Shown piece after piece: positions 1-64,000 of a stretch of DNA of 64,000 nt (within the stretch, counting starts at the first letter, position 1; each line of letters opens with the position of its first letter). The stretch comes from Sistotremastrum niveocremeum HHB9708. Its lineage: Eukaryota; Basidiomycota; Agaricomycetes; Sistotremastrales; Sistotremastraceae. The notes below the pieces were generated by a model. That model had not been told where the DNA came from and ran no database searches. It saw only the letters and a program-made list of their open reading frames with translations. The position numbers and the translations under genes are program-made. Location of the stretch: positions 311,664 to 375,663 of the forward strand of contig KV419414.1 of NCBI GenBank assembly GCA_001630475.1. Direction: 5' to 3'.

Positions 1-19
1 TTTAAATGAAGTAAAATAA

Positions 20-628
20 TCACGTGGCATAGGGACTGACTGAAAAAAATTCAATTGATCTTTCGAGGTCGGCCTCCAGTTTCCTTAGAGTCGCCTGATC
101 GCTAGACGAACTGAACAAGGATGAGATCCTTCGGCGATTTGTAGAGCGCTTTCTCACAAAGCCCGCAATCTCTTCTAGGGTGCTTAATCCGGGCATCAGT
201 TATCGAGGAGTGGTGTGGCGAATGAAATCCACCTACCGAAGAAACTGTCCAACATGTCTCACTAGTTCTTCTGTCATCGTGTCGCCGGCATCTTGCATTG
301 CATTGGTAATGACCCAGGTGGCTTCGACCACCCTGTCCACGAGCGACTGGATGCCTTCATTCGCTGACGTGCTAATCTAGAAACAATGACACCATGGGCG
401 GCGAATTCAATTCATTGATGGCGCTCTCACCAGTGAGTCCTGTAAGAATGAGCGCGCTGTCAGGAGTGTGAAAGCATTGACTGTCAAGCAACTACGTACC
501 TCATGAATCAAGACGGCCAAACTCGCCAACCCTTGTGGGTAAGGTAAAGGCGAAAAATTGGCAATGTATCGCAATACGGTCAATGGATTCTGGGACATGG
601 AAATCTTATTCCTGACTGTCCGGCGCAT
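20..628 (-). CDS. N-terminal four-helix-bundle (HeLo/MLKL-NTD-like) signalling protein, partial or short
   Basis: Four exons can be read: 628-500, 439-431 (a 9-nt microexon encoding DSL), 376-237 and 182 to about 20, all with GT-AG junctions that keep frame. The product starts MRRTVRNKIS or, at position 598, MSQNPLTVLRYIANF. It continues with heptad-like helices (ANEGIQSLVDRVVEAT, TLEEIAGFVRKRSTNRR, SDQATLRKLEADLERSIEFF). This pattern of an amphipathic bundle followed by an LEEI..F..K segment matches the N-terminal domain common in agaricomycete NLR-like, TPR and kinase-like proteins and related to MLKL/HeLo cell-death domains. Either the frame ends at TGA 20-22, giving 146 residues, or the transcript splices at a GTCAGT donor just before it and continues beyond the window. 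The family is usually longer, so the second option is likelier. Family assignment is from pattern recognition only. Confidence 0.6.
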
Positions 629-1244
629 TATACAATCGCGATATGTACTCCCAGGAAAGTCTTGCGTGCCTGGCCGCTACGACCCTTGTTCATCAGGCTT
701 CAGGATTGCGATGGCCATAACCGGGTGACTAGAAGCAGCAGGGGTGCAAAAAATAGGTCCATCAGAACCATCGCGATTCAAATTGAACATTGGTATGCCG
801 AAAATGACCGACTTTACTCTATAGCAGTCGTCAAGGCCGTGGTTTGAGCCAGCAAGTGCGGAGTTTGAATGGCAGATGCTATTCGACTTTTCAAATAATT
901 TCAGCTTTGGGTATGTATATCTTGATCTGTAGCTGTCTCGGCATTGATGAATATTGATGCTATTTCTGCCCTGAACACTAGATCACCTTCTCCCTCGAGA
1001 AGGTGATATGCGCCACTAGTAAGTTCTCCGAGCTTCTGGATCAGCACTTCCAAACAAATTCAAGTCGTAGAAGTCGCGGGATAAAAAGCGATCATAGCCT
1101 AAATCTCACAGTGAACTCATCAGGGCGTGACATAATCGGAGTCAAAAGCATGATTGAGAAAAGTGGCAAAGCGAGGGTCTGTGCTGAGCTAGCAGCCTCC
1201 GTTGGCGCATGTACGCGACGGCTTGATACTGTACTAATTCTATC
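629..1244. other. Intergenic, upstream of the four-helix-bundle gene
   Basis: No convincing gene is visible. Open frames on the plus strand at 662-847 and 1003-1248 show no recognisable motif. The stretch probably holds the promoter of the minus-strand gene ending at 628. Confidence 0.4.
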
Positions 1245-1477
1245 TTAAGGCCCGGTCACGCGTCACACAACAAAATTTTGGGCCCAAATTTAGGCCCAGT
1301 CACGCGTCACGAGACTTTTGGGGCCTAAATTTTGGACAAAAAATAATATAAATATTGATTTTTTGCCCAGAGAAGAGATTTGGGCCCTAATTTTGGGTCT
1401 TGTCACGTCAAATTTCAAGCTTGGGCCCTTGGGCCTTAGCGTTCAAATTTGTCACGGTCACACCTCCAGGGCCTTAA
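1245..1477. mobile_element. MITE-like non-autonomous DNA element with TTAA flanks
   Basis: A 233-bp stretch begins TTAAGGCCCGG and ends CCAGGGCCTTAA, so short terminal inverted repeats are bounded on both sides by TTAA, the target duplicated by piggyBac-type elements. Inside, the motif GGCCC(G/A)GTCACGCGTCAC occurs twice near the left end, and related GGGCCC plus TGTCACG segments occur near the right end in inverted sense. The centre is AT-rich. No coding capacity is visible. The TTAA could instead be part of the inverted repeat, so the superfamily is uncertain. Confidence 0.55.
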
Positions 1478-2289
1478 GATTCAATTACTACAGTATCACG
1501 ACATCAACTCTATATTGTCAAAGAGACTCGGATCCGACAGCAAACGTTCCAGGGATAAAGAAGGTTTAGCCTGGACTCAAATTTAGAATTGACTGCATTC
1601 ACTTGCAAAGTCTTCCGAACGACCCGACTAGACTCGATCGCCTAGAAGAGTATAGGGAAGGCTGTGCGGCGTCCAAGTCGTAGAGCCACCGGCACAAATA
1701 AGCTTGGGTCGAGATCTCCAGCGCCAGAAGATTGACATGAGCCTTCAAAAGTTCTAGTTCAACGCCGAGCCGACTCGCGTGACGATGTTTATTCCTTCAC
1801 GAATACGTATTGGAGTCCTTGGCTCAGGGCGCTCGGATAAACAACAAGTGCCAACGATCTCCTGTCTGATGCGCCACAGAGATAGAGCATGATGATTGCG
1901 AGCGCTCTCCACTCTTGAGAAACGATGTTATGAAACCGTGGGTTCCACTGAAGCCCTCACCTCCATTTGCTAGGAAATATCGAGTTTGTGATTGACGATC
2001 CTGGTCTCGCCGCGTGAAACCGAGGAAGTTGAAGATGGCCGTCGAACGGCGTTCCACAAAGAAGGACTTGATACGCAGGAGTAGAACACAAGCGAACTAG
2101 AAAGCGAGACAGAGAGGGGCCAAGCTGGGAACATATGGTCAATAGCACGTTGACGCAGTAGACGCTTCTTCATCACTCACAGATACCGATGCTTCCGCAG
2201 TCAACCCACTCCTTAAACCCGCTTTCCATGGGACGCCTCGCTTCCCTGAGATCAGAGATAGATCTCCAATTTTCGTGGCCCTCCTCAGT
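1478..2289. other. Intergenic, downstream of the small membrane protein gene
   Basis: Several overlapping open frames of 60-80 codons exist on the minus strand (1824-2176), but none shows a motif or a convincing start. I see no supportable gene here. Confidence 0.3.
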
Positions 2290-2598
2290 CTACTTTGAGC
2301 TTGCAGCTACAGACTGCGAAACTCTAGATCAACCAGGAAATTTAAGCCAGGCCAAGAAAGGAAGGCGGCACAGTTGGCATACCTGGCATTGACATTTGCA
2401 GAATGAGAACCTTCCGTCCTGATCTCTGTGTTATCTCTTTCGGCTTGAGCTTTCAACAGCGGTCCAAAAGTATAAATGGATGTTAGAGCCCCAACTAGTG
2501 TTCAGAGAAGTTAAATTCCAATTTGACCAGCTACGGAACAAGAGACGCTGACCTGTCATAGCTAGAAGCAGCGGTATAGGACCACGACCTCTTGCCAT
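2290..2598 (-). CDS. Small single-pass membrane protein, 63 residues, unrecognised
   Basis: Three exons (2598-2553, 2494-2383, 2323-2290) join in frame to 64 codons including TAG. The first ATG lies at 2598; a longer upstream reading would need a non-ATG start. The product is MARGRG followed by a hydrophobic segment (PIPLLLAMTVGALTSIYTF) at about residues 7-25, then a charged tail containing KAQAERDNTEIRTE and ending VAASSK. This layout of a short basic N terminus, one membrane helix and a polar tail resembles small inner-mitochondrial-membrane assembly proteins, but I cannot name a family. The splice sites are canonical and the exon lengths sum to a multiple of three, which supports the model. 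Confidence 0.55.
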
Positions 2599-2901
2599 TA
2601 TTGTTAAGAAACTCGTGTGAGAGCACCCACAAGTAGCAAGCAACGCGGCAAAGCTGGTGGCAGGAAGAGAAAGAAGCAACCGCAATACGCCGGGCGAATA
2701 TACCGGATGATTATCGAATGATTATCGAAAAAGGGTATGGGAGCAGTCGAAAGCTACGTACAACGATGCGGTAATACGACAACAGTAAGGACGATATGGT
2801 AAGATAATTCACAATTGCAAGCAATGAGAAACCGAAAAGAAAAGAAAGGTGAAGCACACAGAAAGCCAAACGGTAGAAAATGAAGGCAGAAGACGAAGAA
2901 G
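2599..2901. other. Intergenic between the small membrane protein gene and the FCP1 stop
   Basis: The stretch is purine-rich on the plus strand in its second half and shows no gene. It probably holds the promoter of the 63-residue protein gene and the 3' untranslated region of FCP1. Confidence 0.4.
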
Positions 2902-5900
2902 CTACCCCCATTCCTCCTCTAAACCCTCCTCCAACTCCTTCGCCAGAAAGTCGTCGTCGCCGTCTCCATCGTCACCGCTGTCAGCATCGCCCTCATCATC
3001 GTCACTTCGAGCAGCGATCTCAACATCGCCGTCTTCATCTCCTATATCATCATCATCACCCTTCCTCCGCTTCCCCTCATGGTCGCCTATCGCGTCTTCA
3101 TCTTCATCATCTTCCGCTTCGTCCTGATTTCCAGAGGTAGAAGGAGCAGTGATCACTTCTTTACCTAGCATGGATGAGCCACGTCTACTGACGATCCGAA
3201 TTCGCTTTGTGAGCGGCGATCCGTGGAGTAGCGAAGATTGGCCATTTCTCGCGCCTTTTCGTTTTGATGACGATTTGGATGGTGAACCCGTCCCTTCATC
3301 AGAGGTAGACAATGATGAGGTCGATGAAGATGCCGAAATAGTGCCTCCGTGGTTGAGCTCGGATGCCCGTTCTGAAGGTGATTGGGATACTGATCGCGGT
3401 CGTTTTCGACCACGCCACCGTGGTGTCGAATTTGCACTGCTACGAGCTCGCTCAAAATCGTCGCTCGTCCAATGAAGAGAAAGAGAACGTACGATATAAT
3501 ATCACTCTCATTCCCATCATCACTCCCCATCTCACTGTCACTTTCCATCATAGCAGCATCAACTTCATCCGTGGCTCCAGCCCATGTATCCTTCGCGATG
3601 GACTTGAGTTCACTTTCCACTCCATCGCCTTCCGCCCCTCCTGCACCAACATCGACATCCTCCACGTCAATATCAATGCCCTCCACTTCGCCTTCCAATC
3701 GATCCACATCGATGTCATCCAATAAATCTGCCTGCTCAGTCAAGGTGCGTTCAATGACAACTTTCTCATCACTCGCGGTCATCTTCGTATCCCGATCAAC
3801 TGCCTTCCCGGAATATCCTCGATCGCGGGGTCCGTCGAGTAGGTAAGGTAATTCATCTACTCGTGTCCAGAGTGCGATTGAATCGGTGAACCATTGAAAC
3901 CAGACGATGTCGATCGTCCCGCGTTGACGAGCCATGTCGACTTTCAGCGTTCCGGGCTATATTACGCGAGTGACGTGTCAGTAGCTGTACAAGCAGGGGG
4001 ATGAAAGACAGCACCTTTGCCGCGACGAGATGTGTTACTTGATGTGATAAGTCGGAATGACAGGTGGCTCCAAACGCGCGCGCTATTCGCCAGACTTCAC
4101 TCCTGCAGTTGGCAAATCAGCATGAGCAGAGCACGGAAGATTCAGAATTGGAACGCACTTGTCTGGATCTTGATCTAGTGGGATGACACTGGAGAATAAC
4201 AAATGCAAGCCCGCGAACGTCCTCATTCTCATCCTCGGGATAATCAACTGCGTGAGCACTCAAATTAGTCACGCACTCCGTAGAGCCGAATTAAAAACCC
4301 CACCTTGACATCATATTCTGCTCTTTCCTTCCCTTTCCCTTTCTTCAATTTCTTTCCAGTGCCGGATGACGAAGAATGAGCAGCGTCATATGCTTCGAAG
4401 AATCTCTGATGAACTTCTTTCAACAATCTTCCCACTCGGTCCAACTCCCTATCATCATTCTTTAGGAGGGCCTTCGGAGCATCGAGCTCATCCATATCCT
4501 CGTCCTCTTCGTCGTCGTCCGCATCAGCATCCGCGTTTTCACTGTTCCCAGACACCGAGATGGTACTAGAGCTGGAAGTTGCCTCGAGGGTCGATAACGA
4601 AGCGGTAGACGTTGATGCTGACGTCGAAGCAGAAGTAGTGATAGTCGTAGAGCTTGAAGTGGACGAAGAAGCGACGATCGATGCAGACACGTTCGATGAG
4701 AGAGGTAGTGAAACGGGTGGAACGCCCGAAATTGGTGTGGTTGGTGTGGATTCTCTTGATGAAGTCCCCGATTTCGTCGTCGTGGATGCCGTCGATGCCG
4801 AAGACTTCCTCGCGTGTCCATGGGGATGTGAATGCGTGTGAGCATGGGCAGTGTCATTCAATTTCTCTTGTTCTTTGGCTAGAGGCCGTGATTGCATCTG
4901 AGCAGATAAAACGGCGCCTTGTTCTACTAATCTTAGATCTTCTTTGGATGCGTTCGATGTGGCAGGGGATGTTGGTGGCGTTGAGAGAGATTTAGTGGAG
5001 GTAAGTGATGAGGACGAAGTAGAAGATGGGGATGAAGGTGTGGAGGAAGATGGTGGGGATGGGGAGAGATGAGGGGCTGGGACCAGTGGTTCTTGTTTCG
5101 GTAAGAATGCGGAATTGATGTCTCCGATCCCAACAAAGAAGTCGTCTGTGGAAAATATCTCAGCTTTCCCGTGCTACTCAAGCAAGAATAAGCACGACTC
5201 ACAAGGAACGACCTTAACAAGATTCGGACTCCATTCCCATACGTCCGCTCTATCATCGATGATGACCACCATACTCGTATCGCAAGGGAATAGTCTCTTG
5301 AGACTCTTCTGAGATATGCTCCCGGATTCGTCGCGACTTAATACACGACCTCCGAAGATCTTTTGATCCGGGTCAAGGATTTCGAGAACCTTAGTAGCAT
5401 ATGATCGAGTTCCCATCGTATAGACGTGCGGCTCGTAGAGCTCCGAGAGAGACGTAAGGAAGTCGGGTGTTCCAGGTCTTGAAAACCTCGTGAATAAGGC
5501 ACATATTATACAGAGTGAATAATGACTTACCGTGGTTTGATGTAATATGTGCATCCATCGGCATCTCTCATGCTCGGTGGAAGACCAACGCTCTCCACAG
5601 GTAACTTGAAAGACCTGACATCTTTCAATGCCTCCCAATTCGGATTCACATTCTTCTTGTGAGCACTCCTCCCAGACCCTCGTGCGCCATCAGTGCTGGC
5701 GTTGACGATTTCCTCCTTTTCGTACTCAAGCCCTTCTGCAATCCATTCGCCAACTGTTGGATCAACAGTGGCGTGAACGATAGTTTGGTCGAGATCTACG
5801 ATAAGAGAGAGTTTGCGGACGGAGAGAAGATGGGCTGTTGATTCGTCGGAGAGTCGCTGGGCTTCTTCGAGGGAGACGGTTGGCCCTTTGGCAAGATGTG

Positions 5901-6329
5901 TGATCGGGATGGCAGCTCGCTGAGAGTCCGCAAAGCCGCTGTAGTCCATCCTGTACGTATCATTAGTTCATTCACTAGGCGCATAGATGGAAGGTTGAGA
6001 ACGTACAAAGTCATATCTTTGCCGCAAACTGCGCACATGCCTCCGATCTGGATAGGATGTTTGCAGGGCTCGAGTATCATGACCGCCGCATTCATTTTGG
6101 CCTCTTGGCTTGTGATAGTCTGTCCGACCTGGACATTCCAGGCTTCCAACGTGCCTTCTATTGATGAGTCCCATGTACCGAAGAGGGTATCGTTCCCAGA
6201 TATAAAGGAGTACGTGAGCAGACGAGAGCCAGTATCGACGTTAGACGACGTGCTCAAGGCTAAAGATGCAATTTTAATTGGAAATGGTAGTGTTGGAGGG
6301 AGATGCAGAGGCGTCGAGCTTGGATCCAT
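2902..6329 (-). CDS. FCP1: RNA polymerase II CTD phosphatase (FCP1)
   Basis: This gene removes phosphate from the heptad repeats of the largest RNA polymerase II subunit so that the enzyme can be recycled after transcription. The start is the ATG at 6329. N-terminal residues include the zinc-ribbon-like EPCKHPIQIGGMCAVCGKDM. The catalytic FCPH domain follows, with the DxDxT nucleophile motif in SLIVDLDQTIVHA (near 5.83 kb), then YTMGTRSYA and VIIDDRADVWEWSPNLVKV (near 5.25 kb), continuing into DFFVGIGDINSAFLP. A Ser/Thr-rich linker with a His-rich AHAHTHSHPHGHA run lies at 4.9-4.5 kb. A BRCT domain lies at about 4.25-3.85 kb (LHLLFSSVIPLD, ARAFGATCHSDLS, VTHLVAAK, IVWFQWFTDSIALW). The tail to 2902 is very acidic. 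Several short introns interrupt it; the one near 3.45 kb is not resolved. Catalytic motifs are intact, so the gene looks functional. Confidence 0.93.
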
Positions 6330-6610
6330 TGGCAATGCTCAAGATGGTGAAGTCGCTGGATTTGGGTCCGTCGCTGTCGGCAGCAGCGACCAAGGGCTTT
6401 GCAGGGCCACTTCAAAAGAGGATATTAATTGAATTTGCGAGAAGAGGAGGGTTATAGATATCAATTAAGATAAGGAGAGAAGTGATTGATCGACTCGGAC
6501 TCTCCAGGTTGCGAACTCTGCGATGACGATCAACCGTTCTCGGAAGCGGACTCCGGACACCTGGTAAATAACAGGACCCCTGACAATAGTCAGGCAATAT
6601 TAATCAATAA
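6330..6610. other. Short intergenic gap with a small hairpin
   Basis: This is the FCP1 promoter region plus the end of the Harbinger-derived gene. A perfect 6-bp stem with loop AATA (CCTGAC-AATA-GTCAGG, 6579-6594) lies 17 nt downstream of that gene's stop; its role is unknown. Confidence 0.4.
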
Positions 6611-8180
6611 TTATTGTGCATCCACTGGGACATAGCTCTTCCACATCTCCTCAGCTATCTTATCCCTCAGTTTCTTCATATTAGTAGTGTCCTGAGCTTC
6701 CCTCATCTCCACGTCATTTTCTTTCTTTATTGCCACCTCGTTGGGCTCCCGATTGAAAGCCTTGATAAAATTGTTCAAGACGAAGACCGCAATCACAATC
6801 TTCGCATGCACTAGAAGCGACCATTCAGAAGGTTCTTGGATGATTTTAAATCTCTGCTTGGCATCTTCCGCTGTTCGGTCGATTGTTTCCCGGAGTTTCG
6901 CGTGACGGTAGTTGAAGAGCTCCTGCGCATTTTCAGGCCTAGACGAAAGATCAGCATGAATTCCGAGATCCCAATTATTAACTGGTCAACTCACTGTTTA
7001 CCCGATTTCTTCCAATCTTGAACATGATACCTCACTTTCCGATAAGGCGTCAAGACCTTCTCGCACGACGTGAACCCATAATCGCCCAAAAAATACTTCC
7101 CGTCAGGAATCTTCAGTCCACCATCCCAAACAGCGTCCCCAAATATGGTGTTTTCGCTTATGCCGCCCTGCTGTCCGCTCCTTACGTAGTTGAATTGTCC
7201 ATCGAATGAACATCCAGCCAAGGCGTGCTGGGTGAATTGTCGCTTGCGGTTTCGATATATGTAATTTCCCTCGGCCGGAGGGTTGACCAGGACGTGCACT
7301 CCATCTATGATTCCGACTGCATTTCTGAAAAATGGATAGTAGTCGGAATCGTTGAGAATCTCAGGGGGAGTGGGTGAAGACGAGTTTGGTGGGGCCAGAT
7401 ATTTGACTTGGAATGGGGACTTGACAAGCGCTTTGAGGAGCTCGTCGAATGCTCTATTCATGAAGATCAGTTAATAATCTGGCGTAAGTAGAATATGAGT
7501 CTGATGAGTCTGCTGACTGACTTGCGGATGTTCTCCTCGCTTCTCTGGAATTTCTCAGCAGTCTTGGCTACCGACGCGTTCTTGACCACGATATATAGGA
7601 AAATAGCAAGCTTTTCCTCCGCGGAGATTTTAAGACTGAGACTAGTTCTCAGTCCAGACCCCTTCAGTTCGCTGAGGAGCCTCAAAAAGACGCGTTTCTG
7701 CTGCTGATCACGTTTCTGGTTCGCAAGAGCAGTGGCAGCTGGGGTGCTAGTGGGCTTGGGAGGGAGAGAGGGAAGAAGTGGGAGTTTTTGAACGCGTCCA
7801 TGAGCGTTCTCGCGCGAACGGATGAGAGCAGACTCGACGTCTGCCGTTTCGCGGTGGACGCGTCGGACGCGTTGTTCGTCGTCTTCTTCGTCTTCCTCAT
7901 CCATGTCGTCATCCTCTTCGTCGTCTTCGTCGTCTTCTTCATCATCGTCTTCATCTTCATCTATTTCTTCCTCGTCCAACTCCTCGAACCCTCTTTCGAG
8001 CTCCTCATCGTCAACGTCATCCCAAGAGAACTCATCATCCATCAAATAAGGAACAAGCAATGCAAAGGCTGATCCAGTAATCATCGCAAGGGCAGCTGCA
8101 AACGCAGCTGAGCGACGTCTTTCTCGTTCGCGCGCCGATTGGCGTCGAGCGAGGGTGCCAGTGGTAGGTGACTGTGGCAT
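6611..8180 (-). CDS. PIF/Harbinger-derived transposase-like nuclease (DDE_Tnp_4)
   Basis: Three exons (8180-7522, 7453-6995, 6938-6611) give 481 residues. The N terminus has a basic stretch (RRQSARERERRRS), a hydrophobic segment (AAALAMITGSAFALLVPYL), then a long Asp/Glu run. A helix-turn-helix-like region follows (EEKLAIFLYIVVKNASVAKT) and the nuclease core: FRNAVGIIDGVHV (first catalytic Asp), YIYRNRKRQFTQHALAGC, KYFLGDYGF, LTPYRKVRYHVQDW and ELFNYRHAKLRETIERT (catalytic Glu). The order matches HARBI1/PIF nucleases. Where active family members carry Asp after the glycine-rich turn, this protein has GGISENTIF, so the middle catalytic residue may be lost. No convincing terminal inverted repeats or target duplication were found. 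It may be a stranded transposase or a domesticated host gene. The reading frame is intact. Confidence 0.8.
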
Positions 8181-9254
8181 TTTAGTCAAGATTTTAGTGA
8201 GTAGTGTAGTGTAGATGTTCGTGCAGGCGGTGGTGATTGTAAAAGAGGAGGAGATGACGCGAAAGGATATTATGAGGAGTATATCATAGATAGATATTTG
8301 GAGTGAACCGAACGGTCTCAGACGCGTCGACGCGATTTTGCCAAGTTCGGAATAATATATTTCCGGAACTGAGGTGTTGGGTGATGGATATTGGCTGAGC
8401 TGATTGATACTGTACTTCGGTCCAAGGGACTTGAGTTAACACCGGTATTCTCGAATATTTTGCAGTATGTTTTGGATAAATATAAACACTGTTACTGTAT
8501 AGGTGATTAGATGCACTCATGGTCATTGACGGTCAGATCAATTTCAAGCTCAACATTCAGAGACATTACAGGTGTTCGAGCTCGGGAGAAGTTGCAAGAG
8601 ACAAGAGAACAAGAGAAGGCATGAACAATGGAAAGGATGGGAGAGACGGGAGCCCTAAAAAGACTAGAACGATATAATATATACAATAGATCACGGGATC
8701 AGACGACGTAGCACAAGATATGAAATGTAAGATACAAGACAACTGCTAAGGGACTGAAATTGGAATGCGACATCGATCTAGGATGAAGGTGAGGGTAGAG
8801 GTGAGAGTGAAAGGCAAGGTAGATGTGGCTAAGTTAGGTCAAAAAGGACGTCACGGATCAGCCCCACGAACAGTCACCGAGAACGAAAAGAGAATGAGGG
8901 ACGACGAACGAGACCAGGAGTATTAGCTCAGTCTCTTGCAGACGTTGCTGGGTGAAACGTGCAAGTTCTAGGAGTATGAATTTGTTGTACGCTGAGACCT
9001 TCCACCTGACAAAAATAGGCATTGTCACGAATACAATCCGTTCGTATTCCGTCAGACGGGATCGGACAACGATTGGGTCTTTGTAGCTGCAGCGGCGCGT
9101 GAACGTAGATTATTGATGAATGACATTCGCGAGTCCGTGCGGATAGAGCAGAACTTTCACACTTGAAGAGCAGCAGGGGCCAAGCGAGAAGTCGGAACAG
9201 CGCTGGCAGTGTCGAGACAGTTGGTACTGTGTTTTCATGATAGCTTTACACGGA
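8181..9254. other. Intergenic region upstream of the Harbinger-derived gene
   Basis: About 1.1 kb without a supportable gene. The middle part (8560-8900) is purine-rich on the plus strand (AGAGACAAGAGAAC-like). It lies between the start of one minus-strand gene and the end of another, so it should hold a promoter and a 3' untranslated region. No element ends were recognised. Confidence 0.35.
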
Positions 9255-10332
9255 TTACGCGGATTCGATGGACGCGGGTTGAGGTGCGGATCTCTGACGT
9301 GGGGGGTACTTGACGTTACCGTCCGCATCGAGACCTACAGGATAAGTGACGCATCAGCACGCTGCCCAATAGACAATGATCGAGATAAATGCAAGCCACC
9401 CCACATACCAAGACTATCATCATACGTCCATCTCAATTGTTTCCTGACCTCTACAAGGCTCTTCATAGTGGGTGTGCCCAATCGCTCCTCCGTCTCCACA
9501 GGATCAAACATGCATTCCGCAACAGCCTTAGCAAACGGCGTGGTCCGTAGCAAAGTGTAGTCGGCCAAGGAAAGTGGTAAGCCCCGAATGGTAGCTACGT
9601 CGAAGAGAATGCCGCGGCGTCTGCAGCGACACCAAAGTTGCTTTCATCCATGTCCGACTGGGTCAACACCACGTCCTCGGAGGTGAGCGATATCTCAACG
9701 ATCGGTTCTACTGGGCGCCTAATTCTATGAAGAGCCTGTGTGGTCGATGAAGCTTCGATGAAGTCAGGCACTCAATCGATAGATAGGCAAGAGAAGGGAG
9801 AGGAGAGTCCGCGACGTACTGTATTGAAATATTTCTCCGCAGCCAAGACGTTCGTAAACGGGAGAGGGGCTCTGCGATCTTTGAAGAGCCTATGATGCAC
9901 CAATGAGTGAGGCTGGATACCAAAAGGTTCTTCTGCAGTGTATCGTTTCGACCGTAGCCATTGAACCACGCTAGCCGCCTTGGCAACTAGTACATCTGGT
10001 GAGACGTCCTGCCGCTCAATATGCCTCATGACGAGGTACACCAGTGCCCGTTCTCCCTTGAAGCAATGGATAGGTTCTGGAACGTGGGGAGCAGCATCTC
10101 CATCTTTGCAAGCGAGGGCATAAATGCGTTGAAGCATCTCGGCCTCAGATCGCTGAGTACCGTTGTCGTTATACTTGATGAAGAGGTCCGGGTAGGATGG
10201 GTCGTGATCTCCTAGACAGTAGGTGCGGCGGTAGATACCGTTCGAGCGATAGCTGACTCGCTCGTGCTCTGCTGAAGCCTTTACGACGGTAGCTTCGAGG
10301 GCCTCTTGGTTTTCAGACGTGAGTTGAAACAT
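9255..10332 (-). CDS. Aminoglycoside-phosphotransferase-like kinase family protein, frame disrupted once
   Basis: Exons 10332-9820, 9735-9409 and 9334-9255 have clean GT-AG junctions. The start ATG is at 10332 and the product ends SIESA. Recognisable kinase-fold segments are PDLFIKYND (the Lys strand), EAEMLQRIYAL, ALVYLVMRHIE (hinge), then LTQSDMDESNFGV, the Asp and Asn of the APH catalytic loop with the usual His replaced by Ser, and ILFDVATIRGLPLSLADYTL (metal-binding Asp). This is the multigene kinase-like family of Agaricomycetes, whose substrates are unknown. The exons sum to 920 nt, one short of a multiple of three, and the frame slips by one base between the catalytic loop and the metal-binding Asp (near 9620). 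This could be a pseudogene or a sequence error. The family call is firm; functionality is doubtful. Confidence 0.7.
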
Positions 10333-11132
10333 AATGCCTGAACCGCAGATTGGGTAACGAAGCGAATGTCAGAGAGTAACTTGAACAACGAGCAGATGCG
10401 ACGTTTTCAACGGCGTAGAGGGTTATCGCAGCAATAAGATGCACGGAACAGGTTCAAAGCAGGCCAGGTAGCTAACTTGGTAGCTACCATTGCTACCGAC
10501 GCAGGAACAATTGAGGAAGAGGACCAACGGAAGTTCGTTCTAAACTCCGCCTTTGAAACCCCGCTCCCTTTTCTTCGCACAAGGTCAGATTAAAGATCAG
10601 ATTACAGCAAAGAATCCTGAGTAGATCGCATGATCACTTGCATGATTTTTTGTAGTCGTAGCTTCGTCCATCAGTACTCTATCAAAAAATACACCATCGA
10701 TTATAATGTGAGCTGCCTAGGGCCGAACACAAATTTCAAGAAGGCAACCAAACGATAAACTGTCGATGATCGAGTCTAAGAAGTGAACTTGTTCTAATAG
10801 AAGATAACGTGTAAATAATCGAGCAGACCAAGAATGAATTAAGCGGGGGTGTCGATGTAAGGAAGTTACTGAGAATAGAAAGGGGATGACGCGTTGAATA
10901 TAAGAACTTGAAAATACTTTTAAAAAAGAGACGGAGAGGAGGGGAACAGGCAAGTAAACAAGGGAAATGAGGTAACTGAGAGGAGAAAATATCATTATGT
11001 CGTAGCGTCGTAAGGTCATTAGTTGAATCCAGAGCGATGTCTGTAATCGTCGTCCTGAACAAAGTCAGTCAGATATAAAAGAGCTCAATCAGACACTCGA
11101 ACTTACTAATTGTATGGAATCCTCCAATAGCT
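10333..11132. other. Intergenic between the kinase-like and C2H2 genes
   Basis: About 800 bp. The part nearest 11.13 kb is probably the 3' untranslated region of the zinc-finger gene, and the part nearest 10.33 kb the promoter of the kinase-like gene. Minus-strand frames of about 100 codons at 10717-11062 show no motif and are not called. Confidence 0.4.
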
Positions 11133-12655
11133 TCACTTCCTCAACTTCCTGGATTTCGAGTTACGTCCATGACACTTATCCATGTGTCGCTTCACGGCAT
11201 CAATGCGACTGAAGCTTTTACCGCAGTTTCCATAGTCACAAGATAAGGAACGTTTCAAGATCTTATTCGCATGACCCTCGATGTGTCGTCCGTAATCTCC
11301 CGAGCTCTTAGCTTTACTCTTTCCGCAAGGCTGGCCATCGACAGTCCATGGACAGGGTCCAAAACGTCGGCGGTAGAGCCAATGTTTGGGGATACCGTGC
11401 TCGCGGAGGGCATTGGCAGTCTCGCGAGGAAGTCGATAGCGCCAGAAAAGTTTGTCCTCGACCGAAAGAGGTATTTTACGATCCTTGTTGTTAGGATCAG
11501 CGGGCTGGGGGCTATGATCCTTCTCGACTTCGCAGTCGGCATGAGAGGGTGGATGAGTTTCGGCGGAAGGAGAGGCTTCGAGACGACGGTTCTTGATAGG
11601 GATTCTGCCCCGACGACTCTTCTGAGTGACCTTAGCGACTTTGATCGCCTTCTTTGCTTCACGAGTAGGACGAACGATGGGTGAGGGGAACGGGGAGTCC
11701 GAGGAAGGACTGGAAGCCACGTCCCCTTCGAAATCCATCTCGTGGTCGAACGTAGCAACCTCAATACGTGGCTGGGAGAGCGGGACGGGGAGAAGGGAAG
11801 GAATGGTGATTGGTTTGACATCTTCAGTTTTTGTAGCGACGATAGGAGGAGTAGGCTCCGAGGTGAATAGACCGTCGAAAATGTCCTCGTAGTTCTCCGT
11901 CGACGCGTTAAGATCCAGATGCGCGGAGAGATCAACGCCAACGTCGCCTTCCCTGAAACCGCCGTTGGTATTCACCATCCCGGAGCCCGAGAACATGGGA
12001 TCCGTGCCATCAGCAAAGTACATGCCCCCCTCGAACTCGAGAAAGAGCTGGGGCTGATCCTGAATCTCAGCATCACTCTCCTGGAATGGTGCGAGTCCAA
12101 ATTCTGCGGCAGAGTGGTAGTCGCCTCCGAAGGGCGTGATCGTTGACGGGGGGAAAGAGTCGGACGGGGTGGTCGACTGACTGGTGCATGCCGAGTGCGA
12201 TGAATATGTGAGGGGATTTTGTTCCTTGTCTGCGGGTTCGGACGTGATGTATGGGAGGGAGAAGTAACCCGATGCGAAGGGAGTGCAGTCGTGGGAGCCG
12301 TCTTGAATATAGACTGAAGACCCAGGAGTGGAACCCCTCGACATGTCGGGCGTCGACATCGAAGAGTCATCGATAGGGGAGTTGACGATGTACGGGGAGA
12401 TTACATCCTGCTATTAATATGTGAATGATGATCAAAGGCACACGAAGACAAGCTTACGGGTTGACTCCAAGACGCCTGAGTATCTCGATTGAACGCTTTT
12501 ATCTGTGAATATTGCGAATACATGGAATGGACGCTCTCCTGGAGGTCGCCATCCTGCGAGCCGTAGTGTCCAAAACGTGAGTCCTTGAAACTCGTGTACG
12601 CATCCGCGAACATGGGGACACCATTGGGAGCAAGTGTATCGGCGAAGTTAGACAT
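11133..12655 (-). CDS. C2H2 zinc-finger protein, probable transcription factor
   Basis: Two exons (12655-12458 and 12407-11133) encode 490 residues. The start is the ATG of MSNFADTLAPNG. The first 300 residues are low-complexity and rich in Ser, Pro, Asp and Glu, typical of fungal activation regions. A basic patch (KAIKVAKVTQKSRRGRIPIK) resembles a nuclear localisation signal. The C terminus carries a degenerate finger (CPWTVDGQPCGKSKAK with GDYGRHIEGH) and a classical one (CDYGNCGKSF followed by RIDAVKRHMDKCH), ending KSRKLRK. This arrangement of two closing fingers after a disordered region is common in basidiomycetes. Target genes cannot be inferred. The DNA-binding assignment is secure from the finger residues; the regulatory role is inference. 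Confidence 0.8.
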
Positions 12656-15202
12656 GGAAAGTGTCGCCCGGTGGAATATGCAGGTATAAAGCAGCCACGA
12701 AGTGGCAGACAAAGGAAAGGTGTGAGGGCGATTGTGAGGGCAATGCTACCTCTGTGTACAGAAGATGACTGCTTATAAGTGTGGCTCGGGTTCCGGGTCC
12801 ACAGCATCGTTACTTTGCTTTTTTAACATTTCGAGCGACCGTAATATCGTTTGTTCGCTGTCTGCAAATAAGCCACAACACGTTTTGGAACGATCGAGTG
12901 ATGAAACACACCTGGAAGCGAGATCCACACCGCGTACCAAGTTTCCTCGCCGACCGGTCTTTATTGAGCCAAAAATTGCTGTGGCCACTTTTCTCTTCAC
13001 CCTCGCGGGCGGCGTTACTCAAAATGAGAGCAAAAGACAAGAATGACCTTCCAACCCCTCAGGACGATGAATTTTTGTCTGCAGATGTCGAAAGCTTTGG
13101 TTCTGACGGTGTTTTGAGCATCTGAGACACTGGGTTCGGAGAAGGCAGAGAAGTCTCGGACTTATCGTCAGGCACCAGGAGCTTGGTTACAACCGTACAA
13201 AGGAAATCCGAGATTCCGACTGAAGCCTATTTACTCCCCGCCGGCCGTGGAATGTGAAAGGCTCCGATACGTCACTCCAATGGGACAATACGCAGAGCAA
13301 AAAGCAAATTACGACGCGCCCCGGCAGAAGCAGAACCATTTAGCGAGAGCAAGCCAAGGCACATGAGATCTTCCGCGGAGCGGCGGAGCCTTGGGTCATT
13401 GCTTTTTTACTTCCTTTGGACTAATCTCCGTCACGATAAACCACGAGTTCATGAAAAGCGGCTGAACAATAGATGCGTTGAGATTGATGACCCACTCGAA
13501 TAATACGGCCCCTCCCTTCCGCTCTGTATCGTTGGGCGGGGGGGGGGGTCCCAAAAGCTATAACTTGGTGTGTTTCCACTCACTAGAGCATCCAAACACA
13601 GTTTTCATGAACCGAGAACATTATAGATTGGACCGCATGATCGGCTGACTTGAATGAGTCAACCCAGATTCCAGGAACTCCGATGACGGGTTGGTGGACC
13701 CACACTCAATATAATTGATTGGAAATCTGGCCGAGGAAACGTAGAGACGGGTCCAGGGAACAGCTTGACCTAGCTATAGATAGTAACTGCGGCGACAAGT
13801 GTCTAAGTCAGTCGGCTCTATGATTATTCCGAAAATAGGTGGGTTGGAAGCACTTACTCCCCTTCTCTGAACGACAGAGAATGGGACTTAGGTGCTGAGG
13901 CGTTCATTGATCTTGACATGGAGACGAAATGTCCCCCGTCACAGTCTTTGAAGTTTTACAACCGGGAATTGACAGCTAGTTCGATGACGCGAGAGAAAAG
14001 ACCGTGGCTTAGACAGATGTCTTGTAGGTCTCTCAAGGATTGGAAGCAGATGCATCGACTAAACAAGACAGCTTCACATTCTATCGTTCGATTCCAACTC
14101 CAGCAAAACAGATTTGGGAATCGGCTGCAAGTGCAATTTGGTGACATGCAGTCAAACCAGGAGCAGGAGCGCGTTCGCATGCGATTTTCTGTCAGATGAT
14201 TAGGGACTATGGCTGACAATTATAGATCACTTGACCTACCATTCAAATTCGAGCCTTGGGTCGGATGCCTAAGGTTTAAACTTAGTGCTCGGGACTTTGT
14301 TCGAGTGAACAGTTAGAGTTGTTGCAATTCGAGTTCAAGCGTCGGCTTATGTAATGTGGTAATGGCTGTGCTGGCTCGACTCGAAGTTTTGCCTTGAGTT
14401 TTGCAGTCATCCATGGATATTCGACCATCTGTAAAGCAAGCATGAAGGCTGAACTCTGCTCAGCTGTTCTATGTGCTCCACCGGCGACTATATCCTGAAA
14501 GCCGCAATGGAATCTCGAACTCGACAGCCATGACCCCTGCATGACCCGTAGCGTCGGCGACGCAGACCCTTGCAAGCTATTCGACCATGAAGACTCTCGG
14601 TGCACAGGCATTCCAAGTCTGCATTCGGTGTACACAATCAAACTGGTTGTGTGTGGATGGAGAGAATTCTGGCAGTGCTCAGGAATGCGAGTGAGTGGTC
14701 CATAGTGCAGTTCAGGCCTCAGCTGATCAGTTGACCAAAGCCTCAAGATCTTAAGACAGCTCGCATCCAACTTATGGCACCTTGAGTGTCTCGAGTCTCA
14801 GATTGCCCGCATTATGGACCGTCAACTCTATCAACATCCCCTGTTACCCACTCCAAATTTGCGATGACCTTCTGACTTCGTTCAGGGCTTGCAAGGGGCC
14901 TTGAGAAAACGCAAGCAAAATTCAGCGCTGGAAAGACACGACGTGATTGATGGACCACGTCAGAATAGCCTAGGGATAGGAATATTTTCCGCCCTTCCTA
15001 ACTGACTGCGGTCAGTCTCGACTAACGGGCCCCTAATCACTTTTCAACGTCGACTCAACGAGCTACGCAACGATGTCCTTATTTCTCGTCTGTCTGTCCG
15101 CCCGATGGTTATCGGTCACATTCTCAGCACAGATGTATAGCGATTCTCTCATGATGTGAAACTCAACGCAGCCTTACCGAAACATGGGAAGCTTTTCGAC
15201 AT
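12656..15202. other. Intergenic region with an 11-G run
   Basis: About 2.5 kb upstream of the C2H2 gene. A homopolymer of 11 G lies at 13538-13548 after GGGC. An ATG-initiated frame at 13918-14199 (plus, 93 codons) and a 162-codon minus frame at 14282-14770 have no recognisable domain or convincing codon pattern. I call no gene. Confidence 0.35.
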
Positions 15203-15344
15203 TCATGAACGCAAGCGGGGCGAAATCAGCCAGAATATTTTTTGCAAATCTTCTGTCTGACATGTACTAGTTCCATCAAAAAGCGTTTCCGCTAAAGAAA
15301 ACTCGCGCTGGTTTGGACTTAACCTGTCCTGTGTCTTGGAACCC

Positions 15345-15817
15345 TCAACACCCGCGCAGCTTTTGGGAGACGATAACACGGGACACCTTTGGCAAACCAC
15401 TGGTCGCATCATATGCAAACTGAGCTCTAACAGGCTCTTCACGTTGTTGACCAGGATAATCTTTCATGAACCATTCTCCAATCGCCGTCGAATCTTCCAT
15501 CGTCTTAGAGTATCGAATAAAACTCGCAGCAGACACCGAAGTCTCTTTGATATTCGAAACTCGATTCGCTGATATGGACCATTGCATTTGCCGCTTTCTC
15601 TTCAAGTGGTCGATGTGTAAGCTGTGGAACAGCAGTTCTGAATCTCACGCCTCATGTCTCCATGCATATCTCGGGTGGTTTTCTCATTGTTGGACGCCTG
15701 TCGGACTGACGAAGAGATTTCTTCTGCGTATCTCACGACGTCTGGGGATTTCTTTGGCGATTCGAACCCGGGGCTCTCTGCCGATAGCGGAACGACTGAA
15801 CAGCTCTGATCAGTCAT
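15345..15817 (-). CDS. Possible hypothetical gene, coding-like segments
   Basis: An ATG at 15817 opens 71 codons (MTDQSCSVVPLSAESP, later VVRYAEEISSSVRQASNNEK). A second segment at about 15570-15460 reads SISANRVSNIKETSVSAASF then MEDSTAIGEWFMKDYP. Both look like real protein, with polar composition and no low-complexity artefact, but I could not find a splice pair that joins them in one frame. No family is recognised. The call rests on codon appearance only. Confidence 0.25.
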
Positions 15818-15899
15818 AGTTTGTTCAACTTCAAGCTGACGGAAAATTGTTTTGAAGCATCGCTCGGAGGGAAGTCGACGTGATGGACGACTACGTGTA

Positions 15900-16546
15900 A
15901 TTTGATACATGATGCATGATGGCTCTGCTTATGAGCTCAGCGGGCTTCCTCCCAACCCTGCCAACATTAAAATTAGTCACAAATTACACCCTATCCCAAA
16001 TCCGGCACATCCCATCCCAAAACGCCAAAAAACTTCCATCCCCGCTTCCATTTCGCCCAAACGGGACGAAAGAAAGAAGCCAGACCCTCATGCCGACGGC
16101 ATGACCGGCAATCTCCATCCACGTGACCAAAATGCATGGGAAGTTCCTCCACATCCGATCTCCGACCCGGACTCCCGCTAAGCCCTCGAGCGACACATAC
16201 AATCACAGCTCACTCCAGAAAATGCCCGCGTCGCGTCCCTCTCTTCTCCCTCATACCGCCTGTAGTGTTCGCATCCCCGGACTCGCAGATTTGGGAATCA
16301 CCTAGTTTGATCTTTTACTTGAAGTACGTGTGGTTCTGTTAGACGTGTTGGGTGTGTTTGGATGGACTGTCGTATTGATTTGCGACTTTTGATTATTTTA
16401 GGGAATTTTGCTCGACGTTTGGGCGGTTTTGATACGAACAGCTGAAACTTTGCGATAACTTGTCTGAACTTGTGCGTGATGGTTTCTGTAGCTTGTGGTG
16501 ATGGATTGACTGACGGATGGCTCATGGATGATAGGCCTGATCGATA
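15900..16546. other. Promoter region of the YABBY/HMG-like gene
   Basis: About 650 bp before the start codon at 16547, with several overlapping short frames and no gene. The last 200 bp are T-rich, as is common in fungal promoters and leaders. Confidence 0.35.
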
Positions 16547-16878
16547 ATGCCTCCTAAGAAAGCCGTCACCGACGCTGAGAAACCCGCCAAGAAGAGTACG
16601 CCCTTTTTCTTCCCCTTTCCGCTTCCGCGTTTTTAACGTCTTCATCATTAGCGAAATCCGGTGGCCGCACGAAGAAGGTCTCAGCGTACAATAAATTCAT
16701 GCAAACCGAACTTGCACGTCTCAAGGAGACTGAACCCAATACTCCCCATCTCGAAAGGTGCGTCCCTCCCCCCCGCCTCTTCTCTGTTCGGCGACTCATT
16801 TTGATGACGGCTGTTAGGTTCAAGATGGCTACGCAGAATTGGAAGACTGCAAAGGAGAACCCGAAGGCTGAAGCGTAG
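16547..16878 (+). CDS. Small YABBY/HMG-like chromatin protein, 71 residues
   Basis: Three exons (16547-16595, 16652-16757, 16818-16878) encode 71 residues beginning MPPKKAVTDAEKPAKK. The core reads KKVSAYNKFMQTELARLKET, then HLERFKMATQNWKTAKENP, the conserved HMG-box-like helix pair (AYNxFMxxEL...RFKxAxxNW) of the YABBY-like family of small fungal nuclear proteins. The lysine-rich N terminus is consistent with DNA binding and nuclear import. Intron positions split an Arg/Lys codon at each junction and all sites are GT-AG. Such proteins are abundant single-domain chromatin-associated factors; the specific role here is not known. Confidence 0.85.
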
Positions 16879-17943
16879 TGTGTCCACGCCGTCTCCCTCG
16901 GACTGAACGAATGATCTCGCCGATGTCTGTCTGTCTTACCCCCTATCTTCTCCTTCCTCTTCCCAGTACATAGTTTCTTCTTGGCCACCACTTATGTTAC
17001 GTCTCTGCTGATTTCAATCTCCTCGTCGACCTTCTTCTAACCTCTTGGTCTGCGGTCGTCGTCATCTGATTTGTGCTTCTGATTTTGTGATTTCTTCTTG
17101 TGTATGTTATATCGTTCTAGTCTTATTCTGTTGCTTCCCTCGAGCTTGCTCTGACTCGTCTTGATCCTTCCTTGCAATGTCTTTGTCCTGAGTGATCCTG
17201 TTTCACAGTCGAATGCAACCCTCAAATCTTGAAGATGTATTTTGAAATGCATGAAATACAAGACATGTACCGTAAGACAAAGACATGAGACATGCATATG
17301 CCCGGCGGCGCGAGCCTGAGTCGAGTTGAAGGCGTGCTAGCTGGCGTGCCTGACTCGTGGTTGGGCGCCCGTTATAATTCCGACGGCGACGACGGTCGTT
17401 TCAAATTGCTCGACGGTCGACTCGACAGTCGACTCGACAGTCGTCTTGCTGATTGATCTTCTTGTTCTTGAAAGCGTTAGACCGTCAATCATGGATCCTA
17501 ATAGAGAGAGGTTATTTCAAATGATTGTCGACAAGATTCACGCGCACGCCGCCGCCATCCAGGTTCATCCTTGCCATGATGGCGGTGAGGTCTGGTGCCT
17601 TCTACTCTGAACGTCCGTGAAGATGTATTGGCTCGAAGCGTGCACAAGAACAGATTATTCCAGGACAAGACGATTAGGGGTTTCAAATGTCAAATCCTGA
17701 TGAAACTCGGAAACTCGACTGGCCGCCTGGACCGTGAAAGTCAAGCTCTCTGATTGAATGACAGAATATTACTTGAGACGAGGAAGTCAAATTCTTTCAT
17801 GGATTTGAATCAGAAATAACGGAAAGAAAGTCGGCGCAGCTTCGCTCACGAAGCGAAGGGGACTTGAGGAGATGGGAGGGTTGACTCGCTCCTCAGACGA
17901 TAGTTTTTGCATTATAGTCATACTATTTGTGCATACTTCCATC
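16879..17943. other. Intergenic, including a 3x12-bp palindromic tandem repeat
   Basis: The first few hundred bases are the T-rich 3' flank of the YABBY/HMG-like gene. At 17410-17445 three near-identical 12-mers (TCGACGGTCGAC, TCGACAGTCGAC, TCGACAGTCGTC) follow each other, each close to self-complementary. No gene was seen. Confidence 0.5.
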
Positions 17944-18035
17944 GCCGTGATAGCTCAGCTGGGAGAGCAGTAGACTGAAGCATCCCATCCGGGTTGGTAT
18001 TCTAAAGGTCGCCTGTTCGAGCCAGGCTCATGGCA
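17944..18035 (+). tRNA. tRNA-Phe (GAA) with a 19-nt intron
   Basis: The acceptor stem is GCCGTGA paired with TCATGGC (one G-T pair). The D arm is GCTCAGCTGGGAGAGC and the T arm is GCCTG-TTCGAGC-CAGGC. The anticodon loop reads CTGAAG, anticodon GAA, then a 19-nt intron at 17981-17999 placed after position 37, the canonical site. The first anticodon-stem pair is a G-A mismatch; the other four pairs are good. The internal A and B boxes are intact and a T4 run follows, so the gene looks functional. Confidence 0.93.
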
Positions 18036-18039
18036 TTAC

Positions 18040-18043
18040 TTTT
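18040..18043 (+). terminator. RNA polymerase III terminator of tRNA-Phe
   Basis: A run of four T lies five bases after the mature tRNA end, as expected for polymerase III termination; a second T5 run follows shortly. Confidence 0.6.
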
Positions 18044-18481
18044 GCAATTTTTCATTGCATGTATAAAATCTAGAATAGCTGGGCTGTCATTTCTCGACTG
18101 CGCCGAGCTGACTAAAAGTTTGGGTGTTTGATGTCTCGATGATCTTCGGTGGGTTAATTGCTTCGTTGCGCCACGTTCATCTCGCAGTTCTGAGAAAACA
18201 TTACTAAAGAACTCTAACAGTGTTCTTTGCCTTCAGCTTGAACTACATCTTGATGATCCGCGATCTCCGAGACAAAAAATCAGATAGCCCAATGCGCTCG
18301 CTGAATTGCAATGGCGCGATGGCCTACATTGCTTTAAATTACATGTAAACGCCTCGGGTTACAAGAGTGGCCGAGCTGCCCGAGCCATCGGCTCCGCCGG
18401 TGGACTCGGAGCCGCGTTCGGGTTCGGAGTGGCGGTTTGATCAAGATGAAGATAGTTTGAAAGACGTTGGTCGGGATGTTG
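18044..18481. other. Intergenic, GC-rich patch
   Basis: No gene seen. A GC-rich patch at 18365-18435 resembles the start of a class II tRNA by chance but lacks the arms. Confidence 0.35.
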
Positions 18482-19109
18482 TCATCGGTGATTGTAGTGC
18501 CTTACGACTGTATTGATGATGGCCCGGGTGGAGTCATTCTGATAAGGCGTCGATTCGGAGCCTTGTTCTAGTATCCTGAGAATTGAAAATTGAAGGAGTT
18601 CGCTTCGGCTGTCGTGGACTTCAAAGAGCTCGTCTTGTTCCTCAATATAGTCTTGCGCCACGGAGTCGGAATATTTTGATAAGCAATGAGAATTGTTGAG
18701 CACTGGTTTCTGATAAGCAGGGTTAATACTGCGCTCAACTCTTCGCTTGTGGCTACTCAGCTGCAGTCTGCACTAAGATCTTTAGACGTGAAATCGAGGA
18801 TCAACTTTGGTAGAAGAGAAACTGAGTGTGCTCTGCTAAACTCAAACTCAATCAAATTGCTTAGAAGGGCCGTGACGTCGCTTCGTTCGACGGCCTCCCG
18901 ACTCGAAGCCCCGAGAACCCCCTCGATCGAGTGGCCGATCAAGTACTAGTGTCAGCGCGCGAAGACAACGCGGGATACACTCTAAATCGGGTATGGAAGA
19001 CACTGTTGAGGTCCTCTCGGCTTCGCCGTCGGCGAGAGGTACATGTAAGCATGAATTGAGTGGCTGTGTCGTTGGCAACGTCTAGAGCTATCCACTGCGC
19101 TTCTGCTTC
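18482..19109 (-). CDS. Possible hypothetical gene, coding-like but interrupted
   Basis: On the minus strand a segment reads QWIALDVANDTATQFMLTC and, after a plausible 35-nt intron with a GCTGAC branch site just before the acceptor, continues GHSIEGVLGASSREAVERSD, then ALLSNLIEFEFSRAHSVSLL and PKLILDFTSKDLS. A TGA then interrupts, followed in the same frame by SEELSAVLTLLIRNQCS. The last part, in another frame, is YIEEQDELFEVHDSRSELL to a stop at 18482. It reads like protein but I recognise no family and cannot build an intact model; it may be decayed. Confidence 0.25.
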
Positions 19110-19626
19110 CTCATTGGGAGACAAGAAAAGAAAATTTTGGGATCCATAGGGTCCCGAAACTTCATTTCACTGATACGACGCTGGGTTAGCGTGAGGTCTG
19201 TATTGCACGATTGTGTTAAAACCCGGAATTTTTTTCAATGCCCTTGTAAGATTGCGGCTGTGAGCTCCACCCTTCAGCGAAGTACCCGAAAATCGACCAG
19301 GCAGAAGTTATACAATGACTCGAGCTCGGCTAATTTCCCCGTTATGATATGCGTGAGACGCATCAGCTAGACGTTGAATGTTAACATTTGGCTTTCGTCA
19401 AACGTTCCCCTTACCCTACCCGGAAACACCCCGACCATATGGAGAGATGCCAAGGTGATCATCGGCAGGTCGATTGTGCACGCTCGGAGGACCATGCAGA
19501 CCACCGCCGTGTGATTAGCGTATTGGGGATGTTGGAGTAAACAAGAACGACTCGTCCATAAAACCTGCTGGAAATCGGTCGACTTCATCCTCACCTTCAA
19601 GCGAAATCCTCATTCGACAGCTTCAT
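19110..19626. other. Upstream region of dsRBD gene A
   Basis: About 500 bp with no gene recognised. The last 80 bp form the promoter and leader of the gene at 19627; see the TATA-like entry. Confidence 0.4.
19557..19563 (+). promoter_or_regulatory. TATA-like element of dsRBD gene A
   Basis: CATAAAA lies 70 nt before the ATG at 19627. The paralogue at 21649 has TATAAAT 89 nt before its ATG, and both leaders share a TCATCCT..TTCAA(G/A)CG segment, suggesting that the duplication included the promoter. Confidence 0.4.
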
Positions 19627-19949
19627 ATGGCCGACTTCAAGAGAATTATTATGGCGCACAGTTTCATCTCGTCCAGGAAGAAAACATACCTGGCCCAGCT
19701 TTCTGAGCTCGCGTCTCGGAATGGCGTCACCCTGGAATGGGAGGAAATGAGTGATGGTCCAGATCATCATACTATTTGGCAGGTGTATCCTATTGGTAAG
19801 CTTCTCGAAAGTCCGAAACACGCCTGCTGATCCCGAAATGGACAGTGAATGGACAGAAATGGACCATGTACATCCAGGCTGCTTCAAACAAGAAAGACGC
19901 AAAGGAGAAATCCGCAGAAGATGTCATAATGAAGCTTCGCGGACTATAG
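19627..19949 (+). CDS. Stand-alone double-stranded-RNA-binding domain protein (copy A), 90 residues
   Basis: Two exons (19627-19795, 19846-19949) encode 90 residues; the intron splits a Val codon after YPI. The start MADFKRIIMAHSF is followed by one dsRBD filling the rest: helix 1 (KTYLAQLSELASRNGVTLEW), the strands (EEMSDGPDHHTIWQVYPI, VNGQKWTMYIQAAS) and the conserved helix 2 start NKKDAKEKSAEDVIMKL. KKDAKEKSA corresponds to the KK-AK--AA RNA-contact motif of the family. No other domain is present. The protein is probably cytosolic or nuclear and binds duplex RNA; partners are unknown. It is a paralogue of the gene at 21649, with the intron at the same codon. It differs at many positions, so the duplication is not recent. 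Confidence 0.75.
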
Positions 19950-20125
19950 TGAGTTTTCCAATGCGCTGGAGGTGTTGTAGCACTTATGCTCGTACTATCA
20001 GTGTTTGAAGTCCCTATAGTGACCGGCTTCGATGGCGATCACCTGCCTTCCATGGATATTTTATTTATCTATAGTTATCCCCTCATATGTCGTGTTATGG
20101 CAGAAGGGAGAATGTTTACTGCAAT
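19950..20125. other. 3' flank of dsRBD gene A
   Basis: Short non-coding flank; nothing recognised. Confidence 0.3.
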
Positions 20126-20500
20126 TTATTCGTTACCTAGCTCGTCGTGAACAGTCAAAATGTAACCTACTTTATATATCAACGGAGTCCTTCTATACAC
20201 GATCGGCGACGTCTCCAATGACCTGACATTGACTGGCTCATTCGGTGAAAGAGCAAGGTCTTGATGATGCTGCCTGCGCTTTATAAAATTTGCCGCATAA
20301 AATTCAGCTGCATCAAGGTAAAACGAGGTGTCGAGAATATTCTGTGACGCGATAGTAGGAAACAGAACTCCTCCGGATAATCGCCGATCGTTCGTGGCAT
20401 GACTGAGTTCATATAGCCGATCAGACGACGAGCATTGGATGATGCTAAAGGGATAGTACAACCCGACGACGCCTCTGTGAAGGAGCGCTAATGATCGAGT
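20126..20500 (-). CDS. Unrecognised coding-like segment between the two dsRBD genes
   Basis: An open minus-strand frame of over 110 codons reads GVVGLYYPFSIIQCSSSDRL, then ELSHATNDRRLSGG, LDAAEFYAANFIKRRQHHQD, and ends at a stop at 20126. Composition and codon use look like real protein and there is no repeat content. No ATG is in a good position, so an upstream exon would be needed. No family is recognised. Confidence 0.3.
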   Translation of the reverse strand, partial: TRSLALLHRGVVGLYYPFSIIQCSSSDRLYELSHATNDRRLSGGVLFPTIASQNILDTSFYLDAAEFYAANFIKRRQHHQDLALSPNEPVNVRSLETSPIVYRRTPLIYKVGYILTVHDELGNE

Positions 20501-21648
20501 ATGCGCCGATCAGCCATCTGCAGAGGTCCTGTGCTCAGAAAGTCTCAAAGTCTAGCGCTTAATAGTCATAAAGACTCGCAGGATTAGTGTACGATATGGA
20601 TCGTAGAGCGACCTTGGCACCTTGCTGGCCGTGACAAGCTTAGGTCGATGTACGATCCAGATGGGTTCATCAAGGGCGAGTCCGGTATTTCTTCAGACGC
20701 CGGATGACTATTGGTGGAGGACAAAAAGCGCCATTCCGGCCGTGTGGCGCCTGTCCGGGTCTCAAAGCTGTACCTTTAGATGTATGGCGATTGTTGAGAC
20801 TGGATCGCAGGTGCTTTCGAAACAAGATTGTTTTCCACGATGAAGGACGACCAAGCACAAGAATCACCAGATACACGTGGTAATACGTAATCAGTTGATG
20901 TTCTCACAGTGCAAGTAGATCCTAGCACGAGCTTTATGATGTGCTAACCGCGAATCATTAATGAAGCTCAGACAAGTGTCCAAGGCGAACTACCAACGGA
21001 GTTATGAACGCTGCATCGCTTATGAAGCAGTTCCCGACCGAGAATGCGGAAAGTACTGCCACTTCATATTGAGTCAGAGCAATGCTATGTTGTAGGCATT
21101 TATTCAATCTGCGCTCTTGTCTGTGACGCACAATTATGCCACATATAGCGTACGATGCGCGTGGCATAGTGCTATCTGTGAATGAGAGGACGGAACCGAA
21201 AGGTGTGGCACCTCTCCGCCACTGATGGCCCAGATCTCCAGTAGTGCAAGAGCTTCCGGACTAATTGGAGACCGAGTTAGGTATAGTTTCGAACAGGTGA
21301 GCACCTGTGTCTGACGACGGAGAGTGAGCCAATAGCTTCCTAAGCGTCGTTCAAACTGTAACTATGACGCTGATCGGTGAAATGATGGCGGCGGATTGAA
21401 GATACCTCAAGGGAAGCAAAGATTATTGACTTTGGGGTATGCGTAGAGATCGCAACAGGACCTTTGGTGGTGCTGGTGGTTCACAGACCTTGCACCACCG
21501 ACGGTCTCAGGTTGTTTCAAAGCGAGCAGCGCAAGCCGTCGAGCACGGTCTTTCTCTTCTATAAATCGAATTAGTTCGATGGAGTTCGACAGAAACAGAA
21601 CCCATACATCGAATCATCCTTCAAACGCAATTTACTCCAAGAGATAAA
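20501..21648. other. Intergenic between the dsRBD paralogues
   Basis: About 1.1 kb. I looked for a third, decayed dsRBD copy (AAAGAGGCGAAGG-like helix 2 codons) and found none. The promoter of copy B occupies the last 100 bp. Confidence 0.35.
21560..21566 (+). promoter_or_regulatory. TATA box of dsRBD gene B
   Basis: TATAAAT lies 89 nt upstream of the ATG at 21649, in line with the similar element before copy A. Confidence 0.45.
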
Positions 21649-21975
21649 ATGGCCGATTTCAAAGCTGTCATCCTTGGACACACTTTCGTGTCTTCGACTC
21701 AGAAGCCATACGTCACCCAGCTCACTGAATTGGCCGCGCAAAACCGCGTCACTCTGGAGTGGGCTGAGGTACGTGAAGGTCCTGAGCAGACAACAATCTG
21801 GTACTGCTATCCCATAGGTGAGTTCTATGCAGAAAAAAGCCCTTAATGAAAACTCACTTTTCGCGCAGTGAATGGTCAAGCTTGGGCATCATACAACCAA
21901 GCGGGTTCTAGCAAGAAAGAGGCGAAGGAGAAATCCGCTGCCGAGACTGTTAGGATGCTTCGCCGATCCAAGTGA
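21649..21975 (+). CDS. Stand-alone double-stranded-RNA-binding domain protein (copy B), 91 residues
   Basis: Two exons (21649-21817, 21869-21975) give 91 residues. MADFKAVILGHTF leads into a single dsRBD: helix 1 KPYVTQLTELAAQNRVTLEW, then EVREGPEQTTIWYCYPI, strand VNGQAWASYNQAGS and helix 2 SKKEAKEKSAAETVRMLRRS. SKKEAKEKSA is the hallmark RNA-binding motif. Here it is closer to the family consensus than in copy A, which has NKKDAKEKSAED. Same orientation, same intron phase and codon as copy A, 1.7 kb apart: a tandem duplication. With no catalytic domain it could act as an adaptor or a competitor for Dicer, Argonaute or ADAR-type proteins, or shield viral or structured RNA; that is inference. 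Confidence 0.78.
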
Positions 21976-22436
21976 GCCTGTGAGGGATTTCTATGAGCAG
22001 TCGTATTTTGACATTTTTTTCGTAGCGGCGGCAAGTGACTTCCTCTTCGATGCAGAGATATAGGCGGTCGTATTCATAGACTTGGTTGAGCAGATGTCTT
22101 GCGGTACTTATATTGATAGAGGCGTGTTATTTATGCCGAAAAGCTATTTTTCATTGCAGTTTAGTCCCTCGTAAGCCACGTAACTCGTGTTGCTCATAAT
22201 TTTCGAGTCCCTACGAGTGCCAATTTGTGGCATATTTATGACGTTGGGGTCCCAGACATGTGAGAAACGCGAAGGGCTTCATGGATTTGATGCAAAGTTT
22301 GACCAAAAGGTTCAACGTCCTTGAAACCAGAAGACTCTTATGACTCGAAGTGTTGCCAGATGCGAGGGCAGGTGAGTGCAGAAAGAGAGCGATCTGAAGT
22401 GACCGTGACAAAGCGTGACGCGATTTTCTGCCCAAA
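21976..22436. other. Intergenic between dsRBD copy B and CCT7
   Basis: Non-coding 3' flank and CCT7 promoter. No canonical TATA box was seen near the CCT7 start, as is common for housekeeping genes. Confidence 0.4.
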
Positions 22437-24384
22437 ATGCAACGCGCTCTGCCCATGGTACGTGCAGTCCCTCCCTCGCAGTCGATCAACGTCCTAAGTA
22501 TCATATAGCAACCTACGATAGTGCTCCTAAAGGAGGGTACCGACACTTCCCAAGGAAAAGGCCAACTTCTCTCAAATATCTCGGCATGCCTCGCAGTCGC
22601 AGAAACCCTTGCGACCACATTAGGTCCTCGGGGTATGGACAAGCTGATTGTGTCGCAGAGAGGAGAGGCACAGATCACTAATGATGGAGCTACCATTTTG
22701 AAGCTTTTGGATATCGTACATCCTGCTGCGCGAACGCTGGTCGATATTGGACGTGCGCAGGATGCTGAAGTCGGGGATGGAACGACGAGCGTGGTTCTGT
22801 TGGCGGCCCAGATCCTGAAAGAGATCAAGGGTTATATTGAGGAGGGTGTCAGTCCCCAGATTATCATTAAGGGTTTACGGAAAGCTTCACAACTGGTACG
22901 CACACGCAATGCGCTGAATTATGATTCCTTCTTCTCACCATGCATGCATTCTGTTAGGCCATTGATCGTATTAAGGAACTGCAAGTCACGGTTGACAAGT
23001 CTGATTCAAAGTCTGTTGATTTCTCTGTTTACCTTCATTCTTAGCTGACTAAGTCTAGACGATTCCGTTCACTTTTACTCAAATGCGCGTCAACGTCCAT
23101 GTCCTCGAAACTCATCCATTCTGAAAAGCCCTTCTTCTCCGAGATGGTGGTTGATGCAGTCCAGTGCCTCGACCAGGACGACCTTGACGAAAATTTGATC
23201 GGCATCAAAAAAATCCCTGGCGGCGGCATGACTGATTCACTCCTCATCCGCGGTGTCGCCTTTAAAAAGACTTTCACATACGCCGGTGCTGAGCAACAGC
23301 CAAAATCTTTCAAAAATCCCCTCATCTTGAGCCTGAACGTCGAACTTGAACTCAAAGCTGAGAAGGACAACGCGGAGGTTCGCGTGGAGGCTGTGTCGGA
23401 TTATCAGGCCATCGTCGACGCAGAGTGGGAGATTATCTATCGCAAACTGCAGGCAATCGAGAAGACTGGCGCCAAGGTTGTCTTGAGCAAGCTGCCGATC
23501 GGTGATCTTGCGACCCAGTGGTTCGCTGACCGTGACATCTTCTGCGCTGGTCGTGTCCCCGCCCAAGATCTGAAGCGCGTAGTCCAAGCTGTCGGAGGTT
23601 CGGTGCAGTCGACTACTTCCAACATCTCACGAGAGCATCTTGGAACTTGTGGATCGTTCGAGGAGCGACAGCTTGGCGGAGAGCGATATAATGTTTTGCA
23701 AGACTGCCCCAAAGCGAAGACCTGCACTCTGCTTTTGAGAGGTGGAGCAGATCAGTTCATCGAAGAGGTCGAACGCAGTCTGCACGATGCCATCATGGTG
23801 GTGAAGCGTGCCATCAAGAATGGAGACGTTGTTGCAGGAGGTGGCGCCATCGAGGTTCGTTGGTCCCTTGCATAAAGATATGTTCTTTCGCTGACTTGTC
23901 GCAGATGGAGTTGTCGGCTTACATTCGCAAGCACGCTCTTGGCATTCCGGGAAAGATTCAGTTAATCATGACTGCTTTCGCTCGCGCTCTTGAGATCATC
24001 CCGCGTCAGATATCCGATAACGCCGGAATCGACTCCACGGATATTCTCAACAAACTCCGAATGCGTCATGCCGCTGGGGAGAAGTGGGTTGGTGTGGATG
24101 TTGACGGCGTGGAAGGTGTCCGAGACAACATGGAGGCATTCGTTTGGGAACCCAGTCTGGTCAAAGTCAACGCTATCAGCAGTGCGACTGAGGCAGCGTG
24201 CCTGATCCTCAGCGTTGACGAGACTGTCAGAGGACCCCAGAGTGAACAGGTTAGTTATCTCCTTTCGTGTCTTTCTTTGTGGATGACCTGACGTTCTTTC
24301 TAGCCCAATCCAGGTCCCAGAGCACCGCCTGGAGCTGCTCAGAGAGCTCTTCGGGGACGTGGTAGGGGAATGCCCCGTCGGTGA
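22437..24384 (+). CDS. CCT7: T-complex protein 1 subunit eta (CCT7)
   Basis: Six exons (22437-22457, 22509-22895, 22958-23010, 23059-23854, 23905-24249, 24304-24384) join to 560 residues, the usual length. This is one of eight subunits of the cytosolic TRiC/CCT chaperonin that folds actin, tubulin and WD-repeat proteins using ATP. Diagnostic segments are [18 protein letters not shown] (eta-specific start), [13 protein letters not shown] and [11 protein letters not shown] (nucleotide binding), [15 protein letters not shown] with the catalytic Asp, GGERYN in the apical domain, [12 protein letters not shown] and [14 protein letters not shown]. The C terminus ends [10 protein letters not shown], like the Gly/Arg tail of other eta subunits. 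Exon 1 encodes just seven residues (MQRALPM). All motifs are intact. Confidence 0.96.
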
Positions 24385-24562
24385 TTTTGTGTTTGATATA
24401 CTAGAAAATATTTGCTCGTTGTGCTTTCCTACTATAGTAATGGCTGCCTTGATAGCTCCTTTGCTGACCACTGGTATTTTGACTCGTTCGGTACCGAATT
24501 TCCCCCTATGAATTTTTATCGGTGTGACGACGCGGCAGTCACGGCGCGCGATTTATTCCATC

Positions 24563-27500
24563 ATGGACGGCGTTTTGGCCAGCATCCTTCCTTTATTACG
24601 TCCCGACTCTAAGTCTAAGATGTCTGATCCTGAGGCCTTTCGCAAGAAGCAAGTCCTTTTTCTAAGAGGCGACTCGGAAGACGAAGACGAACGGCGACCT
24701 CAATTGCCACCCGATGACACCTCCCCCGCCCCTGCCGACGCTGAACCCCCTGCGACCTCTGCTGACGAAGCAATGCAAGTAGACGACGAGCTTCAATCGA
24801 AGGAGACGCCAGTCGTCACAGACAATGTCGAGGATGTAAATAACGAGCCACCGGAAACCGAGGAACTCGAAGCACCCAAAGAGCCCGCAAAGAGAAAACC
24901 AAATTTCTTTGTGGACAGCGACGACGAGGACGAAAAGAACAAACCAGAAGAGCTGCCGCTGTTTCCTCCCTTGCCTCAACCGAGCCCACCACCTCGCAAG
25001 AAAGCTCGGTTAGATCCTAATGAACCCACACCTCCCCCTATCATTCGTGCTGCCTATCTGGGCGAATTCATCGTCGACAACGCCTTCGCGACGCTTAGTG
25101 GAAAAGGCAACATCAAACCTGGGGACACCATCCACATCATGAGGGACTATCCTCACGATCCTAGAGCTCCGGTTATCAAAGAAGGATCATCGTCGAATAC
25201 GAAGAACGGGAAGACTATGCAACAGTCGAAGCTAGATTTCACAGCGAAATCGAGCATAAAGCCCATGAAGAAGGAGAAGAATGCGATTATGCGCTTTGAG
25301 AATACGAAACGCATCGGTATGTTGATCGACTGATTGCACCACGATAATTGTAAACCACTTCCACAGAAATCGGGCGATTCCCTCCTGCGGTTTCAGAATG
25401 GATGGCGAAGCTGATAGACCTGGGTACGTTGGTATCACCATCTTGTTTACCAATCTCTGACAGCCTTGCAGATGTGATACACTTCCAAGGCTGCACTGTC
25501 GTCGACTGCCCTCCGAAATTACGCCTGGGTTCTCATATTCTACTTTCAATCAAAGTCTTCATCCAACCGAGCGCATTCAAGAATCACATCACAATCGATG
25601 ACGACGCTCCACGAGCGGCCTTTCAAGAGGACAAAGAAACCGATAGTGAAAAATCCCTGCGGGCACGAAAAGCTGCCCTCCTGGCGCTCTTCAAAACCGT
25701 GGGCCTGCGGCCGAACAAAAGTAGCGCATTAGGGAAGAGCGCCGCACAACTTCAAGAGGATGATATGGAGAAGATGGTCAAGATGACGAATGAGCCCAAG
25801 ACTCCGGATCGCCTAAGTAGTGCCGAAGCCAGTGATGATGAGGGCATCAACGGATTGACTGATGCTGAGGACGATGTTGCTGTGGACGAGGAGAATGACG
25901 AAGAAGAATTGACGGACAACCAGCTGAACGTCATCTATCGCAAGTAGGTCATACTCTCGAACCTTTCACGAGCCACCTAATCATGAACTACCCCAGGGCC
26001 CAACAAAATGATCAGAGCATGTTAGAAATGGAGCCCCCTCCCGAATTTGCTTTAACGCTTCGAGGATACCAGAAGCAGGCACTTCAGTGAGTAGCATCAA
26101 CTCAGGTTAGACAAGGTGCATAATGTACATCGTAGTTGGATGTCTTCCATGGAGCTAGGGACTGCGGGAAGAGAGGTTCAGTCATTGCATCCTCTATGGG
26201 AAGAGTAAGCACCCCCCTGATATGAGTTTCGTTCTATCGAGCTGATCTCTGTCAGATATATCTTCCCTCCCGAACCAGGCGATGACGGATTGATCGATCT
26301 GACTTTTGAAGAGGAGGATAACTACTTCTATTTCAACCCCTACTCCGGTGAACTGACTCTTGATTTCCCCCGATCTGAACGAACTTGTCGTGGTGGCATA
26401 TTGGCGTAAGTTCTGTGCTGTCATATCACGATCGTGGGCTGACTATGGGGCAGGGACGGTGAGCTATTGATCGCATTCTCTAGACGGAAGACTAACGTCT
26501 TATTCGTATCTTCTTGTCGAACGAAGAAAGTAAGCTCACCAGACTCCTTGAGGAATTCAATACTGATTGTCATACATAGTGGGCATGGGCAAGACTATAC
26601 AAATGATCTCCTTGATCCTCACAAACCGAACCTACCCTCCCGAGCTCGAGGAAGCAGATCAAGAGCTTGCAGCTAAGAACAAAAAGCCTCTTCGCCTCGG
26701 CAAAGCATTCGAAGTTCTCGGCGATCGAGCACCCAGAAAACGGACGAACTCGACATTGATCATCGCACCAACATCTCTTCTCAATCAGTGGGAAACCGAA
26801 ATACAGCGTGCCTGTGAGAGAGGTACACTGAAGACGCTGGTGTGGCACGGGTCGACGAGATTAGACCTCGAAGATGCTTTGGAAGATGGTGAAGGTGTCG
26901 ATGTCGTCATTACGAGTTATGGTGTCTTGGGGTCGGAATGGTCGAAGCAGAGGCGTTCGCGGACGAATTACCGATCATCATTGTTCAAGAGTAAGCCTCG
27001 TTGGCTTCCGTAGGGATGTCCATGCTGATCGCTGGGATTTCTACAGCGGAATGGCTACGGATCGTACTTGACGAGGCTCACCATACCAAATCTCGTACTA
27101 GCATCTCTGCCCGGGCTGTCTACGATCTTTCGTCGAAATGGAGGTGGGCGCTTACGGGTACACGTCATGTACCTAATTGCAAAGGACATCCTTTTCTGAC
27201 TAGAACATATTAGGAACGCCGATTGTGAACCGACTAGAGGATCTTTACTCTCTCCTGTATGATATCCATTTGATCACCGATCTTCAAAGCTGACGTTAGA
27301 TTAGTAAATTCCTTGACTTCACGCCGTGGTCAAGCTATTCGTTCTTTCGCTCGTAAGTGATGTCAGTTGTGCTTGTTTGTCTTTGATCTAAATGATCCCC
27401 GTATAGTTTCATTACGATACCCTTCACAAAGCGCGATCCGAAGGCTGTCGAAATCGTCCAGGTGATCCTCGAGAATGTACTTTTGCGCCGCGAGAAGACC

Positions 27501-29264
27501 ATGCGCGATAAGAACGGCAAGATGATCGTCGAACTGCCGGAGAAGGAGGTTTGTGGAATACACTCCACATCCCGACGTACTGCTGACCCTTGTCTTCAGG
27601 TTGCTGTTGATTACTTGGAGTTCTCTGATCTTGAGCGCAAGATTTATGACTCTATATACGATGAAGTCAAGTCCAACTTCGATAGACTCAACGCACGGGG
27701 GTTGATTGGGAAGAACTATACTCACATCTTGGCCATGATAATGAAGTATGTAAACGACGTTGTCGCATTTTTTCGATGCTTAATTCCTCTCCTAGGTTAC
27801 GACGCGCCGTGCTTCATCCCAGTCTCGTGACCGCAAAGGAGGCGGACGATAGTCAAGATTCAGACGACGAAATTGTGGAAGTCAAAGACGTCAAATCCAT
27901 AGCTCTGGAAGAAATGATCAAGAAGTTCGCATCGGGCGACACGAAGACTGGATCTAGTTCAACGGACAAATTCGCGCAAGCAGCGTTGAAGGAGTTGGCA
28001 GAGCAGGAAGAGAAAGAATGCAGGATATGCCTGACAGTCAAAGACGAAAACGTTCTGATTCCGGAATGCTTTCACTCCTGGTAAGCCGGATGCTTGCATG
28101 ACGGCACTCGTGCTCATTCTTTTCATCTAGCTGCAAGGACTGTATTCTGTCATATCTTGCCAAGTGTAGGGAGAACAAGGAGGTTGGGAACTGTCCGATG
28201 TGTCGTCGAGCGCCGCTGAAGGTGATTATTTGCCCTTTGAATTTGAGGTTTTGCTCACTGTCGTCGCAATTGTAGGAAACTGATCTCCTAGACGTCGTCC
28301 GACACAAAAGTGATCAGTCAGGGCCTTCCAACGATGACGGCGATGACGGAGCCGAAGGATCGTCGCCCCCGGACATTGTTCTTCGTCGCAACGACTTCCA
28401 GTCGTCGACAAAACTGAATGCATTGATGCAACACCTGAGTACGTCGTTGTTTACCTATGTTTGTGTTCGCCGAATCTTGATAAAATGCAGAGCGTATTCG
28501 AGACCAGGATCCTTGTTTCAAAGCTGTGGTCTTCTCTCAGTGAGTGTCTCTCGTCGTTTGCATCGTCCCGTTCTAATGCTTGCTGCAGGTTTACTAGTTT
28601 CCTGGGTAACCCCTCTCTCACACTGTCAGGCATTGATTGCTCACGTCCTTTATCCAGATCTGATTGAAATTGTACTGAAGCGAGATCGGTTCGACTATGA
28701 GAGATTTGACGGTACCATGAGCATTAAGCAGAAGAAAGCCGCTGTCGACCGGTTCACTGCTTCGTCGAGAAAACCAAAGATCTTCGTAGTCAGTCTGAAA
28801 GCCGGCGGTGTCGGCCTGAATTTGACAACGGCTAATCACGTATTCATGGTGCGAATTTCCTTCTCAACGATGTGGCGTACCTGATGTTGTCTTCAGATGG
28901 ATTGTTGGTGGAATGCGGCGGTAGAAAGCCAGGGTATGATATCCACCAATTCGTCCGCTCCTTATTCTGACAGTTCAACGTGATATAGCCGTCGACAGAG
29001 TCCATCGAATCGGTCAGAACAAGACTGTTTACGTACGACAATTCCTCGTATGTGCATCGTCATTGGCTTAAAGCAAGTGCTGAAGCTTGTCACATCCAGA
29101 TCTCTCGGACCATTGAAGGACGTATTCTCAAGATCCAAAAGAGAAAGACAGCCATCGTTAAAGAAGCCTTTCGTGGACGCGGAGCTGGCGCTAATCAGGA
29201 GAGCCTCGAAAATCTGAAGATCATGTTTGACGATGATGACGATGACGGTGTTGTGGAAAAATAG
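24563..29264 (+). CDS. RAD5: DNA repair helicase and ubiquitin ligase RAD5 (SNF2 family, HIRAN and RING)
   Basis: RAD5 promotes error-free post-replication repair: it polyubiquitinates PCNA with Ubc13-Mms2 and remodels stalled forks. The start is taken at ATG 24563 (MDGVLASILP); ATG 24620 (MSDPEAFRKKQ) is an alternative. Order: acidic N terminus; HIRAN domain near 25.05 kb (YLGEFIVDNAFATLSGKGN); SNF2 N-terminal half with motif I GGILADEMGMGKT (26.4-26.6 kb), TLIIAPTSLLNQW, VLDEAHHTKS and WALTGTPIVNR; a C3HC4 RING inside the helicase near 28.0-28.2 kb (ECRICLTVKDENVLIPECFH, CPMCRR); and the C-terminal half (VVFSQFTSFL, GGVGLNLTTANHVF, DRVHRIGQNKTVYV). Many introns of 45-70 nt interrupt it. Motif I is intact only if exons of 5 nt (26454-26458) and 3 nt (26527-26529) are used. 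It lies 178 bp downstream of CCT7 on the same strand. Confidence 0.93.
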
Positions 29265-29502
29265 AAGAAATGATTGCTCAGGCTTGGCAGGAATAGTATT
29301 TATCATTATATAACGTAGGCACCGATGAGATCTCGTGAACTTTTGTATCCATATGCTTTCCTCATTGATCTACATTGCACCTAGCTCACGGGCTGCAACA
29401 CGGGTTGTGCAATAAGACAAACGTTTTTGTTTGGTGGTTGAACATTTTGTGAAACCAGGCCTGTAAATCAGAGTAAACGCAACTCTCCCGGTACTAGCGT
29501 GG
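29265..29502. other. Convergent 3' flanks of RAD5 and the 195-residue gene
   Basis: A short non-coding gap between two converging genes; nothing else recognised. Confidence 0.4.
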
Positions 29503-30200
29503 CTACAATGGTGCTTTCAGAACTGTCTCATGGGGTAACTTGTAGGCAGCGAGATGAGCAGGAACAGGGGCGGGAGACCACCTTGATAATCAACCTGATG
29601 AGAGGAGGCCATGAAAAATTCAAAAGCAACATACCCTCCATCTTCAATCTGAACACTATGAGACAGAGTCTTCAAGCACTTTCCGCTCTTTTTATCGACA
29701 AACTTCATAGAGGAAATCCTGTCCCACGTGTAGAAGACTTTGCATGTGCCACCGCTTTCGAACTCGGTGGCTTCTGTCCAAACTGGCGCCCACATACCCA
29801 ACTCATCCGTGATCATGCTTTTATAGACTTGGAAGGCGACTGGACTCTGTTGGCTCTCCGTGATGGGCTCTAGAGTGTCCTTATCGAAGAACTGGATGCA
29901 ATATCGACTTGTAATGCGGAACACGACTCCGAGATAACGTCCACAGAGCTCGAAAGTTGAGACGGATTCAGGCTCCTTGTGTATAGGGGTCGATCTGTTG
30001 GATTTTACTGGATGATGGACACGAAGTGAGTAATTTCACCACTGCAGCCACTGCGGTCACTCACTGTGTCCGGCTTTCTGCTCAAAATACCTCCTTGCTC
30101 TCTGATTACGCGTCATTACACGTTTTGTAATGGCCGAGCTGTAAGCCGAACGGGAGAGCCCATGGGTTCTGAAATATTTGGGGACTTTGGTCTGCGCCAT
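29503..30200 (-). CDS. Unrecognised protein, 195 residues
   Basis: Exons 30200-30065, 30007-29635 and 29581-29503 sum to 588 nt in frame. The start is the ATG of MAQTKVPKYFRTHGLSRS. A basic N terminus (TRNQRARRYFEQKAGH) is followed by a probably globular part with ELCGRYLGVVFRITSRYC, FDKDTLEPITESQQSP, GMWAPVWTEATEF and CKVFYTWDRISSMKFVD. The end is GWSPAPVPAHLAAYKLPHE. The last acceptor (CAAG) is weak; an upstream CAG acceptor would give a different, shorter C terminus. Hydrophobic/polar alternation suggests a beta-rich fold. No signal peptide or membrane segment was seen and I do not recognise a family. The gene converges on RAD5. Confidence 0.55.
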
Positions 30201-30726
30201 ATAACAAGGTTGACAAGAAGGCGGGATATCCGTTTCCCGATTCCGAAGAACATCAACTGAAACCACTGGAGGGTTTTCACAACCTTCATTTATTTTACTG
30301 AGTGGGCGGGGACATATATTCGTTGTTGAAAGGTTATGTCGCTCCCTGTAAGCTCATCGCACCCAGAATATTTTCGCCATATTTTTGTTAGTGGTTTTGA
30401 TGCCCCTCGTTCGGAAATTCGAAATTCGACTCGGAATGCCTAGAGGCCTTTCGGTACCGAGGTTTCGGTCGCCTCGGCCTCTGGACTTCATAACACTGAA
30501 GGCTTACTCAGCTATTGGATATAACTACACTCGATGATTATTGAAATCCCCCCGGGAAGCCCTCAAATTGGGTTAGAATTTAAAGTCGGTGGGTTCATTG
30601 GGCGTCAAAGACCATAGTCACCATACCATACACGTTCCTCACTTTCCCTCGCAGCTTCAGACCTTGACTTCGAGCCAGCCATCATCATAGTTATCTTGGG
30701 ATTACCTCGAACCTGCTTATTCCGTT
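30201..30726. other. Divergent intergenic region
   Basis: About 525 bp between divergent genes starting at 30200 (-) and 30727 (+), probably holding both promoters. A GAAATTCGAAATTCG repeat near 30417 and a GAGGC..GCCTC inverted pair near 30440-30482 are the only visible structures. Confidence 0.4.
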
Positions 30727-31190
30727 ATGTTTATCGACGAGCCTCCCGAAGACTACTCTACGTGCTCAGTGGATGACGTCGTTTCCAGACTAGACGGTCT
30801 GAGGCGTTTGATTGAGAGCCAGAATGGATTGATACAAGAACAATTGAGGACTATGAAGGAGCAGAAAGCACAACTGAATGGGCAACTCCAGACAATGAGG
30901 CAGTTTAATCTGGTACCCTCAAATGACGCCGGAGTGAATCCAACCAAGGGTATGTCGACGCGAGCCAGATTTATCATGTGATAAAGGAGACAACAGAGAG
31001 AACACGTAAACGTAGAACTATCAAGAATCAATACATGCTCAGCAAGGCAGACGCAGAGTTTTTGGCCAAAAACAAGACATACGCGAAGGACGGAAAGTTC
31101 CTTCGCATGGTTGATAATATGTTGATATTCGTGCGTTGCACTGAGACTGGTACAGAGAAGAGTGACTCCGCTTTCAGATTGTCCCGTTGA
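30727..31190 (+). CDS. Small coiled-coil protein, 138 residues, unrecognised
   Basis: Two exons (30727-30949 and 30997-31190) join to 139 codons including TGA. The product starts MFIDEPPEDYSTCS and has a heptad-rich stretch at about residues 17-62 (VVSRLDGLRRLIESQNGLIQ, QLRTMKEQKAQLNGQLQTMR), a likely coiled coil. A basic segment follows (ERTRKRRTIKNQYML), then a small hydrophobic end (MVDNMLIFVRC). The splice sites are canonical. A further plus-strand frame just downstream ends in a hydrophobic stretch (LLCWLFLVALGVFSARLL); if the terminal exon is alternatively spliced the protein could be tail-anchored, but no good donor was found. No family is recognised. Confidence 0.5.
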
Positions 31191-32800
31191 TGATCATTCT
31201 GACTGTCCTGGGAATGCCAGGGGACGGAAGTTTGATAGCAACTCTTCTCGCTGGGAAGAAACCCAAAATCGGACTCTCTCGCGAAGAGCTGTCTCGTGGA
31301 GAGTTAACTAACAGTTTGCTATGCTGGCTGTTCCTCGTCGCTTTGGGAGTTTTCTCTGCGCGGTTGCTGTAGTATGAGCTTCCTCGTTAACGTTGGCAGT
31401 TTTCCGTCTCACCGAGAGCATGATTTCTTTATTGATTGGGGTCTCAGAGCTGATCTCACATCATCTCAGCCCCTGTCTCTCCAATCAATATGTTGTCAGG
31501 GCACGAAGGAGCAGCGAGATCAAGGACAAACTCAAGTCGAGGAGAGATACGTCTCTTTGATCATTAATCCATTTGCGATGCCGTATTCGACCACGGCGAA
31601 CAGAACAGAATGCTTGAAGTTCGATGGCACAAGTCATCTAGTGAGTCATATAGCAAGAAGTGATGCATGGGGAAGTCCTTGCGACGCCTTCAAATTACCC
31701 TCCAGTCATTTAGAGCGATCATAGCGCTGTAGCGGCAAGATGTCTGCCAGTGAAGCCGGCTGAGTCGGGCTGACACCGGGCGCGATTTCGAGAGAAGCGA
31801 TAGTTCCGAGACACTTTTGTGTAAACAGATCTGAGCAGAATCAGCATACATCTGATATGCAAGGTCGACAGAGTTGAATATCCATGCGTCCCGGTTCACA
31901 GTACTAGTGCCCGTATTTGTTGCGACGCTTTGACTTTCAGAGCTATACGCAAACAAAGAACAACAATGCCACCCAAACTGTTGGGGCATGCGCTAGGACC
32001 ATTCCCAGATCATAATCTCAGTTATTATCTGTGCTTTATTTGCCTCATGAATATGCACATCGAACCCTAGTCCGAGCCCATCAACAGTCTGGGTTAAATG
32101 TGGCCGTACGGGTGAATCATCTGCCTCTCGTCTTTGTGGTGGCTTTGACCGCTTACAGCGATATTCATCGTAGGCTAAACCCAGGAGTTTTGAGGCTCGT
32201 AGACTTGAAGCCTCGAGAACAGATGTCCATGGTCGACTCTGGAGTGGTACGATCTCGCTCCCGATCTTGAATCCAAACCAGACACGTAACGCATCAATCA
32301 GCATACCCCTGTCCAAAAATCCACGGTCCTATCTGCATTTTCCAGGTGTTGCGGCGAAGGTGACGCAGATTTGAACCCATCGAGTGAGTGAGAATGCATC
32401 CCTATAGTCCTCCGGGGTTGACGAATATTTCTGATAGTTATTCTCCCGTGAGACCGAATGTCAGATTCACTAGTGGAGCAATGGAGCGACAGCGAATATA
32501 TGCTCGTGCCTTACAAATTCTTGCTCTATCGATGCTTAACAACGATATTGTGCCCATGACCAGGCGAGATTCTCACTGATCTCTAAATCCAAAGTCAGTA
32601 CCTCATTCACTAGTAAAGCGGACAATCATCTTACTGTTATTAGACTTTCTGAACGCGAGTCACTCTACTGCAGCCCCTGATGCATGTCTATAACATGCAT
32701 AGCCCCGCTGTGTGTCCTGCGGGTTCGCAATCCCGGATCTTCGTCATATAGGTGGTACCACCGTCTTCGACGTGCGATGCGCTCTGATTGCAGTCTGTCC
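31191..32800. other. Intergenic, no supportable gene
   Basis: About 1.6 kb with only short frames. The hydrophobic 61-codon frame at 31187-31372 is mentioned with the coiled-coil gene. Nothing else is recognised. Confidence 0.3.
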
Positions 32801-32805
32801 TCTCC

Positions 32806-33534
32806 TTAAAGAACGGGAGGCAATACCTCAATGCGGGTGATCAAGATGTAGGGTGATCGGAGCTTACTAGACATCTCCTCGAGAATGTGCATGCATGGCC
32901 TCCGCTGCAGCTTTTGGGTTACAACCCGCCAAATATTCACTCCAACACCGAAGTGCCATCTCAAACTTTCGGTATGGAGTCGCACGCATGACCGTCGAAT
33001 GTTCGAATGCGCGGAAGGGGACAGAGTGAAATTTGACGAGACAGCAAACACCCTGTCCAATCGCCGGTCAATTCGTGCCCCGCTGAAATGAACGCGAAGG
33101 ACTTACATGAAGACGCTGCCACTCCTGCTCCATCATCTCCGCAACCTTCATGCTCACTTCCCCGATATGAGATCGCGTTCTTCGTTTGCCTGGTCGCACA
33201 TCCGCGTATAGGACTAAGTCGATGGCCATAACCTCGATGCAGACCCACGCACACGAGCGACATCTCGGACTCGTTTTTGCAATATCAGATATGCGTCATA
33301 TTCCTTCCTCCCACCGTCGCAGATATGCAGATATGGCATGATAGCGCAGTTTGTCGCCTCTTTGAGGCCGCCGACGCCGAGTGATCTCTTCACGTTTTCG
33401 TTGCCAATAGTATTGGAACGTCTCGTTCTTTGGACGATGCATAGGATGTTGGTTGTACTATTGCGACCGCCCTTGACTATCGGGAGGATTATGAGCAGTT
33501 TGTCCCGTTGAAAGACACTGAATGCCATGCTCAC
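32806..33534 (-). CDS. Possible hypothetical gene, model unresolved
   Basis: Coding-like minus-strand segments follow each other: KLLIILPIVKGGRNSTTNIL and KEYDAYLILQKRVRDVARV (33534-33260), then MAIDLVLYADVRPGKRR and VSMKVAEMMEQEWQRLH (33230-33100) ending at a clean GTAAGT donor. After a CAG acceptor near 33059 come FRAFEHSTVMRATPYRKFEM and ALRCWSEYLAGCNPKAAAEA. The middle junction needs a frame change I could not explain with an intron. No family is recognised; it could be a real gene or a decayed one. Confidence 0.3.
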
Positions 33535-34217
33535 CTTGGTCGATCTAGGTGGACATATCGTCTATCGTTCATCTCCCAGACGTTTGGCTTTGTCGATATA
33601 TGTCACCTCGAACGTTCTCGAACGCTCCAGTGCTTTGGATGGCAGCAGATGGATGCATCGTCGCGGAGGCATTTGACCGATTGAGCGCCCACCACTGGCC
33701 GGTCGTAAAATCAGGTACGTCTTTTCCTGCTCGTATGATGATGAGATTTCTTTTCTGATTCAGACGAAGTGTTACAGTGTCGTGTAGGAGCCAGTCGTGC
33801 GTGCATCGACTTCGTTGTGGTCGATGTGATGGTCGGCGTTGAAGACGATCGCCTATCAACTCCGCCGGCTGTGGGCGCATTGTCTCGCATTCATTTCAAG
33901 TGTCACACAGGGCATGGATCGAGAGGGCCGCGCAGCACAGGGATATCATTGTACAGGGGAGCTGATCGCGGGAGAGATACAAGCAAGACGGCCAACAGGA
34001 GGAAAAGATGACAGCAAGGAAGAAAGTAAGAAGAGCGATGCCGAGCGATAAAGGTTACAGCTGACGGGACAACAGAGCGATGAGAGCTATCTACGAACTA
34101 TATCAAGGTACAAGAAGAAGATAGAAAGAGAAGAGGGTAAGAGGAGAAGATAACTATGATGAAGAGCGATAACGCCCGATGCTGACGACAGCGACGAACA
34201 CCGGTCGATCAGTACGA
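33535..34217. other. Intergenic, purine-rich end
   Basis: No supportable gene. The stretch 34000-34170 is strongly purine-rich on the plus strand (AAGAAG/GAGAGAAGAGG), probably 3' flank of the minus-strand gene ending at 34218. Confidence 0.35.
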
Positions 34218-34972
34218 TCAGTAAGGAAGGGATCCTCGAAGCCTCGTCGATCGGCGGGCTTTCGCACCCCGGACGCCTCCGCCATGAGCAGGCTCATCAA
34301 CGTCGGAGCTTACGTGTCCCGCAAGGGACATCTGCTCGAGGGCGTCCGCCAACCCCGGTATCTCGTCCAGCGCCGCCTGCTTCTCTGTAACGCCGAGCCT
34401 ACCAAAGGCATCGACCAAGGTGTCTAAGCCCTTGTCGTCCTTTGGCGAGGACATTGCGGCGAGCCAGAGTCTTACGAAGTTCGAGGGGCGCTTGGAGTGA
34501 CCACGACGTGGTTTGGGAGGGGGGTGAGCGTGACCGCGTTGTCTGGTGGGGGTCTTGGAGGTGGAGGTGGTCTGTCGTTGGACGACGACTGGGATGTAGG
34601 GTTCCGGCGAGGACTCGCGGGATGATGACGATGAGGAGGAGGAAGAGGAAGATGAGGAAGAGAAGGAGTCGGAGCTATGAGCTGAGTCATAGCCCTCGAG
34701 GTCGACGTTGCCGATGAGTGGTGGGACGACAACCACTGTGTTTTCGAGTTCGTCAATCTCACGGAGGATGATCTGGCGCCTGACTACGGGACAGAAGTCA
34801 ATAAGTGGAAGCGAGGATGTGAAGATGAATGGTACGTACATTGATGAGGAGAGCCTTGATACTTCCCCCACATATGGCGCTTGCGCCAGCTGTTCTGGGC
34901 GATGGTTACATCGATGTCTTTGAGCTCCTGCTGGAGCTTGGAGATGAGTGATCTTTTCTCAGAGGCCAACAT
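34218..34972 (-). CDS. Ser-rich unrecognised protein, 232 residues
   Basis: Two exons (34972-34840 and 34783-34218) join in frame. The start MLASEKRSLISKLQQELKDI suggests an N-terminal helix or short coiled coil of about 30 residues. QIILREIDELENTVVVVPPL follows, then a run of 13 consecutive Ser within a Ser/Asp-rich stretch, a Pro/Arg-rich linker and a helical segment (RLWLAAMSSPKDDKGLDTLV, AFGRLGVTEKQAALDEIPGL), ending RSTRLRGSLPY. It looks like a regulatory or scaffold protein with disordered centre. No family is recognised. The splice sites are GT-AG and the donor follows a good consensus. Confidence 0.55.
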
Positions 34973-36829
34973 TCTGAGAGTGTTTGGAGATGAGAAAGAT
35001 CTGAGGATGCGATGGATGTGTGGTGGAACAAGTTGTTGATTAGCCTTTGTGCGGAAAATCGGAGATTATATAGCATGATGGCCAAAGAGTGCAATACAAG
35101 CCCAAACAAACACAAAGCGGGTCTTCAACCCAATACGAACAATACAATGCACTGTTCTGTCAAGTGTCCTTGCAAAATAATGCTGTTAAATTCTGCTTTG
35201 AGAAGCAGCTTTATTCTCTCCTTCGACGCGGTCAACCCCAGCGGTATAATAGATTGATTTCGTACTGCGTAGAATAAATTCGAAGCAAGAACTTGAAGCA
35301 AGCAAGATTGCTCTTGGATCGACAAAGGTCAACTTGGGAGATGTGTATATCCCTAGCTACCTGTTGTGTCGAACATACAGAAGCTAGCAGCCAAGATTCT
35401 GGCCCAGAAAAGCCGAACAGTATTCCAGAGGACATTATCAATAATATAAATGGTGTTGAATTCTGAAGATTCATTTTCTAAAAGATAAAACATGATTGTG
35501 GACTTGAACGTCGCGCATCCACGGTTCAGTCCTACAAGTAGAATATTACAGATATGCACGAGCACTTTGACGACGTGCGCTTCACAATGACCACCAGTGT
35601 GCCATCCGGTAGTCTCGACTACAGGATTAGACGATGGGAGGTGGTCATGAGATTGGCACCAGGTCATGAGTCACTGGATGGGGATAGCATCAAATCTTTT
35701 GATCAGAGGTGCCCCACGGAGATACGTAACGAGGGCTGAGAAAGTTACTGCAGTAGTCCGCAGAGATAATCCTAGTCAAACCTTCGTTTATTCTGCAAGC
35801 GGACGCTGAAGTGTTTCAATGCAGGTACTTTCAGCACAACATCTACTGATGCAGGAATGCTAGCTCGGATTTGCTGCGATCACCAATAAGCCCAGATTGC
35901 GACTGGCGCGGTAAAATCTTAGAGCCTCTTTTTACTAGCTTCCATGATACTGGGATGAATCGGAGACAGACAAGATGGAGGAGTGAATTCTTTTGTATCC
36001 ATTCCTCCTTCATTGATGCGAATGCGAGACTCGTTGCGAGAGGTTGGTCAATGTGATAATTACGAAGCCAGAGAATGTCTAAGGACTTAGTCCAAACAAA
36101 TGATGGCTTGATCGGTTCAGATACGATAGAATGAGCATTTATTGGTTCGAAAACATGAACGATGACTTGCCTGGTCCTAGATTGGGATTATATAGCCAGT
36201 CGCCGACGCACGTGGGCCCTTCGAGCTTCAAAGTTCAACCAATTGGCTGCCATAAATGTCCTGAACAAAAGAGAAGGCGAGAAAAGGCCTCTGACTTGAA
36301 AACATGGACTAATGAAAAGATCGGGAACGGATGGCAGCATAAACAGCTCAAGGGGATGCTTTGGATGCTTGTCTCTCAGAATAGCACGCCGTTGCTATGC
36401 GAACCGGTTTTAGCAGCGGTCTAAAATGCAAAAAATGCCGCCGAAAATGCTGAAAATATTGTCAGGTCCTCAGAATACAGGGTAGATAACGCTTACAAGA
36501 ATTGCAGAGATAATCAAAAGATGAATGATTTTGACGTTACAGATGGCAACGACGGGATCGACCAGGGGCGCGCGCAGGTGGCCTTGTTTGGTCTTGTGTG
36601 TTTGACGTTAGCGTCTCGGTCTCGTCCCAGGCTTGCTAACGTCCCCGTTCTGCTCAATGTCCCATCCTCGCCAGATCTAAATAATCGTCCAAAATAATCA
36701 TTCAGACTCGTACGTTCTCTTACTGTAGTACCGAACGCGTCTGACGATGTGGCACTGGCAGCTTGAATGCCTTGCTAAGATAATAATACGACCCGCCGTA
36801 AAACGAATTTGAACGGAACGAGAACGACC
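34973..36829. other. Intergenic upstream of the large disordered-protein gene
   Basis: About 1.9 kb. A plus-strand ATG frame at 36131-36424 (97 codons, starts MSIYWFENMNDDLPGPRL) is the best candidate but has no motif. The last 300 bp are the likely promoter for the gene at 36830. Confidence 0.35.
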
Positions 36830-39800
36830 ATGAACCGACCCTCACCCACGCCATCGCCATCTGCATCCACCTCCTCAGCTACGCCACCTCGGTACCCCCC
36901 TCCCCGAGCACCTCTGCCTCCTCAAAAGCTCGCGAAAATAGCAAACGCGTTTGGCTTTTCATCACCCATCCCACCATCGCCTTCCTCGAGTAGTCTAGGA
37001 ACACCCAATGGCATCGGGCATGGCCATTTGTCGTCCTCATTATTCTCAAGGAGTCCTTCGTCGCTCAGCACATCTCATCATCTTCACGGATATGGTTATG
37101 GCTCGTCTTCACCCTCGAAATTCCTTTTACACGTTATACCGCCATCACATCTACCTCACGACGACGAAGAGCTCGACTCGCTGGATGATCTAGGAGGCAT
37201 GGGAGGTGGGAGACCGCTGACACCTACGTCGTCTAATGCAAATGGAGGACCGAGTGGATATCATACGCAGTTCCAGCGAGGAACGCTCGTCCCGCTCCAT
37301 TCGAGCTTGCAAGGTCAACTGGGAGCCATCGCGAGAGAATATGCGCTCCCCTCCACCTCCGGGATGATCCTTTATCTGGTCCAATCTCCCTCGGACGCTT
37401 CATCACCTTCACCCGCCGACGAGAACGCAGTTGACGGACGAACCATGGGGCCCAGAATCTCGGAGCATATCTGGAAGGCATTGTGGCACCGTGTAGTTTC
37501 TCTCGAACGAGAAGAGTCAGCTCGTTCAATCGGTCTATCTCAAGGACCTGGATCAGGCCCAGGAATGGGATTACGAGAAGGAGTTATGTACACCACTCCT
37601 TCAGCTACACGAACCAGTACACCCCGCTCCCCCAATCCATCTCATCTTCCTCTCTCCGCATCGCCACGTCGAGATCGGACACACACGCCTGGATATCCAT
37701 ATCCTTCCCCCAGTCCTTCAACTACTCATACCTCCAACTCGGCCTCTGCATCATCTCCTCACCTCCCACATCCCTCTTCTCATTCCACACCAGACGATGC
37801 CTCCGAAGTCGATTCGATATCAACTCCTTCATTACCCCCCTCATACACATCTTCACTAAACCTCTCTACATCTTCCCTTCTACCCATCATAGCCAAGATG
37901 GAATTCGACATCGACAGACGGAAAGCACCATGGTACGATATCTGGGCTCGAAAACGACGAGAAGCCGTTTCGCGCGCTGCGACTCGTGCTAGCGAGTCCT
38001 CGAATACAACTTTGAACGGAGGCCGAGAAACACCTTCGACACTCAGGTTATTAACACCGCAACCGGAATCGAGATGGGGTGCGAGGAGAACACCTAGTCC
38101 TGGGTCGAGGAGTGCTAAGGGTGGGATTAGAAGAGGAGAGATGATACCGGTTGAGATTGGGAGTCGGGAAGAGGCTATTGCGCATTTGAGGGGTGTTGTT
38201 ATTCCGACGCGGGCGTCTTCTAGGGTCGAAGAGAGAGGGTATTCGACAGAACCTGAACCTGAGCCGGAAATGGAGCAGGAGGAACTCGACGAGGGGGACC
38301 TGGAGGAGGAAGCCCTGGAAGATCCGGAACGTCTTGATCTCGAAGACCCTGTCCACGTCCGGCAGGTTTCTTTAAGTAGCCGACAACGACATTCACATCA
38401 CTCGCAACATCAGCGAGTAGAGGATGAGGACGATGCCTCGGATTACGGCTCAGATGACGATGGCGGTCATTCGCTTGAAGAAGATCTTCCCCTTGACACT
38501 CATGGCGGCTACCAAGAATTGGCGAATGATAGCGAATCTTCATTGCCTGTTGCTCCCCACTCCGAGCCTTTCCGTGCCGAAGATGAAGACGAGCGGGAGC
38601 AGGAAGACGAGGTTGAGGAAGAGCCTGTGCCTCATTATGAACATTTACCTTCACATTCGCGATTACCTTCTCCCGAAATTCTTGAAGATCCCCCCATCCA
38701 TGCTGACGATCCTCATCCTCATGAACATGAACAACACCAACCTGCACACCTTGAACATGAGCCTGAGGAAGAATCAGGGGAAGATGAAGAAGGTGACGAG
38801 GCTGAGGAAGAGGAGGATCCGACTGTTACGAGAGCTTTCGAGAAAGCTATGGCGCGGTTCTCGGCAGGACTTGGTCCCGGACCTGGAGCTGGAGGATTAG
38901 ATGAACAGATGCTCATGGACATCCAACAAGATCGCCACGATCACGACGACGACGATTTGAGTGTTGATGACAAGGAGGCGGAGGCGGATGATGTGAATGA
39001 GAGACGGACGTCGAAGCTGGAGAAGAGGAGGTCGCTGATCATGGACGCTGTCCAACTGGGTCCTATGCCTCATCGCGACAACGAGGACGATGTTGAGGAA
39101 GGAGGAGGCTTGGAAGTGGAAGTTGAGGATGTGAAGAAATTGTGGGACGAGAATGGACGGCCAAGATTGAGCTTGACCATCCCTGGCTCTGTTCCTTCCC
39201 CTCAGAATCATGTGAATCCAGAGTCGGAGAAAGACGAGGAAGGAGATCGACATCATGGGCGAGAAGTGACCGAATCCCCAGCTATGATCGATGGATTCGA
39301 GAACGTCGACTTTGCAGCTCACCCACTACCTCCTCTGCCACCTTCGACGACTACTACACTCAGCACAACGAGCTCGGGAGGGAGCCCCCAAAAGAGACAT
39401 ATTCCTCCTCCGTTGTCCCTGTCAATATCATCTTATCATCCGCAAGGACAAGGACCAGGTCACGGTCATCCGAATGTCCCACATACAGCTGTGCCACCGT
39501 ATACTGCTGCGTTTAGTGATGAGATGGACCTTCTCAACTCTGAGATCGCGAAGCTCGAGCATGAACAAGAGCTCGTTCTGGGTCTGAAGGACGGTGATAT
39601 CGACTCCAACGACGCCAATGTCAACGCCAATGTCAATAGGGGGAGAAGAGATACGGACGATCGATTGAGTCCTGCGGAATCGACGAAAACTGGGTTGGCG
39701 TACCTTGATGAAGAAGCGAGGACGCCCGCCGTATCTGATTCTGGGCATGGACCTAGCCCCGTCCCTTTGATTCCTGCACTTGGGAAAGGACATGAGAGGA

Positions 39801-42444
39801 AGATTACAGGCCTGGATAGTGGAGACTTTGTGAAGGGCATGATGGATGTACGTTCGTTTTCTTCAAATTCCTTCCTCGAAAGCTGACATTTCTACAGGGA
39901 GAAAGCGAGGACGAGGAGGCGCAGGGACACGAGGACGAACATGAGATTGCGGATGAGACGTGGGGGAATAGTGCGAGGGATGAGTCGTCGTACGCGCATA
40001 CGACGCTTACGCATTCTACGTCGCATTCACAGTCGACGACTTTCCTTCCTCAATTCACGTCAACCCTCCAATCGCATTCTCGTCTCCCTTCCATGTCATC
40101 CACCCATTCCCGAATGTCTTCGTTCTCCCAACTATCGGACGACGATCCACGTTCAAGTCAGTACGCGATGAAGCAAAGGCTGGACGAAATAGAAAGGGTA
40201 CGCCAACCCCCTTCCTCTCCTATTGATAACCAGCATCCGAAACCCTCTGTTCATCCTGCTCCTTCTCCCACGAGGGCGAGAGTGAGGGTGAGGAGGGTGA
40301 GGCACTCAAATGTACCTGCTCCTTTGGTTATACAGGCACTGCTTCAGTATTCGCCACGCGAGTTAATTCCTAGTGAAGATGGAGGTCAAGATGCCAACGC
40401 GGACGCAGGAGGGTCGAGGCCGGATGGTGGATTGATGGTCAGAGATGTCGGGAGAGGTGAGATGCCGATGGGCGCAGGTGGCTTGACGCCGCCGCCTCGA
40501 ACATCGTCTATTCGTGCAGCCGCGTCAGCGGAACATCCATCGAACCAGCTCGGTCCTCCAATTGCCATCCCCCCTGTCCCTACATTACCCTCCTTGACAT
40601 CTCTACCAACCGCTTCATCATCCTCATCGCTCGCTCCCTCTTCTTCATTATCGGCCGGTCCCCGGCATCCAGCGCTTACTCCCGGAAACTTAAATCTAAG
40701 CGAAATGGCGCCTCCGTCATTCAGACAACCCAATCTCATCGGAACGCCTTCTCCTCGTCGATCCGAAGAATCGAGTGAAGAGCCTCCGCGGAGTGCTGGA
40801 TGGCCTGCCGTTCCGTTCGCCGTAGCTCAATCTGAACCTCCACCATTCTCTCGCGATCTCAGCACGAATTATCCAAAGAAAAAGCCAGCTGAAGGAGGTG
40901 CGAAGAGGATATCCCCACCTAAACTTGCGTTGAATGGTGTCACGAGCGGCGCTCCGCCTGGGTTCAGACCTGTTTCAAATGAGATTAGTGAGGAGACAAA
41001 AGCCAGGATCAGAGAGAATGCGGTTGAGCATGAGTTCGACTATGATCTTGTGGGGCGGGATGAAGCTTCGATCGGCGCTGGAGAGAGAAACTCGACCGCC
41101 ACGGATGAAGTGAAAGAACCGAGCTCGCCGGGATATCCGATCTCCCCAGATCCATTTGGACGAAGGCCCAGTTTCCTGGAGAGTGATCCCGCCGGTCCTC
41201 TCGTTCCTGAAACGGCCACCACTGCGACATCCACATCATCGGGATCAGTGGGCGGAGGATTCTGGTCTGCTTCCTCTCCCGCGAAGAATAGCAGCCGGTT
41301 CTCGGCTGATTCTGAAGCAGAGGAGACATACGCTGCCACGGTCGCTGCAAACAGACAAAGATCGAACTCAATCATCTCTGTGAAGAGCTTCAGGAAGTTG
41401 TGGAGGAAGTCAAATCCCAGTAATAACGGTGCTAGGAATTCCGGCGGACCTCCTCTCCTTCCTCCCATGTCTGTTCTGCATGCCAACGCGGCTAATGGCA
41501 ATCTGCCTCCTCCGCCAGTGCCAAAAGATGAACATGCCGAACCTGTTCCTCCACTGCCGACCGTCGTCTCGCGACCACCCGTTTCGAAGCAGAGCTCGAT
41601 ATCGACAACGTCGTCATCACATACTCGACAGAGTCAATCGAGCAAACATTCGCGGACAGATTCGAATCTTGATCCCTTCCATTTCGATCAAGAATCAAGA
41701 TATCCAGCGAAGAGGACCACGTCACCAGTCCCCCCTCACAACATCACTTCATCTCCTTCGAAACCTCAGTCACCTCCGCTTGCGCCGGCATCGATGCCTG
41801 CGAGTACAAGCATGACCAGTGTGTCTTCGAGTGGGGCAGCGCCGGCGAAAAAGTCGATTCTTAAGGCTTGGAAGTATCCTACGAATGGATCTCAATCCGT
41901 CCCTTCCCCATCGCCGAACTCTGATCCACTTCCGTCAACAGCTTCATTTTCATCCATCAATGGATCTACAGATCCTCAAGTCCCTCCTAAAAGACGGAAG
42001 CCTAGTGTCCTAGAACTTGCTCAGAATGCAAAGAGCCGCATGTCCCGCGGTTCATTGATCTCATCGGCCAGCCGGTCCGGAACACCCGATCTAGCACGTC
42101 CCGAGCGTGACGATCCTCCTCAACCATCTCCTTCATTACCTACATCTCCTCCGCCTTCTCAGCAGCAGCTCAATCAACCGTATCCACCTCGGTTGCAGCC
42201 CGTATCAACGCGAACACCGACACCGACACCTGGCCCTTCTTCACTATCGCCGCCTGCGATGATGAGTGAATTCGTGCTGCCTTCGCCTGCAGAGTTGGCT
42301 CTGAGAGATAGGAGGGGAGCGGCGGGGAGGAAGAAAGTGCCCACACTTCCGCCTTCCTCGTCGACGGACCTGAGTCGCGCGGGTTCGCCGAACTTGGGTC
42401 ATGGTATGCCTACGTTCTCATCGTCCCATGGGACACGGATATGA
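36830..42444 (+). CDS. Large disordered protein, 1854 residues, unrecognised family
   Basis: Two exons (36830-39847, 39898-42444) with a single 50-nt intron give 1854 residues, starting MNRPSPTPSPSASTSS. Most is low-complexity: Ser/Pro-rich ends, an acidic middle (EEESGEDEEGDEAEEEED) and Pro-rich SH3-ligand-like runs. More ordered islands are GQLGAIAREYALPSTSGMIL with YLVQSPSD and ISEHIWKALWHRVVSLEREE (near 37.3-37.5 kb), LLPIIAKMEFDIDRRKAPWY with DIWARKRREAVSRAA (near 37.9 kb), DEMDLLNSEIAKLEHEQELV (39.5 kb) and SIISVKSFRKLWRK (41.4 kb). Those islands suggest a conserved fungal scaffold with several binding motifs, perhaps in polarity or signalling, but I do not recognise it. Base composition is even across the gene, so I see no sign of fusion or transfer. 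The long uninterrupted frames make the model secure. Confidence 0.85.
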
Positions 42445-42952
42445 GCCTTTCATACACGGCTTGGGATTGTTATTCATATGTGAGTCTATCCATTCGTGCG
42501 CCCGCCGAAATTCATCTTAATTGTTGTGTTCAGTTTCGCATCGTCTCTTTGTTCGCCTGTTATCATTCTTTTGGACGTTTGTCTCACTGCTGTTTTATAC
42601 TTTTGGTTCTTTGCTTTTGATCGTACGTCATACCCAGCATGACGTACATTATTTATTTAGTACTCGGATTTGTATTTTTGGAAGACTTATAGACTCATGA
42701 TGCATACATGTTCTACGCTGTGAGGCGAGGGCGCTAACGCCAGAGATCCGTCAATTTGCAGATCGCGGTTTCTGATGAGTTCTGGACGAGTCGATAAAAT
42801 CTCGTAAAATTCAGCTCAGCTGTTAAGAGGGCCTTCATCTATACACCAAACTGGTCGCATGACTCAAACTCTAACTTCGATTCGCAACTAAATAATGCCA
42901 GAAATAATTCATATCAAATAGTCCCGAAGGAGGGAACGCCACAGGCAAGCCC
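42445..42952. other. Convergent 3' flanks
   Basis: The gene ending at 42444 (+) and the P450 ending at 42953 (-) converge here. The sequence is T-rich after 42.5 kb and no gene is present. Confidence 0.4.
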
Positions 42953-45058
42953 TTATCTCCTGCGTACCAGCTTGAGGGGGATGTCTTCCAAAGTCATTGT
43001 GACGAGCAATGTCGGTTTTGACAATACCCTCTCTTTCCATTGTTCCTTCGTCTCGCCAGCTTGCAGCAAGGGTTCGACCTTCCATTCCCTCAGCAGGTTT
43101 GTCAAGAAACACACGGCTTCCGTATTGGCGAATTTTATGCCGAGGCAGGTCCGTGGGCCATAGGAGAAGGCGAGGAAACGGTCGGTAGCGCTATACCATC
43201 TACTTGGCATATATTTCTCAGGTTCGGGATAATTGCGTTCATTGTAGCCTGCACACGAAAACGTCAGGACGTCCAAAACGCCACCAAGAACGAAGACCTC
43301 GATATCAACGTACAGACACCGACGAGGTCGAGGAATATTGATGATCCTTCTTTGACGGGAATGTTTTCCATTTCACCGGGTCTCTTCATATTTCCAGCGG
43401 GCAATGTGGTATCTCGAGCTGCTTTACGTAAAGTCTGATAAGCAGCGGCTGTAGTCATCAAAGTTAGCCCGCTGGACGTTCATCACGAGAGCAGGCTTAC
43501 GGAATAGTCGTAAAGCTTCGAAGAAAGCTGCGAGGACCGGCTCAAGATTGTCGTAATCTTCGAATATCTATGATAGGGGCGTTATACATGTAACGTGCTC
43601 AGATCATAAGTGAAGGAACTCACTGGTTCGCGATCTTCGGGGATCACCTTTTTAATATGCTTATGAATCTTTTCTTGTTCTTCCTCATGCAGCGCGAGCT
43701 CCGCCAGAGTCGCACCGAGGGTATGAGCAGTCGTTTCTGCCCATGACGTCAGCGCCGAGAGGAATGACCATGTGCTCATTGCTTTACCGTGACCTGCGAA
43801 CATCATGATAAAGGCATTCCCAACGATCTCTTGATCATTTAGCGAAAGTTTTGATCCAGCTTGCACCTGAGCCAAGACGAGTCGTCCGAATATATCCTGG
43901 ATTTTCTCCTCCAAAGCTCCTCCGCCTTCTCCTATAAGCTTCCTGATCTCATCCGCCCGCTTATCGATCATGGAATGAAGCAGTGAGTCAAAGGTCTTGT
44001 ACGCAGTATCAATAGTCTTCAATCTTTGGAAAGCAGTTAGTCTCGATCATGGTTTTTGACCAGCGTAACGCTTACTTTTCGGAAGGCGATACATGGTATA
44101 ACCAAGGTGGGATTGCGTGTCGAAGGAGGATGTTGATAGAGACCTGCGTTATCACTTCACGAGGGGACATTTTCCCTTCAGGGGTTATAGCTGGCTCCGA
44201 CCAGTTGAGAGGGAAACCGAAGCCACAGGCTGAGATAACGAAAAGAGCGATCTGGCCTTATGTCAAGGGAAGTATGGGACACGATTGGGAAGAAATACCG
44301 TACCTTTCGGAGATGAGGAGACATATCAAAGACCATAACAGATTTCTCGATTGCCCAACCTTCATCTTTGATCATCTGGCGATATGTTCGTTCTGTTTCC
44401 TGCCACACCAGCTGGTATCTGTATGCTCGATATGAGGACATCCGCGGACTGAAGAGATAGAGATCCTCACGCCCTCTGATTGAATGCTGGGGCGGCAATC
44501 CTTCGCTGCCTTCTCCAATCTTCGCCCTCGGAGGCTACAACGTTCGGCCCCATCACACTAGAGCCGATTATGAGACATCAATTCGAAAGAAAGAACGGGA
44601 GTACGAACTCGATGGCCTGCATTGCCTTCGCAGGTTTGTACCAGTCTGAATTCGTCCCTTTGATTTGACGCATCGCATCCGCTGAGCAGGTGTAGAGGTT
44701 GGCGTCGCCATATAAGATTGGGATGACCCGGATGACTTCAGAGTTGAACTGTTTGTACACTATCCATTCTCAAAATGATTCTTAAGCCCCTGAAAACGGA
44801 ATGCTTACGATAAGCTTTCTGATGCCACGCAAAACCCAAGCCTAAATTCCACCAACTTGGAGGGAACGTTCCACCAATGGGTGAAGACGGTTCAATAAGT
44901 GTGAAAAATCCTGGGATATGTCCAACAAGCTGTCCGACGCGTCAGTTGTACGAAAATTGCAAGAGATAAATGTTATGTGCCTTGTAAGCTCGACCAACGA
45001 TATAGATGCGACGAGCGACATATAGCGCAAAGATAGCAAGTAGCACGAGTCCCAGCAT
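42953..45058 (-). CDS. Cytochrome P450 monooxygenase
   Basis: P450s insert oxygen into hydrophobic substrates at the endoplasmic reticulum. The start MLGLVLLAIFALYVARRIYI is a membrane anchor. Later segments are WWNLGLGFAWHQKAY, VVASEGEDWRRQRRIAAPAF (C helix), YQLVWQETERTYRQMIKDEG, the I-helix AGHETTAHTL (codons joined over an intron), the K-helix ExxR as EALRLFP, EPEKYMPSRW and the haem loop FLAFSYGPRTCLGIKFA with its Cys ligand. At least eight introns occur. The first uses a GC donor (AAG|GCACAT) with a CTGAC branch site and CAG acceptor. Between AIEF and MGPNVV (near 44.55 kb) neither reading through, which meets a TGA, nor the visible GTACTC/CTCTAG pair keeps frame, so the gene may be non-functional or use an unusual site. 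Subfamily and substrate cannot be told. Confidence 0.85.
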
Positions 45059-45757
45059 TGTAGCTTCTCAACGGAAGGCCCTTGAATAGGCTGAACAGCA
45101 GCAGTTCACGCTGACTGGTGGTGGTTTGATCAGAGCAAAGTCGACCCACACGTCCATTTTCCGACGACTGAACAGGACCCTAACCAGTTTTCGCCAACGG
45201 TGGCAATATATTTCGGTAAGCTGTGCAAGCCCGGCCTTAGCCGCCCGAGGGCCGTTGAGCCTTCTGATTTATGCAAACTTCTTGTTGATTCACTTCTTTG
45301 CCGTCAGCTTGCACAAATGAAACCAAGCGAACATTGAATCTATCATCACTCAGAGATTAGACAGTAAATGATGTTACATTGTAGGATAGGTGAGCTGATA
45401 GCTGGGAAAATTCATATGTTTCATCAAATAAACCCTGACAGCGCTCAACCCTTTTGATCGGAAACGATCAACGCCAGGATGAAATGCCGCTTTAACCCTG
45501 CACGGCTGCAAATAACAAGGAGTCGAACACATCACGGTATCTGGGGACCGGCAAGCCCTATAACGATTTTGTGACGCTTACATAATACTATCACTGGTCG
45601 CGTCGTGGCAAGTCTGCACGATTACCGTTCTCCCTGTCTTTCCTCGCTATATCGCAATTATAAAATCAAGTAAATATTATACGACTTTTCTATGATACTA
45701 TAAATGCTATATATATATATATATAAAACAGAAGCCCTCCTCTGTCAACAGTCAATG
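45059..45757. other. P450 upstream region with a (TA)9 microsatellite
   Basis: No gene. A perfect TA repeat of nine units lies at 45708-45725 in a locally AT-rich stretch. Confidence 0.5.
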
Positions 45758-45995
45758 TCAGTCATCCATTCTGTCTTCATCTTCGAGGCCCTCCCCAGAT
45801 ACATTCCCCTGCTCAATTGGACTCTCTATGCCTGCAGACGAGCTTGACTGCCGTCTCAAGGCCTCAGCTTCATACCCCTTCACAGCTTCCAAAACAGCTT
45901 TGAGTCTTTCCGCCCTCCTCGGCATGTCTTTAGCACGCGGGATCTTGGGATCTGTGAGCCTAAGTGGTTTGATTTGTGTATTCGACGCTTCTTAG
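45758..45995 (-). CDS. Possible C-terminal exon of an unrecognised gene
   Basis: The minus-strand frame reads NTQIKPLRLTDPKIPRAKDM, then PRRAERLKAVLEAVKGYEAE and an acidic Ser-rich tail ending EDEDRMDD at a TGA (45758-45760). The helical, charged composition is convincingly protein-like and there is an acceptor-like AG just before it. I cannot find the upstream exons; the region beyond contains the inverted repeat at 46181-46284. An internal ATG would give a 55-residue product. It may be the surviving end of a disrupted gene. Confidence 0.35.
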
Positions 45996-46180
45996 CACCT
46001 AAATGGGGGCCTATTCGTAGGTGTGAGAGTGAGCCCATGCGGAAGCGAGACGCGACGCGACGCGTCGAGTGGATTATGTAAGCGCCTTTCCTTTGTTTCG
46101 AGAGAAACTTCTTTCTGGAGCCACACGCTCCCAGAAAAGGCGCGGTTTCTAGCGGAAACTCTTTTTATGCACATGCCCGT

Positions 46181-46284
46181 GAAAATGTTGGGAACAGATT
46201 TTTCATATACAGCCATTCAGGGGAGATACCGGCACTAACTATATGCTACAGGCCGAAACCGAAAAAACTGTTCCCAACATTTTC
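46181..46284. repeat. Inverted repeat, 17-bp perfect arms
   Basis: GAAAATGTTGGGAACAG (46181-46197) and its exact reverse complement (46268-46284) enclose a 70-bp loop. Extending inward, six further bases match with one difference. No target-site duplication was seen outside the arms. It could be a small MITE, a hairpin RNA or a chance structure. Confidence 0.5.
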
Positions 46285-49200
46285 TTCAGAACCCCGTAAA
46301 ACCTCGATCTAGAACTCACTTGGATTAAATTTGAGGGCGGGGAAGCCAATCTAGAAGATTTCCACGAAAAACAAGCCTCCCTGCCAAACGACGCGACACG
46401 TTGGAGTTGAATTTTTGGCGCGTCGTTGCCTGTCCCCACGGTATCGGCGGGTAATTGGCTTAGGGTTTCATCTGGGAGACTTGTGATGAAGAGACTTGAG
46501 GTTGATAATTCCGAAGTCCTTGTAACTTCCTGCTACTGATACTAGGCTAGAACGAGGGGCTCAGAATAGCCTACGCCGCGTGGACGATACGAGTTAGGGG
46601 GATACTCCTGGCCTGTTGCGGTGGATAAGTTTTGGTTGTAGATCGGTGGTGGCTCACGTGAACTTGCAAGATATTATTGAGGGATCTGAACCCAGCACCC
46701 CAAGAGTGAGCTGGTTGAGAGTCGAAGGGCGAAACCAAGATCAATGTCGGAGTAGAATTTCGTCGAAGACGGACAAGGCTGGTCGTGCGGGAATGGAGAG
46801 TGATGTCTCCACTGTGAGACATAAGATAGACAATTGAGAAGCGTACTTCTCAAAAAATATAGTCAACCAACAAGCATATACGAGTGTTTAGGCCGTCTGT
46901 CAGCAACACTATCGAAACGATCAGGCTCAGTACTAGTGAGACGAAAGATCCCAGTGGATTTCCAGCAGCACCTACGTCAATCGACAAGGCCCTAATATGA
47001 TAGGCGAGAGCGTCTCTGAGAGGCATCTGGCAACAAGTTCGCAGGGTTGATGCGTGCTCTGGGCCACCTTCGAGGCTGGTCAATCCTATCGGTCTGGATG
47101 ATAGGCAGAGGTCACCGAGTTCGAAGATTTGACATCCAGATGTTGTAAAGATGAGCCAGATGTTGTTGAGACAGATTTTTTGCCTTTATCTTGAAGTTAA
47201 ATTATGCTGATGGCGGCCTCGGATTAAAGTTAGAGATCCCATGCCAGTGACGAGTCACTGACGAATCTGCATGCCAGCGGATGCGCTCCGGCATGTTGGC
47301 AAAGAGTGATGCCATAAAATTCTGAAAATAGTTGAGCAGTCAAGGTGGAGACATACGAGCAAGCTATGGTAGCGGGAGGGCACGCCCAAGAGTCGCGAGC
47401 AATTTGGTGGCACAAAGCAGAAAAATCGAACTTCGTCACGGGTCACGTCACGTCACGCTGTTTAATTTTCTCTCATTTCGTCCCGCCTGTCTCCACATCT
47501 CTTCTGAGTGTACAGGAGCCCCTGCGCGGCTTCCCGATTCGACGGTTCGCAGATGGTGGGTTTAGGACTATCCTTAATTGTTTTTGATATCGCTCAGTTG
47601 CTCCTGATCCTTGTCTGGAATGCCGATGGGATAACCTAGTGAATTTAATGGCGGCAGACTCGGACTGACCAGAAGCGTCGAGCGTTGATCAGAAGACTGA
47701 AACAAAAGAAGATTTCATCACATGCTATCCTGAGGCCTAGATTTAAACAGGCCTCCCCGCAGTTAACCGATTGGTGAGTTCTTCAGGTAAACTCTCCTAT
47801 CTTGTCAACGTCGGGTCAGGGCCTGATGACATGACCGACCCTAACTTATTGTTGCATTTTCCCAGTTTTCGTTTACGCGACTGTGATTCGCCCTAGTTCA
47901 GAATCGTTGAGCGCATGATGTGGCAGAATGTCACGCTCAGAACTGGTTCTTTTTTCACCGTCGCTCGGGGATCTTGGTGCAGTCGCAATCGTGTCGATCA
48001 GGCGCTTCGTACAGAACGCTTGACCGAAGCCTTCTTGGATCCTGTTTGGAACCGTATTGTTGTGCGAAACACAAAATTCGCGCAAGCATCTCATTCATAA
48101 ACCCCTTTCTACAGCTATGTCATACCCTGCGCTTCGGCATGTACTTTCCGCCATAGCTCCCTGATGAAAATATCTCTGACTCCTATGTTGATGAACAGAC
48201 GAGCATCCTACAGTGGCGCGAACTGATATCTCAGCGTTTGTACTCCCCAAATCGGATAGCCACTCCTATCTACTGGTTCTTGTGGATGATGGGGTGTCAG
48301 TGTAAAGGGCTCTTCATCTGATTTCACTCTTAGCCTGGTACTTGGCTCCCATGAAAATACCGACATTAAGGCAACTCTGTTTCAAAGCTGGCCCTACTTC
48401 TCCTCTTCATTACGGTTTTATCTGTATTAGCGCCGATGGGAATACGCATCTTGTGTATTGTATGGGTTACCTTCGTCTTCGTCGAAGATCTCTTTCGAAC
48501 ATCGTCTTGGACCATTAAGAAGTTGACCTCCTTTCGAAGATCCCTCAAGCCGAGGTACTCTCACAATCTCACACTTGGCAGCGCTTACTTGCCTAGCCGG
48601 CAACCCGTTAAGTTGCGCTTGCCATCAACAACCCGGTGCTCTCGGCCACCATTCTATCTAACGGGCTTAAATCTTTCTGGTGCCTAGCGTTATCGTAACT
48701 CGACGGCGACTCTCACGCAAGTCTGCATAAGGCGCTCCGCGAGAGGAATCATCCGAAACTCGATCATGAGAGGAAAAACTACTGGTGTGCTCGACCATGG
48801 CCGATGAGCGGATGGTCATGGGACTCTTAGCGTCTGACTGTTTCACATGCCTCCGAATTCTTTCTCCCTTGGTTATGCTATACAGTCACGAATGACTACT
48901 GCAAAAAATGCTTGCTTTCGGCGATAAGGGAGGCGCCCGGCGATTCCCGGCTCGGATTTAAGGGACGGTCATTCACACGACTCGTGATGATCGATGATGA
49001 TCAATGTTCTTAGAGCCCGTTCCCTCAGTACTCAGTTCTTACAGTTTTGAAGGAATCATCGACCCTCGCGGTGCGGAATGATCGGCACCAACACCATCGA
49101 TTTTGTTCTGAAAGTTACTTTGATCCTTATCTCTGTCTCCACCAAACTCGCTTAACTCCGGGCCAGAAAAGTTAATGAAATCGGATGGGCATGGAATGGA

Positions 49201-50290
49201 ATTCATTCTTTCCGCACCCTGCATGTAAAATTAGTTTGAACAGACTCCGAAATGTTCTGCCGACCAACAATGATAACCAGATGTCGATGTCGTAGAACGG
49301 GACCAGATGCGTCTTCATATCGTTTGAAAAAATCAATTGAGCTCCATCTTGTGTTCCTCGCCTATTTTTCGCGACCAGCAACTGCAGGATCAGTAGGTAA
49401 AGAACCCAAATCATGCAGTCAAGGCCGTAAAAACGACTACAAGCCGTTCCCACTCCCTCGTGAAGTAAACATGCCGTAAGCAAGCGCAATGTATTGGAGA
49501 ATGGTCCGGACCTTGGTTAAAGAATGCGGCGGTTATCCAAGACAATTCTAGGACTTATCAAGTGCCAGGAAACATGATGTAGCGTAGTCTCTCTCCGGCC
49601 TGAAGAGAAAAAAGCTGCATTTGTCGCACGGGCTCTCAATAAGAATCTCTACGTCTTGATTTGCTCGACAGAATGTAGAGGATCGTTATTCCGTTCCCGT
49701 CTTGAGGCCAGAACTCGGTTAGAAAGGGTGCTTGAGAGGATGTGTGCTAATATGGCGTGTCAGCACGTTGCAGAAGGAGGTCATCGATGCCACTGAGAAG
49801 CACCGCTAAGAACGAGGGTGTTCTGCACCCTCTTCGAGGTCATCCACATCATGGGACCAGGTAAAACATGCCAGCCATTGTTAACTTCTCGTGATACGGA
49901 GAAGAAGAGCAACAAGACCTATTGGTTTTGTTGTTCATCCTGGAGTACTAGTCGATATTCGAGCGGGACAAAGCAGGGAGGACTGGCTGATTTAGCCGCG
50001 GATCCAACAAGTGTCATCTGTTTGGGTGCCACGAAGGCGCAGAAATCTTCAGGATCAGCATGCTTCTTCAAGAAGCGATGGCCCTTGAAATGAAGAGTTA
50101 AGGGCCCGACCAACCGTTCTCCTGTTTATCAGCTATAGTGCTCGAGGACGGCAGGAAAGAGGTTCTATAGTCGCTTCCAAGTCGCTTCGTGGGCATGAAA
50201 TCGTCAAAAGCAGTCCTAGCAAACATGATGTGAGATGCCACGCGCCATGTTGCCCAAGATTCAAGGATTGTACTGTTTTTTGCCTGTCAG
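46285..50290. other. Gene-poor stretch
   Basis: About 4 kb with no frame that shows a domain. Weak coding-like frames occur at 46850-47083 (-, with a hydrophobic LGSFVSLVLSLIVSIVLLT) and 49919-50113 (-, FKGHRFLKKHADPEDFCAFV). A short tandem of GTCACGTCAC units lies near 47436-47457. No tRNA, no large repeat and no element ends were recognised. Confidence 0.35.
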
Positions 50291-52518
50291 ATGCAGGACA
50301 CAGCCACGTTGACAATGCGTGATTGTTGTGTTCAAATTGCTGACATAAGCTTTTTAAGTCTGCTTTCAGCGTTCTCTGTCAAACTGGCCCAGACACCGAG
50401 GGTGAATCATAGTCTGCCCACAATCAGCGAAAGGGACCTTCGCTCGTACGAACGAGAGACTTTCTTGGCTCAACACTGGCTTCGTTCTTTGACTCCTCAA
50501 CCTTCGACTCATTCAGCAGTCGCTGCAGTGTAGAAAAAAATGGTGACTTGGAGACGCTGTCACGGCGACGCTTTGAGAGTATTCGCTTGATCATTCTGAT
50601 ATCAGTTCCCTAAAATCCACGAAGCGTTCGCTTATAGCACACTCGCATAGGGGACCAAACCGCGCGGAACGAAGGCCACGCCCGCGGAGCTGCCAGTGGC
50701 ACAGACTCGGACCCACTTCACTCTCAGGTCTCTTTCATTCAGGAGCCACGTTCTCTGGTCAAGGCTTGTTTGGGACAGCGATTGAAAGGTACCATCACCA
50801 TGCGGGGTGCAGGAGAGCGCGAATGATGGAGACTTTTGGGAAAGAAGCCAGGGACCGGGTCGACGAATGCTCTCGGTAGAGTAACTGTCATATGGTCCAC
50901 TCTTTCCATGCTTGCTTCTGAACAACCACGTTGCGCTCTCGTTGTATCGTCGGCCATAAACTCAGTTCCGAAGTGGACTTTTCTCTGGCAGAGAGCAAGA
51001 CGAGTGCCGCTCTGTCAGGTCTCCTGTCACCAACTGGACTTCATCTCCCGTCTTACAACACGACATTCAGCCTCGCGCGTCAGATGCCGCGAGCCTGCAT
51101 TCGTGAGATGGGAGATCTCAGAAACGAGAAAGACAGCGGCTGCGGAAAACAACTTCAAAGACGTATTGGAGATGTCAGTCACCAAGCAGTTGAGTCGTGG
51201 CCGGCACGTCATGTACATGAACGCAGGTTTCTCTGGGATTGACATTTCTTGGTCTCCGTGCTCATGGATAAACATTTCCTATCATGATCGACTTTCCAGG
51301 ATTTTGATCTGATTCTGGGCACGGAAAACGCAACAGCGACACTCAGCTTGGATATCAAAACATGCAGCTCACACCGCTGTCCCCTTCAATTGCAACGTTC
51401 AAGATCCTCGAGCATCGACTTTTCAGGAAATATGCAGGACATTCATGCGTCTTGCCTCTTGAGCGCGTAATCAACAACGTTGTTCGATGCAATAGACAAT
51501 GCCCCTTCATGACATGTAATCCCCGCATTCCAGTCGCCCCCAAGTTGTAGCATCGCAACCTTATCTAGGAAAGGCCCTTACTCGAATATAGTTTAAGCCC
51601 TTGTGAAGACCGGCAGCAAATCAAGCTCAAATGACGTACCGCGGCTCAGACATTTTCCATCGTGGCTTCTCCCGACTGCAGGATCAATTCTGCTCCTAGC
51701 AGCGTGAGACGTTCGACTTTTGAATCTCGGATCTTCAGTCTGAAGGAGGGTATAGCAGACAACCATGTGGCCGAAGAATGCGTGCCGAGGCGAAGTCTTC
51801 TTTCACATCAGACGAGTCACTCCCATGTCTTCAGTAGCCCCTTGAGTTTAGGATAGAGTCTTACGTTAAGCACAGATCAATCAAATTCATGAATGAAGCT
51901 GCTACAAGCCTCCGCACGCTCTAAACAGAGCCAAATCCTCGGCATCACGTCAAAAAGAAAGGAAAGACGTGATAAGTCGTCGAAGCCATCACCGCCGATT
52001 CATTCGAGCTTTATTTGTTGCACGGTTCCAATTTTCAGGGCGCTCGGACGCATGCGAAGGCATGAATGAAGCTATCTCATGAAACGAGGCTCTGAGCGGT
52101 GGATGCGGAATTGACCTGTCCCCGAGAAGGATAAGTGGCATGTGCGGAGGTCGGTGCGTGCCTTGAGTAGCACACATCATGTTTACGGGCCTGATGGCTT
52201 CGTTCGGGTCCAGTTGTTCGGAAAACCTTCAATTGGAAGTGGACACCCTCAAGCATCTTCTTCTTGACTTCATTAGTTCTTGATGACTTGGCAGCTATGT
52301 GGAAACTGTCTGATTCGCAGATGGGATTCTTGCTCTGTCAATCCCACAAAAACGGACGAGTTATTCTGCGGGAAATAATTGAGATAAAGGTACCGCACAT
52401 CAATTACGGTGCGAGTTTACTCAATAATGCTGACGAAAAAGTCATGCCCATGAGGACGATCCCACAATTGAAACACGTGTATCAGTGCTTGCCCTTCGAA
52501 ACCTCAACAAAGGCATAA
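50291..52518 (+). pseudogene. F-box-like family remnant
   Basis: At 50291-50533 a frame reads MRDCCVQIADISFLSLL, then VNHSLPTISERDLRSYERET and FLAQHWLRSLTPQPSTHS. The (L/P)PT-S--DL---ER---L---W pattern is that of the segment following the F-box in the large agaricomycete F-box family. At 52264-52518, same strand, LVLDDLAAMWKLSDSQMGFL and GRVILREIIEIKVPHI resemble the beta-propeller-like C-terminal half of the same family. Between them I see only short frames in several registers and no continuous gene, so I treat the pair as a possible decayed copy. The assignment is by eye and tentative. Confidence 0.3.
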
Positions 52519-55259
52519 AGGCAGCGTAGAAGTGTGGGGTAAGAAAGAACATGAGATCCGGTGGTCCAGAACCGCAAACGCCTATCATGAGCAATATTGG
52601 GTTCATTGCGGTGCTCAAGTTTATGATATTAGCATGGCATCCAGCGAAAGAAGACGACGGGGCGAGCCAGAGAGTGAATATCGTAAAAATCAACTTTCAT
52701 TTCGCACGACAAACGGCCGGGAGGATGGTCGTCGATCGAGTGTTGGGCAAGGACCGATCATGATGGATTTACGTAGGACGTAGCCTTTCCTGATGTGGGT
52801 TGCTTTTGTGCGGATTAGGAGCTGTGTGAAAAACTACGATCTCTCCTTCAGCTAGTCCACTCAGGCTCAAGCCACCATGATGGAAAGTCAATCGATCCCC
52901 TATAGATGTGATCCACACCCGTTCTAGCCCAAAACGGTGCTTGGAAGTCACCACGACGAAGACCGGGCTCGAAGATTGGAAGTGAAGATCATTTATGAGA
53001 GATCAGCATCGCGTTGTCGTAGTAAATCTTCGTTCTTCAATCAAAATTGATCGTCGGAGAATTCCACAGAAGGAGGTATAGGCCAGCGCTTGTAGTTTGA
53101 CGCGAAGATACGGGGACAATCCAGGAACGGACGTCTCGCGTTAGAAAAAGGACGCTAATGCCAAATTTTGACGCTCGAACCCAACAGTCGGGAGAGAACG
53201 ATGACGATGAGAGCTGCAACGTTGAACATGCCACGCTTGAACACCAGCACGTTGTTGATCTAGACGACCGAGCCTGAGGGTAAGTGACTGTTTCAAAAAT
53301 CAGAATACAGCAGCACGGAGACGATCGAAATCGTCATCCCTGTCCACAGCGAAAAAATGCGCATGCATTCAGGCATTGCGTTGATTGAGGGCGTGTTTCA
53401 AATCTTCATGCAGTGGCTAGCATTCATGTTACTAACATGCGAAAATTCGGGTGGCATCGCTTTGATTTCGACGTACAGTTCTGCTTGCAGGATGCCTGTG
53501 ATGCGTACGCCTGCTTCTTCCGCTGTCCAAATGAACGCACGTCGAATCTGGTCCCAAACTGCACTTTTTCTTTTCTTGGGAAAGTGCAAATCCTTAGCCT
53601 GGCGTTCGGCGGGGTGATTTTCGGCGATGGGATCAAATCCAGAATGTGTTGCCTGGCCGGGCGGGAGCAAATTCGGATGGTGGTGCATCCGGAAGCCGAC
53701 ATGAGCGTTACATTTCGGCGTGACTATTCTGTGACTCGGACTCCCCATCGCCTCGCGCTCCTGGTGGCATCTGGCTTACCATTGTTCTGATAGCAAACCC
53801 GCGTTTTCTAGTCATTTGAAGATGCTAATGGACGCCCTGGACCACTTCAAATGCATCCCAGGGTCAATAAATCACTTATTTCTAAGCGTCGTCATTTTTC
53901 GCCCTTGTCGTTTCGGCCGAAGACGAAAAAGAGCTCGCTAACACTCGAAAAAGATACCAATGACCACCAACCCTCATGCAACCGATTAACTTGAAGCGTT
54001 TCATCCCAACCAAGATCCAGTCAGCCCAAATCCTGTTCTTCCTGAAGTCCTAGCGTCAAGGGCTTATGCAATTTGGTTGGGTAACTAACCCTTAATCTTA
54101 CTCACTGGCGATATCTTCCCCCCTTTGTGCTTGGGAGCTTTAGTGAACCTATGACCATCAACTGTGGAGAAACTAGATTACACAGTCGTTCTATGAATCA
54201 AATGACTGGATTCCGTACACCCGCAAACCCTCCCCACCGAACCTTAGCGCTGAACGGGGCGCCATCTATTTCATGCCATGCTACAGATCCTCGTAAGCTC
54301 CTAATCGTGCGTTCGGATACGGAAATAATCTAACCAGTCCTCTCAGCATTTCTTTTTCTTACTTTTTCAGTCGCCTATATCCAACCTACGCGTCGTGCAT
54401 CCTGACGAATATTCCCTGCAAGGTCCGTACCGTGAAAATTTCCAGCGAGCGTGGATTAGATTGTACGCTAAGCGGCTTGGTTATCGTAAGCCATTCAATT
54501 CCTTCCTGTGGTTCAACCTGGTCCTGATGGCATGCATGCCGTATTTTAGCATTTGCTCCGGTGCCGATCGCGCCCTGGGTCGCTGTGATTATTTTGTATA
54601 CTCGCGGGGGCGGCATTCGTCGCCTTGGCTATACCCATCAATAGCGTCGATGCGTCATTTAATAAGTAGGGTGGTCTGGAGAATTCGATGCCTCGCGAAT
54701 CATGCCGTTCCGGTACCGGTCGCGCCCTGTCGTTTCGACTTCACGCTATGATATAGCGGACGCATTCGAGTGATCGTCGGCTTGCTTTGGTCGACCTGCA
54801 ACGTCAATTTCAACGCCCTCAGGATCTTGATTCTTGCAAAAACGTACGTACAATTCACGCTTACCACTATATGCATGAGCATGTACACGCAGTACCTGCT
54901 CATTCTATCCCACGCCCTGCGTGACTTCCTTCTTCTGCAACACATGCTTATCTTCCTCCTTTTTAGACTTTCATCTCCATCTTCGTCTTAAACAAGTGTT
55001 CTCATTCGCTCTCATTCCCATTCCCATCCCGGCCATTCGGACCGTTTCGAAATTCAAAGTTCACGATCAGGCGTTCAGACGACGAATTGTCAATGGCCCA
55101 AGATCCATCCACCTGCTTCTGCTTCAAACAGGATCTGCTTCTGTTCCTTTTAACCGCTCAGGCTGGCGCGTAGCGTTGTATGATGAGTGATGTCTGGTTC
55201 CTGGCGGATCATCGTGTCTTTCCGTCCGACCCCTTTTCTCATCTCTGTCCTATCCTGTT
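52519..55259. other. Gene-poor stretch
   Basis: About 2.7 kb. Overlapping frames at 53357-53790 on both strands look like chance frames. Near 54.53 and 54.70 kb short similar motifs (ATGCCGT...CGGT.CCG.TCGCGCCCTG) recur, suggesting a small diverged duplication. The end is pyrimidine-rich. No gene is called. Confidence 0.3.
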
Positions 55260-55784
55260 CTACATCTCTCGCTGCGGATACGATACGATACGATAATCAC
55301 TCGAAGGACCTCCAAATGCGCCCTCATCGTTGGTTGGAGCAACTTGACCGACAGCATCAATACTGTAATGCACCAACTCTCCGGTCTGGGTAGCGTCAAA
55401 CCAGACTAAGCTAGGGCAAGTCAAAGCGAGCGCCGATCTCTCCGGAACGGGTTCGTGGGTTAGCGGAACGGACTCGGAGGATATAATCAAATCAGATTTA
55501 GTCCCGGCTGCGATCGCGATATCGGCTGCAGATCCGTGTCCAAAAAGTTCCGGCTCACGCTTCACATTTGTTCTGTCTTTGGCTTTTGGCGTTTTGATGC
55601 TGAACCCGAGAGGTTGGATCCTTTCCGAGTCTACTTCCTTGTTTGACAGATTCGTGGTATTCGACCGAATATGGAGGGTCTGGTTCTCGGACAAGAAGCT
55701 TTGGATTTGTGTGGATGTTTCTCGGCGTATGAAGGGACCGATAAGAGGGGTGAGTTTCGGAATTGACCCAGTTGGCATTGGCAT
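55260..55784 (-). CDS. Unrecognised protein, about 174 residues
   Basis: A single open frame starts at ATG 55784 (MPMPTGSIPKLTPLIGPFIR) and runs to TAG at 55260. It contains LSENQTLHIRSNTTNLSNKE, RIQPLGFSIKTPKAKDRTNV, IAIAAGTKSDLIISSESVPL and VWFDATQTGELVHYSIDAVG, ending SYPQREM. The composition is that of a real polar protein. A TGA precedes the frame, so either the ATG is the true start or an upstream exon joins at an unseen acceptor. No domain, signal peptide or membrane segment is recognised. Confidence 0.4.
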   Translation of the reverse strand: MPMPTGSIPKLTPLIGPFIRRETSTQIQSFLSENQTLHIRSNTTNLSNKEVDSERIQPLGFSIKTPKAKDRTNVKREPELFGHGSAADIAIAAGTKSDLIISSESVPLTHEPVPERSALALTCPSLVWFDATQTGELVHYSIDAVGQVAPTNDEGAFGGPSSDYRIVSYPQREM

Positions 55785-56917
55785 CTTTAATCTTACGGTG
55801 TCCGAGAAAAAGTTTTGGAGGTTGCCTCTTGTGGTGAAGGGCCCTTCCAATCATAGCTTTGGGTTGGTGAGTCAACTTTGACAGCTTTGTACTGAGTAAG
55901 TAAGCTTATGATGTTTAGGGACGAAGATGCGGGACGCTGATGAGATCTGGGATCGTATGTGCCGTTCTAAGGGATGGGATGGGCGAGCCGACCGCAGCGT
56001 CGAACTGGAGTTGCTATTTGGGAAATTGGATGGGCGGTGCGGTCGTGAGTCCGAGCCTGAGTCTGGTTTCAGATTCCTTTTGCCTTTTTTGATGTGAAGG
56101 TTTAGGTGACGGTTGAAGTGACGGTGACGGTGGGACGTAATGGCGGTAATGAGGTTGTGGTAACACTCGACTGCCGACTAGTACTGTCGACGTCGCCTTG
56201 TTCTGTTCTGTTCTATTCTGTGCCGATTCTATTCAGTTTGGCTTGTTGTGATATCGTTATCGGATAACTGTCAATGGGTTCTGGCGACTATGACTACTGT
56301 CTGGTTCTTGTTCTGGTCCTATTCTGCCGCGATCTGGACTGGATACCCTCTGCCCTCGCTCCGCTTGTGCTTATGCTTTGGTTTCTGATTACGATGAAGT
56401 GGATGTGCGAGTACGATGGTGCATTGATAGGCTTGGGAGTGAATGCGATCGGATATACCGAAGCACAGAATTGAGAACCAGATGGTGAAGAGGGGGACGA
56501 TACACGTGTAAGGCTGGTCGAGACATACGGGATCAAAGCTAAGCCCGAGGGAGAAGAGCCGGAGCAGGAGTCTCGATGAGATTATGGTCCAAAGTCGAAA
56601 TGAAAAAGAAAGACGTCCCCTTGATGCGAGTTAAGGGGACGGTGTATGTCCCGTTTCGGGAAGTTAAGACCCAGATGCAGGGATTTACGTTTTATCTGAG
56701 AGAGCTCAGGGCGTGACACGAGGCTCGAGCTCCTATAAGTAATCTTGTCTTCGCATCAGAGTTCCCCATTCCCCATCTCTTCTCTCTTTCCCGCCTCCTC
56801 CTCTCCCTTCGCTCCCGCCCGCCTCCCGCCCCCATTTCTTTTCGCTTTTTTTCTAATTCAGTGTCTCTGTCTTCGCCGTCCTCCAAGTCTTATTTCTCTT
56901 TATCGTCGCCACTACCA
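55785..56917. other. bHLH gene upstream region
   Basis: About 1.1 kb. TTCTGTTCTGTTCTATTCTG-type tandem pentamers lie near 56200-56222. The last 150 bp before 56918 are strongly CT-rich, a usual fungal core-promoter and leader feature. An ATG frame at 56274-56474 is hydrophobic but unconvincing. Confidence 0.4.
56734..56739 (+). promoter_or_regulatory. TATA-like element with CT-rich tract, bHLH gene
   Basis: TATAAG lies 184 nt before the start codon at 56918 and is followed by a long CT-rich tract, typical of fungal transcription start regions. Confidence 0.35.
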
Positions 56918-58059
56918 ATGGACTCCCACCACGACCTCCTCGCTATGGACGATGCCTCCATGGGTTCCAAGAGTCCCACCTTTGCCATGGACGACTCCTC
57001 TGCCTTCTTCGATTACAACCAGGTATCCGACACCTATCCATCTTTCGGCGGTCCCTTTGGACTCGCTCATCACACTTGTAAGTTTTCTTTCAAATCGATT
57101 TGCTTCCGTGATCCGATAGCTAATCGCGGACGATCTGCTAGCGACTTCGCCCGTCATGAACTACAACTCGCTCAACACGCTCTCGTTGTCTGGCTCAGGC
57201 ATCAACGACTTCATGTACGCCCCGATGCCGACGAACCCCCCATTTGCTGCTACTCGTCCTTACACTCCCGTCGACGGGATCCACTCTATCACCCCCTCCC
57301 TTACGCATCTCAGTCCCGCTAATCTCAGCGCTTCTGAGCTGTCAGGTGATGGACTCCCGTCGAGCCGACGAAGCAGCACCGGTTCGCCTGCATCCCAGCA
57401 TGGCTCTCGCTCTCTCCCCTCTACCAATGGCGGTATCGCACCGACTGCCATTACCCCTCCTCCCCAATCTGCAGGTAGTCACTCTCGTCAAAACAGTGTC
57501 GGCTCCAACGCGTCTGCGAGGTATAATCCCATCAATACCTCCACGCGGCCGATGAGAGCTACTCGCAGTAAGAGGGCTAAGACGGAGGAGAGCGACGATG
57601 AAGACGATGCCGACTTCCAGCCCTCGAATCTCCCCTCGTCCGATCACCGTCGGGAGGAGATCAGGAAGCAGCGCATCGAGTCTGAGCAGCGAAGACGTGA
57701 CGAACTCCGTGATGGGTATCGCCGATTGAAGGATGCTCTGCCCAGTTCCAACCAAAAGTCAAGCAAGGTTTCATTGTTGGACAGGGGTAAGTCGTATTTG
57801 GTTTGACAGCGGAAATCGGCGAGTGGCTGACACTTTGTTTGACAGCTGTCACCCATATCAAGTACTTGGAGATGACACAAGGCTCTCTGCAGCAGAGATT
57901 GACCGCTGCCGAAAATGAAATGCAGCGTCTGAGACAGTACGTGGTTTTCACAACGTCATCAGTAGCTTTGTCTGACGATATCACAGAGTCAACGAAGCTC
58001 TTATGCTTGGTACCGCCGAGCAACGCCACGCCGCTGCAGTCGCCGCTCACAACTACTGA
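56918..58059 (+). CDS. bHLH transcription factor, 322 residues
   Basis: Four exons (56918-57077, 57142-57786, 57846-57936, 57987-58059) join to 323 codons including TGA. The start is the ATG of MDSHHDLLAMDDASMG. Residues 1-210 are Ser/Thr/Pro-rich and disordered. An NLS-like RATRSKRAKTEESDDEDD precedes the domain. The basic region is HRREEIRKQRIESEQRRRDE (Glu and Arg in the E-box-contact positions), helix 1 continues LRDGYRRLKDALP, the loop is SSNQKSSK, and helix 2 is VSLLDRAVTHIKYLEM. A leucine-zipper-like helix follows (QRLTAAENEMQRLRQ). It should bind CANNTG-type sites as a dimer. An intron interrupts helix 2, as in other fungal bHLH genes. The target pathway is unknown. Confidence 0.88.
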
Positions 58060-60602
58060 GCGGCCTGTCTAGCGCGTCGCGTCTCGCGCATCCAAAATGG
58101 TCCTGTACAAAAGCATCTTTCTCGTCTCTCGTCTCTTTTTCTTGTCAATCATCTCATCGCGGACTCGACTCATCAATTTATCGTCTTATCTCCTATCAAC
58201 TCGCCTGGACAGCGAGGACTCGCATCGACAGACACTTTCCCTCTCGCATCATCCCATTTCTCATCATCTGCATCGTCTCATTGTTCATTTCACTTCACTT
58301 CATCTTCTCATGTGCCTTGATGACACTTTCCATGACCCCGACGACCTGACCTTCGATGCCGACGGTTTCCTCCTCCCGTTCCCCCTTCCTCATTCCGCCG
58401 CCAGTCCCAGTGACAGGCAGACATTCTTTACTTTTAACAACTTCCCGTCGACTATCTCGCGCACGCGCGCCGTACCTCCCTCACCTCTCCCCCAGGAACG
58501 AATGGTGAAATCTGAGGCGTGATCCCGGCAACCCTTCATTGGGTGTGATCGGTTTTGATCTGCCTCTTTCCCTTCGTACTCCTCTGGTCTACGAGCGATC
58601 GTAGGTGCGGGAGCTCAGTGTTCCTCTCCACCCTTCCCCATCCTCCACCCCTCCTCCATTCCTGGCTGCGTCATTGTTCTTGACGGGACGTTTCTTTCCT
58701 CCTCGACATTTTTTTGTTTTCTTCGGGATCGCAGAGCTTTGTGGATATAACCCAGTCTTCGTCATCGCGTCGTGTTCTCGGCTTGTCCGACTGAACCGAC
58801 TCGAATGGACTTTTTCATATCTACGGACTATAGCCCAGCGCCGCCATCGCCCACCTCGACTCCACCGACTCGATGCGTCGCGTCGCCTAGTGCGTCTGCG
58901 ATCGCTCAGTCGTCGTCCGAGTTCTCGATTGGTGCCATCGCCGCCTTGGCTTCTCGTCGTCTAAACGCAGACGAGCTCTTGTACCCACTTCCTCACGGAA
59001 TTAGAAAGCAATAAATGTGTTTGAGCGCGGATTTATTCGTCCCTGAATTAACTCTCACATCGCCATGATCGTCGCTTCTCGTTCACCTCCTCGCTCCGCT
59101 TTTTTGAGGATTTTTTGGTGGACTTTGGAACGCTTTGATTCTCGATAGGTTTTCGACATACGCTCTTTACGCCTCACGAACGTCGAACGCTACGACTACC
59201 CACTCCACACTACCCTCTACCTACTGTCCGCATCATCATCCTCATCCACACTTCCCTATTCATCATCATCGTTCGTCACGGTCTTCTTGCCTTACTCTCG
59301 CATGGCCGACTGTATCCACCAATTTTTCTTGTTTTTAGCACCACTTCTCCGTTCACGCTCTCCACTCCACTTCTCGATGAAGATCGTCTCGGTCTTGGAG
59401 GTCCGGCTCGCTTGCGAGTCGGCTTGGAAGCTCGCTAAATTCCCGCGCACACATTCGCCCTCTCACCCGCACCCTTCACATCTTCATGTGCATATCATGA
59501 CGTCCCACTTCTCGTGTCATGACACGTCACCAGCACTGTCATCGGCTCCTTCCTCCCATTCATATCCTATCACCGCCGTATACAATACATTACCCTTTCA
59601 CTCCTATCCCTCCTTTCAGGTGCTTCATTGACAACACGTGTTCGCCTCGCTCGCCTCGATCCGATGGTGTGGGATCACCGCATAGGCGTGTTTGATCCCC
59701 CGTCGATTCGATCCGGTCTTGCTTCGCCTCGTGTTCTCGGTCCCGCGCGCTAGTCTTGTCTTGATGTCGATGGGTGCGTGCATTCTACGACTCGACTTTG
59801 CATCGTGCACAGTGGATGGAGACACGACTTGACTTCGTTGTGCAGTGTCTCCTCGATTGGATCGGATAGGATTTCCGCCCCTCCATTTCTCTTAATCTCG
59901 CTGGCAAGGAGTCGGAGTGATGACTTGACGTGTACGAAGTCCTGCTTGCAGGCTTCTTCTCGTTCTTGTCGCCTCTCGATGCGAGTATAAGACTTCATCG
60001 TATGCCTCTTCCGCTTTTCTTCCTCTTACCTTTGTATGCGCTATGCTAGCTAGCTTACCTCCTCTCTCGCCTTACGTACGGTTATACTCACATAGTTTAC
60101 TGCTCATGAGCCCTATTTGATTCATACATTTGTCACTTGTCCTGCTTTCCGTTTGCTTTGTTCTGTGCATAGTTCTTTTTGTGCATGTGTTCAGTATCTG
60201 CGGTTAATGCATGGATTTATTTGGGCTTTGTTTACTTCGACGTTGACCACGTTTTTCGTCTGCCGGTGTCTCGGTGGCTTTGACTGCAAGTTGCTTCTTA
60301 CCCTCATGAGCCCAAGAATCCAAGAACGACTTCGAGTGCCACCTTCGTCTCGAAATGGTTATCTGAATCTGAGAAGAAGTGTATGAGTGTGAGTAGAACA
60401 AAGTATTCGTCCGCCCCCACACTCACCTATTTACTTAGTCTACACTGGCACTCGAGTCTCGGCTCGAGAAGAGAACCTGGTAAGCAAATCATGACGCGCA
60501 GCGAACCAGTTCATCCCGCTCACCAGTACTATGAATTCACATTGAATTCGAACCTGCTCATCTTACTGGTACCTTCCTTTATCGTCCTAGCTTCAGCCTG
60601 AG
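58060..60602. other. Pyrimidine-rich region downstream of the bHLH gene
   Basis: About 2.5 kb, strongly CT-rich on the plus strand. Two ATG frames are noticeable: 58312-58522 (70 codons, MCLDDTFHDPDDLTFDADGF) and 58805-59014 (69 codons, MDFFISTDYSPAPPSP, later SIGAIAALASRRLNADELLY). Both could be small genes or part of a long 3' untranslated region. Downstream to 60.6 kb nothing is recognised. Confidence 0.35.
58805..59014 (+). CDS. Possible small protein, 69 residues
   Basis: The ATG at 58805 opens a frame with a Ser/Pro-rich first half and a more ordered end (FSIGAIAALASRRLNADELL then YPLPHGIRKQ). The second half looks under constraint because it is helical and free of low complexity. No family is recognised and no splice partners are visible. 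It lies 0.75 kb after the bHLH stop on the same strand. Confidence 0.3.
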   Translation: MDFFISTDYSPAPPSPTSTPPTRCVASPSASAIAQSSSEFSIGAIAALASRRLNADELLYPLPHGIRKQ

Positions 60603-63224
60603 CTATGAGTTGTGCCACAGCGATGACACGCTGACACGATGACACGACTTGCATAAACTCAGTCCCGAAACCGAGAAGGTCTGGCCACCATCACAAGGTC
60701 GAGGATATCCGTGCCGTCTCCCGTTCTCCGAGGAGACCGGCTTCGTCTTTCTGGGCTTAGCGAAGGCAGCGTCCATTCGATCGGCTTGGTTATGATGTCT
60801 CACGAGCTGCGCGCAATGAATTCGAAATGATCGTGGACTGGTACTGGACCGTGAGCCGATGCGATTCCAGTAATGAGTCTTGATGAACGTGGCCGTGGAC
60901 TTTCGAAGAGATCGGTATGCATGGATGACTGATATCGACTTGGCATCTAAATCGTCCCACTTGGAATCGTTTTCTGCTGCGGTGGACGGACTGGGCTCAG
61001 CGGACGATTCAGGTGAAATGGTGCACTCGATCAGGATGGGCTTGCTTACTTTCAGATAACGTGTGATTGACGGAGGATCGAAGGTACTGGAGTGTGAAAG
61101 TGACTGAAGCAACGCAACGTCCGCCGACGTTGCATCATTCGGTGAGCTGGCGATATCCAGTATCACTCTCCGAGGCGACCGCCGCCGAAGACGATGAGTC
61201 AATCCTATGTGAGTCCCTTGATGCGCGATTGTCGAATATCATTGACCTTTACGTAGGATCGCCGTCCGATGGTCCCATCATGAATTCGAAGACACTGATA
61301 TCCTTCGGGAGTCAGGTTCAAGGATCGATCTTCGTCCCGAAATCAAGGATAAGACCGTCGCATGATGTATACTTCGACCCCAAGGGGTTGAATTCACAAC
61401 GGACGACGATCAGGTCGGAAACCAGGGTATATGGACTCCACGACGGTGATGGTGGTGGCATCGCATGAGATGGTCCATGAATCAGGAAGGAAGAAGACGA
61501 AGATCAAAGTCAGGACCGGTGTCCGTACTCGAATCGATTTCGAATTTCAACAAACCAACCGACTACGAGTAAACAAGGGAGGTACTCAAAAAACGGGGTG
61601 GGTTCGAAAGTACAGTCATATATATACTGATAGATACATTGAAGAACGTTGCTTGTTGCATACATCCGGCAGGTATAGCTCTGTTCTCGATAGCTCAATA
61701 CCAAAGACAGGAGACTCTCCCATGAGACTAATATGAGGACTGATCTCACTAATACGAACGAAGGGAGCGCACGTACACGTTCATTCGGAGAGATAAGACG
61801 AGTACAGTGCTACCCCTTTCTCAAGTTTCCTTTCCCTTACTAGGGATTGGTAGATCGAAGCGTCCCTCGGGTCGTAGGCCCTGTGAGCCGGAACGCATGC
61901 AGTCATGCTATCGAACTCGGTAATGTGCCTGGAACTTCGAAGCCAGCATGTAGTGTACACAAAGCATGAAACGGGTCTCAGACGCTTTCTTACATGTACA
62001 CATCATTACCAGTACAGTCGAACACGACACGACAGCCGAGCTTCTTGATTCAATGATATCGATGTGAAAGTCCAATCAAAACCAGTCATCGTCGAGCGTT
62101 CGTTTCTCCTTCTGGCTACATCCACAAGGAACGGTTCTCGGCAGATAGCAAGCTTTGATGTTCTTCGCTTGTATGATTGGATCGCTTAGGAGTGTTCTAT
62201 GCTTGAATTGTCGAATGAGTGTGTCGCTCGGAAACTTTGGACTGATCGGGGGTCCGTAGCTCTTTCATATCACACCGTTCGAGACGCCAACATTCACCTA
62301 CTCAATACAATACCGTCGCTCAACGCATCGAAACATGCGTTTGTGCATGATACTTCGTTCTTGTAACACGACTCAGCCGTGTAGGCGAAGTTGATGGGCG
62401 AGTTTGACTGGGTATTTGCATGAGCCACCGTGCAGACGAGCAACGAGGAGGGGTTTTGGTCTTGAAGCGGAATAGTATTCATCAGAGGGAGTTAGGAGTA
62501 TGTTAATAATGTATAATGGGGATGGGTTTGACCCTAATGCGGTTAGCAGCGACAGCGATCAGACGCGTAGAATTAGAACAGCGAGGAAGAGGGAGTACAG
62601 ATGCTCGTTGTGGTCGTTGTGGATGACGAATAATGCTGATGCACAGTGGCAATGAATGAAAGGAGGATGGAGAGGGAGAGGATCGATGGAGGATGTATCG
62701 ATGGAGACTGAATGCAATGCGTCGTGTCTGTTCGTGCTCGTGTCGTGTTACGAAGTTGCCATTCCAAAGCTTCGGTCATTCATCACGACAGTCGCGTTCA
62801 TCGTATGATTCATCACGCACGAACGCGTTCATGAACGAGACATCTCTCTCACGACGAGAGGGATCTAACCATATCGAGGGTGTCGAAAGGACCGCTAAAC
62901 TTCGCGAAGGGATGGGAACTCAATTTCGATAAGGATAAGCAATGGTCGGGACACTGTGCCTTCTCGATGAATCCCGGTTGGCAAGGAGGAATGAGGCGAA
63001 AACGGGAGAACAGGCGGTTCATTCCGGAATCCTAAACGTTTGAGGGAGGGTCCTTAGCGAAGAGAACCTCGAAGAGCGAGAATGTGCTCGCGTTCATGTT
63101 GTGCTGCACAGATGAACGTTCACCGATCTTGGATGAGATGCGATGACGAATAACCCGAACCCGAATCAAACGGCAAAGCCAAGCCACTGAGGAATAGTAG
63201 GCCCATTGACACCCGTCCCAGCAC
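60603..63224. other. Intergenic, weak frames on both strands
   Basis: About 2.6 kb. A plus-strand frame at 61067-61468 (containing DDESILCESLDARLSNIIDL and FGSQVQGSIFVPKSRI) and a minus-strand frame at 60603-61202 that lacks a good ATG both look partly protein-like, but they overlap at 61067-61202 and neither has a domain. Direct CGCGTTCAT repeats occur near 62787-62833. I call no gene. Confidence 0.3.
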
Positions 63225-64000
63225 TCAATTCTTGAGGTGAGGATAATAATCAATCGCCACGTTCGGCATCGATTTTTTCAGCTTCACCATCCATAGCAAC
63301 GCATCAATGGTAGGTGTCCGAACACCATATTCCAGACCTGCGCGATGCAGGTATCCATTCATAAAATCGATCTCGGTCTGCCCTCCTTTACGCATGTCGA
63401 CCAACATGGAGGAAAAATTATCTGCCGTTTGTTTGGAGACCTTTCGGCACCGAAGGTGAAGTTCACGCGAACGCAATTCTCGCGGTAACAGGATGTTGAC
63501 TTCGTCGAGCTCGATATTTGCATATCTGTGACGAGTAGTGGAGTCGGAGAGGTTGACGTTAGAATGACGGAGAGTTTGGGCCTTGAATACGTCCGAGGCT
63601 TCGTTGCATACGGCTTTAGCAATCCGATGAGCCGAGGGCCAAAGGAAAAGATCGCCATTACGACAACCCATCAACGCCGTTAACGGATTGATAACACTAT
63701 TCACGACCAGCTTCTGACGCAGACGGGTCTGCATGTTCTCCGCCGTTTCCCAAACAGGGTTTAACTCGGAAAGGGAAAGCAATAGTCGGATGGTCGCTCG
63801 GAGGGAAGCATAACGCGTATCAGGGGATGTTAGGGAAGGCGGAGAAGAAGCATTCGATTGCAGTGTGGAGGTGGGGAGTGCGGAGGGTCTAGTTGGGAAG
63901 GCGGGTGGCGCAATATCATCGAGGGACAGGGCTCTCGTTCGTACCCCAGCTTCAGCGGAGCGCGTGGACGCCTCAAAATCACGCCCCTGGGGGTCTGGTA
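63225..64000 (-). CDS. Ketopantoate reductase family protein (PanE/ApbA), C-terminal part
   Basis: An open minus-strand frame runs from the right edge to a stop at 63225. The C-terminal ApbA domain is clear: QKLVVNSVINPLTALMGCRN (the conserved KLxxNxxxNPLTAL, Lys and Asn being catalytic), then SSMLVDMRKGGQTEIDFMNG (the SSMLxDxxxGRxTEID motif with its Ser and Glu), and YGVRTPTIDALLWMVK. These residues bind pantoate in 2-dehydropantoate 2-reductase, which uses NADPH in pantothenate synthesis. Fungi carry several paralogues, so it may act on another 2-oxo acid. The N-terminal Rossmann part lies beyond the window. The Ser/Pro-rich stretch at 63.8-63.97 kb looks like an insertion between the two domains. 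Within the window the frame is intact. Confidence 0.85.
   Translation of the reverse strand, partial: PDPQGRDFEASTRSAEAGVRTRALSLDDIAPPAFPTRPSALPTSTLQSNASSPPSLTSPDTRYASLRATIRLLLSLSELNPVWETAENMQTRLRQKLVVNSVINPLTALMGCRNGDLFLWPSAHRIAKAVCNEASDVFKAQTLRHSNVNLSDSTTRHRYANIELDEVNILLPRELRSRELHLRCRKVSKQTADNFSSMLVDMRKGGQTEIDFMNGYLHRAGLEYGVRTPTIDALLWMVKLKKSMPNVAIDYYPHLKN

Follow-up and report, generated by a model that had tools for sequence, protein, structure and literature searches.

Two small genes in tandem, here called copies A and B, lie in the window, by which we mean the whole 64-kb stretch of DNA that was analysed (C21:311664-375663). The coordinates of both genes, of the other features of the window and of related loci elsewhere in the genome are collected in the Table. 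Copies A and B are separated by 1,699 bp and their products are 57% identical. Exon 1 is 169 nt long in both and the codon split by the phase-1 intron is that of Val57 in both, so the first-pass annotation, which described tandem single-dsRBD genes with an intron in the same codon, is borne out by the gene models. First, second and third codon positions of A and B are 73, 79 and 39% identical, respectively, a pattern that chance open frames would lack. On this pattern, the two genes are old protein-coding paralogues under purifying selection acting on the whole protein. The NG86 estimate of dN is ~0.31, and dS is saturated (5.2 or 2.0 depending on the alignment); for this reason we give no exact dN/dS value.

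Table. Positions of copies A and B, of other features of the window, and of family loci in the genome (window positions unless a contig is given)
Feature	Position	Strand	Description
Copy A TATA-like hexamer	19557-19562	+	CATAAA, 70 nt before the ATG of A
Copy A gene	19627-19949	+	90 aa; two exons, one intron
Copy A exon 1	19627-19795	+	N-terminal stretch, helix 1 and strands 1-2 by alignment
Copy A intron	19796-19845	+	50 nt, phase 1, GT-AG
Copy A exon 2	19846-19949	+	strand 3 and KKDAK helix 2 by alignment; ends with stop TAG
Copy B TATA-like hexamer	21560-21565	+	TATAAA, 89 nt before the ATG of B
Copy B gene	21649-21975	+	91 aa; two exons, one intron
Copy B exon 1	21649-21817	+	gene model
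Copy B intron	21818-21868	+	51 nt, phase 1, GT-AG
Copy B exon 2	21869-21975	+	strand 3 and KKEAK helix 2 by alignment; ends with stop TGA
Small split gene	16547-16878		one two-intron model gives a 71-aa protein
tRNA	17944-18035		Rfam tRNA, 49.4 bits
CCT/TCP-1 chaperonin gene	23045-23872		downstream of B; Cpn60_TCP1, E 4.5e-74
Two long open frames	36779-42444		1035 and 874 codons, slight overlap; no Pfam match at E 1e-4
Open frame with terminal helix-loop-helix domain	57120-57803		HLH, 32.7 bits
Family loci on C21	~136.0, 137.3, 142.8, 145.2 and 180.0 kb, plus A and B	+, -, +, +, + (A and B as above)	exon-wise protein search
Family loci on C32	145.7 and 147.9 kb	+, +	exon-wise protein search
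Family loci on C43	148.8 and 146.4 kb (148.6 and 146.3 in the tree)	-, -	exon-wise protein search
Family locus on C41	269.5 kb	-	both exons present, start not resolved

A TATA-like hexamer precedes both genes, in keeping with the first-pass annotation. The leaders, which it also took to be related, are otherwise no more alike than chance, as 108 of 500 mononucleotide shuffles reach the local score between the two upstream regions (200 nt each).

Several further features of the window were recorded. In the 71-aa product of the small split gene, the last 54 residues score 39.9 bits against YABBY (cut-off 28.6), with weaker matches to HMG boxes; this product is another fungal microprotein. The tRNA is 92 nt long and so probably contains an intron; ARAGORN, run with a bacterial setting, reports no tRNA in the 64-kb window.

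The dsrm search suggested by the first-pass annotation, run on both translations, returns a match above the cut-off for each. Pfam dsrm (PF00035, curated cut-off 23 bits) matches copy A with 29.6 bits (E 1e-6, profile positions 4-65 of 66) and copy B with 24.9 bits (E 3.2e-5, profile positions 1-65 of 66). It is the sole Pfam family above its own cut-off in A and B, with one dsrm stretch per protein, and the Pfam scan finds no RNase III domain in either of these proteins, which are just 90 and 91 aa long. A short conserved N-terminal stretch, FxxxIxAHxF-like, precedes the dsRBD in the ~90-residue proteins of the family. The identification of A and B as stand-alone dsRBD proteins is thus well supported at the sequence level. 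AlphaFold models are of low confidence (pLDDT 57 and 60) with helix 2 broken, and fold searches with these low-confidence models give no convincing dsRBD match.

Copies A and B are not the isolated pair for which they were first taken. At least 12 loci of the family, A and B counted, are present on four contigs (C21, C32, C43 and C41). They were found by exon-by-exon protein searches of the 34.7-Mb genome (111 contigs), and such locus counts are lower bounds; a final search with one divergent member from the same genome gives no extra locus. The genome also gives 40 matches to DUF6533, a Pfam family abundant in basidiomycetes, in line with an agaricomycete source. Complete spliced models of 88-102 aa, with GT-AG introns and the frame kept, were built for 10 members. 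All 10 have a phase-1 intron of 46-64 nt in the same Val codon, although the models were picked by their similarity to family profiles and the agreement is not fully independent. In the member at C21:145.2 kb exon 1 is intact and exon 2 carries damage at a short repeat. Further downstream of this member lies an open frame that by eye resembles the polymerase/RNase H end of a Copia-type element.

Neighbours in the same direction are spaced 2.0-2.4 kb apart in the window pair, the C32 pair, the C43 pair and C21:142.8/145.2. In a midpoint-rooted tree of 13 rows, with support below 80 on six of the 10 inner branches, C32:145.7 groups with C43:148.6 (99/97) and C32:147.9 with C43:146.3 (88/91), and this cross-pairing in the same order makes it probable that a tandem pair was duplicated as one block. 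DNA similarity among members is almost wholly within exons, which argues that the duplications are old.

Nine of the 11 members scanned fall below the dsrm cut-off, the exceptions being A and B; the best scores among the others are 18.9 and 13.3 bits, and at E up to 1 dsrm matches three of the 10 rows of family alignment A1, A and B included. A profile of nine members (A and B excluded) matches an alignment of four dsRBDs, those of the RNase III-type genes on C7 and C3, the Dicer on C6 and a DRB2 fragment from a plant; the match has a probability of 97.1% and a score of 57.0 over 66 columns. As controls, the best of 200 column shuffles scores 16.1 and the reversed profile 12.2. By this profile comparison the nine further members are, as a group, dsRBDs missed by Pfam, and dsrm overlooks most of such a family. 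Six residues (Q24, W38, W51, P55, V57 and S79) are invariant in both the nine-member and the ten-member family comparisons.

In dsRBDs, the KKxAK and GPxH motifs make contact with the RNA duplex. All three basic residues of KKxAK are found in two of the 11 members compared, A (KKDAK) and B (KKEAK), and GPxH in three, A (GPDH), C21:142.8 and C21:180.0; copy B reads GPEQ, without the histidine. The damaged copy at C21:145.2 kb, which lies outside the 11-member comparison, has GPNH in its exon 1. To say that B keeps the contact motif and A varies it, as was first proposed, is misleading, since KKDAK retains both lysines, the alanine and the third lysine. The accompanying idea that A is the diverged copy has matters the wrong way round, in that A also has GPDH, the higher dsrm score and the closest similarity to the dsRBD on C7. 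Judged by these features A is the most canonical member of the family. With moderate confidence, we infer from the retained residues that A and B bind A-form RNA duplexes; most other members would be expected to bind duplex RNA weakly or not at all.

A possible origin for the family lies in the RNase III-type genes of the same genome. A six-frame dsrm search of the genome lists C3:722 kb, C11:369 kb and C7:232 kb; A and B are absent from this list because their exons are read separately. An RNase III match stands beside dsrm on the same strand at C3 and C11. At C7 the upstream exons, joined by eye, match Ribonucleas_3_3 with E 2.8e-5 and 24.7 bits, below the cut-off of 35. The largest single C7 exon piece alone gives no RNase III match. 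When the joined C7 protein is searched against the PDB (E 0.01), 12 chains are returned, all of which bear the names of dsRBD proteins and none that of an RNase III. The signature motif at C7 is degenerate by eye, so this RNase III-like protein may be inactive. C7:231292-234399 holds a tandem of two genes, the apparently degenerate RNase III-like gene with its strong dsRBD (46.6 bits) and, directly downstream, a second gene of RNase III type (52.3 bits, joined by eye).

The dsRBD on C7 is interrupted by an intron of 50 nt and phase 1 at the codon that aligns with that of the family intron (CI/VDGQ versus PI/VNGQ, the slash marking the intron), and the dsRBD on C3 has no intron inside the domain. 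Identity to the C7 domain is 23/70 (33%) for A, 20/71 for B and 14-27% for nine other members. The C3 RNase III domain, at 19/69 (28%), is little below A, so that C7 does not stand out by sequence alone, and in the tree the family is separated from C7 and C3 (97/96; midpoint root). The intron position and phase held in common with C7 point to descent of the family from an RNase III-type dsRBD, with A close to the founder. We therefore consider it moderately well founded that the family goes back to the dsRBD at the C-terminal end of an RNase III-type protein and was multiplied by tandem and block duplication, although an intron older than both the family and the C7 lineages would give the same picture. 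Such a history suggests a route from an enzyme domain to free-standing microproteins.

Genome searches give Piwi matches at five places (C14, C5 twice, C3 and C51), RdRP matches at five (C15, C5, C31, C11 and C8) and Dicer_dimer (DUF283) matches at three (C6, C1 and C3), and silencing machinery is accordingly present in the genome. The earlier remark that the small proteins have no known catalytic partner here can hold for the window, but not for a genome with Dicer-type, Argonaute, RdRP and RNase III matches. The C-termini were read at two of the three Dicer regions, C3:143-145 kb being left out, and these two Dicers have weak, divergent dsRBD-like matches there (16.1 and 15.6 bits, both below the cut-off, one of them joined by eye); no Dicer locus is listed by the six-frame dsrm search. 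A split-Dicer arrangement, in which the microproteins supply a dsRBD missing from Dicer, is weakened by the dsRBD-like C-termini at two of the three regions; as both of these Dicers seem to retain a divergent dsRBD, there is no obvious need for one in trans. Separate dsRBD proteins steer Dicer in plants and animals (PMC12663654, PMC4894637). The accessible part of a survey of 1592 fungal proteomes describes most fungal Dicers as being without a detectable dsRBD, and names DRB4 and HYL1 in plants and ADAR1 in mammals as dsRBD cofactors bound by DUF283 (PMC12663654).

We lean, tentatively and with somewhat less than even confidence, towards a reading in which A and B are members of an expanded dsRBD family, derived from RNase III, that plays an accessory or competitor part in RNase III/Dicer steps. 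A and B would bind duplex RNA and then present it to, or withhold it from, RNase III/Dicer nucleases, and the contact-poor paralogues could act through dsRBD-dsRBD pairing or through pairing with the DUF283 domain of Dicer. That the proteins serve as small accessory or competitor subunits in these steps is conceivable, and the adaptor or competitor role in RNA silencing offered by the first-pass annotation is reasonable but unproven; against a link to silencing, the gene downstream of B encodes a CCT chaperonin, unrelated to RNAi. A more elaborate and rather doubtful form of the proposal is that, in an agaricomycete-like fungus, an RNase III-like dsRBD became detached and was multiplied to at least 12 microproteins, most of them missed by Pfam, acting as tunable competitors or hetero-dimer partners of RNase III and Dicer, with A and B holding duplex RNA and the rest working through protein contact. 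If true, the microproteins would form a class of fungal silencing regulators for which the literature reached has no description.

Some dsRBDs of TRBP and Loquacious serve as dimerisation partners, and the loss of at least one basic residue of KKxAK in nine of the 11 members and of GPxH in eight, with the six invariant residues persisting despite it, would suit a family made up chiefly of such partners, with no more than residual RNA binding left in A and B. The contact lysines are nevertheless retained in A and B, and the codon pattern between them speaks for purifying selection on the entire protein; we regard this alternative as rather improbable. The canonical contact residues of A and B could also belong to an antiviral or anti-transposon shield or sensor, TATA-driven and inducible, that coats dsRNA independently of Dicer, and the copy number and divergence of the family would suit a changing target. 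TATA boxes are associated with regulated genes, and [TC]ATAA[AG] occurs 50-110 nt before the ATG in nine of the 10 complete members (C21:136.0 is without it), as compared with a mean of 0.47 members in 2000 Markov resamples, none reaching nine, although this pattern was picked after viewing the upstream sequences and the comparison covers family members and not other promoters of the genome. A shield should also keep the KKxAK residues that nine of the 11 members have lost in part, and we think it unlikely. That the family is evolutionary debris, a set of partial copies that are drifting and have little function, if any, is very improbable, for although its members are scattered and very diverged and one has a damaged exon 2, there are 10 intact spliced models with GT-AG introns, a mean codon-position identity of 0.54/0.59/0.33 over 45 pairs of members, and TATA-like boxes in nine of 10.

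A one-domain dsRBD family that shares its genome with several Dicer, Argonaute and RdRP loci provides testable candidates for accessory or competitor proteins in RNase III/Dicer steps. The domain itself is well known. Short proteins with a dsRNA-binding domain are on record in public databases for many mushrooms, and are not known to have been studied functionally. A narrow literature search found no fungus described as having several genes for one-domain dsRBDs and no fungal counterpart of the dsRBD Dicer cofactors of plants and animals, the absence of which is not thereby proven.

The nearest known relatives are the C-terminal dsRBDs of RNase III-type proteins (C7:232 kb and C3:722 kb), which are the same domain by profile and, at C7, have the intron position and phase of the family. 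A and B differ from these proteins in having no nuclease domain and an N-terminal stretch of their own, and in the alignment the segment linking strand 3 to helix 2 is longer by two residues in the family. The 340R silencing suppressor of iridovirus IIV-6 likewise has one canonical dsRBD, whose lysines are needed for full duplex binding, but it is a viral protein of 23 kDa that requires a 73-aa C-terminal part, and the fungal proteins have no such tail (PMC4231766). In the experiments described in the accessible part of that report, a 100-aa dsRBD piece of 340R gives no silencing suppression and apparently no dsRNA shift (PMC4231766). By analogy, a lone dsRBD may be too weak unless dimerised, and the fungal proteins may depend on dimerisation or on their N-terminal stretch. 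The Dicer and miRNA cofactors HYL1/DRB4, Loquacious, TRBP and RbdB are, like A and B, non-catalytic dsRBD proteins, and it is with these that A and B may be compared as candidate Dicer partners (PMC12663654, PMC4894637). Such cofactors typically have at least two dsRBDs where A and B have one each, although this is not strict. As given in the available portion of PMC4894637, Loquacious has three dsRBDs, Dictyostelium RbdB has one in 733 aa and RbdA one in 297 aa, whereas the fungal proteins carry their single dsRBD within ~90 aa.
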